The notes below the pieces were generated by a model, which saw only the letters and a program-made list of their open reading frames with translations, had not been told where the DNA came from and made no database searches. This document shows positions 1 to 64,000 of a DNA stretch of 64,000 nucleotides, piece by piece. A program made the position numbers and the translations under genes. The DNA comes from Thermocrinis ruber (GTDB lineage: Bacteria > Aquificota > Aquificia > Aquificales > Aquificaceae). The number at the start of each line of letters is the position of its first letter. The first letter of the stretch is position 1. The DNA is taken from NCBI RefSeq assembly GCF_000512735.1, contig NZ_CP007028.1, positions 930,001-994,000 on the forward strand, written 5' to 3'.

Positions 1-2
1 GT

Positions 3-1112
3 CTTCTAAAGGGAGCATTCACAGCAGCAATTTTGGGAGATGTTGCCAGTAGCAATGCACCCGCTACCCTTTGTGAAAAGGATGGGAAAGAAGTTTTCTT
101 TATTCAGAGAGGCAGGTTTATAGGCTACCGATATCCATCCCAAAATCAATGGTTGGAGTCTTGTTTTATTCAGGTTGCAAGGCATAAGCCTGAGCCGAGA
201 ATAACTTCTTTTGAATTGGAATGGGCGGATAAGATTAAGGCAAGCACCAACCTTATAGAGTTTTTACAATCAAATCGTGTAAAACTCCAAACTCTGCCTG
301 ATGGTTCTTACAAGATAAAGGACACTGTGAACAACAACTGCCATCCTCTAAACTCTGATGTTTTAAGAATGCTTGCAAGCTATTGCTATCAAAAGGGAGG
401 AACTTTTAGAACTGCAGATGGGCAGGACTTTAAGGACTTTATGGCAAAGGTGCTAACCACAGACCCGCCACCTAATGTATTCGTGGTAGACTACTGGCTT
501 AGGGAGATAACCAAAACCACATATTATTGCGATGGTCCTGAGAAGTTTATGGTTCGCACCACCGCAGAAAGAAGTGCATCCGATATTCAATCATTCATAA
601 TTCCCTATGTTCATTATGTTAAGCTGGGTTTAAACGAGGGGCTAATGGCTCAGGCACAAACAAGAGTAAGCCAACCCACACCAGCCCAAAATGATGCACT
701 TATCTCTATGATAAAGATGACTGCAAGTTCTAAAATGCCCTCTATGCAGGTAATGGGACAGATGCAGTATGAGACCATCTATATGTATCCAGATGGTGGT
801 TGTGATCTCGTAGCCCTAATCACAAGAGGTCCAGGATACACTACGGTAGATAACTTCAAAGTTTGCCAAAACGATGTTCAGTCTATAGGTCGTTCAAATG
901 ATTACAAGGTCATAACTGTGGATAGGATAGACCCAAGAACCGCCATGCAGCTATATACCAACTGCAGATCCTACGGAAGAATGACAAGCCTTTACAGTGG
1001 ATACAGAATTGATTGTAGAATTCCCAATCCACAACTTCCTTGCAATGGTGAGATTATCATAACAAGAGATAACAAGCTTGTAGACTTTAAGGTAGAAAAT
1101 ATATGCAGGTAA
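3..1112 (+). CDS. Cysteine-rich hypothetical protein, 5' end outside the window
   Basis: The reading frame is open from the first complete codon in the window and no convincing start is visible. A TTG at 33 lies inside an open frame, so the N terminus is missing. About 369 residues remain. I do not recognise the family. The protein has about a dozen cysteines spread along its length, several near Tyr/Gly-rich stretches (for example YCDGPEKF, PDGGCDLV, NCRSYGRM), and ends in IENICR-like sequence. Spread cysteines suggest a disulphide-bonded exported or periplasmic protein, but the signal region is not visible. It stands just upstream of insertion-sequence material, which suggests an accessory region. 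A conjugation or secretion accessory role is possible but not supported by any motif I can name. Confidence 0.6.
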   Translation, partial: LLKGAFTAAILGDVASSNAPATLCEKDGKEVFFIQRGRFIGYRYPSQNQWLESCFIQVARHKPEPRITSFELEWADKIKASTNLIEFLQSNRVKLQTLPDGSYKIKDTVNNNCHPLNSDVLRMLASYCYQKGGTFRTADGQDFKDFMAKVLTTDPPPNVFVVDYWLREITKTTYYCDGPEKFMVRTTAERSASDIQSFIIPYVHYVKLGLNEGLMAQAQTRVSQPTPAQNDALISMIKMTASSKMPSMQVMGQMQYETIYMYPDGGCDLVALITRGPGYTTVDNFKVCQNDVQSIGRSNDYKVITVDRIDPRTAMQLYTNCRSYGRMTSLYSGYRIDCRIPNPQLPCNGEIIITRDNKLVDFKVENICR

Positions 1113-1129
1113 AACTCGTAAGGAAGTTT

Positions 1130-1170
1130 GAGGGTCTGAGGTTCCCCCGCCCCTCACACCTTAGACCCTC
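1130..1170 (+). terminator. Hairpin after the Cys-rich gene, terminator or IS end structure
   Basis: A 13-bp stem with one mismatch pairs 1130-1142 with 1158-1170 around a C-rich 15-nt loop. It begins 17 bases after the stop codon of the upstream gene. No U-tract follows. The next bases, CCCTCGGCAGGG, recur almost exactly at 5023-5034, downstream of the truncated tnpB, so this may be leftover IS end sequence rather than a true terminator. Confidence 0.4.
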
Positions 1171-1183
1171 GGCAGGGGCACCT

Positions 1184-1202
1184 GAGGCTGTTCTAAAAAT
1201 CC
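1184..1202 (+). repeat. 19-bp inverted repeat, left arm, of TnpB-element copy 1
   Basis: Bases 1184-1202 are the exact reverse complement of 2818-2836, the last 19 bases shared by both copies of the TnpB-related element. The second copy (46.4 kb) has the right arm but no left arm, so this is either a terminal inverted repeat kept only in copy 1 or the stub of another element end in opposite orientation. Confidence 0.7.
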
Positions 1203-1209
1203 AAACCCA

Positions 1210-1238
1210 TTGACACACAAGAGTTTTAAGGCTAAAAT
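1210..1238 (+). promoter_or_regulatory. Element-borne promoter, near-consensus sigma70
   Basis: TTGACA at 1210-1215, a 17-base spacer, and TAAAAT at 1233-1238. The ATG of the TnpB-related gene is at 1248, only 9 bases after the -10 box, and no Shine-Dalgarno sequence fits between, so the mRNA is predicted to be leaderless. The same arrangement is conserved in copy 2. Confidence 0.75.
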
Positions 1239-1247
1239 CTAACTCTG

Positions 1248-2816
1248 ATGTTTGTTAGCTTACAATTCAAGCTTGAACTGAAAAGAGAAGACAAAGAAAA
1301 GCTCATAAAGCTAATGCGTAAGCAATCTTCAGCCATTAGAGTGGCATACAACATGCTAAAAGAGTTGGAAAAAGAGAAAACAAAAAACCCACACGCCCAA
1401 ATATACCACAGACTAAGACAGCTATTTCCTGAGTTGCCAACAAAATATATTGATTCAGCCATATACAAAGCTAAACAATATCCCACAGACAAACCAGTAG
1501 TCTTTGGAAGCAAAAGACTTTTTGAAAAACTTTGCAAAAATCACCTTACAGGGAAATTGAGAGAAAGACTTAAAAAGCGGTGGAGAGAACTAAGACAAGG
1601 AACACTTATAAGCATTGGGTCAAAATCAAAAGAAGATAAAGGGAACAGGCTACTGAGATTTGAGGACAAAGAAGGACAGCTGCACCTCAGGATTACCATA
1701 GGAAACAGGGAGTTCATCTATGCCAAAGTGTTAAGGGAACCAAGCAATAGCAAAGACAAGTGGCTCACCTTTATGGCTATGCTTTTAGAAAGTTGGCAAA
1801 CAAAAAACTACTTTGCCTATACAGTGGAGTTAAAGCTAAGAGATGGAGAGATTTATGGGAGTGTATCCTTTGAAATCCCAATGCCTAAAGTGAAACACAC
1901 AAAAGAGAACGGAGTAATAGCCATAGACATAAACGCATCACCCATACACTTAGCCATAGCGGAAGTGTCAAAAACTGGAGAACTACTAAGCTATCAAACA
2001 ATCAGCTTACACCACCTTTTAGGACTTTCTCAAAACAGCAAAGACCATCAGGAGTGGATATTAGCCCATCGGATAGTAGATTTAGCCATTCAGAAAGGTA
2101 AAGCAATAGCAATAGAAAACCTAAAGAAACTCAAAAAAGGAATGCGTGGAGATGGGAAAGCTGAGTTAAGAAAAAGACTTCATCAGTGGAACGCCAAAAA
2201 GTTTTTGCAAAAGCTAAAAAGGGTAGCAATGTTAAAGGGAGTAGAAGTAATAGAAGTCCATCCAGCCTATACATCAATCATAGGCATGCTAAAGTATGCA
2301 CCACAGTTGCACATAGACAAAGACGTAGCGGGTGCTTATGTGATAGGAAGAAGGGCACTGGGCTTTAAAGAGGACATGCCTGAGAATTACGAAAGGCTGC
2401 TAAAAGACAAAGCATATTTAGAGTTTGCCCTAAAGAGGTATGAAAAAAGGGAAGAGGAACTTAGAGAACTTACAGAGAAGGAAAGCAACGAATACAAGAA
2501 AAACGCACTAAAAAGCGAACTAAGGAGTGTAGAGAATGCAAGAAAGCTATTAATCAATCTCATACAAAGCCTTCAGAGTGAGCCAAGTTCCTGTGAGGGA
2601 GCCAATGGAAGGAATCCCGAGCAGGGAAGGGTAGCAAAAACTACCCTTCAAAGTGCTTGGGTAGTTCTGAAGGTAGCCCTCCTCTTCCCTATCCTTGGAA
2701 AGGTCTTACCAAGGGACCTTTCTCCTCTGAAGCCCGTGTTGGTGGAAGGGGTGTGGGATAGGGTGAGGCGTTCTAACGGGTTAGTTCCCTTAGAGGCTGG
2801 GGGGACGTCCCGATGA
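1248..2816 (+). CDS. TnpB-related protein (IS200/IS605 accessory type), no zinc ribbon
   Basis: This 522-residue protein has a split RuvC-like core. The first acid is in IAIDINASPIHLAIAEV (about residues 226-242), the second in AIENLKKLKKG (about 287), and the third in DKDVAGAYVIGRR (about 363). The HPAYTS motif that precedes the zinc ribbon of ordinary TnpB is present, but it runs straight into IIGMLKYAP with no CxxC pairs. Canonical TnpB is an RNA-guided nuclease of about 400 residues; this longer, ribbonless class is usually called TnpB-related, and its function is unproven. The C-terminal 80 or so residues overlap a structured DNA/RNA segment and differ most between the two copies, so they may be translated guide-RNA sequence rather than a folded domain. 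All three acids are kept, so a nuclease role is possible. Confidence 0.8.
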   Translation: MFVSLQFKLELKREDKEKLIKLMRKQSSAIRVAYNMLKELEKEKTKNPHAQIYHRLRQLFPELPTKYIDSAIYKAKQYPTDKPVVFGSKRLFEKLCKNHLTGKLRERLKKRWRELRQGTLISIGSKSKEDKGNRLLRFEDKEGQLHLRITIGNREFIYAKVLREPSNSKDKWLTFMAMLLESWQTKNYFAYTVELKLRDGEIYGSVSFEIPMPKVKHTKENGVIAIDINASPIHLAIAEVSKTGELLSYQTISLHHLLGLSQNSKDHQEWILAHRIVDLAIQKGKAIAIENLKKLKKGMRGDGKAELRKRLHQWNAKKFLQKLKRVAMLKGVEVIEVHPAYTSIIGMLKYAPQLHIDKDVAGAYVIGRRALGFKEDMPENYERLLKDKAYLEFALKRYEKREEELRELTEKESNEYKKNALKSELRSVENARKLLINLIQSLQSEPSSCEGANGRNPEQGRVAKTTLQSAWVVLKVALLFPILGKVLPRDLSPLKPVLVEGVWDRVRRSNGLVPLEAGGTSR

Positions 2817-2836
2817 GGGATTTTTAGAACAGCCTC
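2570..2836 (+). ncRNA. Candidate omega-RNA-like segment of element copy 1
   Basis: The 3' end of the gene and the element's right end contain several hairpins. The clearest is a perfect 9-bp stem, 2626-2634 with 2641-2649, loop CAAAAA. At the same place in copy 2 a different 8-bp stem occurs. TnpB omega-RNAs characteristically overlap the 3' end of tnpB and run to the element's right end, so this is the expected location. The transcript and its ends are inferred. Confidence 0.5.
2818..2836 (+). repeat. Right arm of the 19-bp inverted repeat, element right end
   Basis: Exact reverse complement of 1184-1202. The same sequence ends copy 2 at 48052. The base after it differs between copies, which defines the element end. 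Confidence 0.75.
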
Positions 2837-2990
2837 TAAGCACTTGGCTAAGAAGATTTTTAAGCACTTGCTTGGCAAAAACAGAAGACCAAGGTTTGAA
2901 GGCATTGCCCTTCACTTAGATGGGAAGGTGGCTGAACTTGAACCAAGGAAAGAAGGCAAAGCTAAAGCTTTTGATTATTGGCTAAAGCTT
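2837..2990 (+). other. Orphan coding-like fragment between two IS remnants
   Basis: Right after the element end, an open plus frame encodes a basic peptide containing KKIFKHLLGKN and AFDYWLKL before running into the 3' end of the oppositely oriented tnpB remnant. It has no start with a ribosome-binding site. It looks like a stub of a gene broken by the insertions. I do not recognise it. Confidence 0.3.
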
Positions 2991-3090
2991 TCAACCGTGA
3001 GCTGCCCCACATTGAGGCTTCCTGCTTCAACGAGGGAAATTCCCTCTCCACAGGCTTAACTTCGGGCCGCTCCAGCCCTACGAAGTAAAG
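2962..3090 (-). ncRNA. Hairpin-rich 3' end of the minus-strand tnpB remnant
   Basis: A 15-base near-palindrome at 3032-3046 and a larger stem-loop at 3060-3085 (CTTCG/CGAAG plus GGGC/GCCC) lie where an omega-RNA would overlap the end of tnpB. The gene is decayed, so this is probably a relic. Confidence 0.3.
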
Positions 3091-4163
3091 GTTTATAGAT
3101 GCATTTACATCCCTGTCGTGGACTGCCCCACATACAGGACAAGTCCAAATTCTTTCATGCAAAGCCAGTCCTCTTTTTTATAGCCACAGCAATGGCATAG
3201 CTTGGAAGATGGAAAGAACTTATCTACTTGAATAAAAGTTCTTCCATACCACTCTGCCTTATACCTGAGATAGGTCAAAAACTTTGACCAGCTCCTGTCT
3301 GAGATGGACTTGGCAAGGTTTGACTGCATTAGTCCTTTCACATTTATGTCCTCCACCACCACGACTTGGTTTTCGTCTATGATGGCTTTGGACAGTTTAT
3401 GCAAAAAGTAATTCCTTGCGTTGGATATGTAAGCGTGTAATTTAGCAAGTCTTTGCCTTACCTTTTCATAGTTCTTTGACCCTTTCTGCTTCCTTGATAA
3501 ATCTTTTTGAAGTTTCTTTAGTCTTTTCTCCGCCCGCCTCAGGTGTTTGGGATGTTCTATCTTATAAGTCCCAAAATCATTGGTAATAGTGGCAAAGTGT
3601 TCCAGACCTAAATCTATTCCACAAGCTTTGCTTTTAGGTTCTATAACCTTGTTTCTTGGTTCTTCTGTCTCCACCAAGATGGAAACATAATACTTACCGT
3701 CTTTTGTCTTTCTCACGGTGGCAGATTTTATCTGACCCTCAAAGGTTCTGTGTAGTTCAATCTTTATCCCATCCTTTATCTTTGGCAAATACAACAACCC
3801 TTTTTCAAAATCCACTTTTATGGAACCATTCACATTGTTTGTAGTGTAAGACTGCTTATCCTTTTTTCTTTTGAACTTAGGCAATCTAAAGTGCTTTTGT
3901 TTTTTGAAGTAGTCTCTGAAGGCTTTTTCAAGTTGCAACTGCACATTAGCGAGGGCAAGGCTATCTACTTCTCTAAGAAAGGGAAACTCTTCTTTATACT
4001 TGGCGGGCGTAATTCTTGGTATAGGTTCTCCCTTTTCGTAGGCAGACAGCTTTTCTGCCAACATCTTGTTTCAAACAAACCTACAACACCCAAAGGTCTT
4101 GGTGAAGTATTCCTGCTGTTCTTTTGTGGGATAAATGCGGTATTTATAGGCTTTTTTGATTAT
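2962..4163 (-). pseudogene. Decayed tnpB (IS200/IS605 OrfB family)
   Basis: This is a recognisable TnpB of about 400 codons with at least three lesions. The N-terminal motif YKYRIYPTKEQQEYF and CCRFV are readable upstream of 4073, but an in-frame TGA at 4071-4073 stands where Trp is usual (RFV-W-N). No ATG opens the frame: an ATA occupies the start position at 4163-4161 and a TAG lies three codons before it. Near the zinc ribbon the frame breaks: SSKLCHCCGYKK is in one frame and WTCPVCGAVHDRDVNASIN in another, separated at a run of six T's (plus strand 3174-3179). RuvC motifs GIDLGLEHFA and VVVEDINVKGL are intact. An initiation at the internal ATG at 4064 would give an N-truncated 319-residue product lacking the second half of the zinc ribbon. 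Confidence 0.85.
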
Positions 4164-4261
4164 TTTTTGCTATTGCATATTTAGTTGTTATTCTATCCCG
4201 AAGCCAAATACCTGTCAATCTTTCTGCAATTTCTCTCCACCTTATAGAAGATGGAGACTTA

Positions 4262-5050
4262 TTGCGGATTTGGGTTAGAGTGGTGAAAGAACTCAAAAAG
4301 AGAAACTATGTTCCTGCCACAGACACTATAGCTATAGATTTAGGGCTAAATCCATTGATAGCTACAAACAACGGTGATTTACTGGGCAGGCAGTTTTTTG
4401 ACTTTCTAAAGAAGATGGACGAAAAGATTACTAAACGCATGGCACAGGTTCAAAGAAACGGAGGACTGCCAAGCAGAGATAACAGGTATAGGGAGTATGT
4501 GAGAAGGTTAAGGGAGTTTCTCAAAAACGAAATAAACAGAGTGTTAAACAGGCTTATAAACCTTTACAAGCCAATGAAACTCGTTGTAGAAAGACTTGAC
4601 TTTAGAAGTCCTGAACTATCCAAGAGGATGAACAGGCTTATTCAAAACTTTGGCAAGCGTTATGTGAAGGAGAAGTTGGAACGGCTGCATCAGCTTTATG
4701 GCATAGAGATAGTAGAAGTCAATCCTGCCTATTCAAGTCAGGAGTGTAGTAGCTGTGGGTATGTGGATAGAGAAAACAGGAAAAGCACGCAAGAGTTTGA
4801 GTGTAAGTGCTGTGGTAATAAAATGAACGCACAAGTAAATAGTGCTAAAAATCTCCTTGAGAGAAGTTCTCTCAGGGAGTTTCATCCACACCTGCCGAAA
4901 AAGCAAGTCCTTAAGGTGCTGATACAAAGGCACCTTGAGAGATTAAAGGGGTGCAAGAGTGCTCCCCTGGATATTCTCAAAGGTAATCCCTATTACAGGG
5001 AGTTCCTTGAGAATATCCTAAACCCTCGGCAGGGCCTAACATTAAGTTAG
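4262..5050 (+). pseudogene. 5'-truncated tnpB, second subfamily
   Basis: This encodes 262 residues from a TTG; the frame stays open upstream, but the usual N-terminal 120-150 residues of TnpB are absent, so it is a truncated copy. Visible parts are RuvC-I (TIAIDLGLNPLIATNNG), a helical stretch, RuvC-II (LVVERLDFRSPELSKRM), NPAYSSQECSSCGYV, and the second zinc pair CKCCG. The third RuvC acid, normally in N-A-D-V-N, reads NAQVNSAKN: Asp is replaced by Gln. If the alignment is right, the nuclease site is broken. The last 65 residues overlap a series of hairpins and look like translated guide-RNA sequence. It is unrelated at subfamily level to the minus-strand remnant next to it. Confidence 0.75.
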
Positions 5051-5083
5051 GTGTGCATAGACAGTAAAATATCTGTCTATGCA
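4851..5083 (+). ncRNA. Candidate omega-RNA with nested hairpins
   Basis: At least six consecutive stem-loops occur in about 230 bases spanning the gene end: a palindrome at 4858-4874; 4913-4919 with 4930-4936; 4947-4951 with 4964-4968; a perfect 12-bp stem 4969-4980 with 5007-5018 enclosing 4987-4991 with 4997-5001; 5035-5040 with 5046-5051; and a perfect 11-bp stem 5054-5064 with 5073-5083. This density and position fit the omega-RNA/right-end hairpins of IS200/IS605 elements. It is not a plain terminator because no U-run follows. Confidence 0.55.
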
Positions 5084-5143
5084 AAGGGGAACTCTATTCC
5101 GCCCTGCAGGAGTGATTATATTTAATAGCATTGGAGGACTGAA

Positions 5144-6115
5144 ATGGAACTGACTTTAAACTTTGGCAGTGATGAAATATACGATGTGATCATCATCGGA
5201 GCCGGTCCTGCCGGCTCTTCCGCTGCCATATACACCGCAAGGGCAGGACTATCCACCTTGGTGCTCTACAGGGCAGAGGCGGACGGTGCCTTGGGAGTAA
5301 CCCAGCAGATAGAAAACTACCCTGGCATAAGGGGTCCCATCTCTGGCTATGAGCTTTTAAAACTTATGCGGGAACATGCAAAAGCCTTTGGTGCCAAATT
5401 TGTAAGGGGTAAAGTTATTGCCACAGACCTGTTGGGAGATATAAAGAAGGTCTATACCATAGACGGAAGGGAGTTCAAGGGCAGGGCGGTTATAGTAGCC
5501 TCCGGTGCCATGGAAAGAACCAACAAATACAAGGGAGAGGAGGAATTCTTAGGAAGGGGAGTGTCTTACTGTGGCGTTTGCGATGCGGCATTCTTTAAAG
5601 GAAAGCCCGTGGCGGTGGTAGGGGAGGACGATTACGCCTTAGAGGAGACGGAGTTTATAAGCAGGTTTGCCAGCAAGATATACTTGGTGGTTCCATCCTC
5701 TCGCATAAAGGCACCACCAGAGATGATAGAGGAGATAAAGTCCCATCCCAACGTGGAAATCCTCACCCACCACAGGGTTATACAGATTTTGGGTTCCTCC
5801 TTTGTGGAGGGCTTGGAGGTCCAAAACATAGAAACCAAAGAGAAAAAGATCCTACCTGTGGATGGTGTGTTTATATTCCTAGGAGGGAACAAGCCTTCGG
5901 TGGATTTCCTTATGAACCAAGTGGAGATGACAGACGGAAACTGTATAGTGGTAAATGAGGAGATGATGACCTCTGTGCCTGGTGTTTTTGCAGCGGGGGA
6001 TGTGCTCTGCAACAACATAAAGCAGGCGGTTATTGCGGCGGCGGATGGTGTAAAAGCAGCGTTGGCGGTGGACAAATACCTCAACAAGAAGGCAAAGATC
6101 ACCTCCCAATGGTAA
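5144..6115 (+). CDS. trxB: Thioredoxin reductase-like flavoprotein with atypical NADPH site
   Basis: A 323-residue protein of the low-molecular-weight thioredoxin reductase family. The FAD site GAGPAG is at 19-24 and the redox pair CGVC at 143-146 (usually CATC). The second Rossmann motif, normally GGGDSA, reads GEDDYA (160-165), and the HRR...R signature that binds the NADPH phosphate is absent (SSRIKAPP). The C-terminal FAD motif GVFAAGDV is intact. Known relatives without these NADPH residues use other donors, such as ferredoxin or NADH, or have unknown donors. It begins the trxB-mutL-hisF operon, with GGAGG nine bases before the ATG. Its cytosolic role is presumably thiol-disulphide reduction; the electron donor is uncertain. 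Confidence 0.85.
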   Translation: MELTLNFGSDEIYDVIIIGAGPAGSSAAIYTARAGLSTLVLYRAEADGALGVTQQIENYPGIRGPISGYELLKLMREHAKAFGAKFVRGKVIATDLLGDIKKVYTIDGREFKGRAVIVASGAMERTNKYKGEEEFLGRGVSYCGVCDAAFFKGKPVAVVGEDDYALEETEFISRFASKIYLVVPSSRIKAPPEMIEEIKSHPNVEILTHHRVIQILGSSFVEGLEVQNIETKEKKILPVDGVFIFLGGNKPSVDFLMNQVEMTDGNCIVVNEEMMTSVPGVFAAGDVLCNNIKQAVIAAADGVKAALAVDKYLNKKAKITSQW

Positions 6116-7390
6116 ATGTTTGTCAAAGAACTTCCGGAGGAGGTAAGGTTCAAAATATCCGCAGGTGAAGTTATAGAGAGCCCTGCGGACTGTGTAAAGG
6201 AGCTAATAGAAAACTCCCTTGACGCAAAGGCAAAAAGGATAGAGATAGAAGTAATCAAGGGTGGAAAGCACTACATTTCCGTCAAAGATGACGGCGTGGG
6301 CATACACCCGGAGGACCTCCCTAAAGTAATCCTGCCCTTTCACACCAGCAAGATAGAGAGGTTTGAGGACCTGCTTTCGTTGAACACCTACGGCTTTAGG
6401 GGAGAAGCCCTCCACGCCATAGCCCAAGTTAGCAGGATGGTCATAAGCTCCCGTTTTTACCAAGAGGACAGGGGCTACGAAATGAGGTTGGAAGAGGGAA
6501 AGGTGGTGCATATAAGGGAAAAGGGTATGGCGGTAGGCACAAGGGTGGAGGTCTTTGACCTTTTTTACAACCTGCCAGTAAGAAGGAACCTTCTGAAGAA
6601 GGAAGATACAGAGAGGGCAAAGATTCTGAGGCTTGTAAGAGACTACGCAATGGCAAGACCGGAGGTATCCTTCAAGCTCATAGCGGAAGGAAGGGAACTT
6701 TTGAACCTACCTTCCACCCAGAGCGCAAGGGATCGGTTGGAAGAGATATACAAAACCAAGTTTGAAGAGAGGGAGATTGAAAGGGATGGCTTACACCTGA
6801 GGGTCTTTGTTTCCCTCTCCCAAAAGAAAGGAGAGGTAAAGCTTTTCGTAAATTCAAGACCTGTCCAAAACAAAAGCTTAACGGAGTACATAAAAAGAAC
6901 TGTAGGAAGGCGCATAGCGGTTTGCCTTTTGGAAGTTCCACCCTTTGTGGTGGATGCCAACATCCATCCCAAAAAGCTTGAGGTGAAACTTCAAAAGGAG
7001 GGCAACATCAAAGAGCTTTTCAGAGAACTGTTTAAAGGACATAAAACACACATCCCATCCTTGAACCAAGAGGGACATCCATACAAAGCTGAGCCGGAGC
7101 TTGTGGGCATCTTGGAGGATACAATACTTATAGTGAATTGGATGGAGAGCCTTTACTTCATAGACCAGCATCTGCTTGCGGAACGCATAAACTACGAAAA
7201 GGGACAGACCTCCGATAAAGCATGCAGAGGTGCCATAAAGGCAGGAGACAAGCTATCGCCCGCCCAAGTTAGGGCTATGCTTAAAGAGTGGGTGGAACTA
7301 CAGAACCCTCACACCTGCCCTCACGGAAGACCCATATACTACCGCCTGCCTCTTAAAGAAATCTACCAACAGATAGGAAGGGTACGCTGA
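6116..7390 (+). CDS. mutL: DNA mismatch repair protein MutL
   Basis: GHKL ATPase motifs are at [10 protein letters not shown] (28-37), DDGVGI (58-63) and GFRGEAL (93-99). The C-terminal region is short but keeps the endonuclease motif in variant form, [12 protein letters not shown] (350-361), with ACR (369-371) and CPHGRP (401-406), the set found in nicking MutL proteins. The 424-residue length matches the compact MutL of Aquifex-type bacteria, in which the linker is nearly absent. The ATG follows the trxB stop codon directly, and the gene overlaps hisF by one base (TGATG). It should nick the newly made strand in mismatch repair together with MutS, which is not in this window. Confidence 0.95.
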
Positions 7391-8145
7391 TGCTTGCCAA
7401 GAGAATAATTCCGTGCTTGGATGTGGACAAAGGAAGGGTAGTAAAAGGTGTAAAGTTCCAGAACCTAAGGGATGCGGGGGACCCGGTGGAGGTGGCAAAG
7501 AACTACGAAGAGCAATCCGCCGATGAGCTTGTCTTTTTGGACATAACCGCCTCCGCAGAAGAAAGAAAGATCATGATAGAGGTGGTGCAAAGGGTAGCGG
7601 AAACGATCTTTATACCTTTCACGGTGGGTGGTGGTGTATCCTCCTTGGAGGACATAAGGAGGCTTTTGTCTGCCGGTGCGGACAAGGTTTCCATAAACAC
7701 CGCAGCGGTAAAAAACCCACAGTTGATTTACGAGTCTGCCAAAAGGTTTGGTTCCCAGTGCATAGTGGTAGCCATAGACGCCAAAAGGTCCGAAAGGGGA
7801 TGGGAGGTTTATATTCACGGTGGGAGGACACCAACGGGGCTTGACGCGGTAGAGTGGGCAAAGAGGGTGGAGGGCTTGGGAGCGGGGGAAATCCTGCTCA
7901 CTTCAATGGACGCAGATGGCACAAAAAAGGGCTACGATATAGAGTTATGCAGGGCTGTAGCATCGGCGGTGAGCATCCCTGTGATAGCCTCCGGGGGTGC
8001 GGGCACAATGGAACACTTTTACGAAGTCTTCACACAAACAAACGTGGACGCAGCCCTCGCAGCGTCCCTCTTTCACTTCAAAGAGGTAAGCATCCCAGAG
8101 CTAAAGGCATATCTTAAAAACAAAGGTGTTCATGTGAGGCTTTAA
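7390..8145 (+). CDS. hisF: Imidazole glycerol phosphate synthase, cyclase subunit HisF
   Basis: A 251-residue (beta/alpha)8 barrel. The catalytic aspartates are visible at D11 ([12 protein letters not shown]) and D130 (AIDAKR), and the phosphate-binding loops as GGGVSS and ASGGAG. It uses ammonia supplied by HisH to make imidazole glycerol phosphate and AICAR in histidine synthesis. It overlaps mutL by one base, so it is translationally coupled to it. No other his genes are nearby, in keeping with the scattered biosynthetic genes of Aquificae. Confidence 0.97.
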
Positions 8146-8146
8146 G

Positions 8147-8560
8147 ATGTTTGAGCCAAAAACTCCGTACTTGGCGGTGGATGGTGTGGTCAGACTTTGG
8201 GAGGGAGAAAGGTTTAAGGGCATTGTGCTTGTAGAGAGAAGGTATGAACCCTTGGGCTATGCCCTGCCGGGGGGCTTTGTGGAGGTGGGAGAGACGGTGG
8301 AAAAGGCAGTACTGCGGGAAGTCAAAGAAGAGACAGGACTTGATGCACAGATTGTTAAACTTTTGGGTGTGTATTCGGAACCCAACAGGGACCCACGCTT
8401 TCATGTGGTGTCTGTGGTCTTTGTTTTGGATGCCTACGGAGAGCCAAGGGGTGGCGATGACGCAAAGAAAGCTGTAGTTTTTCCCATAGAGGACCTACCC
8501 TTTGATAAAATAGTCTTTGACCACACAAAAATTTTGAAGGATTTCCTGAGATGCCCGTAG
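8147..8560 (+). CDS. Nudix hydrolase
   Basis: The full Nudix box GX5EX7REUXEEXGU occupies residues 43-65 (REVKEETGL at its end). The protein is 137 residues, one domain, and cytosolic. The sequence following the box, PNRDPRFH, resembles ADP-ribose pyrophosphatase-type members, but the substrate cannot be read with certainty. It starts two bases after the hisF stop and overlaps the next gene by 10 bases, so it belongs to the same operon and is probably a house-cleaning enzyme. Confidence 0.9.
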   Translation: MFEPKTPYLAVDGVVRLWEGERFKGIVLVERRYEPLGYALPGGFVEVGETVEKAVLREVKEETGLDAQIVKLLGVYSEPNRDPRFHVVSVVFVLDAYGEPRGGDDAKKAVVFPIEDLPFDKIVFDHTKILKDFLRCP

Positions 8561-8784
8561 AGAGAGAAGTACCAGAGGAAATAAAGAGAAAAGTATTGGA
8601 GAAGGTCTCCAACAAAAGCTTGGCAGAGATTGCCTTTAAATACATAAAGCTTGTGGAAAAAGAGGACGGCACCATTTGGGTAAAGGAAGAACTACCAGAC
8701 ACCAACAACCACGCCCTCATGTTCATGGTCCTTGCCTGCGTCAATTACACCCAAAGAATACTAAGAGGAGAGGACATAGAATGA
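8551..8784 (+). CDS. Small conserved-looking hypothetical protein
   Basis: A 77-residue, mainly helical, charged protein (MPVEREVPEEI at the start; ALMFMVLACVNYTQRIL near the end). It overlaps the Nudix gene by 10 bases and hslV by four (ATGA), which argues that it is truly translated. No motif is recognisable. No signal peptide; the hydrophobic C-terminal stretch is short and more like an amphipathic helix than a membrane span. Confidence 0.65.
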   Translation: MPVEREVPEEIKRKVLEKVSNKSLAEIAFKYIKLVEKEDGTIWVKEELPDTNNHALMFMVLACVNYTQRILRGEDIE

Positions 8785-9302
8785 CCACCATAATTGCAGT
8801 AAAAAGGGATGGTGTGGTAGTTATGGGTGGAGACGGACAGGTCACCCTTGGCCCCTCTGTGCTAAAGCACGGAGCAAAAAAGGTCAGAAAGATCTACAAC
8901 GGCAGTGTGTTGGTGGGCTTTGCGGGTTCCGCTGCAGATGGTCTTGCCCTAATGGAAAGGCTGGAGGGAAAGCTGGAGGAGTTCAGAGGAAACCTCTTGA
9001 GGGCTTCGGTGGAGTTGGCAAAGGAGTGGAGAACAGACAGGGCTTTAAGAAGACTTGACGCCATGCTTTTGTGTGCAAACTTGGAACACCTCTTGGTAAT
9101 TTCTGGCACGGGGGATGTAATGGAACCAGACGAGCCCATCATGGCAATAGGCTCCGGTGGAGACTACGCAAGGGCTTGCGCCTTGGCTCTTTACAAACAC
9201 ACCAACCTATCTGCAGAGGAGATCGTCAAAGAATCCCTCTCCATCGCAGCAAAGATCTGCATATACACCAACGAAAGCTTTCACTTGGAAAGACTACCGT
9301 AA
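8781..9302 (+). CDS. hslV: ATP-dependent protease subunit HslV
   Basis: The start is set at the ATG of the ATGA overlap with the upstream gene, giving 173 residues beginning MTTIIAVKRDG. Removal of Met exposes the catalytic N-terminal threonine. GGDGQVTLG and AIGSGGDYA are typical of HslV. It forms the proteolytic core that works with the HslU ATPase to degrade misfolded cytosolic proteins. hslU is not adjacent: the operon ends here. A longer frame starting upstream is an artefact, because it would bury the catalytic threonine. Confidence 0.95.
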   Translation: MTTIIAVKRDGVVVMGGDGQVTLGPSVLKHGAKKVRKIYNGSVLVGFAGSAADGLALMERLEGKLEEFRGNLLRASVELAKEWRTDRALRRLDAMLLCANLEHLLVISGTGDVMEPDEPIMAIGSGGDYARACALALYKHTNLSAEEIVKESLSIAAKICIYTNESFHLERLP

Positions 9303-9309
9303 GGTTTGG

Positions 9310-9315
9310 TATAAT
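9310..9315 (+). promoter_or_regulatory. Possible extended -10 box upstream of the CRISPR relic
   Basis: TGGTATAAT directly follows hslV and points toward the decayed CRISPR units. No good -35 at 17 bases. It could be a relic leader promoter; weak evidence. Confidence 0.25.
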
Positions 9316-9333
9316 ATAAGCAAGGTAGTTTGA

Positions 9334-9350
9334 GGGTCCCACTGGGACCC
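9334..9350 (+). terminator. Hairpin downstream of hslV
   Basis: A perfect 7-bp stem GGGTCCC/GGGACCC with loop ACT, 31 bases after the hslV stop, followed by TTGTTC. Probable end of the trxB-hslV operon, although the U-tract is poor. Confidence 0.45.
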
Positions 9351-9377
9351 TTGTTCAACTTGGCAACTGAATATGGA

Positions 9378-9683
9378 TTAGTGTGCCCTCTCGGTGGGCT
9401 GTTTCAATTTTGAGAGGGAGAAAGTTTTGACTTTCAGGCTTTTTGGGAGATGTTTTAAGCCCACTGGGTGGGATGGAGACGGTTTTATAAAAGCATTCTG
9501 TGGTCTCATTTCCTCATCTTCATTCCAAGCCCACTGTGTGGGATAGCAACTGGCACTCTTATCTTTGCGACTCTGAAGTTCTCCCATCTGTTCCTAATGC
9601 ACCGTGTGGAGTTGAAAGGTTTCTGAGGGAAGCTTGGGCTTTGTTTTTGATGGATTTCTTAATGCATCGTGTGGAGTCTAACG
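9378..9683 (+). CRISPR. Decayed CRISPR array, five diverged units
   Basis: Units of 29 bases at 9378-9406 (weak), 9452-9480, 9522-9550, 9590-9618 and 9655-9683 are separated by 36-45 unrelated bases, giving periods of 74, 70, 68 and 65. The two best-preserved forms are GTTCCTAATGCACCGTGTGG at the start of the fourth unit and the related ATTCCAAGCCCACTGTGTGG in the third. The inferred consensus resembles repeats I know from Aquificae, of the GTTC...GTTGAAAC kind. Every unit differs from the others at several positions, so the array is no longer maintained by active spacer acquisition. No cas gene is in the window. Confidence 0.65.
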
Positions 9684-9749
9684 GTTAAAATATAGCCTCT
9701 CCAAAGCTACACCTTTTTTAAGATTTTAAGATGGAATATATTACTAGTA

Positions 9750-10763
9750 TTACAAATTAGCTAACAAATTAGCTAACTTGTTAAGAATTTTTTGATGCAC
9801 CGCAACCCATATGCCCCTGCGTTTTGGAAGTGGTGTATCTACATACCAGTCCCGAAGTTCTGGGTGATGTTTGAAATTTACAAGCACCTTGCCCGCAGTT
9901 CCCAGCTTTTTCTTAATCTTTTTATACTCTACTTGACGCATTGGTTTTATTTTGTCTTTGTCTTGATATACTTCAGTCAAGCAATCAAGCACAACTTTTG
10001 AATTTAGAAAGCCTTGTTTATAAAGTTCATATATAGGTCCATATAAATAAAACGCAAGCACACTTTCTCTTCCAGAACTTGGCTTTTCTCTTTTTGTAGC
10101 TGAAACTTCAATTGTAGCTAGCTTTTTATTTATCCAGAATCCAGAAATTGGCTTCTCTCTTTCTGTAGCTGGAACTTTAATTGTAGCCAGCTTTTCATTT
10201 ATCCAGAAGTGGAGCCACTTTTTGAACCTTTTGGAAAAAGCAATCCACCGCTCGTGCGTTTCTCTATCCAAATATATGCGTCTCAACACAGCATCCTCAA
10301 GCACCTCTTCTATTTTCTCCGTAGGCACATTTAGTATGTCATCTTCTTTCATTTTAAGCACTTCTTGAACTACCTTTCTTCCTATCTCTTGAAAATGTCT
10401 TCCAAATCTCTCAAGATGTTCCTTTTTGATGTAAGTGGCTATACTGTAGATAAATGGTCTCTTGGCTTCGTCTCCCGCAGGGCATCCTGTAGGTAGTTTC
10501 TCATTAAATTTCTTAAACACAGCGTATTGAACACTCAATGGAGCACTACTAAGAAAGTCTATCAGGTCTTGGTCTTCTTGAGTTAGATATACCCGTATTC
10601 GTGTTTTGTATTGTTCCTTAAGCTGCTTAATTTCCTCACTTGTCAAAGGTTGTAAATCTTCTGATAAAATTTCTCTTAAAAGTCGCTTAGCTACGGTACT
10701 TGACGGTGGCTTGATATCATAGAAAAGCGGTATAGACTTCTGCATAGGTGTGTGTTTTTTCAA
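9750..10763 (-). CDS. Orphan hypothetical protein with internal 23-aa duplication
   Basis: A 337-residue soluble, charged protein with no family I recognise. A segment of about 23 residues is repeated in tandem near the middle (FWINEKLATIKVPATEREKP then FWINKKLATIEVSATKREKP), matching a 69-base direct repeat in the DNA, and the last residues are a shorter repeat, LANLLANL. It starts MKKHTPMQ with an AAAGAGGTGAG ribosome-binding site and has its own extended -10 box. It lies between the decayed CRISPR array and a stray CRISPR-like unit, in opposite orientation to both neighbours, which suggests it arrived by insertion. A CRISPR-linked role is not supported by any motif. Confidence 0.65.
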   Translation of the reverse strand: MKKHTPMQKSIPLFYDIKPPSSTVAKRLLREILSEDLQPLTSEEIKQLKEQYKTRIRVYLTQEDQDLIDFLSSAPLSVQYAVFKKFNEKLPTGCPAGDEAKRPFIYSIATYIKKEHLERFGRHFQEIGRKVVQEVLKMKEDDILNVPTEKIEEVLEDAVLRRIYLDRETHERWIAFSKRFKKWLHFWINEKLATIKVPATEREKPISGFWINKKLATIEVSATKREKPSSGRESVLAFYLYGPIYELYKQGFLNSKVVLDCLTEVYQDKDKIKPMRQVEYKKIKKKLGTAGKVLVNFKHHPELRDWYVDTPLPKRRGIWVAVHQKILNKLANLLANL

Positions 10764-10801
10764 GGCCTCACCTCTTTTTAATATTTTGTTTGATTAGTCA
10801 T

Positions 10802-10810
10802 ATTATACCA
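10802..10810 (-). promoter_or_regulatory. Extended -10 promoter of the 337-aa orphan gene
   Basis: On the minus strand TGGTATAAT (TGN-TATAAT) stands about 40 bases upstream of the ATG, followed by a strong GAGGTGAG ribosome-binding site. The -35 is not clear, as is usual with extended -10 promoters. Confidence 0.5.
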
Positions 10811-10866
10811 CATTCATTTTTTAGACTGTGTCAGGTTTTTATACAAAACCTTGCTAAAAGTGGTTG

Positions 10867-10895
10867 GTTCCTAATGTCCCGCTTGGAGTTGAAAA
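10867..10895 (+). repeat. Stray CRISPR-like repeat unit
   Basis: Twenty-nine bases beginning GTTCCTAATGTCCCG match the unit at 9590-9618 at about 23 of 29 positions. It lies on the far side of the orphan gene, just before rel, and suggests that the array once extended across this region. Confidence 0.6.
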
Positions 10896-10932
10896 TTTAG
10901 AAGTTAAAAGAAAAAGGCTTAAATTTTTAACT

Positions 10933-13035
10933 ATGCAGACAGTTTTATCAAAAAAGGTAGAAAAGCTACTCTCTTTAGTGGAGGAGAGAGACCGAGAGGA
11001 TGTTTTGAGGGCGATAGAGTTTTTGGAAGAAAGACATGCTGGGCAAAAGAGGGCGTCGGGAGAGCCCTATGCGGTGCATCCTATAGAAACTGCCATAATA
11101 GTCGCAAGTATGGGACTAAAAAAGGAAGCTATCATCTCCGCATTGCTCCACGATGTTTTGGAGGATACAAACACCACATACGAGGAGTTAAAAGAACGCT
11201 TTGGTGAGACGGTGGCAAACATAGTGGAGGGTGTTACCAAGATAAGCAAATACAAAATAAAGGATGTTAGTTCAGAAAAGGCGGAGAACTACAGAAAGCT
11301 ATTTTTGGCTACTGCCAAGGATATAAGGGTTCTGTTGGTAAAGCTGGCGGATAGGCTTCATAATATGCGCACCCTTGAGCATCTTCCAAAAGAGAAGAGA
11401 ATAAGAATAGCCAAGGAGACCTTAGAGATATACGTTCCGTTGGCAAACAGGCTGGGAGTTTGGCAAATAAAGACGGAGCTTGAGGACCTTTGCTTTATGC
11501 ACCTTTACCCAAAGGAGTATGAGAGGGTAAAGGAGTTTGTTAGAGAGAGGCGTGCCAAGCTGGAGGAATACCTCAAAAGGCACTTCATACCCAAGCTAAA
11601 GGAAGCCCTAAAAAGGGCTAACATTCAGGCGGAGATCACCTACAGACCCAAGCATCTTTTTGGCATATGGCAAAAAACCATAAGAAAGGGCATAAGCTTG
11701 GAGGATGTGCACGATATTCTGGGAGTTAGGGTCATAGTCAATACGGTGGAGGAGTGCTATTTGGTGCTTGGGATAATTCACAACACTTTTACGCCAGTGC
11801 CGGGAAAGTTTGATGATTACATATCCCTACCAAAGCCAAACCTCTATCAGTCTTTGCATACTGCGGTAATCGGTCCCAAGGGAAGGGTGGTGGAGGTTCA
11901 AATAAGAACTTGGGAGATGCACGAGAGGGCAGAAAAGGGCATTGCGGCGCATTGGGCTTACAAGGAATCCGTTAATATAAAGGACAACAGCATTTACGGT
12001 TGGCTAAAGGAACTGGTGGAGAGCCTAAAGGGTAGCAAAAACGCCCAAGAGATCCTTGAAAACATAAAGCTTGAACTGTTCTCGGAGGAGGTCTTTGTCT
12101 TTACTCCAAAGGGAGACCTTTTGGTCCTTCCAAAGGGTGCCACACCGGTGGATTTTGCCTATCACATTCACACGGACATAGGCAACCACTGTGCGGGTGC
12201 CAAGGTAAACGGTAGGATCGTCCCTCTGGATTACAAGCTTCAAAACGGAGACCAGGTGGAGATCATCACAAACCCTAACAAAAAGCCAAACCCAGAGTGG
12301 CTAAAGTTCGTGGTTACCTCCAAGGCAAAGAGCAGGATAAAGGCTTATCTAAAGGAGTTAGAAAGGGAAAGGCAAATTCAGGAGGGTAGAGAGCTTTTAG
12401 AGAACTTGGCAAAAAAGCTGAACATAGACAGGCAGGAGCTTTTGGAAAAGATAAAAAAGCAAGAGGGTATTGAAAGGGATGAGGATGTTTATCTTTTGGT
12501 GGGAAGCAAAAAGCTAACGAAGGAAAGGATTTATCAGCTTTTTGGTGTAAAAAAACCGGAGGTCAAAGAGAAGGACCAGAGCCCTCAGGTGCGGGTAAGG
12601 ATGGAGGACATAGAAAACGTCGCCTATCAGCTGGCAAAGTGTTGCAACCCACTGCCGGGAGATGAGGTTCTGGGCGTGGTTGCCAAGGGTAAGGGATTGA
12701 TCATTCACCTGAAGGGCTGTCCCAACTTGGAGCATTTTCTAAAACACTTTCCCGAAAGGGTTGTCCATGTGAATTGGGAGAATGCCCAGGGTAAATATCC
12801 TGCCATTGTGCGCGTATGGGCAAAGGACCGGGTGGGTATTTTAGGTGAAGTTGCCAGCACCTTTGCAAAACACAACGCCAACATACTCCAAGCCATCACC
12901 AAAAGCCTAAAGACCGGAGAGGCGGTGATGGAATTTACGTTAGAGCTCAGCAACGCAGAACACTTAAAGAGGGTTCTCCAAGCCCTAAGGGAGTTGGAAG
13001 GGGTGGAAAAGGTAAGCAGGGTGGTTAGGGCTTGA
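10933..13035 (+). CDS. rel: Bifunctional (p)ppGpp synthetase/hydrolase, RelA/SpoT family
   Basis: The start is placed at the ATG giving MQTVLSKKVEK; upstream in-frame codons run through a CRISPR-like unit and are not protein-like. Domains of the 700-residue protein in order: HD hydrolase (H49, HD at 73-74, ED at 77-78, all intact), synthetase with GVRVIVN and NLYQSLHT, TGS domain (VFTPKGDLLVLPKGATPVDFA), a CCNPLPGDEV zinc-finger-like region, and a C-terminal ACT domain. Both active sites appear complete, so a long-form Rel that makes and degrades the stringent alarmone is expected. It is the only gene of its transcription unit visible and converges on the thioredoxin-like gene with 11 bases of overlap. 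Confidence 0.95.
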   Translation: MQTVLSKKVEKLLSLVEERDREDVLRAIEFLEERHAGQKRASGEPYAVHPIETAIIVASMGLKKEAIISALLHDVLEDTNTTYEELKERFGETVANIVEGVTKISKYKIKDVSSEKAENYRKLFLATAKDIRVLLVKLADRLHNMRTLEHLPKEKRIRIAKETLEIYVPLANRLGVWQIKTELEDLCFMHLYPKEYERVKEFVRERRAKLEEYLKRHFIPKLKEALKRANIQAEITYRPKHLFGIWQKTIRKGISLEDVHDILGVRVIVNTVEECYLVLGIIHNTFTPVPGKFDDYISLPKPNLYQSLHTAVIGPKGRVVEVQIRTWEMHERAEKGIAAHWAYKESVNIKDNSIYGWLKELVESLKGSKNAQEILENIKLELFSEEVFVFTPKGDLLVLPKGATPVDFAYHIHTDIGNHCAGAKVNGRIVPLDYKLQNGDQVEIITNPNKKPNPEWLKFVVTSKAKSRIKAYLKELERERQIQEGRELLENLAKKLNIDRQELLEKIKKQEGIERDEDVYLLVGSKKLTKERIYQLFGVKKPEVKEKDQSPQVRVRMEDIENVAYQLAKCCNPLPGDEVLGVVAKGKGLIIHLKGCPNLEHFLKHFPERVVHVNWENAQGKYPAIVRVWAKDRVGILGEVASTFAKHNANILQAITKSLKTGEAVMEFTLELSNAEHLKRVLQALRELEGVEKVSRVVRA

Positions 13036-13399
13036 ACTCCTCCAAAATTCTGTCTGCACTAACAACACCCACAAAGGTCTTTTGAACCTTTCCGTCCTTT
13101 ACCACCACAGTGGTGGGCGTAGCCATCACACCCAAGCTTTTGGCGATCTTTTGTCCTTCCTCCGAGAAAACATCAATCTTTTTTACCTCCAACGCTTGGC
13201 TTAGCTTTTCCACCTGAGGCTCCATAGCCTTGCAGGCACCACATCTTTGGGAGTAAAAGTAAAGAACTCCGTCCTTTATTAGCTCTACCTCTGCACCTTT
13301 CATAGCCTTAGCCTTGTTCAAAACATAGAGCTTTAGTCCGAGCCTTAGCAATACTATAAAGGCAACCGCAAAGAAGAGGATTTTTAGAAACTCTTCCAT
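13025..13399 (-). CDS. Membrane-anchored thioredoxin-like protein
   Basis: A 124-residue protein with an N-terminal hydrophobic helix (about residues 5-21) followed by a short thioredoxin fold with CGAC at 53-56 and the cis-proline in ATPTTVV. The anchor probably leaves the domain outside the cytoplasm, though orientation is uncertain (KLYVLNKAKAMKG after the helix is basic, which would favour a cytoplasmic domain). It follows the pseudouridine synthase gene by two bases in the same operon. A role in thiol-disulphide exchange is inferred; the partner is unknown. Confidence 0.8.
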   Translation of the reverse strand: MEEFLKILFFAVAFIVLLRLGLKLYVLNKAKAMKGAEVELIKDGVLYFYSQRCGACKAMEPQVEKLSQALEVKKIDVFSEEGQKIAKSLGVMATPTTVVVKDGKVQKTFVGVVSADRILEEFKP

Positions 13400-13401
13400 G
13401 A

Positions 13402-14145
13402 CTATTTAACCATTTTAACAGCCTTCTTTAGCATATGGACTTCCTCTTTGGAGAGCTCCCTCCACTTACCCGGGCTTAGCTTTCCCAGTTTTATGGGACC
13501 TATGGCGGTGCGCTTGAGCCTTAAAACCTTGTGTCCAAAGTGGGCGGTAAACCTCTTAACTATGTGCTTTCTTCCCTCCGTAAAGACAATTTCCAATAGA
13601 CTGTTTTTTCCTTCATACCTTATCAGCCTAACGCTTACAGGCTTAGCGAACCCATCCTCCAAGACCGCTCCCTTTTTCATCTCCTCCAAAGTTTTTTGGC
13701 TAACCTTTCCCTTTACCAAAACCTGATAGGTCTTTGGCAGTTTATACCTGGGATGCATTATACGGTTTGCCAGCTCTCCGTCGTTTGTTAGGATCAAAAG
13801 TCCCTCTGCGTTGTAATCAAGCCTCCCGGCGGGATAGACCCTCACGGGCACGTCCTTTAGTAGCTCCTCTATGGTTCTCTTCCCATCTTTGGACTTTCCG
13901 AGGGCGGTAAGATAACAGCAGGGCTTGTAGAGGGCAATGTACATGAACCTTGGCGGTTTTACTACTTTTCCGTCTACCTCTACCGTGTCCTTTTCTGGGT
14001 CAATTTTCCAGCCGAGTTCCTTTACCACCAGTCCATTGACCTTTACCCTACCTTCAAGGATCAGTTGGTCCGCCTTTCGCCTTGAAGCAACACCGCACAT
14101 AGAGAGGTATTTGTTCAGCCTTACCAGTACCTTTCCTCCTTCCAC
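13402..14145 (-). CDS. 23S/16S rRNA pseudouridine synthase, RsuA/RluB family
   Basis: S4 domain at about 5-50 (VRLNKYLSMCGVASRRKADQ) followed by the synthase domain with catalytic Asp110 in PAGRLDYNAEGLL. The closing KHIVKRFTAHFGHKVLRL is typical of the family. I chose the GTG at 14145, preceded by GAGAGGGG, over an in-frame TTG at 14181 that would extend 61 bases into the upstream gene; even so it overlaps that gene by 25 bases. Length from this start is 247 residues. Whether it is RluB-like or RsuA-like cannot be decided by eye. Confidence 0.88.
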   Translation of the reverse strand: MEGGKVLVRLNKYLSMCGVASRRKADQLILEGRVKVNGLVVKELGWKIDPEKDTVEVDGKVVKPPRFMYIALYKPCCYLTALGKSKDGKRTIEELLKDVPVRVYPAGRLDYNAEGLLILTNDGELANRIMHPRYKLPKTYQVLVKGKVSQKTLEEMKKGAVLEDGFAKPVSVRLIRYEGKNSLLEIVFTEGRKHIVKRFTAHFGHKVLRLKRTAIGPIKLGKLSPGKWRELSKEEVHMLKKAVKMVK

Positions 14146-14714
14146 GGGTCCCCTCTCATGTGGTAGCACCTCTGTTCCCAAAAGCCCGGGACATCCTCCT
14201 TTAATATCTCAAGCCCCCACACATACTTGGCACTCTTCCAAGCGTAGAGCTTGGGAACCACGAGCCTTAGAGGATAGCCATGCCTTTTGGGAATCACTTG
14301 CCCCATCATCTTGTAAGCTAAGATGGTGTCCTCTTCATAGAGATATTCCAAGGGTAGGTTGGTGGTGTAGCCCTCCAAACAGTGCACCAAGACAAAGCGC
14401 GCACTGTCCTTTGGCTTTGCCCTTTTGAGAATTTCAAGGGTCTGAACGCCTTCCCATAGGATCTCCTTAACACTCCACCGTGTAACGCAGTGAAAGTCCG
14501 CCACCAGCTCCACCGAGGGCAAAGAAAGAAGCTCCTCGTAGGTTAACTCCAAAGGCTCCTCCACCTCACCCCAAACCTTGAACCTGTATGAGCCCATATC
14601 CCAGTTGGGAATATCATCCACTATGTCGTAGACTATGGGTGCGGAGATCCACCTCTGCCCAGGCGGTAGCCGGTCTTCCCTGAGGTTTATATCGCTAACA
14701 ATTCTTTTCTTCAT
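14121..14714 (-). CDS. Molybdopterin-dependent oxidoreductase, sulfite oxidase family
   Basis: A 197-residue single Moco domain with the ligating cysteine at position 76 (VADFHCVTRWS) and GYPLRLVVP and WGLEI further on, as in small sulfite-oxidase-like proteins. There is no Tat or Sec signal, no dimerisation domain and no haem domain, so it is likely a cytosolic stand-alone Moco enzyme. The substrate is unknown; sulfite or another S/N-oxide is a guess from family. It is divergent from the small zinc-ribbon gene with 20 bases between them. Confidence 0.85.
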   Translation of the reverse strand: MKKRIVSDINLREDRLPPGQRWISAPIVYDIVDDIPNWDMGSYRFKVWGEVEEPLELTYEELLSLPSVELVADFHCVTRWSVKEILWEGVQTLEILKRAKPKDSARFVLVHCLEGYTTNLPLEYLYEEDTILAYKMMGQVIPKRHGYPLRLVVPKLYAWKSAKYVWGLEILKEDVPGFWEQRCYHMRGDPWKEERYW

Positions 14715-14734
14715 GGCAGAATAAATTTTAAAAG

Positions 14735-14947
14735 ATGGAAACTTGCCCCAAATGCGGAAGGCTTTTAGAGGTTATTGAGTGCTGTGGTGGTGGCATTTTC
14801 CTGTGCCCCAAGTGTAATGAGTACTTCTACCCGGGAGAACTCATAGACCCTCAAAGTCCCTCTGAGGAGGTCTCAAAAGAAGCTCCCGGGCTACCTTCAG
14901 AGGTTCTTCCCCCTCCACCACCACACGATAAACCGCCCAAGAGATAG
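14735..14947 (+). CDS. Small zinc-ribbon protein overlapping gpsA
   Basis: Seventy residues: METCPKCGRLLEV, then IECCGGG and LCPKCNEYF form a compact zinc ribbon in the first 35 residues, followed by a proline-rich tail (PPPPPHDKPPK). The final 107 bases run antisense through the 3' end of gpsA. The zinc-binding part lies outside the overlap, so the gene is plausible, while the tail may be a by-product of the gpsA antisense frame. No ribosome-binding site is obvious; transcription would be divergent from the Moco gene. Confidence 0.55.
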   Translation: METCPKCGRLLEVIECCGGGIFLCPKCNEYFYPGELIDPQSPSEEVSKEAPGLPSEVLPPPPPHDKPPKR

Positions 14948-15824
14948 GTGCGTATAAGCCGAGCTTTTCTGAAAGCTCCTTTACCGCCTTTACCGTTTCT
15001 TTGCCCTCCACCACCTGCCCTATTTTTTCCTGTGCCTGTTCAAGGCTTAGCCCTTGTCCCAGCAAAAAGCCAAAGGTTCTGTTTCTTGACTTGGAGGAGG
15101 TGGAAGTCAAAACCAAGTCTCCCAAGCCAGAAAGTCCGTAAAAGGTTTGTGCCTTTCCACCCAAGGCGGTGCCCAACCTAACCATCTCCACAAGCCCCCG
15201 GGTGATAAGACCAGCCCTTGCGTTGTCTCCAAAGCCAAGCCCGTCAGATATACCGCATGCTATGGCAATCACATTCTTTAACGCTCCCCCAAGCTCCACA
15301 CCCACTATGTCCTCCGAAAGATAAACCCTAAAGAGCTCCGAGGAAAAGAGCTGCCTCACCTCCCTCAGAAGCGCCACATCCTCCCCCGCCAGCACCACCG
15401 CACAGGGAAGTCCCTTTGCAGTTTCCTCCGCAAAGGAGGGACCAGAGAGGGCAAGAACTTTACAATCTGGGAAAAGCTCCTTTAAAACCTCAGAGACCCT
15501 CTTGTTGGTGCCCACCTCCAAACCCTTTGACGCAGATATAAAGATTTTTCCCTTTATGCTTTTCCCTTCAAGCACCTTTCTTATGACCTGCACGGGCAAA
15601 GCTATAAGTATGTACTGGGAAAAGTCTAAGGCTTCCTCCAAGTGGGTGGTAGCAAAGGGCTTTTTTTCAAATTCTATACCCCAATAAGGGTCCTTCCCTT
15701 CCTTGAGGGCTTCCACCACGAAAGGATTTTTGTCAAAAAGCATAACCTCATTGCCCTTCCGAGATAGAACGAGCCCCAGGGCAGTGCCCCACCTTCCCGC
15801 TCCCAAGATGGCAACTTTACTCAT
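14841..15824 (-). CDS. gpsA: Glycerol-3-phosphate dehydrogenase [NAD(P)+]
   Basis: The Rossmann motif GAGRWGTA is at 8-15, and KNVIAIACGISDGLGFGDN carries the conserved catalytic lysine and substrate region. It makes sn-glycerol-3-phosphate for phospholipid synthesis. The ATG at 15824 overlaps the recJ end by eight bases; an in-frame TTG two codons earlier is less likely. Length 327 residues is normal. It is the third gene of the murC-recJ-gpsA operon. Confidence 0.95.
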   Translation of the reverse strand: MSKVAILGAGRWGTALGLVLSRKGNEVMLFDKNPFVVEALKEGKDPYWGIEFEKKPFATTHLEEALDFSQYILIALPVQVIRKVLEGKSIKGKIFISASKGLEVGTNKRVSEVLKELFPDCKVLALSGPSFAEETAKGLPCAVVLAGEDVALLREVRQLFSSELFRVYLSEDIVGVELGGALKNVIAIACGISDGLGFGDNARAGLITRGLVEMVRLGTALGGKAQTFYGLSGLGDLVLTSTSSKSRNRTFGFLLGQGLSLEQAQEKIGQVVEGKETVKAVKELSEKLGLYAPISWAVYRVVVEGEEPLKVARELLLRPPQRDFEGL

Positions 15825-17448
15825 GGGCAAAGTCCAAAAGGTGTAGTCTCTTTGGTCTCGTAAGGTCTATTTGATAGACCACCTTCCCCTTCAGCCTTTC
15901 TAAGCCTAAGAGCTTTCTGTTTAGGTCTTTGTCCCAAGAGATAAAGCTAAAGCCTGAGGGAGTTTTAAGCTCAAGCCTGTTTTCGTCGTAATTCTTTGGT
16001 ATCAGCTCGCACTCGCACATAAAGGTGGGCGGAGGGAATCCTTCCCCAAAGGGTTCCAAGCTGTGTAGCTTTTTTATAAGCTCGGGAGTGATCCTTTCCA
16101 AGGAGAGGGGCGCATCTATCTCAAGGATCGTGGAAGAAGGCTCCACATCCTTTAGGCTCTCCTCCACCAGGTCCATAAACAGCCCCAACTTTTCCTTTTC
16201 CATGCTCAAGCCCATGGCGTAAGAGTGTCCTCCCCACTTCAGGTAAAGGTGGGAAAACTGACTTAGCAGTGAATACACATCTATGCCGTTGGCACTTCTT
16301 ACGGAACCTACTGCCTGATCACCCACCGCAAAGACCGCAGTGGGCTTTTGAAACTCCGCAGAGAGCCTACCCGCCACCAACCCCGCCACACCACCCGCCC
16401 AACTATCAAGCACTACCACCAAAAACTTCCTGTCCTTCTGAGAGAGGGCTTGCTTTAGGGCAAGTTCATATGCCCTTTCACTTATGAGCCTTCTCCTTTG
16501 GTTTATCTCCTCTATCCTGTTGGCAAGGGACCTTGCCCTGTCTGGATCCTCCGTCAGGAACAGCTTTAGGGCTACGGAGGGTCTTGAGACTCTACCGGGT
16601 GCGTTTAGCCTTGGCACTATAGAAAAGGTTATATCCCTTGAGGTTATAGTTCCGTTGAGTCCCACCCTTTCCATGAGGGCTTTTATTCCGTAAGCCTTTA
16701 TCTGACCCTTCTGCACGTACTCCAAACACTTTATGCCGTAGGAAACTATTATCCGGTTTGTTAAGTTCAGTGGCATAAAGTCTGCCAAGGTGCCTATGGC
16801 GGGTAAGTAAATGTCCAACCTTGGGTCGTAATCTATGTTTAACTCTCTGGTAAGAAGGGCTATAAGGTAAAAGACCAAGCCCACAGAAGATAGCTCCTTA
16901 AGTTCCTTGGGTAAATCCTGAGAGAGTTTTGGATTCAGCAGTATGGCTGGAGGGAGCTCCTCTCCCACGTTGTGATGGTCTATTACCACTGCATCCCTTT
17001 TGAACTCCCTGAGCTCCTCTACTGCGGTGGTGCCGTTGTCTATGGTTATCAAAAGGTCTGCGTAGTGGGAGAGTTTATCAACGAGCCTTTTGTTTAGACC
17101 GTAGCCCGACTGCCTGCTGGGAAGTAGCGGGACCACCGTTATGGGAAAGTTCTTCAAAAATCTGTAGAGCAGTGCGGTGCCAGTGATCCCATCCACATCG
17201 TAATCCCCAAAGAGCACAATCCTTTCTCTTTTATCTATCGCCTTCTTTATTCTTTCCACCGCCAGGTCTATGTTTGGTATGCGGTGAGGTGGAAGGAGTC
17301 TTTTGAGCCGAAGGTCCAAGATGGACTGATCCTGCCCTCTGTTGGCAAGAATTTGAGCAACAACCTCACCCAGTTCAGAGACCACATCTTCCTCGGGCTT
17401 TATTATCTCGCTTAAAAGAACCCACTCTTTACCCGACAACCCTTTCAT
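15817..17448 (-). CDS. recJ: Single-stranded-DNA exonuclease RecJ
   Basis: DHH phosphoesterase motifs are GDYDVDGITG (81-90), TIDNGT (135-140) and the DHH triad at 157-159. The DHHA1 motif GGHSYAMGLS lies about two thirds along, and an OB-like C-terminal region follows. At 543 residues it is compact but complete. It degrades single-stranded DNA 5' to 3' in recombination and mismatch repair. It overlaps murC by 20 bases and gpsA by eight, so the three genes are co-translated. Confidence 0.95.
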   Translation of the reverse strand: MKGLSGKEWVLLSEIIKPEEDVVSELGEVVAQILANRGQDQSILDLRLKRLLPPHRIPNIDLAVERIKKAIDKRERIVLFGDYDVDGITGTALLYRFLKNFPITVVPLLPSRQSGYGLNKRLVDKLSHYADLLITIDNGTTAVEELREFKRDAVVIDHHNVGEELPPAILLNPKLSQDLPKELKELSSVGLVFYLIALLTRELNIDYDPRLDIYLPAIGTLADFMPLNLTNRIIVSYGIKCLEYVQKGQIKAYGIKALMERVGLNGTITSRDITFSIVPRLNAPGRVSRPSVALKLFLTEDPDRARSLANRIEEINQRRRLISERAYELALKQALSQKDRKFLVVVLDSWAGGVAGLVAGRLSAEFQKPTAVFAVGDQAVGSVRSANGIDVYSLLSQFSHLYLKWGGHSYAMGLSMEKEKLGLFMDLVEESLKDVEPSSTILEIDAPLSLERITPELIKKLHSLEPFGEGFPPPTFMCECELIPKNYDENRLELKTPSGFSFISWDKDLNRKLLGLERLKGKVVYQIDLTRPKRLHLLDFAHE

Positions 17449-18787
17449 TCAAAAATTCCTCCGCCCACTTGCCAATGCTTCCCGCTCCCATAAAGACCAG
17501 CACACAGTCCCTTAAGTTCTCCTCCAGATAGGAAAACACCTCCTCCTTGGTGGGTAAATAAATGGCTCCACTTTTCTGAGCCAAGTCCTCTGCCCTTACA
17601 CCCCAAAGGTTCTCCTCTCCGGCGGAGTATATGTCCGTTAGGATGCAAAGGTCTGCGGATTTTAAAACCTCCGCAAACTCATCAAAGAGATAGTAGGTCC
17701 TTGAATACCTGTGTGGTTGAAAGACAAGGACTATTTCCTTTTGAGGATAAAGCTCCCTCAGGCTATTCAGCACAGCCCTTATTTCCGTAGGATGGTGTCC
17801 GTAATCGTCATAGACCAAACAACCCTTTATTTCGCCCTTTAGCTCTAACCTTCTCTCCGCATTTTTAAAGCTCTCCAGTGCCTCAAAAATCACCTTTGGT
17901 GGAATATCCATCTCTAAGCATACGCTTATGCAAGCTAAGGCATTATAAACATTGTGCCTGCCCGGAACTCCAAGCATTACCCTGCCCAAAGGTTTATCCT
18001 TGTGTAGCACCTCAAAGGTGTAATGTCCGTTTTTCAAAGTCAGCCCAACAGCCCTAACCTGTGCGTGCTCCTCAACACCGTATGTAATTACCCTCCTTGA
18101 GATCTTCGGCAAAAGTTCTCTGCTATTTTGGTCATCCAAGTTTATAACGGAAAAGCCATAGAAGGGCACGCTGTTGGCAAACTCCAAAAAGGCATTCTTT
18201 ATATCCTCCAGGTCCTTGTAAAAGCCCAAATGCTCCCTGTCTATGTTGGTGATCACCGCAACCGTTGGATGCAGTTTTAAAAAAGAACCGTCGCTTTCAT
18301 CCGCCTCAGAGACAATAAGGTTGTCCTTTCCAAGCTTTGCGTTGCTACCAAACCTTTTTAGAATACCACCTACTATAACCGTTGGGTCGTAGCCCGCCTC
18401 GTGCATCACATGTGCTATCATTGACGTGGTTGTGGTCTTTCCGTGAGATCCACAGACCGCTATACCCTCCCTCAGGCGAAAGAGCTCCGCCAACATTTCC
18501 CCCCGAGGGATCGCAGGAATGCCCCTCTCCCTTGCCCCTTTCACCTCCGGGTTGTCCATAGAAACCGCCGAAGAATAAACCACCACCTGCGCATCCCCCA
18601 AGTTTTCCTCCCTGTGTCCTATAAACACCTTTGCCCCCATACTCCTCAAAAGTTCCGTGTTTTTGTTCTCCCTTAGGTCCGAGCCGGAGACCCTGTAGCC
18701 CATCTGCAAGAGCACCTGCGCGATACCGCTCATACCTATCCCACCAATACCCACAAAGTGGAAGTTTTTTATCTTTTCCCTGAACAT
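17429..18787 (-). CDS. murC: UDP-N-acetylmuramate--L-alanine ligase
   Basis: A Mur ligase of 452 residues: N-terminal GIGGIGMSG (13-21), ATP loop GSHGKTTTT (113-121), DEADESDGS-type motif SEADESDGS, and YDDYGHHPTE in the C-terminal part. It adds L-alanine to UDP-MurNAc in peptidoglycan synthesis. It is the first gene of its operon; five bases separate it from the divergent DUF202 gene, so the promoters must lie within or across the gene ends. Confidence 0.97.
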   Translation of the reverse strand: MFREKIKNFHFVGIGGIGMSGIAQVLLQMGYRVSGSDLRENKNTELLRSMGAKVFIGHREENLGDAQVVVYSSAVSMDNPEVKGARERGIPAIPRGEMLAELFRLREGIAVCGSHGKTTTTSMIAHVMHEAGYDPTVIVGGILKRFGSNAKLGKDNLIVSEADESDGSFLKLHPTVAVITNIDREHLGFYKDLEDIKNAFLEFANSVPFYGFSVINLDDQNSRELLPKISRRVITYGVEEHAQVRAVGLTLKNGHYTFEVLHKDKPLGRVMLGVPGRHNVYNALACISVCLEMDIPPKVIFEALESFKNAERRLELKGEIKGCLVYDDYGHHPTEIRAVLNSLRELYPQKEIVLVFQPHRYSRTYYLFDEFAEVLKSADLCILTDIYSAGEENLWGVRAEDLAQKSGAIYLPTKEEVFSYLEENLRDCVLVFMGAGSIGKWAEEFLNERVVG

Positions 18788-18792
18788 AGCAA

Positions 18793-19560
18793 ATGTATTT
18801 TAAATATAAGTTTTACTTACGGTGTGAGAGTTATGCTTCCCTCCTGTCAAATCCTTCGTTAAAGTTTGAACCAGGCTTTTGCACTGTATTATTATGTTTC
18901 TTGACCATGCTTATAGCTAAGCATCTTCCCTCCGCAAAAGATGCTCGCATATACATGTCTGTTGAAAGAACCTATTTAGGTTATATAAGGTTTTCCCTTT
19001 ACACCCTGTCTTTTGCGGTTTTTCTGAGGAAGCTGGAGGCACTCGCAGATATAACGCAGAAGATACACGTATCCGTATTTTTGGAAACTGTGGCTATAGC
19101 TTTGTCCATAGTGGGCACTTTCCTTATAATCGCAGGCATTCTTACTTTTTATTCTGATATAAGATACATAGAAGGAGGTATAGAAGTGTCTCCGAAGGAA
19201 ACCACTGACCCAAGGATCTATATGGCTGCGGAAAGGACATTCCTTGCATGGATAAGAACTTCTATAGCTTTAATAGTCTTTGGCTTTGTTATAGAAAAGT
19301 TTGAATTCTTCTTAGAACAGTTAGAGAAGGTTTTCAACATGTCCCTAAAGGGTGATCACAGGGCTCTTGCCGGTGTGGGAGTTTTCATAATATTTATAGG
19401 ACTGTTCACGCTCATACTTGGTGCCATAAACTTTTATAGGACCATAAAGCAGGTGGACATGGGTTATTATAGAACAAACACGTGGCTTTATAAAATTTAC
19501 GGTGCTGTAATATTCTTTGCGTGTTTGGTGCTAACCCTTTATGTTCTTAAGATCATTTAA
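18793..19560 (+). CDS. Membrane protein with two DUF202-like domains
   Basis: Two copies of the DUF202 motif occur: DARIYMSVERTYLGYIRFSL in the first half and DPRIYMAAERTFLAWIRTSI in the second. Each is followed by two hydrophobic spans, and a last span ends the protein, so about five to six transmembrane helices in total. Ordinary DUF202 proteins carry one domain. Two starts are possible: the ATG at 18793 and the ATG at 18907 that begins MLIAKHLPSAKD. Neither has a good ribosome-binding site, and the second fits the family better. Function unknown. Confidence 0.75.
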   Translation: MYFKYKFYLRCESYASLLSNPSLKFEPGFCTVLLCFLTMLIAKHLPSAKDARIYMSVERTYLGYIRFSLYTLSFAVFLRKLEALADITQKIHVSVFLETVAIALSIVGTFLIIAGILTFYSDIRYIEGGIEVSPKETTDPRIYMAAERTFLAWIRTSIALIVFGFVIEKFEFFLEQLEKVFNMSLKGDHRALAGVGVFIIFIGLFTLILGAINFYRTIKQVDMGYYRTNTWLYKIYGAVIFFACLVLTLYVLKII

Positions 19561-19711
19561 CAAAAAAGGAAGTTCTTCATCTCTGAAGTCCGTTGATATG
19601 TTTGCGATGGGACTTTTCAGGCTTTTTTGAATCTTTCATCCAAGCTATAGTTCAATTTACGGACTTCATATTTCATTTTTTGGTGCTTTTTATTCAACCT
19701 TCCTTATAATC

Positions 19712-19740
19712 TTGACAAAATCAAAAAAATATGTTAAAAT
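19712..19740 (+). promoter_or_regulatory. Consensus promoter of the coiled-coil/helicase operon
   Basis: TTGACA at 19712-19717, 17 bases, TAAAAT at 19735-19740, then GGAT/AGAGG sequences before the ATG at 19774. It lies in a 213-base AT-rich gap that otherwise shows no gene. Confidence 0.8.
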
Positions 19741-19773
19741 AAAAGCAACAATAAAATAGCAGAGGATTAAGAG

Positions 19774-20490
19774 ATGCTAACACAGGGGGAGTTCTGGATT
19801 CTTGTACTTGTAGGGCTTTTAATAGCTAACTTAGTATTTCGGTTTTATGTAAGGCTGGATCTTGATAAAAAGATGAACGAGCTTTTGCAAGAAGTAAAGG
19901 GTGTAAAGGAAAACCTAGCTAATGATAAAAACGTAAGTGAGCTCCTAAGGGAAGTGAAGAGCATAAAGGAAAGTTTGCTTTATGTAAAACAAGATTTTGA
20001 TAAAAGGATGATTGAACTCTTGCAGGAAGTAAGTGATATTAAAACGGGTAAAAATGCAAGCGAACTTGTGCAGCAAGTAAAAGATGTAAAGGAAAATCTA
20101 ATTCATATACAACAAAACTTTGGCAATAAACTGATGGATCTTTTACAGGAAGTAAATGATATTAAAGGGCGTTTGATATTAGATCTTGATAAAAAAGTAA
20201 GCAAGCTTTCGCAAGAAGTAGAGGGTATACAAGTAAAGGATATAAAGGAAAACTTAATTCATATGCAGCAGAACTTTGACAAGAAACTGGCAGAGCTTTT
20301 GCAGGAAGTGAATGATATTAAGGTGCGTTTAATATTGGAACTTGATAAAAAGATGGACAAGCTTTCACAAGAAGTAGAGAACATAAGGGAAGGAATGGAA
20401 CAATTAGAACAACAAACAAAGGAACGCATGGAACGTATAGCTAAGCTTTTGACGGAGCCTATATTTGATGAAGACCAACTGAAGATATGA
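19774..20490 (+). CDS. Membrane-anchored coiled-coil protein, long paralogue
   Basis: One N-terminal transmembrane helix (WILVLVGLLIANLVFRF, about 8-24) is followed by about 200 residues of heptad-rich coiled coil and a short acidic tail ending DEDQLKI. A 52-residue unit is repeated in tandem (VKDVKENLIHIQQNF... and VKDIKENLIHMQQNF...; DNA 20077-20232 and 20233-20388, 156 bases each), with a more diverged unit before it. Both ends closely match the next gene, so the two are paralogues that differ mainly in coil length. No enzymatic motif. It is the first gene of the operon that encodes the helicase-nuclease. A role as a membrane tether or length-variable scaffold is inference. Confidence 0.75.
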   Translation: MLTQGEFWILVLVGLLIANLVFRFYVRLDLDKKMNELLQEVKGVKENLANDKNVSELLREVKSIKESLLYVKQDFDKRMIELLQEVSDIKTGKNASELVQQVKDVKENLIHIQQNFGNKLMDLLQEVNDIKGRLILDLDKKVSKLSQEVEGIQVKDIKENLIHMQQNFDKKLAELLQEVNDIKVRLILELDKKMDKLSQEVENIREGMEQLEQQTKERMERIAKLLTEPIFDEDQLKI

Positions 20491-20538
20491 TCAATGTAGA
20501 TCATGCGTGTTAAGATAGAATAGCTGGAGGTTTAAAAG

Positions 20539-20940
20539 ATGCCCACTCAGGGGGATTTTTGGATTCTGATGCTCATAGGACTTTTAATAGCCAATTTGGC
20601 ACTGCTGTTTTATGTAAAGTTGGATTTTGATAAAAAGGTAGGCGGGCTTTCGCAGGAAGTAAAGGGTGTAAAGGAAAGTCTGCTTTATGTAAAACAAGAT
20701 TTTGATGAAAGGATTGGTGAGCTTTTGCAGGAAGTAGTTGACATTTTTGATGAAAAGATTGTTGAACTTATGCAGGAAATAAATGGCATAAAGGCAAACG
20801 ATATAAGAGAAATTAGAGAAAAGATAGAAAAACTGAATACAAAAATGGAGCAATTAGAACAACAAACAAGGGAACGTATAGACCATATAGCCAAGCTTTT
20901 AACGGAACCTATCCTTGACGAAAGCGAGCTAAAGATATGA
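20539..20940 (+). CDS. Membrane-anchored coiled-coil protein, short paralogue
   Basis: A 133-residue protein with the same plan as its neighbour: a transmembrane helix (WILMLIGLLIANLALLFY), about 90 residues of coiled coil, and the tail EQLEQQTRERIDHIAKLLTE with the acidic end DESELKI. AGCTGGAGG precedes the ATG. Its stop overlaps the start of the helicase gene (ATGA), which ties its translation to the helicase. The function is unknown. Conservation of both termini between the paralogues suggests that the tail contacts a shared partner, perhaps the helicase. Confidence 0.75.
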   Translation: MPTQGDFWILMLIGLLIANLALLFYVKLDFDKKVGGLSQEVKGVKESLLYVKQDFDERIGELLQEVVDIFDEKIVELMQEINGIKANDIREIREKIEKLNTKMEQLEQQTRERIDHIAKLLTEPILDESELKI

Positions 20941-21261
20941 TCAACATAGACGATGTTCTAAAGTATCTGAAATATCTGAAAGAGTTAAGCAGAAAGATAG
21001 GCACAAGGGTTGATTTTTCCTACATTGAGGGTAGAAGGGGAAGAAAGAAGCAGGAGTTGGACTTTTTGTTTATTGAAGAAGATTGGCACATAGAAAAGGA
21101 GGTGGAGCTTGCAGACAGAAAAAATCTGAGAATTTTCATTAGCAGTAGAGCAAATCAGCTAAGGTCAGGTAAAGCCCTTTTCTTAGGGGTGGGGCTTTTT
21201 AAACATTCTGAAGTTGAGAACGATAAGCCAAACGAAAAGGCAAAGAAGGCTAAAAATTTTT
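20937..21261 (+). pseudogene. Helicase-nuclease gene, N-terminal part before frameshift 1
   Basis: The first 108 or so codons of a large SF1 helicase gene, starting at the ATG of an ATGA overlap. In this frame the reading ends at 21281 in a short unnatural tail, CSYFCD. At the run AAAAATTTTT (21252-21261) the protein continues one base out of frame as KIFAPIFVINLEVDD. Removing a single base from the run would restore one continuous protein. The domain has a YIEGRRGRKKQELDFLF segment and is not recognisable as a known fold. Confidence 0.7.
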
Positions 21262-23142
21262 GCTCCTATTTTTGTGATTAATTTAGAAGTAGATGACCTA
21301 AGCGACCCAAAATCCGTAAGCTTGGGACAGACCTTTTTAAACTACGACCTATTCGTAAAACTTTCTCCTGATGACGAAGAAGATAACTCTTCATCCGAAA
21401 AACATCTGGAGCGTGTAGAGCTTATAAAGGAAATTGAAGAAAAAATGGAGGAAGCTGAGTCAATAACAGAACTGAGAAACATAGCCATTGAATACATTCC
21501 CAAAATAAAAGAAGTGTTTAAACCAGAACTTGAAGTGAAAATAATAAAGAACAATGAGTTTGAAGAAGGTCAAAAAGATATAGACTATTTGAGAAGCATA
21601 GAGGATACTTTTTATGCGGATTTATGCTATATTTTCCTTTCCAATTTTCCGTCAGAAATCTCCACATACAATTCTTTAAGGCTTATGATAGAGGAAATTG
21701 AAGAAAACAGAAGCTTTACAAACAGGGCTTTAGAAAAGCTATTCAGTGCGGTATTCTCTTCCAGATCAGAAAAAATACAAGAAATAGAAAAATTTAGGTT
21801 GGGAGATTTGGAATATTACTTACCGATATATCTTTCTAAAAAGCAAAAAGAGGGATTGGAGAATGCCATTCGCTATGAGATTTCTTACATTCAAGGACCA
21901 CCTGGCACTGGTAAAAGCCATGTTATAACCGCTTTGGCACTTTTGAGTATTCTTAAAGGCTACAAAGTTTTAATAGTTTCCCAAAAAGCTCCCGCCATAA
22001 AGGTTTTATACGAAAAGCTAACGGAAAAGCTTGGGAAGGGAGACGATTATTTACCGTTTATCTATTACCATGACGATTACAGAGGGAAGCTTAAAGAATA
22101 CATTTCCAAGCTAACATCGTATAATGTTCATGAATATGAACTACTTAATCTTCAAACTAAGTTAAAGAACTTAGAAATCAGACTCAATTCAAGCATAGAG
22201 GAGTACAAGAGAAGGCTTAAGCAGTACAAGGAAATATTGAGTTTAAACTATGAATTTTCGGATGTTAGGCAGAGCTTAGCAAGGGAATTGGAAATATTCA
22301 ACAGAAGCTTTTATGAAATAACCAGAAAGATAGGTTTGTATAGTAGAAATTTGAATGAAAGCTTTTTTGATACAAATTATAGAACTTTTGAAGTACTGGA
22401 AAACTGCGGAGATACAATGCTTTTGCGAATAAGAAAGAGATTCCTTATAAAGGAAATCAAAAAGATTGATAAAGATGTGGATAGCAATCTGTTAATGAGG
22501 AAGCCGTTGTCTGATTACTTAGCTAAGCTTAGAAATGTCCTTGCCAATTACAAAAAATTGGTTAATATTCGTAACAAAATTCAAACTAAAACTGACCCAA
22601 ATGAGCTGAAGGAAGAGCTTGAGGTTCGCCGTAAGCAAATAATGGAAGATGCACAAGAATATTTAAGACTGCTTAACCAGAAAAGGATATTTGAAAATGC
22701 AAGGGAATACCTAACTGACTTAAACACTTTTAAACAGATTTTGCACTATCAAAAGGTTGATAGGATAAAAAAGGCAAAGGATAACGTAAACTGGGCTAAT
22801 CTGTTAGAGGTTTTTAACATTTGGATTGTAGATATCCCCAGCGTGGACAGAGTACTCCCTATGGAGCCTGAGCTGTTTGATCTGGTAGTGGTTGATGAGT
22901 CCTCTCAGGTAAATCTGGCACAGGTTATCCCTGTTTTTTACAGGGCGAAAAGGATTTGTGTTGTTGGAGACCACAAGCAATTGAGCCTTGAATCCACTGG
23001 GCTTGGATTTGAGATAAGCAACAAGCTTGATTCATACACTTGGGAAAAATATAAGCCTGCAAACCTGAGTTATGAAGAAGCGAAGGAAAAGAGAATAACC
23101 CTTACTAAGGCGTCTATCCTTGACTTTTTGAGGGAAAAATAA
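21250..23142 (+). pseudogene. SF1 helicase core (motifs I-III), between two frameshifts
   Basis: This part holds a Q-like motif (LSKKQKEGLENAI), Walker A GPPGTGKS near 21897-21920, motif II VVVDESSQ near 22880, and motif III VVGDHKQLSL. It is of the Dna2/UPF1-like SF1 type. A long coiled-coil insert of about 250 residues lies between motifs I and II. The frame has no proper start of its own; the only way to translate it in full is by joining the preceding fragment. It ends at a TAA produced at a run of five A's (23135-23139), beyond which the protein continues in another frame. Confidence 0.75.
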
Positions 23143-24172
23143 TTTCGGAATACCTGAGGTAATGTTGGACGAACATTTCAGGTCTGTTCCCTCTCTCGCA
23201 AGGTTCACCAACAGAGAATTTTACGAAAACAAACTGTCCATAATGACAGAAAAACCCGAGTACGAGCTTTATAAAAACTTCAAGCACATAGAAACAGGAG
23301 GGCGTAGGTATGGAAGTTCAAAATTTGTTATAGAAGAAGAGGAAAAGGTTTTTGAGATCATAAAGAGCCTTCTAAGCTCAAGGAGCTATCAGGAGGTTCA
23401 GTTGCCTGATTATGTCCCAGAGGAATTCACCATAGGGGTTGTTTGCTTTACAAGGGAACAATCGGAAAGAATAAAAATAAGACTTTTTGAAGAAGGAATT
23501 GGAGAAAGAGTTTATGCAGGCACTCCAGAGGAACTTCAGGGTCATGAGTTTGATGTGGTAATAATTTCAATGGCACTGGATAAGGCAAGTAACAGGAGTA
23601 AAAACCACTATGAAAACAAAAACAGGTTTAACGTGGCAACAAGTAGGGCTAAGTATTTTACCTTTTTAGTCTATGGAGGTTTGCCGGAAAACTTTGATTT
23701 AACTAAAAGATACATAGCCCACTTTAGTGAAGAAAAACCCAATGTGGCTTTGGATGAGGATAACATCCACTTTAGTCGGTTTAAATTTGAATCGGAGCTT
23801 GAAGAGTTTGTTTATGAAAGGTGTTTAGTGCCCTTAAAAGAAAGCTTCAAGCGGGAATATGGAGTAGACATTGAAATATACAACCAATATAAAACCTGTG
23901 GTTATAGGTTGGACTTTGTTCTTTACAATAAACACAATAAAAAATTTGTTGCTTTAGAGGTTGATGGTCCTCATCACTTTGAGGGGGATGGATTGCATAG
24001 CTATGCGGACTGGCACGTGGAAAGGATAGAAAAACTAAAGTGGGCTGGCTGGAACATAATAAACACGCCCTATTATAAGTGGTATTCGGAGGGCTGGTTG
24101 GACCAAGACCATCCCACCGTGAAGGGAGAGTTAGAAAGGATAAGGAAAGAATTGGAGCATTATCTCCTATAG
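23140..24172 (+). pseudogene. Helicase motifs IV-VI plus PD-(D/E)XK-type nuclease domain
   Basis: After frameshift 2 the helicase resumes with VMLDEHFRSVPSLARFTN, GTPEELQGHEFDVVIISMA and RFNVATSRAKYF, the remaining SF1 motifs. From about 23760 a C-terminal domain follows with ELEEFVYERCL, YRLDFVLYN and VALEVDGPHH, the E...D...ExDG pattern of DUF559/REase-like PD-(D/E)XK nucleases that often end Dna2-like defence helicases. From the first visible start (23162) it would make 336 residues with no ATPase. As part of the whole, about 1,075 residues would be joined from three frames. Confidence 0.75.
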
Positions 24173-24216
24173 AACATAAGCTGAACTCCGTGGTAGAATT
24201 TATAGAGTAAAAAGTC

Positions 24217-24222
24217 TATAAT
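24217..24222 (+). promoter_or_regulatory. -10 box of the aconitase operon
   Basis: TATAAT 31 bases upstream of the acn ATG, followed by AAAGGAGG as ribosome-binding site. The -35 is weak. Confidence 0.5.
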
Positions 24223-24253
24223 ATAAATCATCCCTTTTTGAAAGGAGGACCAC

Positions 24254-26218
24254 ATGGCAAAGGGAACGGTAGCTTACAAAATTCTTGAAAGCCATTTGGT
24301 GAGCGGTAAGCTCATACCTGGCGAGGAGATTGCCATCAAGATAGACCAGACCCTCACCCAGGATGCCACCGGAACTATGGCATACCTGCAGTTTGAGGCG
24401 ATGGGTGTGGATAGGGTAAAGACGGAACTCTCGGTAAGCTACATAGACCACAACATGCTACAGACCGACTACAAGAACCCCGATGACCATAAATACCTTA
24501 TGAGCGTGGCAAAAAGATACGGTATTTGGCTATCCAAGCCTGGCAACGGTATATGCCACCAGGTGCACTTGGAAAGGTTTGCCAAGCCCGGAAAGACACT
24601 GCTTGGCTCCGATTCCCACACTCCCACCGCCGGTGGCATGGGCATGATTGCCATAGGTGCCGGTGGTCTTGAGGTAGCAAGCGCAATGGCAGGAGAGCCC
24701 TTTTATCTGAAGATGCCCAAGATCGTAGGCGTCCATCTGAAGGGCAAACTACCCGATTGGGTTACCGCCAAGGACATTATCCTTGAGCTTCTGCGTAGGC
24801 TCACAGTAAAGGGTGGTGTGGGCAAAATCTTTGAATACTTTGGAGAGGGTATAAAGGAGCTCTCCGTTCCGGAGAGGGCTACCATCACCAATATGGGTGC
24901 GGAACTTGGTGCCACCACCTCGATCTTTCCCTCCGACGAGATCACAAGGGCATACCTGAGAGCCCAAGGAAGGGAGGAGGATTGGGTAGAAATCCTTCCG
25001 GACCCCGATGCAGAGTACGACGAGATTATAGAGATAGACCTGTCCCAACTTGAGCCACTGATTGCTTGTCCCCACTCTCCGGACAATGTGGTGCCCGTCA
25101 GGGAGGTGGAAGGTATAAAGGTAGATCAGGTGGTAATAGGTTCTTGCACCAACTCTTCCTTTGTGGACCTAACACGCGCTGCCAAGATTTTGGAAGGTAG
25201 AAAGGTTCATCCTGATGTGATCTTTGCGGTAGCCCCAGGTTCCAAACAAGCCCTTGAGTTGATCACCCAAAATGGTGCCCTTTTGACCTTTCTAAAGGCT
25301 GGTGCGAGGATATTGGAAAGTGCCTGCGGTCCCTGTATAGGCATGGGTTTTGCACCTCCCTCCGGTGGTGTTTCCGTAAGGAGTTTTAACAGGAACTTTG
25401 AGGGTAGGTCCGGCACACCCGACGCAAAGGTGTACCTTGCATCCCCCGAGGTCTGCGTAGCCTGCGCCATTGCAGGAGAGATCATAGACCCAAGGAAGTT
25501 GGGTATTCCGTGGGTCAAGGTGGAAATGCCAGAAAGGTTCCCCTACGGCGACGAAGCCTTTATAGAGCCACTACCGGAGGAAGAAGCCAAAAAGGTAGAA
25601 ATATACAGAGGACCCAACATAAAACCACTGCCAGAGTTTGATGAACTACCAGAAAGCATAGAAGGAGAGGTTTCCCTCATAGTGGGAGACAACATCACCA
25701 CCGACCACATAATGCCCGCCGGTGCCAAGATCCTACCTCTGCGTTCCAACATCTACGCCATAAGCGAGTATGTATATCACTACGTAGACCCAGACTTTGT
25801 AAGAAGAGCGAAGGAAATCAGGGACCAAAAGGGCAAGGCAAACATCATAGTAGGCGGAGAGAACTACGGACAGGGTTCTTCCCGAGAGCATGCTGCGTTG
25901 GCTCCGAGGTTCTTGGGAGTTAGGGCTGTTATAGCAAAGTCCTTTGCCCGTATTCATCACGCCAACCTGGTCAACTTTGGTATAGTGCCCCTCGAGTTCA
26001 AACACAAAGAGGACTACAACAAGTTCTCTCTGGGCGATGAACTTTTTATCCCAGACCTTAAAAATAGGCTACAGGAAGGTAAAGAAATCGTGGTTATAAA
26101 CAAAACCACTGGAGAGGAAATAGTTTGCACATACAACCTCACTTCAAAGCAGATTTCTGTGCTCCTCAAAGGTGGTCTCTTGAACTGGATCAAAAGCAAG
26201 CAGGGGGTAAAGGTATGA
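24254..26218 (+). CDS. acnA: Aconitate hydratase
   Basis: A 654-residue aconitase. The three cluster cysteines are C298 (IGSCTNSS), C358 and C361 (SACGPCIGMG); swivel-domain motifs GDNITTDHI and GQGSSREHAA follow. It interconverts citrate and isocitrate, and in Aquificae it serves the reductive TCA cycle. The size and the layout resemble the mitochondrial-type/AcnX-length enzymes of this phylum rather than the 890-residue AcnA. A strong AAAGGAGG stands before the ATG. It overlaps mdh by four bases (ATGA), which links two cycle enzymes in one operon. Confidence 0.95.
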   Translation: MAKGTVAYKILESHLVSGKLIPGEEIAIKIDQTLTQDATGTMAYLQFEAMGVDRVKTELSVSYIDHNMLQTDYKNPDDHKYLMSVAKRYGIWLSKPGNGICHQVHLERFAKPGKTLLGSDSHTPTAGGMGMIAIGAGGLEVASAMAGEPFYLKMPKIVGVHLKGKLPDWVTAKDIILELLRRLTVKGGVGKIFEYFGEGIKELSVPERATITNMGAELGATTSIFPSDEITRAYLRAQGREEDWVEILPDPDAEYDEIIEIDLSQLEPLIACPHSPDNVVPVREVEGIKVDQVVIGSCTNSSFVDLTRAAKILEGRKVHPDVIFAVAPGSKQALELITQNGALLTFLKAGARILESACGPCIGMGFAPPSGGVSVRSFNRNFEGRSGTPDAKVYLASPEVCVACAIAGEIIDPRKLGIPWVKVEMPERFPYGDEAFIEPLPEEEAKKVEIYRGPNIKPLPEFDELPESIEGEVSLIVGDNITTDHIMPAGAKILPLRSNIYAISEYVYHYVDPDFVRRAKEIRDQKGKANIIVGGENYGQGSSREHAALAPRFLGVRAVIAKSFARIHHANLVNFGIVPLEFKHKEDYNKFSLGDELFIPDLKNRLQEGKEIVVINKTTGEEIVCTYNLTSKQISVLLKGGLLNWIKSKQGVKV

Positions 26219-27213
26219 AGCTAAGAAAGGTAGTTTCTGTGGTAGGTGCGGGGAATGTAGGGGAGCATACCGCCGCCCTCCTTGCCCTAAGGGGGCTTGT
26301 GGATGTGCGTATGTTTGACTTACCCAAAAAGGACGGAGACAGAATAATAGAACCCGTTAAAGGAAAAGCCCTTGACATTCAGCAGATGCTCTCCGCCCTC
26401 AACATTGACGGCAAAGTGGAAGGATACACTGTAAGCGCAGATGGAGAAGGTTACCAAGCCTTAGAGGGCTCCGACATAGTGGTTATAACCGCAGGCTTTC
26501 CAAGAAGACCGGGTATGTCAAGGGAAGACCTCTTGGAAAAGAACATATCCATCCTCTCGGTTATAGCCAGCAAAATAAAGGAATACGCTAAGGATGCCAT
26601 AGTGATAGTGGTAACCAACCCAGTGGACCTGATGACCTACGCGGTTTACAAACTGCTGGGCTTTGAACCTCAAAGGGTCATGGGGATGGCGGGCGTTTTG
26701 GATTCAGCCCGCTTTAAAACCTTCATCTCAAAGGAGATAGACGTATCTCCCCAAGATATTCACGCCTACGTGATAGGAGGCCACGGTGACGAGATGGTTC
26801 CCTTGATCTCCATATCCAACGTAGGTGGCATACCCTTAAAGGACCTGCTAAGCAAAGAAAAGCTTCAGGAACTTATAAAAAGAACTCAGTTTGGTGGTGG
26901 TGAGATAGTGGACCTAATGGGTACCTCCGCCTATCATGCTCCCGCTGCGTCCATAGTGGAGATGGTGGAAGCCATAGTAACAAACAACAAACGCATACTG
27001 CCCTGCTCCGTCTATCTTGATGGAGAAGTGGGAGAGTATTATGGAGTGAAGGGTGCCTGCGTGGGTGTGCCAGTCAAGCTTGGCAACTGCGGAGTGGAAG
27101 AGGTCATCAAAATCCCCATGCTACCGGAAGAGCGCGAAATGTGGGAAAGGTCCGTTCAGTCGGTGTTAAAGAACTTAAAGGTGGTGGATGAACTCTTGAA
27201 GGTTATGGTTTAA
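26215..27213 (+). CDS. mdh: Malate dehydrogenase
   Basis: The start is at the ATG overlapping the aconitase stop, giving 332 residues; a longer in-frame extension is only aconitase DNA read in another frame. NAD-binding VVGAGNVG is at 9-16, substrate arginines in RRPGMSRED (about 97-105), LDSARF near 162-167, and the catalytic His190 in IGGHGDE. It belongs to the LDH-like MDH group. In this setting it would reduce oxaloacetate to malate in the reductive TCA cycle. Confidence 0.95.
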   Translation: MKLRKVVSVVGAGNVGEHTAALLALRGLVDVRMFDLPKKDGDRIIEPVKGKALDIQQMLSALNIDGKVEGYTVSADGEGYQALEGSDIVVITAGFPRRPGMSREDLLEKNISILSVIASKIKEYAKDAIVIVVTNPVDLMTYAVYKLLGFEPQRVMGMAGVLDSARFKTFISKEIDVSPQDIHAYVIGGHGDEMVPLISISNVGGIPLKDLLSKEKLQELIKRTQFGGGEIVDLMGTSAYHAPAASIVEMVEAIVTNNKRILPCSVYLDGEVGEYYGVKGACVGVPVKLGNCGVEEVIKIPMLPEEREMWERSVQSVLKNLKVVDELLKVMV

Positions 27214-27224
27214 AATCTATATCA

Positions 27225-27770
27225 ATGGTGTTTTTACCTTGGAGGTATCTGGTCCCACCTGTCCTTTTGCTTTTAGGGGTGGGACTATTCATCCTTTACA
27301 AGGATTGGGAAAAAAAGAGGAACTTTGAGGTATCTTACCTTGAGTGGGAGATAAGAAGGTTGATGCAATCGGGGGAGGAGGAGAAGGCTAAGAAGCTAAT
27401 AGAGGAAGGACTGAAAAAGGGTGGTGCCTTTAAGCCCCTCCTTCTATCTTACGCCTTGGATGGAAAGGAAGATAGTAAAAAACTTTTGGAGATAATTTCA
27501 TCCCTGAAGGATGATCAAATAAAGTCCTTATACACCGAGATGCTCGCCTTTGCATACTACAAGGAAGGACAAAAAGAGAAAGCCCTCGGCGTTCTCAACT
27601 CTATAGGAAAAGACAGCTTTAACTACTACTCTGCCCAACTGCTTAAGGCACAAGTGCTCTTAGAAAGCAACAGGAAAGAGGAGGCAAAGAAGGTCTTAGA
27701 GTCCATCCTCAAAGAGGCAAAGGGAACTTATTGGTCTAACTTAGCCCAAGCCCTTTTAATGGAGATGTAG
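27225..27770 (+). CDS. Membrane-anchored TPR-like protein
   Basis: 181 residues: one N-terminal transmembrane helix (about 8-25, VPPVLLLLGVGLFILY) followed by helical hairpins with TPR character (FAYYKEGQKEKALGVL, QVLLESNRKEEAKKVL). The plan is that of YfgM-like or Tol-Pal-region TPR proteins, but the match is not specific. It sits between mdh and glyS with gaps of 11 and 2 bases, so it is part of the operon. A protein-interaction role at the inner membrane is inferred. Confidence 0.7.
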   Translation: MVFLPWRYLVPPVLLLLGVGLFILYKDWEKKRNFEVSYLEWEIRRLMQSGEEEKAKKLIEEGLKKGGAFKPLLLSYALDGKEDSKKLLEIISSLKDDQIKSLYTEMLAFAYYKEGQKEKALGVLNSIGKDSFNYYSAQLLKAQVLLESNRKEEAKKVLESILKEAKGTYWSNLAQALLMEM

Positions 27771-27772
27771 TT

Positions 27773-29746
27773 ATGAAGCTCCTGATTGAAATAGGAACAG
27801 AAGAACTGCCCGCGGGGGTTATAAACCTAGCCCTAGAGAGCCTCAAGGAGGGCATCGAAAAACTCTTAGGGGTAAAGGTTATAAAAACCTACGGCACCCC
27901 CCGGCGTTTAGCCATTCTAACAGAAGACTTTGAAAACACACCAACAGAAAAAGAGGAGATCATAGTTGGTCCTCCCGTTAGCGTAGCTTACGAGAATGGG
28001 AAACCCACAAAGGCGCTTTTGGGATTTTTGCAAAAGGTCTCTGCCACTCAAGAGGAAGTGATAGAGGTTCAAAAGGGAGAGGGAAGGTATGTGGCTGTTC
28101 GTAGGGTTCAAAGGGAAAAGACGCCCTTGGAGAAATTGAAAGAGGAGTTTGAAGGGCTCTTACAATCTATTCCTTTTCCCAAAAGGATGCGTTGGAATTC
28201 AGAGGGTTTGACCTTTTCAAGACCTATCCGGTGGTTGTGTGCCCTCTACGGAGAGGAGGTTGTCCCACTTCAATTTGGTAAGGTGAAGGCGGACAGGATC
28301 ACATACGGTCATAGATTTTTGCATGGTGGTCCCTTAGTTCTCAAAAATGCGGAGGAGTATGAAGAAAAGCTAAAAAGTGCTTACGTGATTCCAGACTTTA
28401 AAGAGAGACTGGGCATGGTCTTAGAAATGTTAAGGGAAGAAGCTTACGCCTTAGGTTGCACGCCCCAGTATCCAGAGGGTCTTCCGGAGGAGGTGGCAAA
28501 CCTCCTTGAGTTTCCCTTCTCTGTGGTAGGAAGCTTTGAGGAAAAGTATTTGGAACTACCCGAGAAGATTTTGATTACAGTCCTTGCCCACCATCAGAGG
28601 TTTTTCTGCCTTGCCAACCAAGAGGGTAAACTGGTGCCTTACTTTGTAGCCTTCAGCGGTAATACTCCAAACGATTTGATAAAGACAGGCTACGAGAGGG
28701 TTGTAAGGGCAAGGCTTGAGGATGCCCTTTTCTTCTACAGGGAGGACTTAAAGACCCCCTTGGAAAATCTGGTGGATGGGCTAAAGGGTGTGATCTTTCA
28801 CCCAAAGGCGGGCAGTATGTGGGAGAAGACCCAAAGGCTTATGGAACTCTCAGAGAGGATCGCACGAGCCCTTGGCTTTGGGGAGGATGTTGTAAAAAAA
28901 GTAAAAAGGGCTGCATTCCTTTCAAAGGCGGACCTGCTCACCAACATGGTAAAGGAGCTGGATGAGCTTCAGGGCTACATGGGTATGGTTTATGCAAAGG
29001 CTTTTGGAGAAGAGGAGGAGGTAGCTAAAGCCATCTACGAGCATTATCTCCCCAAAAGCGCCACAGACCCCTTGCCCGAGGGTGCGGTTTCTCAAATTCT
29101 CTCCTTGGCGGACAAGTTGGATAACATAGCAACCCTTTTGAGTGTGGGCGAGATGCCCTCCGGTAGCTCGGACCCGTACGGACTAAGGCGCAGTGCCTAT
29201 GGCATTTTTGCAATCCTTGATAACGGAGGTTATAACTTGAACCTGAGGGAGGTGCTGGGCTCTGTCCCACAGGGTTTTGAGGAGTTCATGAAAAACAGGC
29301 TGGAAGCCTACTTGGAGCCATATGGCTACGATGTTGTAAGGGCTGTTTTGGAGGTGAAGGATCCACTAAAACCATTGGAGGCAATAAGGCTAGTACAGAT
29401 GCTTGCCAATTTGAAAGAAACGGAAAAATTTAAAGATGTAGTAGAAGCCTACAGGAGGGTCGTTAAAATTCTTCCCAAGGGGTGGGAAGATGACCGTGTT
29501 GAGGAGGACCTTATGAAGGAGAAAGAGGAGAGGGAACTTTGGGAAAAGGTAAAGAGCTTGGAGGGTGAAAGGCTTGAACCATTGGACCTTTGGGACCTCA
29601 AGGAACCCATAGACCGCTTCTTTGATAAGGTTCTTGTTATGGATAAAGATCAAGAAGTTAGAAGAAATAGATTAGCCCTTCTGTTTAGAATAAAAAAACT
29701 TTTTAACCGCTTTGGAGATTTTGAAAAAATAGTTTTGGAGGTGTAG
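27773..29746 (+). CDS. glyS: Glycine--tRNA ligase, beta subunit
   Basis: A 657-residue beta subunit starting MKLLIEIGTEELPAG, with RMRWNS and TFSRPIRW in the N-terminal half and DPYGLRRSAYG in the C-terminal anticodon-binding part, all typical of bacterial alpha2-beta2 GlyRS. It needs GlyQ, encoded about 19 kb away on the other strand (48439-49281). It precedes ppsA by two bases. Confidence 0.97.
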   Translation: MKLLIEIGTEELPAGVINLALESLKEGIEKLLGVKVIKTYGTPRRLAILTEDFENTPTEKEEIIVGPPVSVAYENGKPTKALLGFLQKVSATQEEVIEVQKGEGRYVAVRRVQREKTPLEKLKEEFEGLLQSIPFPKRMRWNSEGLTFSRPIRWLCALYGEEVVPLQFGKVKADRITYGHRFLHGGPLVLKNAEEYEEKLKSAYVIPDFKERLGMVLEMLREEAYALGCTPQYPEGLPEEVANLLEFPFSVVGSFEEKYLELPEKILITVLAHHQRFFCLANQEGKLVPYFVAFSGNTPNDLIKTGYERVVRARLEDALFFYREDLKTPLENLVDGLKGVIFHPKAGSMWEKTQRLMELSERIARALGFGEDVVKKVKRAAFLSKADLLTNMVKELDELQGYMGMVYAKAFGEEEEVAKAIYEHYLPKSATDPLPEGAVSQILSLADKLDNIATLLSVGEMPSGSSDPYGLRRSAYGIFAILDNGGYNLNLREVLGSVPQGFEEFMKNRLEAYLEPYGYDVVRAVLEVKDPLKPLEAIRLVQMLANLKETEKFKDVVEAYRRVVKILPKGWEDDRVEEDLMKEKEERELWEKVKSLEGERLEPLDLWDLKEPIDRFFDKVLVMDKDQEVRRNRLALLFRIKKLFNRFGDFEKIVLEV

Positions 29747-29748
29747 GC

Positions 29749-32310
29749 ATGGAGCAGAAGTTTTTAGTTTGGTTGGATGAGGTGGGCATAGAGGATGTGC
29801 CCTTGGTGGGCGGAAAGAACGCATCCCTCGGGGAGATGCTTAGAAACCTCTCAAAGCTTGGCATTAACATACCCTACGGTTTTGTAGTAACATCCAAAGC
29901 CTATTATGAGTTCCTGAGGTATAACAATTTAGAAGAAAAGATAAGGAAGATTTTGGAAGGTTTGAACCCTAATGATGTGCAGGACTTGGCAAAGAGGGCA
30001 TACGAGGTTAGGGAACTTATAAAAGGTGGAGAATTTCCTCCAGAACTAGAGGAGTTGATAAAAAAGTATTACTCTGAGCTCTCTCGGAGGTATAACTCCT
30101 TTGCGGTGGATGTGGCGGTTAGGTCCTCCGCCACCGCCGAGGATTTGCCTCATGCTTCCTTTGCAGGACAGCAGGATACATACCTAAACGTAGTAGGTGC
30201 GGAGAATGTGCTAACCGCTATAAAGAACGGTTTTGCGTCCCTCTTCACAGACAGAGCTATCTCTTACAGGGAGAGCTTGGGCTTTGACCACTTTAAGGTT
30301 GGCATAGCTATGGGCGTTCAAAAGATGGTAAGGTCCGATCTGGGCGCCTCCGGAGTTATGTTTACATTGGACACAGAGTCAGGCTTTAAGGATGTGATAG
30401 TTATAAATGCAACTTACGGTTTGGGTGAGCTTCTGGTTCAGGGCATGATAACCCCAGATGAGTATATGGTCTTCAAGCCTACCCTTCAGGCGGGATACTC
30501 GGCCATAATAGAAAAAAAGCTCGGTAGAAAGGATAGAAAGATGGTTTATGGAGTGGGGCAAGAGAGGACAAAGATCGTCAACGTTCCACTTTCAGAGCAA
30601 AAGCAGTTTGCCCTCACCGATGAGGAGATTTTAAAACTGGCAAGATGGGGAGTTCTGATAGAGGAGTACTATTCCAAAAAGAACGGAAGATGGATGCCCA
30701 TGGACATAGAGTGGGCAAAGGATGGGGTTTTAAACGAGCTCTTTGTGGTTCAGGCAAGACCAGAAACGGTGCATTCAAGGAAAGAGGAGAACGTACTAAA
30801 GGTCTACAAGATTAGCATGCCAGTGGAGGAGAGGGCTAAGAAAAGGATCTTGTATGGCATCGCAGTAGGCGATAAGGTAGTTCATGGTAGAGTTAGAGTC
30901 ATCCACGACCTAAAGGACGCAGGACAGTTTCAAGAGGGAGAGATACTGGTAACAGACATAACAGACCCAGACTGGGAACCCGTAATGAAAAAAGCAAGCG
31001 GTATAATCACCAACAGAGGAGGGAGAACTGCCCACGCAGCAATAGTGGCAAGGGAGCTGGGCATACCCGCAGTGGTGGGTACCCACAAGGCAACGGAAGT
31101 GTTGAAAACTGGTGATGAAATCACCCTCTCCTGCGCAGAGGGAGAGATAGGATACATATACGAAGGCTACATACCTTACGAGGTAGAGGAGATCAACCTA
31201 AAGGAACTGCCCAAGACCAGAACCAAGGTTATGATGAACGTGGGCAACCCTGAATCGGCCTTCAAGTATTCTTTTATTCCCAACGATGGAGTAGGACTGG
31301 CACGTGAGGAGTTCATCATAGCAAACTACATAAAGATCCATCCCTTAGCCCTTCTTTATTACAGGGAGCTTAAAGCTTTGGTGGAAAAGCTTGAAGAGTG
31401 TGGAGCCATCGATGAGAGGGGAATTTGTTCTATGGCTTCCATATACAAGCATGCGGAGGAACCCCTCAAAAGCAAGCTGGCAAAGGGTAAAGACAAAAAA
31501 CAGATCAACCTCAAAAAAACCATAGAGGAGATAGAAAATCTGACCTTTGGTTATGAAGATAAGGCGCAGTACTTTGTTAAAAAGCTCTCCTATGGCATAG
31601 CCAAAATAGCTGCTGCCTTCTATCCAAATCCTGTAATAGTGCGCTTTTCGGACTTTAAGTCTAACGAATACAAAGGACTTATAGGTGGTGAGCTCTTTGA
31701 ACCAGAAGAGGAAAATCCTATGCTTGGATGGAGGGGCGCGTCAAGATACTACTCGGAGGTCTACAAACCAGCCTTTGGGCTTGAATGTCAGGCAATACTG
31801 CGGGTGAGAAACAAGATGGGGCTCACCAACACCAAGGTAATGGTACCCTTCTGTAGAACACCGGAGGAGGGCGAAAAGGTTCTCAAGGTTATGGAGGAGT
31901 ATGGACTAAGAAGGGGAGAAAACGGTCTGGAAGTTTATGTGATGGCAGAGCTTCCATCCAACATTATCCTCGCGGACAAGTTTGCAGAGATCTTTGATGG
32001 CTTCTCCATAGGCTCCAACGACCTAACTCAGCTAACCCTTGGTTTGGACAGAGACTCAGGGCTCGTGGCACATCTTTACGACGAAAGGAATGAGGCGGTC
32101 AAAAGGTTAATATCCCAGCTCATAAGCATCGCCAAAGAAAAGGGTAAAAAGGTGGGTATATGCGGTCAGGGACCTTCCGACTTCCCAGACTTTGCCCAGT
32201 TTCTGGTAGAAGAAGGTATAGACAGTATTTCACTAAACCCTGATTCCGTATTAAAAACTTTATTAGTTATAGCAGAAGCCGAAACTAAAAATAGGAGGGT
32301 AGGTGTATGA
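29749..32310 (+). CDS. ppsA: Phosphoenolpyruvate synthase
   Basis: An 853-residue enzyme with the N-terminal nucleotide-binding domain (VGGKNASLGEML, VAVRSSATAEDLP), the phosphohistidine motif GGRTAHAAIVAREL with His near 429, and the C-terminal PEP/pyruvate barrel (GSNDLTQLTLG, GICGQGPSD). It converts pyruvate and ATP to PEP, AMP and phosphate, feeding carbon fixed by the reductive TCA cycle into gluconeogenesis. GGAGGTG precedes the ATG. It overlaps pilM by four bases (ATGA). Confidence 0.96.
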   Translation: MEQKFLVWLDEVGIEDVPLVGGKNASLGEMLRNLSKLGINIPYGFVVTSKAYYEFLRYNNLEEKIRKILEGLNPNDVQDLAKRAYEVRELIKGGEFPPELEELIKKYYSELSRRYNSFAVDVAVRSSATAEDLPHASFAGQQDTYLNVVGAENVLTAIKNGFASLFTDRAISYRESLGFDHFKVGIAMGVQKMVRSDLGASGVMFTLDTESGFKDVIVINATYGLGELLVQGMITPDEYMVFKPTLQAGYSAIIEKKLGRKDRKMVYGVGQERTKIVNVPLSEQKQFALTDEEILKLARWGVLIEEYYSKKNGRWMPMDIEWAKDGVLNELFVVQARPETVHSRKEENVLKVYKISMPVEERAKKRILYGIAVGDKVVHGRVRVIHDLKDAGQFQEGEILVTDITDPDWEPVMKKASGIITNRGGRTAHAAIVARELGIPAVVGTHKATEVLKTGDEITLSCAEGEIGYIYEGYIPYEVEEINLKELPKTRTKVMMNVGNPESAFKYSFIPNDGVGLAREEFIIANYIKIHPLALLYYRELKALVEKLEECGAIDERGICSMASIYKHAEEPLKSKLAKGKDKKQINLKKTIEEIENLTFGYEDKAQYFVKKLSYGIAKIAAAFYPNPVIVRFSDFKSNEYKGLIGGELFEPEEENPMLGWRGASRYYSEVYKPAFGLECQAILRVRNKMGLTNTKVMVPFCRTPEEGEKVLKVMEEYGLRRGENGLEVYVMAELPSNIILADKFAEIFDGFSIGSNDLTQLTLGLDRDSGLVAHLYDERNEAVKRLISQLISIAKEKGKKVGICGQGPSDFPDFAQFLVEEGIDSISLNPDSVLKTLLVIAEAETKNRRVGV

Positions 32311-33197
32311 AAGTTTTGGACCGTATAAGGACTTTGAGTTTTTTTTCTTCCAAAGGAGCTAAAAACTACTTGGCACTGCAGGTTGGTAAAAGCTTCATAA
32401 GGCTTTTAGATTTAGGAGAAGATGGAAAGCCCATTTTTCAACCACAGGAGATTATCTTTGAGGATGGAGATGAAAATAAAAAACTTTCAGCCCTAAAAAA
32501 GATAGTGGCTGAATATGGATTACAGGGACATAAGGTTATTGCAGCGCTTCCAGCTACCGATGGAATACTAAAGCTCTACAAATACCCTTCCAAAATAAGC
32601 CAAAAGGATTTGGACAGCGCCATAGAATGGATAATAAAAAGAGAATTAACTCAGATAAAAGAGGAAGCCACTTACGATTACTTTATCTTGCACGGGGAAG
32701 ATGCCCTAAGTGTGGCTTTGGTGCTTGCCCGTGCTGAATCTGTCAATAGGCTAGCTAATTTAATCAGTTCCGCAGGGCTAAAGCCTGAGATCATAGACTA
32801 TGAAGTGCTGGCTATAGCGAATTACGGCATATATCATAAGCTTGCCTTACCTTTTTCTATTCTATACATAGATTACGATTATTCTATACTTTTGACTTAC
32901 AGTCCTTCCAATATATCCTATTCTGTAATAAACTGGGATTATTTGGGATACATTAAAAAGGCAGAATCACACTCCACCTCTGAGGAACTCTTGGAAAACT
33001 TTATTGCAGAGGTAAGGAATCTAATTGTGATAAACGATATTTTTAACGTTTATATTGCAGGTGTTATCCTAAGCAATCAAAGTTTCTTGGATTATATGCT
33101 TGAAAACCTGCCCATATTGGGGCTTTTGGACGCTGGCGAACTACCGCCCAACTTTTTTGTCCCCTATATACTTAGTTTAAGGGGGGGATCAAAATGA
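32307..33197 (+). CDS. pilM: Type IV pilus assembly protein PilM-like
   Basis: 296 residues with an actin-like ATPase layout (YLALQVGKSFIRLLDL near the start), short for PilM, which is usually about 350. The identification rests as much on the order pilM-pilN-pilO as on sequence. PilM is cytoplasmic and binds the N-terminal tail of PilN. The nucleotide-binding motifs look weak. It is joined to ppsA and pilN by ATGA overlaps. Confidence 0.75.
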   Translation: MKVLDRIRTLSFFSSKGAKNYLALQVGKSFIRLLDLGEDGKPIFQPQEIIFEDGDENKKLSALKKIVAEYGLQGHKVIAALPATDGILKLYKYPSKISQKDLDSAIEWIIKRELTQIKEEATYDYFILHGEDALSVALVLARAESVNRLANLISSAGLKPEIIDYEVLAIANYGIYHKLALPFSILYIDYDYSILLTYSPSNISYSVINWDYLGYIKKAESHSTSEELLENFIAEVRNLIVINDIFNVYIAGVILSNQSFLDYMLENLPILGLLDAGELPPNFFVPYILSLRGGSK

Positions 33198-33841
33198 TAA
33201 AGATAAATCTACTTAAGGAGAAAAAAGCTAAAAAAACCCTACCACAACCTACATTTGTATCTCTGAAGGAGGTAAAGGTTAGTGATCTTTTAAAACTAGA
33301 TAAAGCACAGTATTATCTATCTGCTCTCCTTTGGATTTGCGTTTTAGGTATGGGTGTGTGGTATTGGAAAATCTCAAAAGAATTAACACAAATAAAGCTA
33401 GAGATAGATCAATTGCAGGTGGAAAAAAGCAGGTTAGAGGGATTGGCAAAACGCATTTCAGAAGAAAAGAAAGAAATAGAGTCTGAGATATCCGCTTTAA
33501 AGACAGAAATGAATATGATAGAGCGTAGTAAGGATATACTCGTAGGTTTGAAATCACTGTATGAACCTTTCAACAATAGCTTTGTTAGTTTTTCCAGTTC
33601 CGTTCCTTCTGTTAGTTGGATGTTTACTTATAGTCAAAGCCTAGATATGGAAAATAGAAAACTTAAGACAGAATTTGACCTCTCTTCTTTTGACTATGCA
33701 AGCATAAGCTCTTATGCCAACAGCCTTAGAAAGAAAAATGCGGAAGTTTTTATAAGTGGTATAGAAAGGAAAGTGACACCAAACGGTTATGAGTATTATT
33801 CCACAAAACTTGTTGCGGAAAAAAGTATAGGAGGACAGTGA
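33194..33841 (+). CDS. pilN: Type IV pilus assembly protein PilN-like
   Basis: 215 residues starting MIKINLLKEKKAKK, the INLL motif by which PilN binds PilM. One transmembrane helix (about residues 43-58), a coiled coil (ELTQIKLEIDQLQVEK...), then a ferredoxin-like periplasmic domain. It forms the inner-membrane alignment complex with PilO. Confidence 0.82.
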   Translation: MIKINLLKEKKAKKTLPQPTFVSLKEVKVSDLLKLDKAQYYLSALLWICVLGMGVWYWKISKELTQIKLEIDQLQVEKSRLEGLAKRISEEKKEIESEISALKTEMNMIERSKDILVGLKSLYEPFNNSFVSFSSSVPSVSWMFTYSQSLDMENRKLKTEFDLSSFDYASISSYANSLRKKNAEVFISGIERKVTPNGYEYYSTKLVAEKSIGGQ

Positions 33842-34581
33842 TGGAAAAGCTAAAAGCCCAGTGGTCCGCCCTTCCTCAGTGGCAGAAGTTGTTTATACTT
33901 CTAATATTACCAATAGTCATCATAGGATATATCTATGCAATGCTAATTACCCCTTTAAGAGAAGATTTAGAAAAAAGTAGAAAGGAAAAGGAAGAGCTTA
34001 CCGGACGCATAGCAGAGTTAAAGAGATTGACAGACCCAAAGGCCTTGGAACCTCTTAGAAAGCAAAGAGATGATTTAAAGGCTCAACTGGAAGTAAAAAA
34101 GCAAGAGCTTGAGTTATTGGTTGGAGAGATACCTTCCACTGAGGATGTAAGCTCTGTATACAAAAAGTTGGGTGCCATAGCAAGCAAAAGCGGGGTAAGA
34201 CTGCTTTCCATAAACCTTGCAAAGCCCAATGAGGTGAATTACACCTTGGAAAAAACTCCAGAAGGGAGAGCGGTAGTTAAGATAGTGAAGGAGCAACCAC
34301 AACAGCAAGGACAACAGCAACAACAAAAACCTCAACAACAAAAATCACAGCAAAAGGCACAAGAGCAAAAACAACAAACCTCCAATGTGGTAAAACATCC
34401 CACTGCAGAGCTTAAAATATCCTTTGTGGGTAGTTATGCAAACGTAGTGAATTTCCTAAAATCTCTGGAAAAGGGAGGTTTTGTATCATACCCTTCTACC
34501 TTTAAGGTGGAGAGGGTTGAAAAGGGCATGCTAAAAGGAGATTTGACTATATTAGTTATTATGAAGGAGGAGAAAATATGA
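33841..34581 (+). CDS. pilO: Type IV pilus assembly protein PilO-like
   Basis: About 246 residues: one transmembrane helix (LFILLILPIVIIGYIYAML, about 17-35), a coiled coil, and a periplasmic domain that contains a Gln-rich linker near 160-185. I prefer the ATG at 33841 (TGATG overlap with pilN) to the GTG one codon earlier. It heterodimerises with PilN. The Gln-rich insert is unusual and may be a flexible spacer. Confidence 0.82.
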   Translation: MEKLKAQWSALPQWQKLFILLILPIVIIGYIYAMLITPLREDLEKSRKEKEELTGRIAELKRLTDPKALEPLRKQRDDLKAQLEVKKQELELLVGEIPSTEDVSSVYKKLGAIASKSGVRLLSINLAKPNEVNYTLEKTPEGRAVVKIVKEQPQQQGQQQQQKPQQQKSQQKAQEQKQQTSNVVKHPTAELKISFVGSYANVVNFLKSLEKGGFVSYPSTFKVERVEKGMLKGDLTILVIMKEEKI

Positions 34582-34802
34582 GATTCCTTTTTCTTCTCTT
34601 GGTGGTCTTTTTGTATTCCTACGCAAAAGAGCCCTTTACCGATTTGGAGGGTGTGGTAGGATATATGGTGGTTGAAAAGAATGGAAAGGTAGAGAACTAT
34701 ATGGTGGTTGAGGAAAAGGGAGGTGGCGTTAAGACTATAAAGGTTAATAGAAATCCAAAAGAGTTTTTAAAGAAGACGGAAGATGGCACGCAAAAGAAGT
34801 GA
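34578..34802 (+). CDS. Small exported protein at the PilP position
   Basis: 74 residues with a signal peptide (MRFLFLLLVVFLYSYA) and a short domain with the repeated phrase YMVVEKNGKVENYMVVEEKG. It overlaps pilO by four bases and rimO by 20. Its position suggests a minimal PilP, but the length is less than half that of PilP and the lipobox cysteine is absent. Confidence 0.6.
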   Translation: MRFLFLLLVVFLYSYAKEPFTDLEGVVGYMVVEKNGKVENYMVVEEKGGGVKTIKVNRNPKEFLKKTEDGTQKK

Positions 34803-36072
34803 GCTAAAGATAGGAGTTATTAGCTTAGGCTGTTCTAAAAACTTGGTAGATACGGAAATTCTTCTTGGAAAGTTAAAGTCAGCGGGCGCAAAACTGGTGG
34901 ATGATCCCAAAAAGGCAAACACTATAATCATAAACACCTGTGGTTTTATAAACCCAGCCAAGGAGGAGGCAATAGACTACATACTTGAATACGCAGAAAA
35001 CAAGAAGGTCATCGTTATGGGATGTTTAGTGGAAAGGTACAAAGAAGAACTACAAAAGGAGATACCAGAGGTTCAGGCATACTTTGGAACTGAGAGCTGG
35101 GACCAAATTCTTGAGTTTTTGGGCCTAAAGAAAGTAGAAAAAGTTCAAAGGATATTAACCACTCCTAAATCTTACGCCTACCTTAAGATATCTGAGGGAT
35201 GTAACCGTCTTTGTTCCTTTTGTGCCATACCTTCCATAAGGGGCAAATACAGGTCAAAGAGCATACAGGAACTTGTAGAGGAAGCCAAGTGGATAGCAGA
35301 AAACGGAGTAAAGGAACTATGTTTGATTTCGCAGGATACCACCTATTACGGCAGAGATCTATACGGAAAGAACGCCTTGCTTAAACTCTTAGAAAAGCTG
35401 GAGGACATAGAAGGCATAGAGTGGGTCCGACTTTTATATTTTTATCCCACAGACGTGAGCGATGAGCTTATTGATTACATTAAAAACTCTTCAAAGGTCC
35501 TGCCATACTTTGATATACCACTACAACACGTCTCCAACAGAGTTCTAAAGAGCATGAGAAGAGGCTATGGTAAAGATTTTGTGGAAGGTCTCGTGGAAAG
35601 GATCTTTTCCAAAATACCCAACGCAGTCTTAAGAACAAGCTTCATAGTGGGCTATCCGGAGGAAGACACAAAGGACTTTGAGGAATTGATTGAGTTTGTT
35701 CAAAAGGGCTACTTCCATTGGGTGGGTGTGTTTAGCTATTCCCACGAGGATGGCACTTTTGCAGAGTCCTTAGGAGACCCTATACCCGATGAGGAGAAGG
35801 AGAGAAGGAGGGCACTTATTTACGAAGTTCAGAGTGAGATTATAAAGGAAAAGTACAGAGGGCTTTTGGGTAAAAGCTTTAGGATGCTAGTGGATGGCTA
35901 CGACGAGGAGATGAATATTGTGCCCGTAGGCAGGCTTTGGTTTCAAGCGCCAGAGGTGGATGGATTGTGCTATTTAGAGGCAGAGAGGCTAGTTAAAGAG
36001 GGAGAGATGGTAGATGTGGTGGTAAAGGACTTTAAAGAGCTAGACCTCCTGGTTGAAGAAAAAAGTGGGTGA
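34783..36072 (+). CDS. rimO: Ribosomal protein S12 methylthiotransferase RimO
   Basis: 429 residues with the UPF0004 domain cysteines C17, C53 and C81, the radical-SAM CxxxCxxC at C140, C144 and C147 (EGCNRLCSFC), and a C-terminal TRAM domain. Start MARKRSELKIGVISLGCSKN is characteristic of RimO rather than MiaB. It methylthiolates an aspartate of ribosomal protein S12. It overlaps the small exported gene by 20 bases and the RusA-like gene by the same amount. Confidence 0.95.
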   Translation: MARKRSELKIGVISLGCSKNLVDTEILLGKLKSAGAKLVDDPKKANTIIINTCGFINPAKEEAIDYILEYAENKKVIVMGCLVERYKEELQKEIPEVQAYFGTESWDQILEFLGLKKVEKVQRILTTPKSYAYLKISEGCNRLCSFCAIPSIRGKYRSKSIQELVEEAKWIAENGVKELCLISQDTTYYGRDLYGKNALLKLLEKLEDIEGIEWVRLLYFYPTDVSDELIDYIKNSSKVLPYFDIPLQHVSNRVLKSMRRGYGKDFVEGLVERIFSKIPNAVLRTSFIVGYPEEDTKDFEELIEFVQKGYFHWVGVFSYSHEDGTFAESLGDPIPDEEKERRRALIYEVQSEIIKEKYRGLLGKSFRMLVDGYDEEMNIVPVGRLWFQAPEVDGLCYLEAERLVKEGEMVDVVVKDFKELDLLVEEKSG

Positions 36073-36436
36073 AGAAAAGAGGATAAAGCTTGAGCTTTCC
36101 TCTTTGCCAGTTCCTAAAAGCAACAGGTATATAAGAAAAAAGGGCGGTGTAGTTTTTAAACCCCCAAGGGTTAAAAACTGGGAGATGAGGGCAGTGTGGG
36201 AGATAAAACAGCAGTATCAGGGAGAACCTTTGGAAGGCAAACTTTCAATGGAAGTGATCCTGGTTTTGCCCAATCACAGAAAGAGGGATATTGACAACAT
36301 GCTAAAGAGCCTATGGGATGTCTTAGAAAAGGCTAAGGTTATAAAAAACGACAATCAAATCTACGAAATAAGAACATTAAAGCGTATAGAAAAAGGTGTA
36401 CAAAAAACAATAATTTACATAAGCCCTATGGAGTAA
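36053..36436 (+). CDS. rusA: RusA-like Holliday junction endonuclease
   Basis: 127 residues from a TTG (a GTG at 36065 is an alternative). The catalytic acids are seen in RKRDIDNMLKSLWDVLE (D79, D81) and IKNDNQIYEI (D100), the signature of RusA. RusA resolves Holliday junctions and is usually phage-borne; here it overlaps rimO and ends three bases before the end of the convergent LysM gene, so it appears to be a settled part of the operon. Confidence 0.85.
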   Translation: MKKKVGEEKRIKLELSSLPVPKSNRYIRKKGGVVFKPPRVKNWEMRAVWEIKQQYQGEPLEGKLSMEVILVLPNHRKRDIDNMLKSLWDVLEKAKVIKNDNQIYEIRTLKRIEKGVQKTIIYISPME

Positions 36437-36437
36437 T

Positions 36438-37814
36438 TTACTGGGTGTTTCTTATATACTCAGTTGGGTCTAGTGGAACACCCTCTTTATTTCTAAGTTC
36501 AAAGTAAAGCATGCACTCCTCTCCTTCGTTCTTTCTTCCAACTAAAGCGATCTGTTGTCCACTTGACACGCTATCGCCTCTCTTTACTAAATTTTTCTCG
36601 TTGTATGCGTATATGGAGATAAAATCTCCATGATCTACTATGACCATGTTTCCGTAAGCTTTGAGGTCTCCTCCACTGTATATGACCCTTCCACTATCAA
36701 CTGCCCTTACTGGCTTTCCACAATCTGTGGTTATGGTGATACCTCTACCGTTTCTGGAAACTCTACCATCCACAGGCATAGGTAGACTATTCCTTGATAT
36801 TTTTACTTCCTGTGGCATTTCAGCTTCTGCCTTAGATGTGCTCTCTTGCTTCCTTTCTTCTAAGGGATTCTCTACTGGACGGACCGCTTGTCTTTTTTCT
36901 TCCACCTTTAAGGGCACTTTGACCACCGTTCCCTTTGTTAGCCATTTACCTTTTAGCTCTGGGTTAAGTTCTTCTAATTCCCTTTGAGAGACACCGAGCT
37001 TCTTTGCCACATGCTCAAGCTTTGCACCTCTTTGAACTACATAGGTTTTGTAGGGAACCTTTGGCTCTTTCCTTTCAGCCTTTACGGGCACCTTTACTTC
37101 TGTCCCCGCAGAAAGCCGCTTACCCTTCAGCTCTGGATTGAGCCTTTCCAATTCCTCTTTGGGAACACCCAAGCGCTCTGCCACATGCTCAAGGCGACCT
37201 CCCTTTTTGATTTTGTATACTGTGTATTTTTCTTCCCTTTTTTCCTTTTTCTGCTCTTGCTTTGGCACCTTAACTACAGTTCCTTTTGTTAGCCATTTAC
37301 CTTTCAATTCTGGGTTAAGCTCTTCCAGCTCCCTTTGAGAAACACCAAGCTTCTTTGCTATATGCTCAAGCCTTGCACCCTTTTGAACTACATAGGTTCC
37401 ATACTCTTGGGTTTCCTTTTTTTGTTTTTTGGCGGTACCCTTGGCGGGTATTTTTATTTCCTGCCCTTCTATTATCTTTTCAGACTTTAGGTTGTTAAAG
37501 CTTTTAAGCTCTTGCACATCAACACCAAATTTTTCAGCTATGCTTTGTAGTGCGTCTCCCTTTTTGACTTTGTATATGGCGTAGTCTTGCGCTTTCGCGG
37601 GTGTCTTCTGAGGTATGCATAAATTTTCACCCACTTTTAGTTTGTTTGGGTTTAGGTTTTTGTTAGCTTTTATGAGTTCTTGCACACTAACTCCGTAGTT
37701 CTTTGCGATTTTCTCTAAGCTTTCTCCACTTTTTACCTTGTGGTATTTGCACTCTTGGGAAAAAGCTGTTCCAAAAAGTAGGCTAATACTTAATATAAAA
37801 ACCTCTTTCTTCAT
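36438..37814 (-). CDS. Five-LysM protein with degenerate LytM/M23 domain
   Basis: 458 residues: signal peptide (to about 19), five LysM repeats (each ending with a KVP/KIP/CIP strand), a linker, and a C-terminal LytM domain from about 345. Repeats 3 and 5 are almost identical (KKLGVSQRELEELNPELKGK in both), which points to recent duplication. The Zn ligands of active M23 peptidases are missing: the first His is replaced in RGITITTD, the HxH motif reads YAYN, and LHFE reads LYFE. It is therefore likely a non-catalytic EnvC/NlpD-type regulator of amidases in the periplasm. Confidence 0.85.
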   Translation of the reverse strand: MKKEVFILSISLLFGTAFSQECKYHKVKSGESLEKIAKNYGVSVQELIKANKNLNPNKLKVGENLCIPQKTPAKAQDYAIYKVKKGDALQSIAEKFGVDVQELKSFNNLKSEKIIEGQEIKIPAKGTAKKQKKETQEYGTYVVQKGARLEHIAKKLGVSQRELEELNPELKGKWLTKGTVVKVPKQEQKKEKREEKYTVYKIKKGGRLEHVAERLGVPKEELERLNPELKGKRLSAGTEVKVPVKAERKEPKVPYKTYVVQRGAKLEHVAKKLGVSQRELEELNPELKGKWLTKGTVVKVPLKVEEKRQAVRPVENPLEERKQESTSKAEAEMPQEVKISRNSLPMPVDGRVSRNGRGITITTDCGKPVRAVDSGRVIYSGGDLKAYGNMVIVDHGDFISIYAYNEKNLVKRGDSVSSGQQIALVGRKNEGEECMLYFELRNKEGVPLDPTEYIRNTQ

Positions 37815-38058
37815 GGGTAGGCACCTCCTTTAAAATTTCCATCCGGTCCACCCTTGCGGACCTTGGTCCCTCCCACAGTTTCCATATGAACTGGGCCACA
37901 ACCTCCTCATCGCCCTCCACAAAAACCTCAACCCTTCCGTCCGGTAGGTTGCGCACCCAACCGCTAAGTCCGTAGCTCTCTCCCAGGTTCTTTGTCCAGC
38001 TCCTAAAGCCTACTCCCTGCACCCTGCCAGACAGAAAAATCCTGTAGGCAGACCTCAT
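37783..38058 (-). CDS. acyP: Acylphosphatase
   Basis: 91 residues with SGRVQGVGFRSW (catalytic Arg19) and GWVRNLPDGRVEV (catalytic Asn37), the family signatures. It hydrolyses acyl phosphates such as carbamoyl phosphate. It overlaps the start of the LysM gene by 32 bases. Confidence 0.95.
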   Translation of the reverse strand: MRSAYRIFLSGRVQGVGFRSWTKNLGESYGLSGWVRNLPDGRVEVFVEGDEEVVAQFIWKLWEGPRSARVDRMEILKEVPTHEERGFYIKY

Positions 38059-38062
38059 AGGT

Positions 38063-38941
38063 TTATTTTATACCACTTCCGAAAAATTCCAAACTTTCAA
38101 AAAACTCAAGAAAGGTCTTATTTACATAAACAGAGCCGTCAGAAAACAGCAGAAGATAGCCAAACTGTGGGTGTTTTTCAATAAAATCCCATCTTTTTTT
38201 ATCATCCATAGAAAAAAGGGCTGTAGATAACCCATCCGCCAAAGTGCAATCCTCATAAGCTACTGTTACTTGCAATAGCTTGCCACCTTTACCGATTATG
38301 TGTTCTCTTCTGTAATTTCCTGATGTAGAAAGGCAAAGGTCCTTTTTATTGTAGCCTTGGGCTAAGATTTTGCCATTAATAGGGTTATACACCGCCAAAA
38401 GTCTTTTGTGTCCCCATATCCTTAGGTCTCCCGCTATTGCGATAAAACCCTTGTCCGTTTTTATAAACTCATAGGCCTTCTGAATGGCAAAGCCCTTTCC
38501 TATGCCTCCCAAGTCTATAGCCATGCCTTTCTCTTCAAGGAATACCCTACTGCCTTCCACCTTGACCTTTTTGTAATTCACCAGATTCCTTGCCTCGTCT
38601 TCGGAAATTTCTCTTAACCTTTTTGCCCTTATGGTTATGGCACCTACTGTTATGTCAAAGGCTCCCTCTGTGAGCTCCGAAAGCCAAAGGGATTTTTTTA
38701 TAACCTCCAAAGTATCCGCAGACACCTCCACCGGTTCCAGACCCGCCTTCCGGTTGATCCTTGAAACCTCAGAATCTTCTATGTAATCGGAGAGTTTTTC
38801 CTCAAGTCCCTTCATAAACCTGTAGGCTTGATATGCCTTTTCGGAGGGCAGGTCTATTATGGCATAAGTGCCCATAAGGTGAAAGACCTTTTCCTGAGAG
38901 AAGGCAAACAAGGAAAGAAAAAGAAATAGCATCAAGCCCAT
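38063..38941 (-). CDS. apbE: FAD:protein FMN transferase ApbE
   Basis: 292 residues with a signal peptide (FLFLSLFAFSQ) and the ApbE motifs MGTYAIID, FDITVGA, AIDLGGIGKGFAI and ADGLSTALF. It attaches FMN to a threonine in exported flavoproteins. Its likely target is encoded two genes upstream at 39855-40403, which carries the acceptor motif. It overlaps the membrane-protein gene by 10 bases. The signal peptide places it outside the cytoplasm. Confidence 0.92.
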   Translation of the reverse strand: MGLMLFLFLSLFAFSQEKVFHLMGTYAIIDLPSEKAYQAYRFMKGLEEKLSDYIEDSEVSRINRKAGLEPVEVSADTLEVIKKSLWLSELTEGAFDITVGAITIRAKRLREISEDEARNLVNYKKVKVEGSRVFLEEKGMAIDLGGIGKGFAIQKAYEFIKTDKGFIAIAGDLRIWGHKRLLAVYNPINGKILAQGYNKKDLCLSTSGNYRREHIIGKGGKLLQVTVAYEDCTLADGLSTALFSMDDKKRWDFIEKHPQFGYLLLFSDGSVYVNKTFLEFFESLEFFGSGIK

Positions 38942-39858
38942 GGCTTACTTCTCATTAGCATAAGCAGGGCGGAGTAAAGGATAATACCCTGCAAAGCTAC
39001 AAAAGACAAAAGCTTTAGAAGGGCAAAGTCTGGATGTAAAAATCTAATCAAAAAACCCGAAAGGTTATCAAGGAATGAAAATAAAAATAGCCCAATTCCC
39101 AAAGGAACGCTAAAGCTTGAACCCGCAAAAATCAAAAAATGCCCAACTGCCACAGAAAAGACCGCCATTGAAATAAGGTGAGGATAAAAGACCTTAAACA
39201 TACCCCCAAAGGTTTTAGGCTTTAGGAACTTCTCTGGATTTCCAAGATAATACTCCTTTATAGAACCTAAGGAAAAGCCCATCTTTGAATAGAAAGCCAA
39301 TATGTTTGTGAAAAAGAAGCCCATTAAAAGCAAGGAAAAAAAGAACATTAACAGTTTAAGTAGGTTTATGTCTGTATATTTGTCCTCCCTTGAAGTTAAT
39401 AAGGCTAAGAGGGTGTAAAGAATTACAAACAGGTTTATGAGCTGAAAGCCTATAAAGGAAAAAAGTTTTAAATAAACAAAGGTAGGTGAAAGGTATAGGA
39501 TCAGGAAGTCTGAGTATAAATAAGATGCACAGGAAAGGAAACTCAGGAGTATGGCAAAAGCCTTTACAGAGGAAGAAAGAGAGGTCAAAATAAATAGGGC
39601 AAAGATGGTAAGTAAATAGAAAGCGTTTAAGAAGGTCTGAATGTGCAGATCTTCTGAGAGCTGGGCTAAAGATATTCTTTCTGGAAATTCTGGGTCTTGG
39701 AAAAAGTATTTGTAGAGTGTTTCATAAGAAAAACCGTATTTGCTGTAGAAGTATAACCAAGAGCTAAGCCAAAAGATCAGGCTGAGAAAGAGAAAGAAGA
39801 TAACCATGTAATAAAGAGGCTTGTTGTCCTTCAGTCTGGCGGATATAAAAAATCTCAT
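38932..39858 (-). CDS. Internally duplicated integral membrane protein in the flavinylation cluster
   Basis: 308 residues with about eight transmembrane helices. The two halves repeat: FYSKYGFSYETLYKYF with SPTFVYLKLFSFIGFQLINL in the first matches FYSKMGFSLGSIKEYY with HPDFALLKLLSFVALQGIIL in the second. A histidine occurs at the same place in each half (DLHIQTF and YPHLISM). I do not recognise the family. Sandwiched between apbE and an FMN-binding gene with short overlaps, it is a reasonable candidate for the membrane electron donor or carrier of that module; haem binding by the paired histidines is speculation. Confidence 0.7.
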   Translation of the reverse strand: MRFFISARLKDNKPLYYMVIFFLFLSLIFWLSSWLYFYSKYGFSYETLYKYFFQDPEFPERISLAQLSEDLHIQTFLNAFYLLTIFALFILTSLSSSVKAFAILLSFLSCASYLYSDFLILYLSPTFVYLKLFSFIGFQLINLFVILYTLLALLTSREDKYTDINLLKLLMFFFSLLLMGFFFTNILAFYSKMGFSLGSIKEYYLGNPEKFLKPKTFGGMFKVFYPHLISMAVFSVAVGHFLIFAGSSFSVPLGIGLFLFSFLDNLSGFLIRFLHPDFALLKLLSFVALQGIILYSALLMLMRSKPWA

Positions 39859-40403
39859 CTCTTACCCCCAAAGAGAACCTGCCAGATGGCTAAAACCTTG
39901 CGGGCGTTGTCGGTTATAGCCCTTGCGGTTATGGTGGCACCGGTTATGTTCGGAATGTCCCTTCTGTGCCTTAGTGTGCCCGGAGCCAACTCTTTGCCTT
40001 TGAAAACTTTGAGCCAGTCTTCGTCGGGCATATATTCCAACGGTTCCTGAAAGGCAAGAACCTCCACCACATCCAACTTTCCCTCTGGAGTTATAGTGTA
40101 TAGAACCACCTCTGGCTTTGTCCTTACCACATGGGTATCCACATAAGCGTAGGCTATGACTTCTCCCCCTCTCTTTACCAAATACCAAGATACGAGCCTT
40201 GTGTCAAGCTTGACGCCCGATAGCTTTTGAACTTCCTCCTGCTGTTCTTTTGAGAGGACAATATTTTTGACCTCTATCTGCGCGTTTGGGTATATCTCCG
40301 CCAAGGCTTTTCCTGGAGTTTTGAACTGCTTTGCTTGTGTAAAAAAGGGGAGGAGGAGAAGCACGAGCAAGAGCCTGCAGAAGTTTTTAGCCATTTTCTC
40401 CAT
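39855..40403 (-). CDS. Exported FMN-binding domain protein
   Basis: 182 residues: a signal peptide (LLLVLLLLPFFTQAKQ) and one FMN-binding domain. The flavinylation motif TGATIT lies at 154-159, with T159 the expected FMN attachment site. It would be a periplasmic one-electron carrier after modification by ApbE, which is encoded in the same operon. It overlaps the membrane-protein gene by four bases and follows the porin gene by 11. The physiological acceptor is not shown. Confidence 0.88.
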   Translation of the reverse strand: MEKMAKNFCRLLLVLLLLPFFTQAKQFKTPGKALAEIYPNAQIEVKNIVLSKEQQEEVQKLSGVKLDTRLVSWYLVKRGGEVIAYAYVDTHVVRTKPEVVLYTITPEGKLDVVEVLAFQEPLEYMPDEDWLKVFKGKELAPGTLRHRRDIPNITGATITARAITDNARKVLAIWQVLFGGKR

Positions 40404-40414
40404 CCTCGTAAAAT

Positions 40415-41809
40415 TTAAAACATGAAGCCAAGGGTCAACCTGTATTCGTTTTCATCCTTCTTATTCGGGCTGTAGTCCAGCCTTGCGTAATCGGCTTTTA
40501 TAGCCACCAAGGGGTGGGGCTTGTAGGATAGACCCACATTATACACCTTTAGCTTATGTCCATCTGGCTTATTGGAACCTTGGGGAACCTTTGCGTGGGC
40601 GTCAAAGTCCTCATAAATGCCAAAGACATAAAGCTCTTGCCTGTCTATCTTGAATAGCCTGAATATGTCGTACGCTACCTGCACATAATAGCCCCTTTGC
40701 TCGGAGGGGATGGGTTTATTGGTTCTATCTGCACTCGATTGATGAAGGTCATTGGTTATCTTCCTTGCGTTACTTACATTCACAAGGGCACCCACAAACC
40801 TAACATCCCAACCCCCATACTGCCACCAAAGGTGAGGAGAGATCATGGTCATGCTTCCAAGCTTTGTGCCCCTTCTCAGTCTTGATGGATATATGAGGTA
40901 GCTATCGTTACCACCCTTAGACATTATATCCCCCGTCCAGAAAGAAAAGCCAACCTTTAGGTTGTACGGAAGTGTGTAATCAACCCTTCCGGTAAAGCCT
41001 ATCCTATCCGCCACAGCCCTGGCACCCCTCTGTCTGACTGTTTTTAGTGGTTCCAATTCATTATAATCACCACCGCCCTTTAACATCAAACCGTTGGTGA
41101 TGTAAAACCTGTAGTCAAGGTTTTTGATGGTGCCATAAACACCAAATCCCATCTCTTCCCAAGTGGAGAGCAGTATGCGACGCTCAAGAAAGGGTCTTTC
41201 TGCACTTGGGAAGGTGGGTGGCTCATGCACCTCGTTTACGATGCCCACGGGCATGAGCAAAAGACCACCTCTCACCCCAAACTCTGGTCTGAAGTTGTAG
41301 TCCAAAAAGGCAAGCTCTGCCTTAAAGTAGCCCCCACCGGTGCCATGAGAGCCAGAGGTAGAAGCATGCTCAAGCTCAAGTTCCGAGTTGAACTTTAACT
41401 TCTCATCAAAGGCATAGCCAAGGTAGAGAATGATCCTTTGGACGTTTGCTATGCTCTTTGCACCCCCTCTTGCATCTACGCTGTTATTCCTAAAAGTTAG
41501 CTCTCCGTATCCACCTATGGAAACACCCCGAGGGTTAAACATAGCCTTTGAGGCGGCGGGTCCCAAGCCGGAGTAGGTCTTTAGCTCAAGCTGTGGGATG
41601 GCAATCTCAAGCCTGAGCTTTCTTAGCTCTTCCTTTAGCACCTCCGTTTCCTGCTTTGTCTCCTCTACCTTCTTTTGCTCCTCCTTTAGCCTCTGAATTT
41701 CCTGCTGGAGCGTTCTTATCTGTTCCTCCAACTGTCTGACGCGCTCCTCGGTGCTCTGGGCAAAGACTAACGAAGAAAACACTGCAGAGAGAAGCAAAAC
41801 CTTTCTCAT
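40415..41809 (-). CDS. Outer-membrane porin with N-terminal coiled coil
   Basis: I set the start at the ATG for MRKVLLLSAVFSSLVFAQ because GGAGGTGTAG stands just before it; 464 residues. A signal peptide is followed by a heptad-rich coiled coil (about 20-70) and then a barrel of alternating aromatic strands ending YRLTLGFMF, with the terminal Phe typical of outer-membrane proteins. The family resembles phosphate/carboxylate porins of thermophiles, but the substrate is unknown. It heads the flavin cluster and has a consensus promoter. Confidence 0.85.
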   Translation of the reverse strand: MRKVLLLSAVFSSLVFAQSTEERVRQLEEQIRTLQQEIQRLKEEQKKVEETKQETEVLKEELRKLRLEIAIPQLELKTYSGLGPAASKAMFNPRGVSIGGYGELTFRNNSVDARGGAKSIANVQRIILYLGYAFDEKLKFNSELELEHASTSGSHGTGGGYFKAELAFLDYNFRPEFGVRGGLLLMPVGIVNEVHEPPTFPSAERPFLERRILLSTWEEMGFGVYGTIKNLDYRFYITNGLMLKGGGDYNELEPLKTVRQRGARAVADRIGFTGRVDYTLPYNLKVGFSFWTGDIMSKGGNDSYLIYPSRLRRGTKLGSMTMISPHLWWQYGGWDVRFVGALVNVSNARKITNDLHQSSADRTNKPIPSEQRGYYVQVAYDIFRLFKIDRQELYVFGIYEDFDAHAKVPQGSNKPDGHKLKVYNVGLSYKPHPLVAIKADYARLDYSPNKKDENEYRLTLGFMF

Positions 41810-41844
41810 GCTACACCTCCTACTGAGATTTAATTTCATTATCC

Positions 41845-41873
41845 ATTTTAGCAAAATTGAAATGCAGTGTCAA
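41845..41873 (-). promoter_or_regulatory. Consensus promoter of the porin/FMN operon
   Basis: On the minus strand TTGACA (41873-41868), 17 bases, TAAAAT (41850-41845), 35 bases before the ATG. Confidence 0.8.
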
Positions 41874-41998
41874 TATGATTAATGTCATTAGATCAGACTG
41901 TGGCTTTTCAGTTCTTAGCTCACTCCCAAGCCAAAAACTTAGGAGCTAACCTCCTGATGTGGGTTGAAATTCTGGGTTTTTCATATTAGAATATTCTT

Positions 41999-42322
41999 AT
42001 GTTTCAAGTACCAGAATTAACACCGGAAGAGGCAAAGAGGCTTTTGGAGGAAGGAAAGGACAATGTGATTTTGCTTGATGTTAGAACTCCGCCCGAGCAT
42101 GTGCAGGTGAGGATACCCAACTCTCTGCTCATACCCCTCGATGAGCTCAGATATGCCTACGCCAATCTACCAAAGGATAAAAAGATCATAGTCTACTGCA
42201 GAAGTGGAGAGAGGAGTGCCTTTGCCACATACCTGCTTAGACACTTTGGCTACGAAGCCTACAATCTGGCGGGTGGCATTCTAACTTGGCCCTACGAAAA
42301 GGAATCGGGTATGCCCAGATAG
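41999..42322 (+). CDS. Rhodanese-like sulfurtransferase
   Basis: 107 residues, a single rhodanese domain with catalytic Cys67 in VYCRSGERS and [10 protein letters not shown]. It carries no signal peptide, so it is cytosolic. It ends 31 bases inside the 3' end of the DUF255 gene. Upstream, TAGAAT lies only about eight bases before the ATG with no ribosome-binding site, suggesting a leaderless message; a 7-bp inverted repeat (TTAGCTC/GAGCTAA) lies in the upstream gap. Confidence 0.88.
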
Positions 42323-44238
42323 GTCTTACACACTGTTCCCTCGCAGATAACCACTCCATCTACATCCTTGCGGAGGACAAACTTAAAGGGTCTGAAGGCT
42401 TTCAGCAATGGTTCAAAGAAGTCTCTGGTCTCCACCTTGTATATGCCCTTAAGGTAGGCATAAAGGCTTATCAGGTAAGAGGCGGAGGCTGTGGGTACCT
42501 CTTGAATAAAGCGGGCAAAGGCTTGTAGGTTCTTTTCCGCATAGTCAATCAGCTCCGTCTCTTGGGTTATACTTCCGAGCAGTAGCAAGAGGTAAGGCGC
42601 GGAGCCGTTGGCAGATTGGGTGGGTGTGTCCGCAATGTTTTTTAGTCTTACCTTCAAAAAACCCTCTCCCTGTTCTTCTGTGTCAAAAAAGCCCCAGTTC
42701 TGTGGGTCCCAAAACTTTTCCATTGCCTGTTTGGTGAGTTTTAGGGCAACCTCTAACCATTGTTTCTCCTGTGTGATCTCATAGAGTGCCAAGAGTCCTC
42801 TTGCTAAGAATATGTAGTCCTCAGAAAAGCCCTTCACACCGTGGGTGTGTTCCAAGCCTTCTTCTTTGTATAGCTCCTCAAGGAGCCTCTTTGCGGTAAG
42901 CTTGGAGAAATCCTTTGCCCATGGGTCTCCAAAGGTTTTGTAATACTGCGCCATAGCCTCTAACATAAGCCCATTCCATCCGCTGTATATGGTTTTGTCC
43001 ACAAAGGGCTTTTCTCTTGTCTCTTCTCTGTATTTGAGCATCTTTCCTTTGGCACTTTCAAGTAGAGATTGGACCTCTTCCTTGGGCATGCCCAAAATTC
43101 TTGATATTTCATCCTCCTCCTTGTCTATGAAGAGCACATTCTTGGTAGGGTCGTGGTGCATCTCTCCCTTTGGTCCTATGTCAAAGTGCAAGCTTGCCAC
43201 CTTTAACTCTTCGGGAGTTAGCACATCCTTTAACTCTTCTAAAGAAAAGGTGTAGTATCCGCCCTCGTCCAAGAGCCCAATGTCTGCATCCTGGGACGCA
43301 TAAAAGCCTCCCTTTGGGTCTGTGCCCTCCCTTTTGTAATACTCCACTATGCCTTTGGCAACGCGCTCGTAAAGGGGCTTTGGAATAACTTGATAAGCCA
43401 TAGAGTAGAGCTGTAAAAGTTCTGCGTTATCGTAAAGCATCTTTTCAAAGTGTGGGACGATCCAGTTTTGGTCTGTGGAGTATCTGAAAAAACCACCCAA
43501 CAGGTGGTCGTAGATGCCCCCCTTCGCCATGGCATCCAAAGTGAGCTCCACCACCTTTAAAAGCTGTTTGTTTTGGGTAAAGAAGTATCTGTAAAGTAAA
43601 AGCTCCCAAGCTTTGGCGTGGTGAAACTTGGGCGCATCCCCCAATCCTCCGTGCTGGTAATCTACACTCAAAAGAATATGATTAATGCCCCTGTCAAGTA
43701 GTTCCTCTCCCACATGGTCTTTGTAGGATCGCACGCTGAAAAGCTCCAAGGCTTGGGATAGTTGCTTGGCAGATTTTAAAATCTTTCCTCTGTCCTCCTT
43801 CCAAAGTTGGGCTATTCGCAGGAGAAGACTTTTAAAGCCCGGTCTTCCCCACCGGTCCTCGGGCGGAAAGTAGGTACCACCAAAGAAGGCTTCCCCTTCG
43901 GGAGTGAGGAATACTGTAAGAGGCCAACCACCAGAGCCCGTGAGGGCTAAGACCACCTCCTGATAACGCCTGTCAATATCCGGTCTTTCGTCCCGGTCCA
44001 CCTTTATGGCGACAAAGTTTTCGTTTATGATCTTTGCGATCTCTTCGTTTTCAAAACTCTCGTGTGCCATCACATGACACCAATGACACCACACACCCCC
44101 AATAGAAAGAAGAATGGGCTTATCTTCCTCTTTGGCTTTTTTGAAGGCTTCTTCCGACCACTCGTACCAATCTACCGGCTGATGGGCGGATTTTCTAAGA
44201 TAGGGACTTCTTGCGTTCGCTAACCTGTTTTTTTGCAT
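42292..44238 (-). CDS. DUF255 thioredoxin-domain protein (YyaL/SPATA20-like)
   Basis: 648 residues: an N-terminal thioredoxin-like domain with CHWC at 51-54 ([14 protein letters not shown]), then an (alpha/alpha)6 barrel of the GlcNAc 2-epimerase-like type ([21 protein letters not shown]). The starting residues [24 protein letters not shown] are characteristic of the family. The biochemical role of the family is not settled. It overlaps the rhodanese gene on the opposite strand. Confidence 0.92.
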
Positions 44239-44281
44239 GCCTTTAATATAGTCCTTCTTTCAGCAAATTCTATGAGGGAAC

Positions 44282-45589
44282 TCAGCTTGAACCCAAAACT
44301 CTTGAATAAATGACATCTATGTTCTTCAAAAAGCCCTTTGGGTCTATGAGCTGTCTTATTTCCTCCACCGACAAAAATTCTCTTATAGCTTGGTCCTCTG
44401 CCAGAACGTCCGCAAAAGCCCTCTTTTGGTTCCAGCTTTTCATAGCACAAGCTTGGACCATATCATAAGCCCTATCCCTTGGCACTCCCTTTTCCATAAG
44501 GCGTACCAAAACTTTTGAGGATGCGTAGAGCCCAAAGGAAAGCTCCATGTTCTTTATCATCCTATCCCTATCTATCACCAGCCCATCCAAAATTTGGATG
44601 AAAAGGTTCAGGATGTAATCCATGGCGGTGGTGGCGTCCGGCAAGATCACCCTCTCTGCGGAGGAGTGGGATATGTCCCTTTCGTGCCACAGTGGCACAT
44701 TCTCCAAAGCGGTGGTAAGGTAGCCCCTTATAAGCCTTGCCAATCCACACACTCGCTCCGCATGGATAGGGTTTTTCTTGTGTGGCATGGCAGAAGAGCC
44801 CCTTTGTCCTTCTGTGAAGGGTTCCTGAAGCTCACCCACTTCGGTGCGCTGAAGATGTCTGATCTCGGTGGCAAACCTCTCCAAGGATGTGGCGGCTATA
44901 CCAATAGCCCACAGAACCTCCGCGTGCCTGTCCCTTGGCACGATCTGGGTGGAAACAGGCTCCACCTTTAGCCCGAGCTCCTCCAAGGCAAGCCTTTCTA
45001 TCTCCGGGTCCAAATTAGAGTATGTTCCCACCGCACCGGAGAGCTTGCCGTAGGATATGTTTTCCAAAGCCCTTACAAGCCTATCCCTGTTTCTTTTCAT
45101 CTCCTGATACCAACTTAAAAACTTCAGCCCCAAGGTAATGGGTTCCGCATGCACCCCATGGGTCCTGCCCATCATGATGGTGTCTTTTTCCCTCAGGGCA
45201 AGTTCCTTTAACCTTTCCAACAGCCGATCCACATTTTCAATGATCAGGTTTAGGGCTTGCTTCAGCTGTAAAGCTAAGGCGGTATCTACCACATCGGAGG
45301 AGGTGAGCCCCATGTGAAAGTAGTGGGAGTACTCGGGTATTTGCTCTCCAATGGCAGACACAAAGGCGAGCACATCGTGTTTGTAGATCTTTTCGTAATA
45401 CTCTATCCTCTCAAGGGTCCTTTCATCTACCTTGACCCTCCTTTCTATCTCCTGCAAGGCTTGGGTGGGAATTTTACCTTTCTTGTGCCATGCCCTACAA
45501 ACTGCCAGCTCTACCTTTAACCAAAGCTCAAACTTTCTCTTTTCCGACCAAAGTTCCTTGAAGGGTTTTCTTGTATATCTTGCGATCAT
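44282..45589 (-). CDS. purB: Adenylosuccinate lyase
   Basis: 435 residues with the fumarase-superfamily signature SSAMPHKKNP at 265-274 and catalytic histidines H71 and H144. It performs two fumarate-releasing steps of purine synthesis. A TATAAA box lies about 12 bases upstream of the ATG, without a ribosome-binding site, indicating a very short leader. It is divergent from thiD across a 44-base gap. Confidence 0.96.
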   Translation of the reverse strand: MIARYTRKPFKELWSEKRKFELWLKVELAVCRAWHKKGKIPTQALQEIERRVKVDERTLERIEYYEKIYKHDVLAFVSAIGEQIPEYSHYFHMGLTSSDVVDTALALQLKQALNLIIENVDRLLERLKELALREKDTIMMGRTHGVHAEPITLGLKFLSWYQEMKRNRDRLVRALENISYGKLSGAVGTYSNLDPEIERLALEELGLKVEPVSTQIVPRDRHAEVLWAIGIAATSLERFATEIRHLQRTEVGELQEPFTEGQRGSSAMPHKKNPIHAERVCGLARLIRGYLTTALENVPLWHERDISHSSAERVILPDATTAMDYILNLFIQILDGLVIDRDRMIKNMELSFGLYASSKVLVRLMEKGVPRDRAYDMVQACAMKSWNQKRAFADVLAEDQAIREFLSVEEIRQLIDPKGFLKNIDVIYSRVLGSS

Positions 45590-45601
45590 GGTGCTTATAT
45601 T

Positions 45602-45625
45602 TTATAGAAGCTCGTGGATTATAAT
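45602..45625. promoter_or_regulatory. Divergent -10 boxes of purB and thiD
   Basis: TATAAT at 45620-45625 faces thiD, eight bases from its ATG. TATAAA on the minus strand near 45607-45602 faces purB. Both imply leaderless or near-leaderless transcripts in a 44-base gap. Confidence 0.5.
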
Positions 45626-45633
45626 TGTAGGCT

Positions 45634-46443
45634 ATGAAAATACCAAGGGCTTTAACCATAGCGGGTTCGGACAGTGGCGGAGGTGCTGGGCTTCAGGCGG
45701 ACCTAAAGACCTTTACCGCCCTTGGCGTTTATGGAATGACTGCGGTAACCTCCATCACAGTTCAGAATACGGTGGGAGTTTTTGGAGTGGTGGATGTGCC
45801 CCCGGAGGTGGTCTATAACCAAATAAAGGTGGTGGTTGAGGACATAGGAGTGGATGCGGTAAAGACGGGCATGCTCTCCCATGCGGGCATCATAGAGGCG
45901 GTAGCAAGGGCGGTGAAAGATTTTAAACTTGAAAATCTGGTGGTGGACCCGGTGATGCGAGCCAAGTCCGGAGACCCACTCCTAAAGAGTTCCGACGAGG
46001 TTGCCCTAAAAGAACTCCTTATTCCTCTGGCAACGGTAGTTACTCCTAACATTCCTGAAGCTTGCGCCCTTGTGGGAAAGGACATAAAAACTTTGGAGGA
46101 TATGGAAAGAGCTTGCAAAGAGATTTATTCTATGGGACCCTCTGCAGTTTTGTTAAAGGGCGGTCATATGGAAGGAGATATTCTGGTGGATGTTTTCTAC
46201 GATGGAACAAGCTTTGAGTATCTGAGCTACAAAAGGGTGCCCACCAAAAACACCCATGGGACAGGATGCACCTTAGCGTCTGCCATAGCAGGATACTTGG
46301 CAAAGGGCTTTGATTTAAAAGAGGCAGTCAGAAAGGCAAGGGAGTATGTGCAGGGTGCCATAGAACACTCTTTGAACCTTGGCAAAGGGCATGGACCTTT
46401 GAACCATATGTGGCAGTTTTATCCCGAAATACAAACCCCTTGA
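45634..46443 (+). CDS. thiD: Hydroxymethylpyrimidine/phosphomethylpyrimidine kinase
   Basis: 269 residues of the ribokinase fold with AGSDSGGGAGLQAD (10-23) and HGTGCTLASA (about 207-216). It phosphorylates HMP and HMP-P in thiamine synthesis. The last five residues (EIQTP) and the stop codon come from the left end of the inserted TnpB element; the stop TGA lies within the element's -35 box. Without the insertion the frame would end FYPSL. Confidence 0.95.
   Translation: MKIPRALTIAGSDSGGGAGLQADLKTFTALGVYGMTAVTSITVQNTVGVFGVVDVPPEVVYNQIKVVVEDIGVDAVKTGMLSHAGIIEAVARAVKDFKLENLVVDPVMRAKSGDPLLKSSDEVALKELLIPLATVVTPNIPEACALVGKDIKTLEDMERACKEIYSMGPSAVLLKGGHMEGDILVDVFYDGTSFEYLSYKRVPTKNTHGTGCTLASAIAGYLAKGFDLKEAVRKAREYVQGAIEHSLNLGKGHGPLNHMWQFYPEIQTP
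46416..46425 (+). repeat. Left 10-bp direct repeat flanking element copy 2
   Basis: GTTTTATCCC, repeated at 48053-48062 directly after the element's right end. It reads as a target-site duplication. Confidence 0.7.
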
Positions 46444-46468
46444 CACACAAGAGTTTTAAAGCTAAAAT
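46440..46468 (+). promoter_or_regulatory. Element-borne promoter, copy 2
   Basis: TTGACA 46440-46445, 17 bases, TAAAAT 46463-46468, ATG at 46478. It matches copy 1, and the -35 contains the thiD stop codon. Confidence 0.75.
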
Positions 46469-46477
46469 CTAACCCTG

Positions 46478-48043
46478 ATGTTTGTTAGCCTACAGTTTAA
46501 GCTTGAACTGAAAAAGGAAGACAAAGAAAAACTTATAAAGCTTATGCGTAATCAATCCTCCGCCATCCGAGTGGCATACAATATGCTAAAGGAGTTGGAA
46601 AAAGAAGAAACAAAAAACCCACACGCCCAAGTATACCAAAGACTAAGACAGCTATTTCCTGAGTTGCCAACTAAATACATTGACTCAGCCATATACAAAG
46701 CTAAGCAATATCCCACAGATAAACCAGTGGTGTTTGGTGGTAGAAGACTTTTTGAAAAACTTTGCAAAAACCATCTTACAGGAAAATTGAGAGAAAGACT
46801 TAAAAAGCAATGGAAAGAACTAAGACAAGGAACACTTATAAGCATCGGGTCAAAGGCAGACAAAGGAAACAGACTAACGAGATTTGAAGACCTAAACGGA
46901 CAGCTTTGCCTTAGAATTACCACAGGAAACAGGGAGTTTATCTACGCCAAAGTGCTAAGGGAACCAAGTAATAGCAAAGACAAGTGGATAACCTTTATGG
47001 CTATGCTTTTAGAAAGCTGGCAAACCCATAGCTACTTTCCTTACACGGTGGAGTTAAAACTGAGAGATGGAGAAGTTTATGGAAGTGTATCCTTTGAACT
47101 CCCAACGCCTAAAGTGAAATACACCAAAGAGAACGGAGTAATAGCCATAGACACTAACGCATCACCCATCCACTTAGCCATAGCGGAAGTTTCAAAGACT
47201 GGAGAATTATTAAGCTATCAAACAATAAGCCTACACCACCTTTTAGGACTTTCTCAAAACAGCAAAGACCACCAAGAGTGGATATTAGCCCATCAAATAG
47301 TGGATTTGGCCATTCAGAAAGGCAAAGCTATAGCTATAGAAAACCTAAAGAAACTCAAAAAAGGAATGCGTGGGGATGGGAAAGCTAAGCTAAGAAAAAG
47401 GCTTCATCAGTGGAACGCCAAAAAGTTTTTGCAAAAGCTAAAGAGGGTAGCAATGTTAAAGGGAGTGGAAGTAATAGAAGTCCATCCAGCCTATACATCA
47501 ATCATAAGCATGCTAAAGTATGCACCACAGTTGAACATAGATAAAGACATAGCTGGTGCTTATGTGATAGGGAGAAGGGCACTGGGCTTTAAAGAGAACA
47601 TGCCTGAGAACTACGGGAAACTTTTGAAAGACAAAGCATATTTAGAGTTTGCCCTAAAGAAGTATGATGAGAGGGAAAAAGAACTTACGGAGCTTATAGA
47701 GAAGGAAACCAACGAATACAAGAGAAACGCACTAAAAAGCGAACTAAGGAGTGTAGAGGATGCAAGAAAGCTATTAATCAATCTCCTACAAAGCCTTCAG
47801 AGTGAGCCAAGTTCCTGTGAGGGAGCCTATGGAAGGAATCCCGAGCAGGGAGAGACCAAAAAGGTCTCTCAGGTAGCTTGGCAAGTTCTGAAGGTAGCCC
47901 TCCTCTTCCCTATCCTTGGAAAGGTCTTACCAAGAGACCTTTCTCCTCTGAAGCCTGTGTTGGTGGAAGGGGTGTGGGATAGAGTGAGGAGTAGGTTAGT
48001 CCCTTTAGAGGCTGGAGGGACGGTCCCAATAAGGGATTTTTAG
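46478..48043 (+). CDS. TnpB-related protein (IS200/IS605 accessory type), second copy
   Basis: 521 residues, roughly 90% identical by eye to the copy at 1248-2816, with the same RuvC motifs (IAIDTNASPIHLAIAEV, AIENLKKLKKG, DKDIAGAYVIGRR) and the same lack of zinc ribbon. Most differences are conservative, as in a gene under selection, except at GETKKVSQVAW, where the DNA forms a hairpin of unrelated sequence. The gene is intact from start to stop. Mobilisation would need a transposase supplied from elsewhere. Confidence 0.82.
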   Translation: MFVSLQFKLELKKEDKEKLIKLMRNQSSAIRVAYNMLKELEKEETKNPHAQVYQRLRQLFPELPTKYIDSAIYKAKQYPTDKPVVFGGRRLFEKLCKNHLTGKLRERLKKQWKELRQGTLISIGSKADKGNRLTRFEDLNGQLCLRITTGNREFIYAKVLREPSNSKDKWITFMAMLLESWQTHSYFPYTVELKLRDGEVYGSVSFELPTPKVKYTKENGVIAIDTNASPIHLAIAEVSKTGELLSYQTISLHHLLGLSQNSKDHQEWILAHQIVDLAIQKGKAIAIENLKKLKKGMRGDGKAKLRKRLHQWNAKKFLQKLKRVAMLKGVEVIEVHPAYTSIISMLKYAPQLNIDKDIAGAYVIGRRALGFKENMPENYGKLLKDKAYLEFALKKYDEREKELTELIEKETNEYKRNALKSELRSVEDARKLLINLLQSLQSEPSSCEGAYGRNPEQGETKKVSQVAWQVLKVALLFPILGKVLPRDLSPLKPVLVEGVWDRVRSRLVPLEAGGTVPIRDF

Positions 48044-48052
48044 AACAGCCTC
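47790..48052 (+). ncRNA. Candidate omega-RNA-like segment of element copy 2
   Basis: An 8-bp perfect stem, 47850-47857 with 47863-47870, loop AAAAA, occupies the place of the 9-bp stem of copy 1 but with different bases on both arms. Flanking sequence on each side is nearly identical between copies. This is compensatory change and supports a functional RNA hairpin. Confidence 0.55.
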
Positions 48053-48062
48053 GTTTTATCCC
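48053..48062 (+). repeat. Right 10-bp direct repeat flanking element copy 2
   Basis: GTTTTATCCC, matching 46416-46425. It contains the stop codon of ridA (48056-48058, minus strand). Confidence 0.7.
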
Positions 48063-48442
48063 TCTTTGTAGGCGGTTACTTCTATCTCTACCAAAGCGTT
48101 CATTGGTAGAGAGCTAACCTCTACCGTGCTCCTCACCGGTGGAACGCTAACATCCTTCAAAAGCTCCTGATACAACCTGTTAAAGTCCGAAAACTTAGAA
48201 AGGTCTTTCAGATACACCACCACCCTGACCACATCCTCCCACGAGTAGCCACAGGCGGAGAGTATGGCAGAGATGTTTTCAAAGGTCTGCTTAACCTGTT
48301 CTTCAAAGCCCTCCCTTAGCTTTCCCGTTTTTGGGTCTATGCCTATCTGCCCCGCTACGAACAGAAAGTTTCCCACCTTTACCGCCTGCGAGTAAGGACC
48401 CACCGGCTTTGGTGCTTGGTCTGTGAAAATTTTTTGCTTCAT
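48056..48442 (-). CDS. ridA: RidA family reactive intermediate deaminase
   Basis: 128 residues from the ATG of an ATGA overlap with glyQ. Family motifs are [19 protein letters not shown] and [13 protein letters not shown] (with the substrate-binding Arg). It hydrolyses reactive enamines/imines, protecting PLP enzymes. Its stop lies in the 10-bp repeat at the element border. Confidence 0.94.
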
Positions 48443-49281
48443 TGCCACTTTTCCAGGTACAGCTTGGCAACCTCTTTGGCTAAGTTGTTCATCCGGCGTA
48501 TATACCTTGCCCTCTCTTGGACAGAGATCACGCCCCTTGCGTCCAAAAGGTTAAAGGTATGGGAGCATTTCAGCAGGTGGTCGTAAGCGGGTAGGACTAA
48601 TCCCTCCTGCAGTAGCCTTTTGGTTTCCTCCTCGTAGATCTCATAAAGCTTAAAGAGCACCTCCGGGTTTGACTTTTCAAAGTTATAAACGCTCCACTCA
48701 TACTCTGCCCTTTTGAAGACCTCTCCGTAGGTTAGCCACTCGTTCCACTTTATGTCAAAGACGTTATCCACCCCTTGCAAATACATGGCTATACGTTCCA
48801 AACCGTAGGTGATTTCTACGGAGATCTCCTCCAAATCAAGCCCTCCTGCCTGTTGAAAGTAGGTAAATTGGGTTATCTCCATGCCATCCAACCATACCTC
48901 CCAACCAAGCCCCCAGGCACCAAGGGTAGGCGACTCCCAATCGTCTTCTACAAACCTTATATCATGCTCCTTTGGGTCTATACCGAGGGATGTTAAGCTC
49001 TCCAAATATAACTCCTGAGGGTTATCTGGTGCGGGCTTTAGGATCACCTGAAACTGAAAGTAGTGTTGAAGCCTGTTGGGATTTTCTCCGTATCTTCCAT
49101 CCTTTGGTCTTCTGGATGGTTCCACGTAGGCGGTGTTCCAGGGCTTTGGTCCCAAAACCTTAAGAAAGGTGGCAGGGTTCATAGTCCCAGCACCCGTCTC
49201 TATGTCGTAGGGTTGCCAGATGACGCAATCCTTTTCCGCCCAAAACTTTTGAAGGTTCATTATTATGTCTTGGAAGAACAT
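48439..49281 (-). CDS. glyQ: Glycine--tRNA ligase, alpha subunit
   Basis: 280 residues beginning [14 protein letters not shown], with [19 protein letters not shown] and [20 protein letters not shown], class II catalytic-site sequences of the GlyRS alpha subunit. It pairs with GlyS, encoded at 27773-29746. It follows speE by one base. Confidence 0.97.
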
Positions 49282-49282
49282 G

Positions 49283-50125
49283 TTAGAACTTGAAATCTTC
49301 CCTTAAAAGCTTTTGATAAAAGCCCATGGGCAAAAAGGCATGCCTGTGCATCTCATCACTGTAAAGCTTTGTCTGGACCTTTACCTCCCTCTTAGGCTCC
49401 CTAACGTCATACTTTTTACTGCCCACCGAGATAGTCCACCAGTAGCCCGCATAACCCGGTATCACCACAGTGTATAGATCCACCACAGGGAAGACCTTTC
49501 TCAAAGCCTTTTGGACACGTCTCACAATCTCTATGTGATAGTATATGGACTCTGTTTGCCCCACATATATGCCATCCTCCTTTAGGGCCCTGTACACATA
49601 CCTGAAGAACTCCTCGGTGGTTAGCACATGGGCAAATCCCACCGGGTCTGTGGAATCCACGATTATCACATCAAACTCGTTTTCGTAGTCCTGAATGTAT
49701 TTGTAGCCATCCTCGTTTAACACGATGACCCTTGGGTCATCAAAGGCACAGGCCATGGTGGGCAAAAATTTTTTGGAAACTTCTATAACCTCTTTGTCTA
49801 TATCCACAAGGACAGCCCTCTTTACTTCCGGATGCTTCAGCACTTCTCTTAGCACTCCTCCGTCCCCTCCCCCTATGATCAGAACGGTTTCAGGGTTTGG
49901 ATGGGCATACAGTGGCACATGCGCCATAAACTCATGGTATATAAACTCATACTTTTCATCACACTGGGCAACGCCGTCCAGCACCAGAACCTTTCCAAAA
50001 TGTGGAGATTCTATAACCATAATCTCCTGATAGGGACTTTTGCCCTTGTAGAGTACTTTATCCACCGGATAGCAGTGTCTGATGGGTGCGTAAGGGTCCC
50101 TCTCCATAAAAAACACATCCATCAT
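49283..50125 (-). CDS. speE: Spermidine synthase family aminopropyltransferase
   Basis: I set the start at the ATG giving [17 protein letters not shown] because GAGGTGG stands seven bases before it; an upstream extension would lie within the neighbouring gene. 281 residues with the SAM motif [21 protein letters not shown] and IIVDSTDP. It transfers aminopropyl groups from decarboxylated SAM. Thermophiles make long or branched polyamines, so the acceptor may be agmatine or a polyamine other than putrescine. Confidence 0.92.
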
Positions 50126-50127
50126 CT

Positions 50128-50526
50128 CTACCCACCTCTTTTTGAGAGTATTATTATCATAACCAAGGTTAAAAGCAAGCTGATCCCATTCAAAAGCATG
50201 GATATGCCATGCCATTTCATGAAGGCGGAATAATCCACAGCCTTTAGGGCGTTTGCGGTAGGAAGGACATAAAACCTATGAACCAAATGGATAAGTAGGT
50301 TTATAAGGGCTAAAAGGAAAAAGCTTCTGCTGACCTTCCAACCCAAAAGGGTGGAGATAAGCATAACCACCACACCTAAAGAGAAATAAACAGGGAATAC
50401 CCTTTCTACCACCTTTCCCGCTTCCGTCTTCTCTAAGACCTTAAAGAGGGTGGGTGCCACATAAAAGCTAAAAAAGGCTCCAAGCCCAAGGTATGCACTG
50501 TTTAGAAATAAAAGTAGCCTATCCAT
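50128..50526 (-). CDS. DUF4149-like membrane protein
   Basis: 132 residues with four transmembrane helices. The start LLLFLNSAYLGLGAFFSFYV with APTLFKVL and the following AGKVVERVFPVYF match the DUF4149 pattern. The function is unknown. It overlaps dapA by eight bases and ends two bases before the speE start. Confidence 0.75.
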   Translation of the reverse strand: MDRLLLFLNSAYLGLGAFFSFYVAPTLFKVLEKTEAGKVVERVFPVYFSLGVVVMLISTLLGWKVSRSFFLLALINLLIHLVHRFYVLPTANALKAVDYSAFMKWHGISMLLNGISLLLTLVMIIILSKRGG

Positions 50527-51412
50527 CTCCGCGCACCACCGGGAGATTGTAAGCCTTCAGCACGCTTATCAGTTTCCTTTCGTTCTCCGGCTTCATCTCA
50601 CACAAGGGCAACCTGAACTCCTTCTCACACATGCCTAAAGCCCAGCAGGCAGTCTTTACAGGAATAGGATTTGTCTCTATGAAAAGCACCTTGAAAAGCT
50701 CATAAAGGTAATAGTGCATCTCCCTTGCCTTCTTAAAGTCTCCCTTTAGTGCATAATCTACCATCTGTTTTACTTCCCTCGGCATTATGTTGTTTGCCAC
50801 CGAGATCACTCCCTTTGCCCCCAAAGCCATCATAGGAAGGGTCAAGGAGTCATCTCCCGAGAGTATAGTAAAGTTGTCTCCCAACAGCCTCTTTAGCTCG
50901 GATATTCTGTCCATGTTGGGAGTAGATTCCTTTGAACCTATTATGTTTTCGTGCTCCTTTACTAGCCGGTATATGGTTTCCGGTGCAATCTCAACCCCAG
51001 TCCTTGAGGGTATGTTGTAAAGAATTATTGGGATGCTCACCTCTTCCGCAATAGCCTTGAAGTGTCTGTATAGCCCCTCTTGAGTGGGCTTGTTGTAGTA
51101 AGGAGCCACCAGCAAACAAGCGTCAGCCCCCACCCTTTGGGCATGGGTAGAGAGCTCTATCGCTTCGTGGGTGGCGTTTGCCCCTGTGCCCGCTATGATC
51201 TTTATCCTTCCCCTTGCTATTCTGACCGCTTCCTCTATGACCTTTTCGTGTTCTTCAAAGGTAAGGGTAGGAGATTCTCCGGTGGTTCCGCAGACCAAAA
51301 TGGCGTCCGTGTGATTGTTGATGTGAAACTCTATCAAATTTTCCAGGGCTTGATAATCTACCTCTCCCCCTTTGAAAGGCGTTATTAGGGCAACGATGGA
51401 ACCTTCAAACAT
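50519..51412 (-). CDS. dapA: 4-hydroxy-tetrahydrodipicolinate synthase
   Basis: 297 residues; Schiff-base Lys161 in IIGSKEST, Tyr132, and the T-T pair in CGTTGESPTL. It condenses pyruvate with aspartate semialdehyde for lysine and diaminopimelate synthesis. TATAAT lies eight bases before the ATG, again a near-leaderless start. Confidence 0.96.
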   Translation of the reverse strand: MFEGSIVALITPFKGGEVDYQALENLIEFHINNHTDAILVCGTTGESPTLTFEEHEKVIEEAVRIARGRIKIIAGTGANATHEAIELSTHAQRVGADACLLVAPYYNKPTQEGLYRHFKAIAEEVSIPIILYNIPSRTGVEIAPETIYRLVKEHENIIGSKESTPNMDRISELKRLLGDNFTILSGDDSLTLPMMALGAKGVISVANNIMPREVKQMVDYALKGDFKKAREMHYYLYELFKVLFIETNPIPVKTACWALGMCEKEFRLPLCEMKPENERKLISVLKAYNLPVVRGDG

Positions 51413-51420
51413 GGAGTATG

Positions 51421-51430
51421 ATTATAAAAT
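51421..51430. promoter_or_regulatory. Overlapping divergent -10 boxes of dapA and nadE
   Basis: In the 30-base gap, ATTATA at 51421-51426 is TATAAT for dapA, and TAAAAT at 51425-51430 faces nadE. They share two bases. Confidence 0.5.
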
Positions 51431-51442
51431 AAAATTGTTTGA

Positions 51443-53134
51443 ATGGAGTTCATAAACATAACTATAGCCCAGCTGAACTTCCACGTAGGAGATTTAGAGG
51501 GAAACCTAAAGAAGATTGCTGATGCCTGGGCTTCTCAAGACCATCTTACCCATATTGTTGTCTTTCCAGAGCTTGCCCTTACGGGCTACCCTCCCCAAGA
51601 CCTTTTGCACAGCATAGGTTTTTTGAAAGAATGCAAAAAAAAATTGGAGGAATTAATAGAGTTTTCAAAAAGGCTGAACTCCCTTGCGGTGGTAGGCACG
51701 CCCTATTACGAGGGAGACCTTCATAACTCTCTGGTGCTGATAGGTAGAGGAAGGCTTCTTGGTGTTTATCACAAGACCTTTTTACCCAACTATTCGGTCT
51801 TTGACGAAAAAAGGTACTTCAGAAAGGGAGAAAAACCCTTTATGATTTCTTTAAACGGTGTTAAGCTGGGCTTTTCTGTGTGCGAAGATATATGGCATCC
51901 GGATGGTTGGGAAAGGTTTTATGCCCTCTGCGGAGCGGAAGTGCTCATAAATATAAACGCATCCCCTTACTATGTGGGTAAATATCATTTCAGAGAAAGT
52001 TTTTTGAAGGCGAGGGCTCAGGATAACTTGGCTTATGTGGTGTATGCAAACTTGGTGGGTGGGCAGGATGACCTAGTTTTTGACGGAAGAAGTTTGATTA
52101 TAGACCCAGAGGGAAGGCTTATCTTTAGGGCTTCTGCCTTCAAGGAGATGGTAAAAACTGTAAGCTTGCCCCTTGAAAAGGTAAAAAGCAAAAGGCTTAT
52201 GGACTTAAGACTAAGGGAGAAAAGGGTGGATTGTCCGTCCTTTTTGGAGCTACAAGATGAAAGAGCACTTCCCTACCTTGAGGGCGGAGTGGAAAGGGAG
52301 CTTGCGGAGGAAGAGGAGATATACAGGGCTTTGGAGCTTGGCTTGAGGGATTACTTTTTTAAGTCGGGTTTTAAAAAGGCGGTGGTTGGTATATCCGGTG
52401 GCATAGACTCTGCCCTTACCGCCTGCCTCGCAGTGGATGCCCTCGGAAAAGAGAACGTGGTTGGTGTGTTTATGCCCTCTCCCTTCACCTCCGAAGAGAG
52501 CAAAAAGTACGCCTTTGAGTTGGCAGAAAATCTGGGCATTGAACTTTTGGTCTATCCTATAGATGAGCTCTTTAACACTTACAGAAGGCTCTTTGAAAGC
52601 GAAGAGATTGGCTTGGCGGAGGAAAACCTCCAAGCCCGTATAAGGGCAAATATACTCTTTTATCTTTCCAACAAACACCACTGGCTTGTGCTTTCCACTT
52701 CCAACAAAAGCGAGTCTGCGGTGGGCTACACTACCATATACGGAGACATGGCGGGAGGTTTTGCCCCCATAAAGGATGTTTACAAGACGATGGTTTATAG
52801 GCTTGCTCGGTATAGAAACTCCATAAAGCCAGATATACCCGAAGGGCTGTTTGTTAGACCACCCACCGCAGAGCTAAAACCCAACCAAACAGACCAGGAC
52901 ACCCTCCCACCCTACGAACTTCTTGACCAAATCTTGAGCCTGTACATAGAGGAGGGCTTATCAAAAGAAGAGATCGTCCGCAGAGGCTTTGATAAGGCGG
53001 TGGTGGAAAAGGTCCTTGATATGCTCAGGAAGGCAGAGTATAAGCGAAAGCAAGCACCCCTTGGCACAAAGATCACCAAAAGGAGCTTTAACGGAGATTG
53101 GCGTATGCCTGTTATAAATTTCTGGAAGGGCTAA
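51443..53134 (+). CDS. nadE: Glutamine-dependent NAD+ synthetase
   Basis: 563 residues: an N-terminal nitrilase-type glutaminase with the E43-K111-C147 triad (FPELALTGYP, HKTFLPNYSVF, VCEDIWHPDGW) and a C-terminal synthetase with the ATP loop GISGGIDSAL near 316. It amidates NaAD to NAD+. The -10 box is 12 bases before the ATG. It converges on trpA with 23 bases of overlap. Confidence 0.96.
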   Translation: MEFINITIAQLNFHVGDLEGNLKKIADAWASQDHLTHIVVFPELALTGYPPQDLLHSIGFLKECKKKLEELIEFSKRLNSLAVVGTPYYEGDLHNSLVLIGRGRLLGVYHKTFLPNYSVFDEKRYFRKGEKPFMISLNGVKLGFSVCEDIWHPDGWERFYALCGAEVLININASPYYVGKYHFRESFLKARAQDNLAYVVYANLVGGQDDLVFDGRSLIIDPEGRLIFRASAFKEMVKTVSLPLEKVKSKRLMDLRLREKRVDCPSFLELQDERALPYLEGGVERELAEEEEIYRALELGLRDYFFKSGFKKAVVGISGGIDSALTACLAVDALGKENVVGVFMPSPFTSEESKKYAFELAENLGIELLVYPIDELFNTYRRLFESEEIGLAEENLQARIRANILFYLSNKHHWLVLSTSNKSESAVGYTTIYGDMAGGFAPIKDVYKTMVYRLARYRNSIKPDIPEGLFVRPPTAELKPNQTDQDTLPPYELLDQILSLYIEEGLSKEEIVRRGFDKAVVEKVLDMLRKAEYKRKQAPLGTKITKRSFNGDWRMPVINFWKG

Positions 53135-53936
53135 GGGAAAGCAAGCTTTCCTTTATCTCCCTGACCTTTTCCCTTAGCTCTTCAAACCTTCTCTCACCGC
53201 AGAGCTTTACAAAGGCACTACCTACCACCACACCGTCAGATAGTTCCGCTATCGCCTTAGCTTGCTCTCCCTTTGAGATGCCAAAGCCCACCACTACAGG
53301 CTTTTCGCATACCTTCCTGTATAGGGCTAAACGCTCTTTTAGCCTCTCCAAAGGAAGGACATCCCTCTCACCGGTAGTTCCCGTCAGGGAAACAAAGTAG
53401 GTAAGATGGTCTGTATGTTCGCATATGAGTCTGAGTCTTTTTTCGGTGCTGGTGGGAGATGCCAAAAGAACAAGGGACATACCTTCCCTTTCGCACACCC
53501 TTTTTAGGTCCAAGCACTCCTCCGGCGGTAAGTCTGGCACTATGAAACCATCTATTCCGTTATCTTTAGCAAGCTTTACAAACCTTTCCAGACCCATCCT
53601 AAAAATTGGGTTGTAATAGGTCATCAAAAGGAAGGGAATTCCTTCAAACTCCTGCCTTAAAGTCCTTGACAGGTAAAAAACATCCTTTACCTTTGTGCCA
53701 TTTTCCAAGGCGACTTGATGAGCCCTTTGGATGGTGGGACCGTCCGCCACCGGGTCCGAGAAGGGAAAGCCGATCTCAAGTATATCGGTACCCTCTCTGA
53801 GGACGATCCTAAAGGCTTCTAAAGAGTCTTCAAAGGTAGGATAACCCACCGTTAGGTAAGAGACAAGAGCCTTTGCCCCTTCCTTCTTTAGCTCTTCTAT
53901 TTTTGCTCCGAGTCTGTCTTTCCCAACACCTTCCAT
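53112..53936 (-). CDS. trpA: Tryptophan synthase alpha chain
   Basis: 274 residues of a TIM barrel with the catalytic Glu54 (LEIGFPFSDP) and Asp65 (ADGPTIQ). GTTGER is the phosphate-side loop. It makes indole from indole-glycerol phosphate for TrpB, which is not nearby. It overlaps the OsmC-like gene by 40 bases. Confidence 0.96.
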   Translation of the reverse strand: MEGVGKDRLGAKIEELKKEGAKALVSYLTVGYPTFEDSLEAFRIVLREGTDILEIGFPFSDPVADGPTIQRAHQVALENGTKVKDVFYLSRTLRQEFEGIPFLLMTYYNPIFRMGLERFVKLAKDNGIDGFIVPDLPPEECLDLKRVCEREGMSLVLLASPTSTEKRLRLICEHTDHLTYFVSLTGTTGERDVLPLERLKERLALYRKVCEKPVVVGFGISKGEQAKAIAELSDGVVVGSAFVKLCGERRFEELREKVREIKESLLSLSPSRNL

Positions 53937-54316
53937 CTCACCCGTATATTAACAGAATTTCTCAGCATTGCATACACACTACAATACTTTTCAACAGACA
54001 ATTTTACCGCATCCTCCACCGCCTTTGGATTTATATCCTCTCCGTAGACCTCCACCTCCAGCTCTATGTCCTCATAGACCCTTGGATGCTCATCCCTCCT
54101 TCTTCCCACCACCTTTATGTTTATGTCTTGTACCTTTTGCCTCTTCTTACTGAGAATATGAGAAAGATCCACCCCCATACAGCCCGCCAGGGCAACCAAA
54201 ACAAGTTCCATGGGTCTGTAGCCCTTTTCTCCCACTAGGAGCTCACCGTAAGAGGTGCTTGCTGTGTAGGTATGCTCTTTTTCCGAAAGCTTTAAAGACA
54301 CCCTTTTCTCTTCCAT
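53897..54316 (-). CDS. OsmC/Ohr family protein
   Basis: 139 residues with two conserved cysteines: C46 in ELVLVALAGCMGVD and C111 in SVEKYCSVYAML. Members reduce organic hydroperoxides, though many YhfA-like members are uncharacterised. GGAGT precedes the ATG. Its neighbours on the other side of the gap are rubrerythrin genes, which fits an oxidative-stress role. Confidence 0.88.
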   Translation of the reverse strand: MEEKRVSLKLSEKEHTYTASTSYGELLVGEKGYRPMELVLVALAGCMGVDLSHILSKKRQKVQDINIKVVGRRRDEHPRVYEDIELEVEVYGEDINPKAVEDAVKLSVEKYCSVYAMLRNSVNIRVRWKVLGKTDSEQK

Positions 54317-54517
54317 GGTTTTACTCCTTAAGGTTTTATATCAAGCCTTTTCTTGCGCTGTTATGGATTATAAAACCCTTCCCCTTTTTAGGACTCTTTC
54401 TATTGGTCGTACAATGGGTAACCAACAAATTCTGAGAGTTTTTCACTAAGAAAAATTATATCATCTTTTAGAAACTTTGCCTTAGGCTTGTATTTTTAGA
54501 AGCTCCTTTGATACCCC

Positions 54518-54546
54518 TTGACAAATGAGAAAAATTTGCATATAAT
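54518..54546 (+). promoter_or_regulatory. Perfect consensus promoter of the rubrerythrin operon
   Basis: TTGACA 54518-54523, 17 bases, TATAAT 54541-54546, then AAGGAGGTG before the ATG at 54582. This is one of the strongest promoters in the window. The rest of the 265-base gap holds no gene that I can see. Confidence 0.85.
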
Positions 54547-54581
54547 ATACATTAACTAAAACCCTTTAAGGAGGTGAAGCC

Positions 54582-55013
54582 ATGAGCAAGAGCCTAGCAG
54601 GTACCAAAACTTTGGAATGCCTCAAGCATGCCTTTGCGGGTGAGTCCCAAGCCAACAGAAGGTACCTCTACTTTGCCAGAAAGGCAGACATTGAGGGGTA
54701 CCCAGACATAGCAAACATCTTTAGGGAAACCGCCGAGGGCGAAACTGGACACGCCTTTGGACACATTGAGTTTCTGGAAAAATACGGCGGTGGAGACCCA
54801 GCTACCGGCATGCCAATAGGCACCATGGAGCAAAACCTGGAAGCTGCAATCGCCGGAGAGACCTACGAATACACTGAAATGTATCCGGGCTTTGCAAAGA
54901 TTGCAAGGGAAGAGGGCTTTGACGACATAGCAGAGTGGTTTGAGACCCTTGCAAGGGCAGAGAAGTCCCACGCAGGAAGGTTCCAAAAAGCACTGGAAAG
55001 CCTCAAATCCTAA
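54582..55013 (+). CDS. rbr: Rubrerythrin, erythrin type without rubredoxin domain
   Basis: 143 residues forming only the ferritin-like diiron domain ([52 protein letters not shown]). The C-terminal rubredoxin domain is absent, as in sulerythrin-type proteins. It should reduce peroxide in the cytoplasm. A strong promoter and perfect ribosome-binding site suggest high expression. Confidence 0.95.
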
Positions 55014-55022
55014 ACACTCCAA

Positions 55023-55041
55023 AGGGACCCTCGCGGTCCCT
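55023..55041 (+). terminator. Hairpin after rbr
   Basis: A 7-bp stem AGGGACC/GGTCCCT with loop CTCGC, followed by CCTTCT. It lies between rbr and the DUF3501 gene and may attenuate read-through, raising rbr relative to its partner. Confidence 0.55.
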
Positions 55042-55069
55042 CCTTCTAACACACTAAGGGAGCGGTGAA

Positions 55070-55657
55070 ATGAAAAAGATTGAGTTTGGAGAGATACTAA
55101 ACATCTACGAATACGAAAAGGTAAGGGAACAAAAACGCAGAGAGATCATAGAGATAAAGAAAAAGAGAAGGCTCTTTGTGGGAGACCTTGTTCATTTGGT
55201 TTTTGAGAACAGAGACACAGTTTGGTTTCAGATTCAGGAGATGATAAGGGCGGAGAGGATGGTGAAAGACGAAGAAATACAGCAAGAGATAGATGTTTAT
55301 AACGAGCTCATCCCAGAAAAAAATCAACTGTCTATAACCATGTTCATAGAAATTCCAGATGAGCAAGAAAGGAAAAGACTTCTACCACAGTTGGTAGGAA
55401 TTCACGACCACCTTTGGTTCCACATTGGAAACAAACACAGCATTAGGGCGGAGGCAGACGAAAGAAGCAAAGAGGACTATCAATACGGCAAGGCAGCGGT
55501 AGTGCACTTTCTCAAACTGAACCTGACCCCAGAACAGGTGAAGGACTTTGCAGAATTGCCCGTCAGGGTGGAAATCAATCATCCCAACTATAAGGCCATG
55601 GTAGAAATGCCAGAAGAAGTAAAGGCGGAGCTTGTAAAGGACCTCCAAAGCGAATGA
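55070..55657 (+). CDS. DUF3501 family protein
   Basis: 195 residues with LGDLVHLVFENRDTVWFQIQEM-like sequence and IHDHLWFHIGN; the family is commonly encoded next to rubrerythrin in thermophiles and proteobacteria. Its function is unknown. A GGGAGCGGTG ribosome-binding site precedes the ATG. It is probably co-transcribed with rbr. Confidence 0.85.
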   Translation: MKKIEFGEILNIYEYEKVREQKRREIIEIKKKRRLFVGDLVHLVFENRDTVWFQIQEMIRAERMVKDEEIQQEIDVYNELIPEKNQLSITMFIEIPDEQERKRLLPQLVGIHDHLWFHIGNKHSIRAEADERSKEDYQYGKAAVVHFLKLNLTPEQVKDFAELPVRVEINHPNYKAMVEMPEEVKAELVKDLQSE

Positions 55658-55671
55658 TATAAACTTTTTTA

Positions 55672-56424
55672 ATGCTCAGACCCTTTTTGTTTGGGAGTGT
55701 TTTTGTATTTTTTCTCCACTCCTGTGGAATAAAAGCAAGCACGCAACCCTTACAACCACCAATAGTGGAGATAAAACGCTTAGGAGAGGTCGTCTATCTC
55801 AGAAGCTTAGAGGGGGAGGTTATCCCTGAGGGTTTTGAAAAGAAAGAAATAGGATGGGTAAAAAGATCTTCACAGGGTTTTTGCTTTAAGGTTAAGAGAT
55901 TGGAAGGGAAAAGCTCCAATCAGTGCGTGGGCGGGCTTTTAGAACAGGAGCCGGCGGTAAAGATAGACTATCAGGGAGATAAAGCAAAAGTAAGCTTTGA
56001 GGGTTTTGATAGCTACGAGTTGTACTTTAGCTTGGAAAACCCTTGGAGTGAAAAGAAAACATCCCAGGGCATTGAATTAGAAAGGGACTATGTGGAAAGG
56101 TGCTACTTTGTGGTGGGCAAGAAAGGTAAAGACTACTCAAAGCCTGTTAAGTTCTGCTTAGAACCTTTGCCCCATCCACCAATAAGGGAGGTGGAAAGAC
56201 TTGAATACAGAATTGTGGGAGATAGTGTTTATCTGCTTTGGTCCTACGAACCGGACAGATTTTTTAAAGAGTTTGTTATCTTTGAAGGAGACAAAGAGAT
56301 AGGAACAACTACAGGGTACATCTTTGAGCTCAAGAAGAGGGACAAGCGGACCACATACAGAGTCAAGGTAAGGAGTATATACGGGAAAGAAAGCAGAGGC
56401 GTTGAAGTCCTTTACAATCCGTAG
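55672..56424 (+). CDS. Putative lipoprotein with fibronectin-like C-terminal domain
   Basis: 250 residues with a lipoprotein signal peptide (FVFFLHSCG, Cys18) and two beta-rich segments; the last (YRIVGDSVYLLWSYEP... TTYRVKVRSIYGKES) reads like a fibronectin type III fold. The function is unknown. It ends 13 bases inside the biotin carboxylase gene on the opposite strand. Confidence 0.72.
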   Translation: MLRPFLFGSVFVFFLHSCGIKASTQPLQPPIVEIKRLGEVVYLRSLEGEVIPEGFEKKEIGWVKRSSQGFCFKVKRLEGKSSNQCVGGLLEQEPAVKIDYQGDKAKVSFEGFDSYELYFSLENPWSEKKTSQGIELERDYVERCYFVVGKKGKDYSKPVKFCLEPLPHPPIREVERLEYRIVGDSVYLLWSYEPDRFFKEFVIFEGDKEIGTTTGYIFELKKRDKRTTYRVKVRSIYGKESRGVEVLYNP

Positions 56425-57839
56425 TAAGCAGCTATGGCGGCGGATATTGCCAAGGCTATGTTTTCTGGGTCCCTTTCACCCTCAATTTCAAAATTGTAGG
56501 TGGGGAGCTTTTCCTCTAAAAATCTTATGCCAAAGTATCCGCTCCTGAAATCTGGGTCTCTGATGATCTGCCTGTGGAGGGGTATGTTGGTGGGTACACC
56601 ACGAACTATAAACTCATCTATGGCCCTTTTGCCTCTTGCTAAAAGCCTTTCCCAGGTTAGGGCCCACACGCTCAGCTTGGCGATCATAGAGTCATAGTAG
56701 GGTGGTATCACATAGTCCTTATACACACCCGCATCCATACGCACACCAGGTCCACCGGGGGAGTAGTAGGCGGTTATTTTACCTGGTGCTGGTGCAAAGT
56801 TTCTCCTTGGGTCTTCTGCGTTTATTCTAAACTCCATGGCGTAGCCCCTGAAGGTGATCTCGTTCTGCGTGAAGGGTAAGGGCTCTCCCATGGCGACCCT
56901 TATCATAGTTTCCACTATGTCTATGCCAGTAACCATCTCCGTTATGGTGTGTTCCACCTGAAGGCGTGTGTTCATTTCTATAAAGTAAAACTGTCCTGTT
57001 TTCAGGTCCACCAAAAACTCAAGGGTTCCAGCACTTTCGTATCCCACCTGCATCATTGCCCTGACCGAGAGCCCAAGCATCTTGTTCCTTATAGAATTGG
57101 GAAGAACAGGGCATGGGGTGATTTCTATGATCTTCTGATGTTTTCTTTGCACCGAGCAGTCCCTTTCTCCAAGATGGACCACATTTCCGTATTTGTCTCC
57201 GATTATCTGCACTTCTATGTGTTTAGGATTGTCCAAATACTTTTCCACGAAGAGGTCACCTTTCCCAAAGAACGTTTCCGCCTCCCTGTAGCCCGATTCA
57301 AAGAGTCTTGGAAGTTCCTCCTCGGACCTAACTACCCTCATCCCTCTCCCGCCACCACCATAAGCTGACTTTAGAATGACAGGGAATCCTATTTCCCTTG
57401 CGTAGTGTAGGGCATCCTCATAGTTTTTAAGTGGTTCTGGAGAGCCGGGGATTGTGGGAATGCCAAGTTCAGCCATCTTTCTCTTTGCCTTCACCTTGTC
57501 GCCAAAAAGTTCTATATGTTCCGGAGATGGACCTATGAAGGTTATACCCTTGCTTATGCAATACCGGGCAAAGTCTGCGTTTTCCGCCAAAAAGCCATAG
57601 CCCGGGTGTATAGCATCCGCACCAACAGACTTGGCTAAGTCCACAATCCTAACATAGTCCAAATACGCCCTTATTGGGTCCCCCGGGATCAGATATGCCT
57701 CGTCAGCCTTTTTCACGTACAAAGACTTGGCGTCTGCCTCCGAGTAGATGGCAACGCTCTTTATTCCCAGCTCCTCACAAGCCCTTATGATCCTGAGTGC
57801 TACCTCACCCCGGTTCGCTATGAGAATTTTCCTAAACAT
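56412..57839 (-). CDS. Biotin carboxylase subunit
   Basis: 475 residues from the ATG (MFRKILIANRGEVALRI). The ATP-grasp motifs are GGGGRGMRVV, ERDCSVQRKHQK, FIEMNTRLQVEH and the catalytic arginine region. It carboxylates biotin with bicarbonate and ATP. In Aquificae related subunits belong to acetyl-CoA carboxylase, pyruvate carboxylase or 2-oxoglutarate carboxylase; the sequence YYSPGGPGVRMDAGVY is reminiscent of the pyruvate carboxylase A type, but I cannot decide. No biotin-carrier or transcarboxylase gene is adjacent. It starts two bases after the nuoH stop codon. Confidence 0.9.
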   Translation of the reverse strand: MFRKILIANRGEVALRIIRACEELGIKSVAIYSEADAKSLYVKKADEAYLIPGDPIRAYLDYVRIVDLAKSVGADAIHPGYGFLAENADFARYCISKGITFIGPSPEHIELFGDKVKAKRKMAELGIPTIPGSPEPLKNYEDALHYAREIGFPVILKSAYGGGGRGMRVVRSEEELPRLFESGYREAETFFGKGDLFVEKYLDNPKHIEVQIIGDKYGNVVHLGERDCSVQRKHQKIIEITPCPVLPNSIRNKMLGLSVRAMMQVGYESAGTLEFLVDLKTGQFYFIEMNTRLQVEHTITEMVTGIDIVETMIRVAMGEPLPFTQNEITFRGYAMEFRINAEDPRRNFAPAPGKITAYYSPGGPGVRMDAGVYKDYVIPPYYDSMIAKLSVWALTWERLLARGKRAIDEFIVRGVPTNIPLHRQIIRDPDFRSGYFGIRFLEEKLPTYNFEIEGERDPENIALAISAAIAAYYGL

Positions 57840-57840
57840 C

Positions 57841-58851
57841 TTATACAAAATAATAAACGAAGGCGGTTATAACCACGTTTAGAATTGCCAAAGGAAGCAT
57901 GATCTTCCAGCCAATTTCTGTGATGTCCTTTGCTTGAAACCTTGGTAGCGTCCAGTGTAGCCAAAGGACAAAAAAGACAAGTCCGAACATCTTTATTAAA
58001 AACCAAAGGTAAGGAGACAAGGGTCCAAAGATGTGGGGACCAGACCAACCACCCAAAAAGAGCACCACCGCAATGGCAGACAATGCCATCACGTTCAAAT
58101 ACCACTCCGCCAATGGGAAAACGCCAAAGCGCATACCACCGTATTCCACATGGTAGCCCGTCACCAGCTCCGCTTCCGCCTCTTGGATATCAAAGGGAAC
58201 CCTGCCCGACTCTGCCAACATACAGAAAAGATACAACACAAAGGCAACGGGCTGATAGACTATAAACCACACGCCCCTTTCTATTTGGGCTTGAACTATG
58301 CCCGTGGTACTCATTGTGCCCGCCACCAGGATCACCCCAAGCACAGAAAAGCCAAGGACTACCTCATAGCCTATGATCACCGCCGCCTTTCTCAAAGAGC
58401 CTATAAAGGCATACTTGGAGTTGGAAGCCCACCCGGAGAATATGGTGCCATAAACCAACAGAGAACCAAAGGCAAAAACAAGAAGCACTGCAATGTTCAC
58501 ATCAGCCACTATGGGCTTGACCTCTACCCCAAAGAGTTTAAAGCTTGGACCAAAGGGAATAACCGCAAAGAGCATAAGGGCTGGCACTAATGCCAAGATT
58601 ACCGCTAGATAATAAACTACCCTGTCCGCACCGGCGGGAACTATGGATTCCTTGGTTAAAAGTTTTAATCCATCTGCCAAAGGTTGAAGAAGACCAAAGG
58701 GACCTACCAGCTTGGGACCGAGCCTTGCCTGTATGTGTCCTGCCAACTTCCTTTCAAACCAAGTCAAATAGGCTCCCACTCCTAAAAAAACACCCAGCAC
58801 CACAAGGACTTTTATTACTGTGATGAGCAAGCTAACCCAGAACTCCGTCAT
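57841..58851 (-). CDS. nuoH: NADH-quinone oxidoreductase subunit H
   Basis: 336 residues with about eight transmembrane helices and the subunit H signatures RLGPKLVGPFGLLQPLADG and ESGRVPFDIQEAEAELVTGY. It forms the quinone-site membrane arm of complex I. It follows nuoCD by 10 bases. The other membrane subunits are not in the window. Confidence 0.96.
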   Translation of the reverse strand: MTEFWVSLLITVIKVLVVLGVFLGVGAYLTWFERKLAGHIQARLGPKLVGPFGLLQPLADGLKLLTKESIVPAGADRVVYYLAVILALVPALMLFAVIPFGPSFKLFGVEVKPIVADVNIAVLLVFAFGSLLVYGTIFSGWASNSKYAFIGSLRKAAVIIGYEVVLGFSVLGVILVAGTMSTTGIVQAQIERGVWFIVYQPVAFVLYLFCMLAESGRVPFDIQEAEAELVTGYHVEYGGMRFGVFPLAEWYLNVMALSAIAVVLFLGGWSGPHIFGPLSPYLWFLIKMFGLVFFVLWLHWTLPRFQAKDITEIGWKIMLPLAILNVVITAFVYYFV

Positions 58852-58861
58852 TTTGTCCCTC

Positions 58862-60619
58862 CTACCTGTCCGTTTCTCCCACCACTGGGTCTAAGCTTCC
58901 CAAGAGGGCTATAGCATCTGCAATAGTCCTGCCCTCAATGAGCTTGGGAAAGATGGAAAGGTTATAAAGGGCACCAGACCTGATCCTAAGACGGTAGGGC
59001 TTTGAGTCCCCGATGGAGTATATGTAAAAGCCCAACTCTCCCCTTGGGTTTTCCCCGCTAACATAAACCTCTCCCTTAGGAGCCTTCTCTCCATGCACCA
59101 CTATCCTGAAGTTTTTAACCATGCTCTCTAAGTTCCTGAACACTTCCTCCTTGGGTGCCATAACTGCGGGATGCTCTTTGTTTATGTAGGGGGCACTCTT
59201 TGGAAGTTTCTCCAGCTTGCTTACGCACTGTTCTACAATTCGTAGGCTCTGAACCATCTCCTCCATACGCACCAAGTATCTGTCATATACATCTCCCACC
59301 TCTCCCACGGGCACATCAAACTCCACCTCGTCGTAAGCTGCGTAAGGCTCAAGCTTTCTTATGTCGTAGGGCACACCAGAACCTCTGGCAACTGGTCCTG
59401 TCAAACCGTAGTTAAAAACATCCTCCTTGGTGATCACTCCCACATCCTTGGTCCTTCTGAGCCATATTCTGTTCCTTGTAAGAAGCTGATGGTATTCCTT
59501 TAACCTTTGAGGAAAATCTTTGATAAAAGCCTTCACCACATCCAGCGTTCCTTCCGCCAAGTCATAATGGACTCCACCTATTCTCAAAAAGGCGGAAGTT
59601 AGCCTGTAGCCCGCGTTTCCTTCTATGATGTCCATGATCTTTTCCCTTTCCCTAAAGGCATACAAAAAGACCGTCAGCGCCCCAAGGTCCAACGCACCCG
59701 TGCCAAGCCAAAGGAGGTGTGAGTTTATCCTCTGCAGTTCTGCAAACATAGTCCTTATATACCTTGCCTTTTCGGGCACATCCACACCCAAGAGCTTTTC
59801 TACTGCGCTCACATAAGCCAGCTCGTTGCAGATGGCGGATATGTAATCCATACGGTCTGTGTATGGCAGAAACTGAAAGTAGTAGAGATTCTCTGCGATC
59901 TTCTCCATTCCCCGATGAAGCTGTCCCAATATCACATCACACTGAACTACATTCTCTCCATCCAAGTCAAACAAAAACCATATGGTACCGTGGGTTCCCG
60001 GGTGCAGGGGTCCCCAGTTTAAAACAAGCTGTGCTTTTTTCTGAAGTCTTGCCTTTTCTGTTCTTTCTAAGTCCTCAAGGGTGGCAATCCGGGTATGCAG
60101 CAGCTCATAGTCATGACTGGGTGGGTCTGTCCTTCCGTGCATAAGCTCCGTAAGAGAAGGCAGTTCTACTTCGGGAATACCTTCCAGAGGAAAATCCTTT
60201 CGGAGAGGAAAGTAAGGGTAACCCTCCCACATGAACATGCGCCGGAGGTTCTCGTGTCCTTCAAACTCCACACCAAACATATCGTACGCTTCCCTTTCTG
60301 CCCACTTGGCGCATGCCCATAAGTTCTGAACGGAGGGCAACTTTCCATCCTTTGCCCAGGTTTTTACGATTACCCTCTCGTTCTCATCGGGGTTGTAGAG
60401 TATGTATACTCCCTGAAAACGTTCCTTTCTATCGGGGAAATCTATGCAGAAAAGGTCTATAAAGTGCCTGTAGCCCTCTTTGTTTTTGAGAAAGCTAAGA
60501 AACTCCAAAAGCTTTTCCTTTTTCACATGTAGGTTAGTGGTATGTTCAGTGTGTTCTACCTCTACATCCTTGAACTCTTGCTTGATCCTATCTGCGGAAA
60601 CCTTGTTCATCCAGGGCAT
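58862..60619 (-). CDS. nuoCD: NADH-quinone oxidoreductase, fused subunits C and D
   Basis: 585 residues: NuoC domain in the first 165 or so (WAEREAYDMFGVEFEGH, RKDFPLEG) and NuoD from about 190 (NWGPLHPGTHG, DRMDYISA, RGSGVPYDIR, GETDR at the C terminus). The fusion of C and D is known in several lineages including enterobacteria. The product lines the quinone-binding site. Ten bases separate it from nuoB. Confidence 0.96.
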   Translation of the reverse strand: MPWMNKVSADRIKQEFKDVEVEHTEHTTNLHVKKEKLLEFLSFLKNKEGYRHFIDLFCIDFPDRKERFQGVYILYNPDENERVIVKTWAKDGKLPSVQNLWACAKWAEREAYDMFGVEFEGHENLRRMFMWEGYPYFPLRKDFPLEGIPEVELPSLTELMHGRTDPPSHDYELLHTRIATLEDLERTEKARLQKKAQLVLNWGPLHPGTHGTIWFLFDLDGENVVQCDVILGQLHRGMEKIAENLYYFQFLPYTDRMDYISAICNELAYVSAVEKLLGVDVPEKARYIRTMFAELQRINSHLLWLGTGALDLGALTVFLYAFREREKIMDIIEGNAGYRLTSAFLRIGGVHYDLAEGTLDVVKAFIKDFPQRLKEYHQLLTRNRIWLRRTKDVGVITKEDVFNYGLTGPVARGSGVPYDIRKLEPYAAYDEVEFDVPVGEVGDVYDRYLVRMEEMVQSLRIVEQCVSKLEKLPKSAPYINKEHPAVMAPKEEVFRNLESMVKNFRIVVHGEKAPKGEVYVSGENPRGELGFYIYSIGDSKPYRLRIRSGALYNLSIFPKLIEGRTIADAIALLGSLDPVVGETDR

Positions 60620-60628
60620 AATAGCACC

Positions 60629-61165
60629 TCAAACTTGGACTTCGGTAGGGATAAGCCCCTGTCTTTGTATCTCTCTGTTGAACTCCTCAAAGGCTTTGTC
60701 ATACTTTTTAACGCCCATCTGTTTTATCTTCTTTTGAAGCTGAAGTATGCCGTATATGAGCCCCTGCGGATGTGGAGGACAACCTGGTATATAAACATCC
60801 ACCGGGATTATCCTATCCACTCCCTGAAGGGTTGAATATGTGGGGAATGGTCCCCCCGCAGACGCGCAACCTCCCATGGATATACACCACTTTGGGTCTG
60901 GCATCTGTTCCCATATGAGCTTTAGCATGGGCGCCACCTTATTAACAACTGTACCCGCCACTATCAGCAGGTCCGCCTGCCTTGGAGAAGCCCTAAATAT
61001 AACTCCCAATCTATCTAAATCAAAGCGAGAGGCGGCAGTGTGCATCATCTCTATAGCACAGCAGGCAAGCCCTATGGTTACAGGCCAAAGGGCGTTTCTC
61101 CTTCCCCAGCTCAAAAGTTCATCCACCGTAGTCAAAACAAAACCGTTTGAGTTCAAGCTCGCCAT
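60629..61165 (-). CDS. nuoB: NADH-quinone oxidoreductase subunit B
   Basis: 178 residues with the N2 cluster ligands C35-C36 ([11 protein letters not shown]), C100 (GGCASAGG) and C129 (PGCPPHPQ). It passes electrons to quinone. It is the first gene of the nuoB-CD-H unit; nuoA, normally before nuoB, is missing. AAGGAGG precedes the ATG. Confidence 0.96.
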
Positions 61166-61189
61166 AATTGCACCTCCTTGGGACTTAAA

Positions 61190-61217
61190 ATTATAACCTA
61201 CGCCCTTGGCTTTTCAA
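61190..61217 (-). promoter_or_regulatory. Promoter of the nuoB-nuoCD-nuoH unit
   Basis: Minus-strand TTGAAA (61217-61212), 16 bases, TATAAT (61195-61190), 24 bases before the ATG. Confidence 0.6.
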
Positions 61218-61219
61218 GT

Positions 61220-62389
61220 TCAGTCTTGCACAATGAAACCATAAAGATTGTAGTTTCTTAGTCTTTCAATCTGAGCCTCTGCCTCTGCCCTGCTCTTAAA
61301 ACTTCCATATAGAACCCTGTATATTCCGAGCTGTTCCACTATCATTAGGTCCTTTATACCCAATTCCTTCTCTATTTTTTCCTTCCATGCCTTAGCACTC
61401 TCCTCCGAGGAAAAGGCACCCAGTTGGATCCTAAAGACACGCTCCTTTTGGGCTTCTGCAGGTTTATTCTCCGTTTTCCTTTCGGGCTTTATCATTTCTG
61501 GCTCTGTTTGGTTAGTTAATTTTTCCTTACTGATTGGCTCTTCTTTTGGAGGTAACTCTTGGATTTTTTCCTCCACCTTGGGTTTCTCCCTCTCCTTTTG
61601 GGTAGAAGCCGTTTTCCTGCTTATTAATCTCTCCTGCTCTTTGACCAATATCTGATTGAGCAATTCGTATGCCTTAGCTTTTTGACTGGCATCCGCCTGT
61701 TTGTTTTCTATTAGCCTCTTTATGAAAAGCTTTGCATTCTCGTAATCCTCTGTATAAAACAGAAGCCTCGCCATACTTAGTTCTATTTGAGGTGTATTTA
61801 TACCGTTGTTAAGAAGGTTTCTATACACATCAAGGGCAGACCTATAGTCTCCCATCTCTTCGTAGGCATTCGCCAACTCTAACTGTGCCTCAAAGAACGT
61901 AGGGTTGTATGCAGTTGCCTTTCTTAAATTCTCCAAGTATAGGTTCTGGTTATCAAGGGCTTTGTATATCCTTGCCAAATAGTAAAAGGCTATGTGTTTG
62001 TGAGGAAAGGCTTCATCTGCAAGGGCTGTTCTTATTTCTCTCAAGGCCTTCTCATAGTCTTTTTTTCTAAAATACATCACCCCTAAGTTAAGCCTTGCTT
62101 CAGTGAATTTTTTATCCACCTCAAGGGCTCTCTTAAAGACAGACTCCGCCTTCTCATATTCAAAAACCTCCATGTAGGCAATGCCTAAAGCGTTCCAGAC
62201 CTTTGGCTCATTTGGCGCCTTCTGAGTGGCTATGAAAAAGTTCGCTATTGCCTCTGAGTAGTTTTTTGCAGATAGGGCAGACATGCCAAGGTCATAGTAG
62301 TAAAGCCAGTCTTTAACCTGCCCTTCCTTTGTGGTGGGTGCGCAGGAGAGAAAAAAGACAAACCAGATAAGGATTAACAAAAACCTCAT
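61220..62389 (-). CDS. Lipoprotein with TPR repeats and C-terminal SPOR domain
   Basis: 389 residues: a lipobox (FVFFLSCAP, Cys16), about six TPR units (WNALGIAYMEVFEYEKAESV and others), a charged linker, and a SPOR domain in the last 75 residues (VFRIQLGAFSSEESAKAWKE). SPOR domains bind denuded glycan at division sites. The TPR part is PilF-like. It overlaps the next SPOR gene by four bases (ATGA). Confidence 0.85.
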   Translation of the reverse strand: MRFLLILIWFVFFLSCAPTTKEGQVKDWLYYYDLGMSALSAKNYSEAIANFFIATQKAPNEPKVWNALGIAYMEVFEYEKAESVFKRALEVDKKFTEARLNLGVMYFRKKDYEKALREIRTALADEAFPHKHIAFYYLARIYKALDNQNLYLENLRKATAYNPTFFEAQLELANAYEEMGDYRSALDVYRNLLNNGINTPQIELSMARLLFYTEDYENAKLFIKRLIENKQADASQKAKAYELLNQILVKEQERLISRKTASTQKEREKPKVEEKIQELPPKEEPISKEKLTNQTEPEMIKPERKTENKPAEAQKERVFRIQLGAFSSEESAKAWKEKIEKELGIKDLMIVEQLGIYRVLYGSFKSRAEAEAQIERLRNYNLYGFIVQD

Positions 62390-62973
62390 TGCTTGATTAT
62401 GGCACCGCCAAAGGTGGCCTTCAACTTAGCTAAAACCTTCTTTGGATCATCAGTCTTTACCCTTACTCTCACCTTATAAAAATTATCCTCGTTCACAATT
62501 TCACCCCTGTAGCCCATGCTTTTAGCCTTCTCTAAGGCTCTGTCTGCATTTTCTTTTGAGCTAAAGGCTCCTATCTGTATAACATACTCTTTAACCTCTC
62601 CCTTTGGTTTTTCCGCTTGCTTTTCCCGTTTAGCTACTTCCTCCCGAGTTTCCTGCTTTTGAGCTGTTAAGTTTTTTCTCTCTTGGGTTTTCTGAACTTC
62701 TTTGGTTTTCTCTTCTTGTATCTTTTGAGCTATTAAGTCTTCCTTCTGTTTTTGTGGTTCAGGTGGAGGAGTTTGCTTTTTCTCCTCTACCTTTGCCTCC
62801 TCCTTGGGTTTTCCCTCTTGTTGTGGAGAAGCTGGCTGTGGAGGAGTGGGTTTTACTACCACAGGTGGTGGTGCACTCTCTGGTTTGCTCTCAAGCCATT
62901 TATTCAAGCCTACATAGAAGAATATCAAAGCTATTAGAGTTCCCAACAGGATCAATAGCCTTTCTCTTCTCAT
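62386..62973 (-). CDS. Membrane-anchored SPOR-domain protein
   Basis: 195 residues: an N-terminal transmembrane helix (about 6-22), a Pro/Lys/Glu-rich linker of about 90 residues, and a SPOR domain (VIQIGAFSSKENADRALEKA). The plan is that of FtsN/DedD, so a division role is inferred. It lies 12 bases after argS. Confidence 0.88.
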   Translation of the reverse strand: MRRERLLILLGTLIALIFFYVGLNKWLESKPESAPPPVVVKPTPPQPASPQQEGKPKEEAKVEEKKQTPPPEPQKQKEDLIAQKIQEEKTKEVQKTQERKNLTAQKQETREEVAKREKQAEKPKGEVKEYVIQIGAFSSKENADRALEKAKSMGYRGEIVNEDNFYKVRVRVKTDDPKKVLAKLKATFGGAIIKQ

Positions 62974-62985
62974 CTTTCCCTCCTT

Positions 62986-64000
62986 CTACATGCGCTCTGG
63001 TGCATTCACTCCTATTAAGTTTAAACCAACCTTCAAGCCAATCTCAACACCTTTCAAAAGAGATAGCCTACACATCATAACACTTTTATCTTCTACCATT
63101 ACCCTGTGATGATTGTAATAATTATGAAATAGCTTAGCGATTTCTAAAAGGTCATAGACGATTAGGTGGGGGGAAAGGTTGAGCACCGCATCCTTAAGGG
63201 TGTCTTTAAAGAAGAGAAGTTTTTTCATAAGCTCTAGACCTTGCTGATCTTTCATGTGATTTACGTATTCTGTTAAACTCTCTTTATCTGGATCTACGCC
63301 AAACCTCTGGCGCACTTCCCTGAAAACTCCCCTAACGCGGGCGTGGGCATACTGCACATAAAAGACGGGGTTTTCTGCGGTGTTTTGTTTAACAAGGTCT
63401 ATATCAAAATCAAGGGGTGTGTCGGAGCGCTTTGTTAGAAAGATGAACCTAACTGCATCAACGCCAACCTCTTCCAAAAGCTCCCTAAGGGTTATAAACT
63501 CACCGGTTCTCTTTGACATCCTAATTTCCTTTCCACCGGAGAACAGCCTTACCATCTGCACAAATTCCACCTTTAGCCAATCTTCCGGTATGCCAAGGGC
63601 TTTTAGGGCTCCCTTCAATCTTGGGAGATAGCCCCAGTGGTCTGCTCCCCATAGGTTTATAACTTCTTCAAAACCTCGCTCGTACTTGTAATAATGGTAG
63701 GCTATATCTCCCGCAAAGTAGGTGGGAGTGCCATCGGACCTTACCAGAACCCTGTCCTTGTCATCGCCAAAGTTTGAACTCTTGAACCAAAGGGCACCAT
63801 CTTGGGCGTAGGTATAACCCTTCTTTTCCAAGAGCTTTATGACCTTTTCCACAAGCCCCCTCTGGTGGAGGCTCTTTTCGCTGACCCAAAGGTCAAATTC
63901 TACGCCCATAAAGGCAAGGGTTTCTTTTATATCCTCCAACATCCTTTTTACGCCATACTCACCTAACTTCTCTATTGCCTGTTCCTTCTCCCAGCCCAAC
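62986..64000 (-). CDS. argS: Arginine--tRNA ligase, N-terminal part outside the window
   Basis: 337 residues of the C-terminal two thirds are seen: the Rossmann fold end (WGADHWGYLPRLKGAL), the KMSKS-like IRMSKRTGEF, and the DALR anticodon domain ending GVNAPERM. The frame continues past the window edge. It precedes the SPOR genes with a 12-base gap. Confidence 0.96.
   Translation of the reverse strand, partial: LGWEKEQAIEKLGEYGVKRMLEDIKETLAFMGVEFDLWVSEKSLHQRGLVEKVIKLLEKKGYTYAQDGALWFKSSNFGDDKDRVLVRSDGTPTYFAGDIAYHYYKYERGFEEVINLWGADHWGYLPRLKGALKALGIPEDWLKVEFVQMVRLFSGGKEIRMSKRTGEFITLRELLEEVGVDAVRFIFLTKRSDTPLDFDIDLVKQNTAENPVFYVQYAHARVRGVFREVRQRFGVDPDKESLTEYVNHMKDQQGLELMKKLLFFKDTLKDAVLNLSPHLIVYDLLEIAKLFHNYYNHHRVMVEDKSVMMCRLSLLKGVEIGLKVGLNLIGVNAPERM

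Follow-up and report, generated by a model that had tools for sequence, protein, structure and literature searches.

Several described systems resemble the locus analyzed here. Mokosh (MkoA/MkoB, MkoC) possesses a UPF1-like helicase core and is defined by a kinase (type I) or a PLD nuclease, fused or adjacent. Dna2 carries a UPF1-like helicase and a nuclease in one chain, the nuclease being N-terminal and of RecB type. Zorya consists of ZorAB, with a MotA/MotB-like ZorA and ZorB, together with ZorCD or ZorE. The ZorAB membrane complex has a long cytoplasmic ZorA tail that was proposed to recruit nucleases (PMC11890865). Hachiman (HamAB) is a two-gene helicase-nuclease system whose pair acts as a genome-integrity sensor (PMC12278908). 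Finally, the conflict helicases of the COG1112 type (Hhe, MTES_1575) join a DUF4011 N-domain, a UPF1-like SF1 core and a C-terminal Vsr-like REase in chains of ~1000–1900 residues; the MTES_1575 REase was described and named in a biological-conflict protein (PMC3710099).

We analyzed an operon of the hot-spring bacterium Thermocrinis ruber that lies in a stretch of 64,000 nucleotides, hereafter the window. Its features are listed below in window coordinates.

19604–24207, no strand: operon insert, present or absent between close relatives (flank matches at 19603/24208 in G001 and 19644/24208 in G006)
19712–19740, + strand: sigma-70-like promoter TTGACA-17-TAAAAT with extended -10 TG, called as a consensus match (11 of 12 positions)
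19774–20490, + strand: coil gene 1, 238 aa, with predicted N-terminal transmembrane (TM) helix, coiled coil and C-terminal KLLTEP motif
20487–20507, + strand: remnant duplicate of the helicase start, ATGATCAATGTAGATCATGCG, at the 3' end of coil gene 1; putative scar left when the coil unit was duplicated in tandem
20539–20940, + strand: coil gene 2 (133 aa), paralogous to coil gene 1
20937–21232, + strand: helicase part 1, in which the DUF4011-like N-terminal domain begins; the ORF continues out of frame to 21281
21230–21232, + strand: first frameshift, an A run with one extra base (CCAAACG versus CCGACG in the intact G005)
21233–23139, + strand: helicase part 2, remaining N-domain, SF1 motifs I–III and helical stalk
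21895–21918, + strand: Walker A motif GPPGTGKS, invariant in 13 members
23135–23139, + strand: second frameshift (AAAAA versus AAAA in the intact G005)
23140–24172, + strand: helicase part 3 (ORF from 23162), comprising SF1 motifs IV–VI (AAA_12) followed by the C-terminal nuclease
23780–24169, + strand: Vsr-like nuclease domain (MTES_1575/RAP) with RLDFV, ExDG and H

Most of what the initial annotation had read in this operon was recovered: the consensus promoter, the ATGA overlap of coil gene 2 with the helicase start at 20937, and the two paralogous coil ORFs, each with a single hydrophobic N-terminal helix followed by Pro/Gly-poor, coil-like sequence (TM and coil assignments are based on hydropathy and composition). 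The AT-richness relative to the flanking murC and aconitase genes was also confirmed, with a G+C of ~0.32–0.41 in the operon region versus ~0.45–0.54. The AT-rich stretch begins before the operon, at ~18.8 kb, within a gene whose product matches DUF202 in two stretches (18793–19560). This gene is the left neighbor of the insertion site and is kept in G001, G004 and G006. The annotated helicase-nuclease stood as regards its UPF1-like SF1 motifs and C-terminal ExDG nuclease, but not as a single intact gene: its coding sequence is divided among three ORFs, each in a different frame (20937–21281, 21214–23142 and 23162–24172).

The pieces of the window helicase matched the Pfam families AAA_11, AAA_12 and RAP/MTES_1575. 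Walker A, DExx and motifs III–VI are all present, as in the UPF1-like SF1 class (AAA_11/AAA_12, COG1112 type), and the SF1 motifs are invariant in the 13 full-length members of the family. The nuclease domain matched MTES_1575 and RAP in all 11 members tested, with the MTES_1575 matches of the window piece and of the first member falling below the Pfam gathering score. A profile search of the PDB with this domain returned nothing below E 0.04. The N-domain matched DUF4011 (PF13195) weakly in four of 15 members (best E 1.6e-7), the match being undetected in the other 11, and it appears to be a divergent DUF4011. No significant match was obtained when the fold of the isolated N-domain was searched against the PDB, and our literature search found no function assigned to DUF4011. 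For the G005 protein, modeled with AlphaFold at a mean pLDDT of 74.6, the nearest structural matches were Senataxin, Aquarius, UPF1, IGHMBP2 and Dna2, and a fold search against viral models returned just generic helicases. The N-domain is encoded by a separate ORF in G494 and G535. At L146:4276–7613 and L147:4359–7603, the DUF4011-like N-domain and the helicase-nuclease are separate overlapping ORFs, which marks a natural domain boundary.

Judging from these domains, the helicase corresponds to a short form of the conflict-helicase class: the order of domains is the same, but intact members of the family have ~1080–1110 residues and, unlike in the conflict helicases, DUF3320 or HEPN were not found. 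Hhe, an anti-phage DUF4011 protein, was rejected as an assignment, since the score was 49 bits for the middle part against an NCBIfam full-length cut-off of 2000 bits. Mokosh gave the best PADLOC score (122 bits, MkoA), but the match is confined to the helicase core, and no kinase or PLD Pfam domain was found in the window pieces or in L129. Dna2, a structural match, was set aside because the operon nuclease is C-terminal and Vsr-like rather than N-terminal and RecB-type; the gene is also accessory and paired with a membrane coil. The likeness to Zorya is one of logic (a membrane assembly whose long cytoplasmic tail would recruit a nuclease). The operon coil has one TM helix and no MotA/MotB-type channel, and an SF1 helicase with a Vsr-like nuclease stands where Zorya has ZorD or ZorE. 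Zorya was therefore rejected as well. PADLOC matches of the coil proteins were mostly to coil-tail stretches of ZorA and weak (≤27 bits). In Hachiman, the helicase and the nuclease are separate proteins; the operon encodes them as one chain, which has a membrane coil as its partner. The coil/helicase pair is not covered by any PADLOC model, and the hits that were obtained reflect just the generic helicase core or the composition of the coils. The literature searched, with subscription papers and bioRxiv preprints largely outside it, contained no pairing of a membrane coiled coil with a DUF4011/SF1 helicase-nuclease. Hhe, Mokosh, Zorya and Dna2 each failed a defining feature. The initial annotation had recognized no named system of this gene order. 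The constant membrane-coil partner is undescribed in the databases and papers searched.

In G005, a relative of the same genus, the helicase is one intact ORF of 1077 residues, with 93% amino-acid identity to the window over the C-terminal third. The alignment of the two revealed two 1-bp insertions in the window and otherwise no disruption; with its three frames, the window helicase was not retained as one gene. The dN/dS between the window helicase and this intact orthologue is 0.13, which suggests that the breaks are recent, or that they are sequencing errors. We give a minority chance, though a real one, to sequencing or assembly errors in a gene that is intact in the organism: both changes are +1 in A runs, and the low dN/dS of an otherwise undisrupted gene fits errors. 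However, one of the two runs is just AAA, the alignment of 5.35 kb of flank to G001 shows no net change in length although both shifts lie in the helicase gene, and the locus is being lost in relatives. Recent decay is thus moderately favored over sequencing error, and the copy in the T. ruber window is probably dead or dying, with loss of function predicted from its reading frames.

The two coil genes of the window bear the marks of a local event. Coil gene 1, whose coiled coil contains a 156-nt internal tandem repeat, ends in the same ATGA overlap as coil gene 2 and carries, at 20487–20507, a duplicate of ~20 bases from the very beginning of the helicase gene. This relic lies inside a 107-nt repeat (20394–20500 versus 20844–20950). 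The relic and the repeat indicate a tandem duplication of a coil-plus-helicase-start unit, from which the second coil gene appears to derive. A single coil gene adjoins the helicase in G005, whose contig begins just 99 bases upstream of it, and in every other member with readable upstream DNA. Two coils, which the initial annotation had presented as defining the operon, were therefore rejected as a conserved pair. A search of 100 relatives with the coil protein gave convincing matches only in the window genome and in G005; their divergence is too rapid for relatives of the coils to be found by sequence search. Matches of the coils to phasin, SpiroCoCo, JetC, LmuB, PD-Lambda-1 and others were attributed to coiled-coil composition, not homology. 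The C-terminal end of the coil is conserved, being of the KLLxEP type in Aquificota and STLKET in two others.

By gene order and domain content, the real unit comprises one TM-coil gene directly upstream of a gene encoding a DUF4011-like domain, a UPF1-type SF1 helicase with a long helical stalk and a Vsr-like nuclease. Excluding the window, an adjacent TM-coil gene was found in 14 of 14 loci with a complete upstream gene, in a small sample partly composed of draft genomes; for L141, L146 and L147 the start codon was chosen to leave the TM helix at the N-terminus. At a 15th locus, L140 (G378), the contig ends within the coil. The G091 copy is truncated by the end of its contig, and G089 and G012 harbor remnants. 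In contrast, an automatic scan of ORFs within 60 bases detected a TM-coil neighbor in none of 67 more distant helicases, five of which adjoin an N-terminal TM protein that is not coil-like. When the refuting condition set by the initial annotation was checked, family helicases were found neither regularly without the coil nor at fixed housekeeping positions, and the pairing of coil and helicase-nuclease was upheld as a conserved unit.

We then compared the insertion site between relatives. The genome G001 (~95% nucleotide identity in the flank) matches window positions 14250–19603 and then 24208 onward. In G006 the match breaks off after 19644 and resumes at 24208, so that both genomes present an empty site. 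In G004, an 858-residue NB-ARC-TPR protein (L160:2627–5203) occupies the same site between the DUF202 gene and aconitase; this is a single case. Proteins of the NB-ARC-TPR type are common among bacterial immune ATPases. No PADLOC model matches the G004 protein, and an NB-ARC search of the window's own genome returned nothing above the cut-off. In G012, which belongs to another genus, all that is left of the helicase is its final ~25 codons with the stop, directly before aconitase (L031:1–342), which shows that this site, too, once held the operon. Independently, a clean empty site was observed in G015: its relative G022, 97% identical, carries the operon beside rpsT, and G015 does not. About 70 bp of G015 match both edges of the G022 insert (L025:12416–12806 and L170:340–409) and may represent a direct repeat on either side of the operon; fragments of this edge sequence recur elsewhere in G015.

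The family is sparsely distributed. It was matched in nine of the 136 Aquificota genomes, including the broken copy of the window and the fragment of G089. Other members were found in Nitrospirae (L033, a MAG, and G378 from a search of that phylum), in Ignavibacteria (L034/L141, a MAG, and G451, G582, G494 and G535 from a search of that class) and in one Sumerlaeota genome (L083/L142, a MAG), and the 180-kb IMG/VR contig L129 carries the full pair. The resemblance of the helicase core to UPF1 and Dna2 would fit an ordinary, membrane-anchored helicase-nuclease of DNA repair or replication (Dna2-like). We regard this role as highly unlikely given the few genomes of the phylum that possess the family, the lack of the operon in close relatives and the NB-ARC gene standing at the same site in one of them. 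Together, the clean presence or absence, the alternative NB-ARC occupant and the patchy distribution suggest a mobile, defense-type module. This is in line with the defense-like system first suspected, of which anti-phage activity would be the expected function. Location in defense islands, which had also been raised, was not seen for most Aquificota copies, which are alone among housekeeping genes. Neighborhoods otherwise vary between members, one of which adjoins a DNA adenine methylase; this methylase and the NB-ARC occupant both count as links to defense.

Solitary and clean insertions, along with the member on the IMG/VR contig, could also point to a weapon of mobile elements, or to an anti-plasmid or anti-transformation system, rather than to an anti-phage system as such. 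This is unlikely: the phage records searched yielded no match to the family, the plasmid records yielded no full-length match (50 records contained partial helicase-core matches only), and no integrase or transposase was recognized beside the operon when its neighboring ORFs were read.

Our preferred explanation, which we consider somewhat probable, is that the window operon represents a degenerating copy of a mobile two-gene defense module with a membrane-tethered helicase-nuclease. Evidence for such tethering comes from the constant pairing, the membrane anchor and the translational overlap, and Zorya is its functional parallel. The small inner-membrane protein would anchor, by its single TM helix, a cytoplasmic coiled coil that oligomerizes at the membrane, and its conserved C-terminal motif would dock the helicase-nuclease there. 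The docked complex would then load on incoming or abnormal DNA, unwind it and cut it. The likeliest docking site would be the C-terminal end of the coil (KLLxEP-type or STLKET), a short motif drawn from the alignment. Docking, DNA as the substrate and defense against phage or other foreign DNA are thus steps that we infer.

The D...ExD catalytic residues of the nuclease are conserved in 11 of the 13 full-length members and lost in L129 and L141. At L129:4255–7907, RLDFV is changed to ELSFV and EVDG to EATG, near a photolyase-like ORF. The two members without these residues retain the coil, and the sole constant partner is a single-TM protein of oligomer type, as would be expected if the coil were itself the effector, with the helicase-nuclease sensing foreign or damaged nucleic acid and prompting the coil to breach the membrane in a response of the abortive-infection type. 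This is decidedly unlikely, however, because the nuclease motifs are retained in most members and because the length of the cytoplasmic coil and the conservation of its C-terminal motif are more in keeping with a tether than with a pore.

Returning to the tether, we more tentatively propose a previously undescribed immune system of two components, found in several phyla, including hyperthermophiles, in which an oligomeric membrane coil may dock a DUF4011-SF1-Vsr-like helicase-nuclease at the inner membrane, where it destroys entering DNA. If true, this would constitute a compact defense by membrane tethering, built from a single-TM coil and a helicase-nuclease and comparable to a minimal Zorya without the motor. 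It would also provide a setting in which DUF4011 can be tested for a role in docking or sensing. Among near-identical genomes of the Thermocrinis lineage, the locus has been gained, lost, replaced or left to decay. Finally, G023 encodes, near its family member and a reverse-gyrase-like ORF, a second and different UPF1-like SF1 helicase of 930 aa (L029:827–3619), which scores 236 bits to MkoC.
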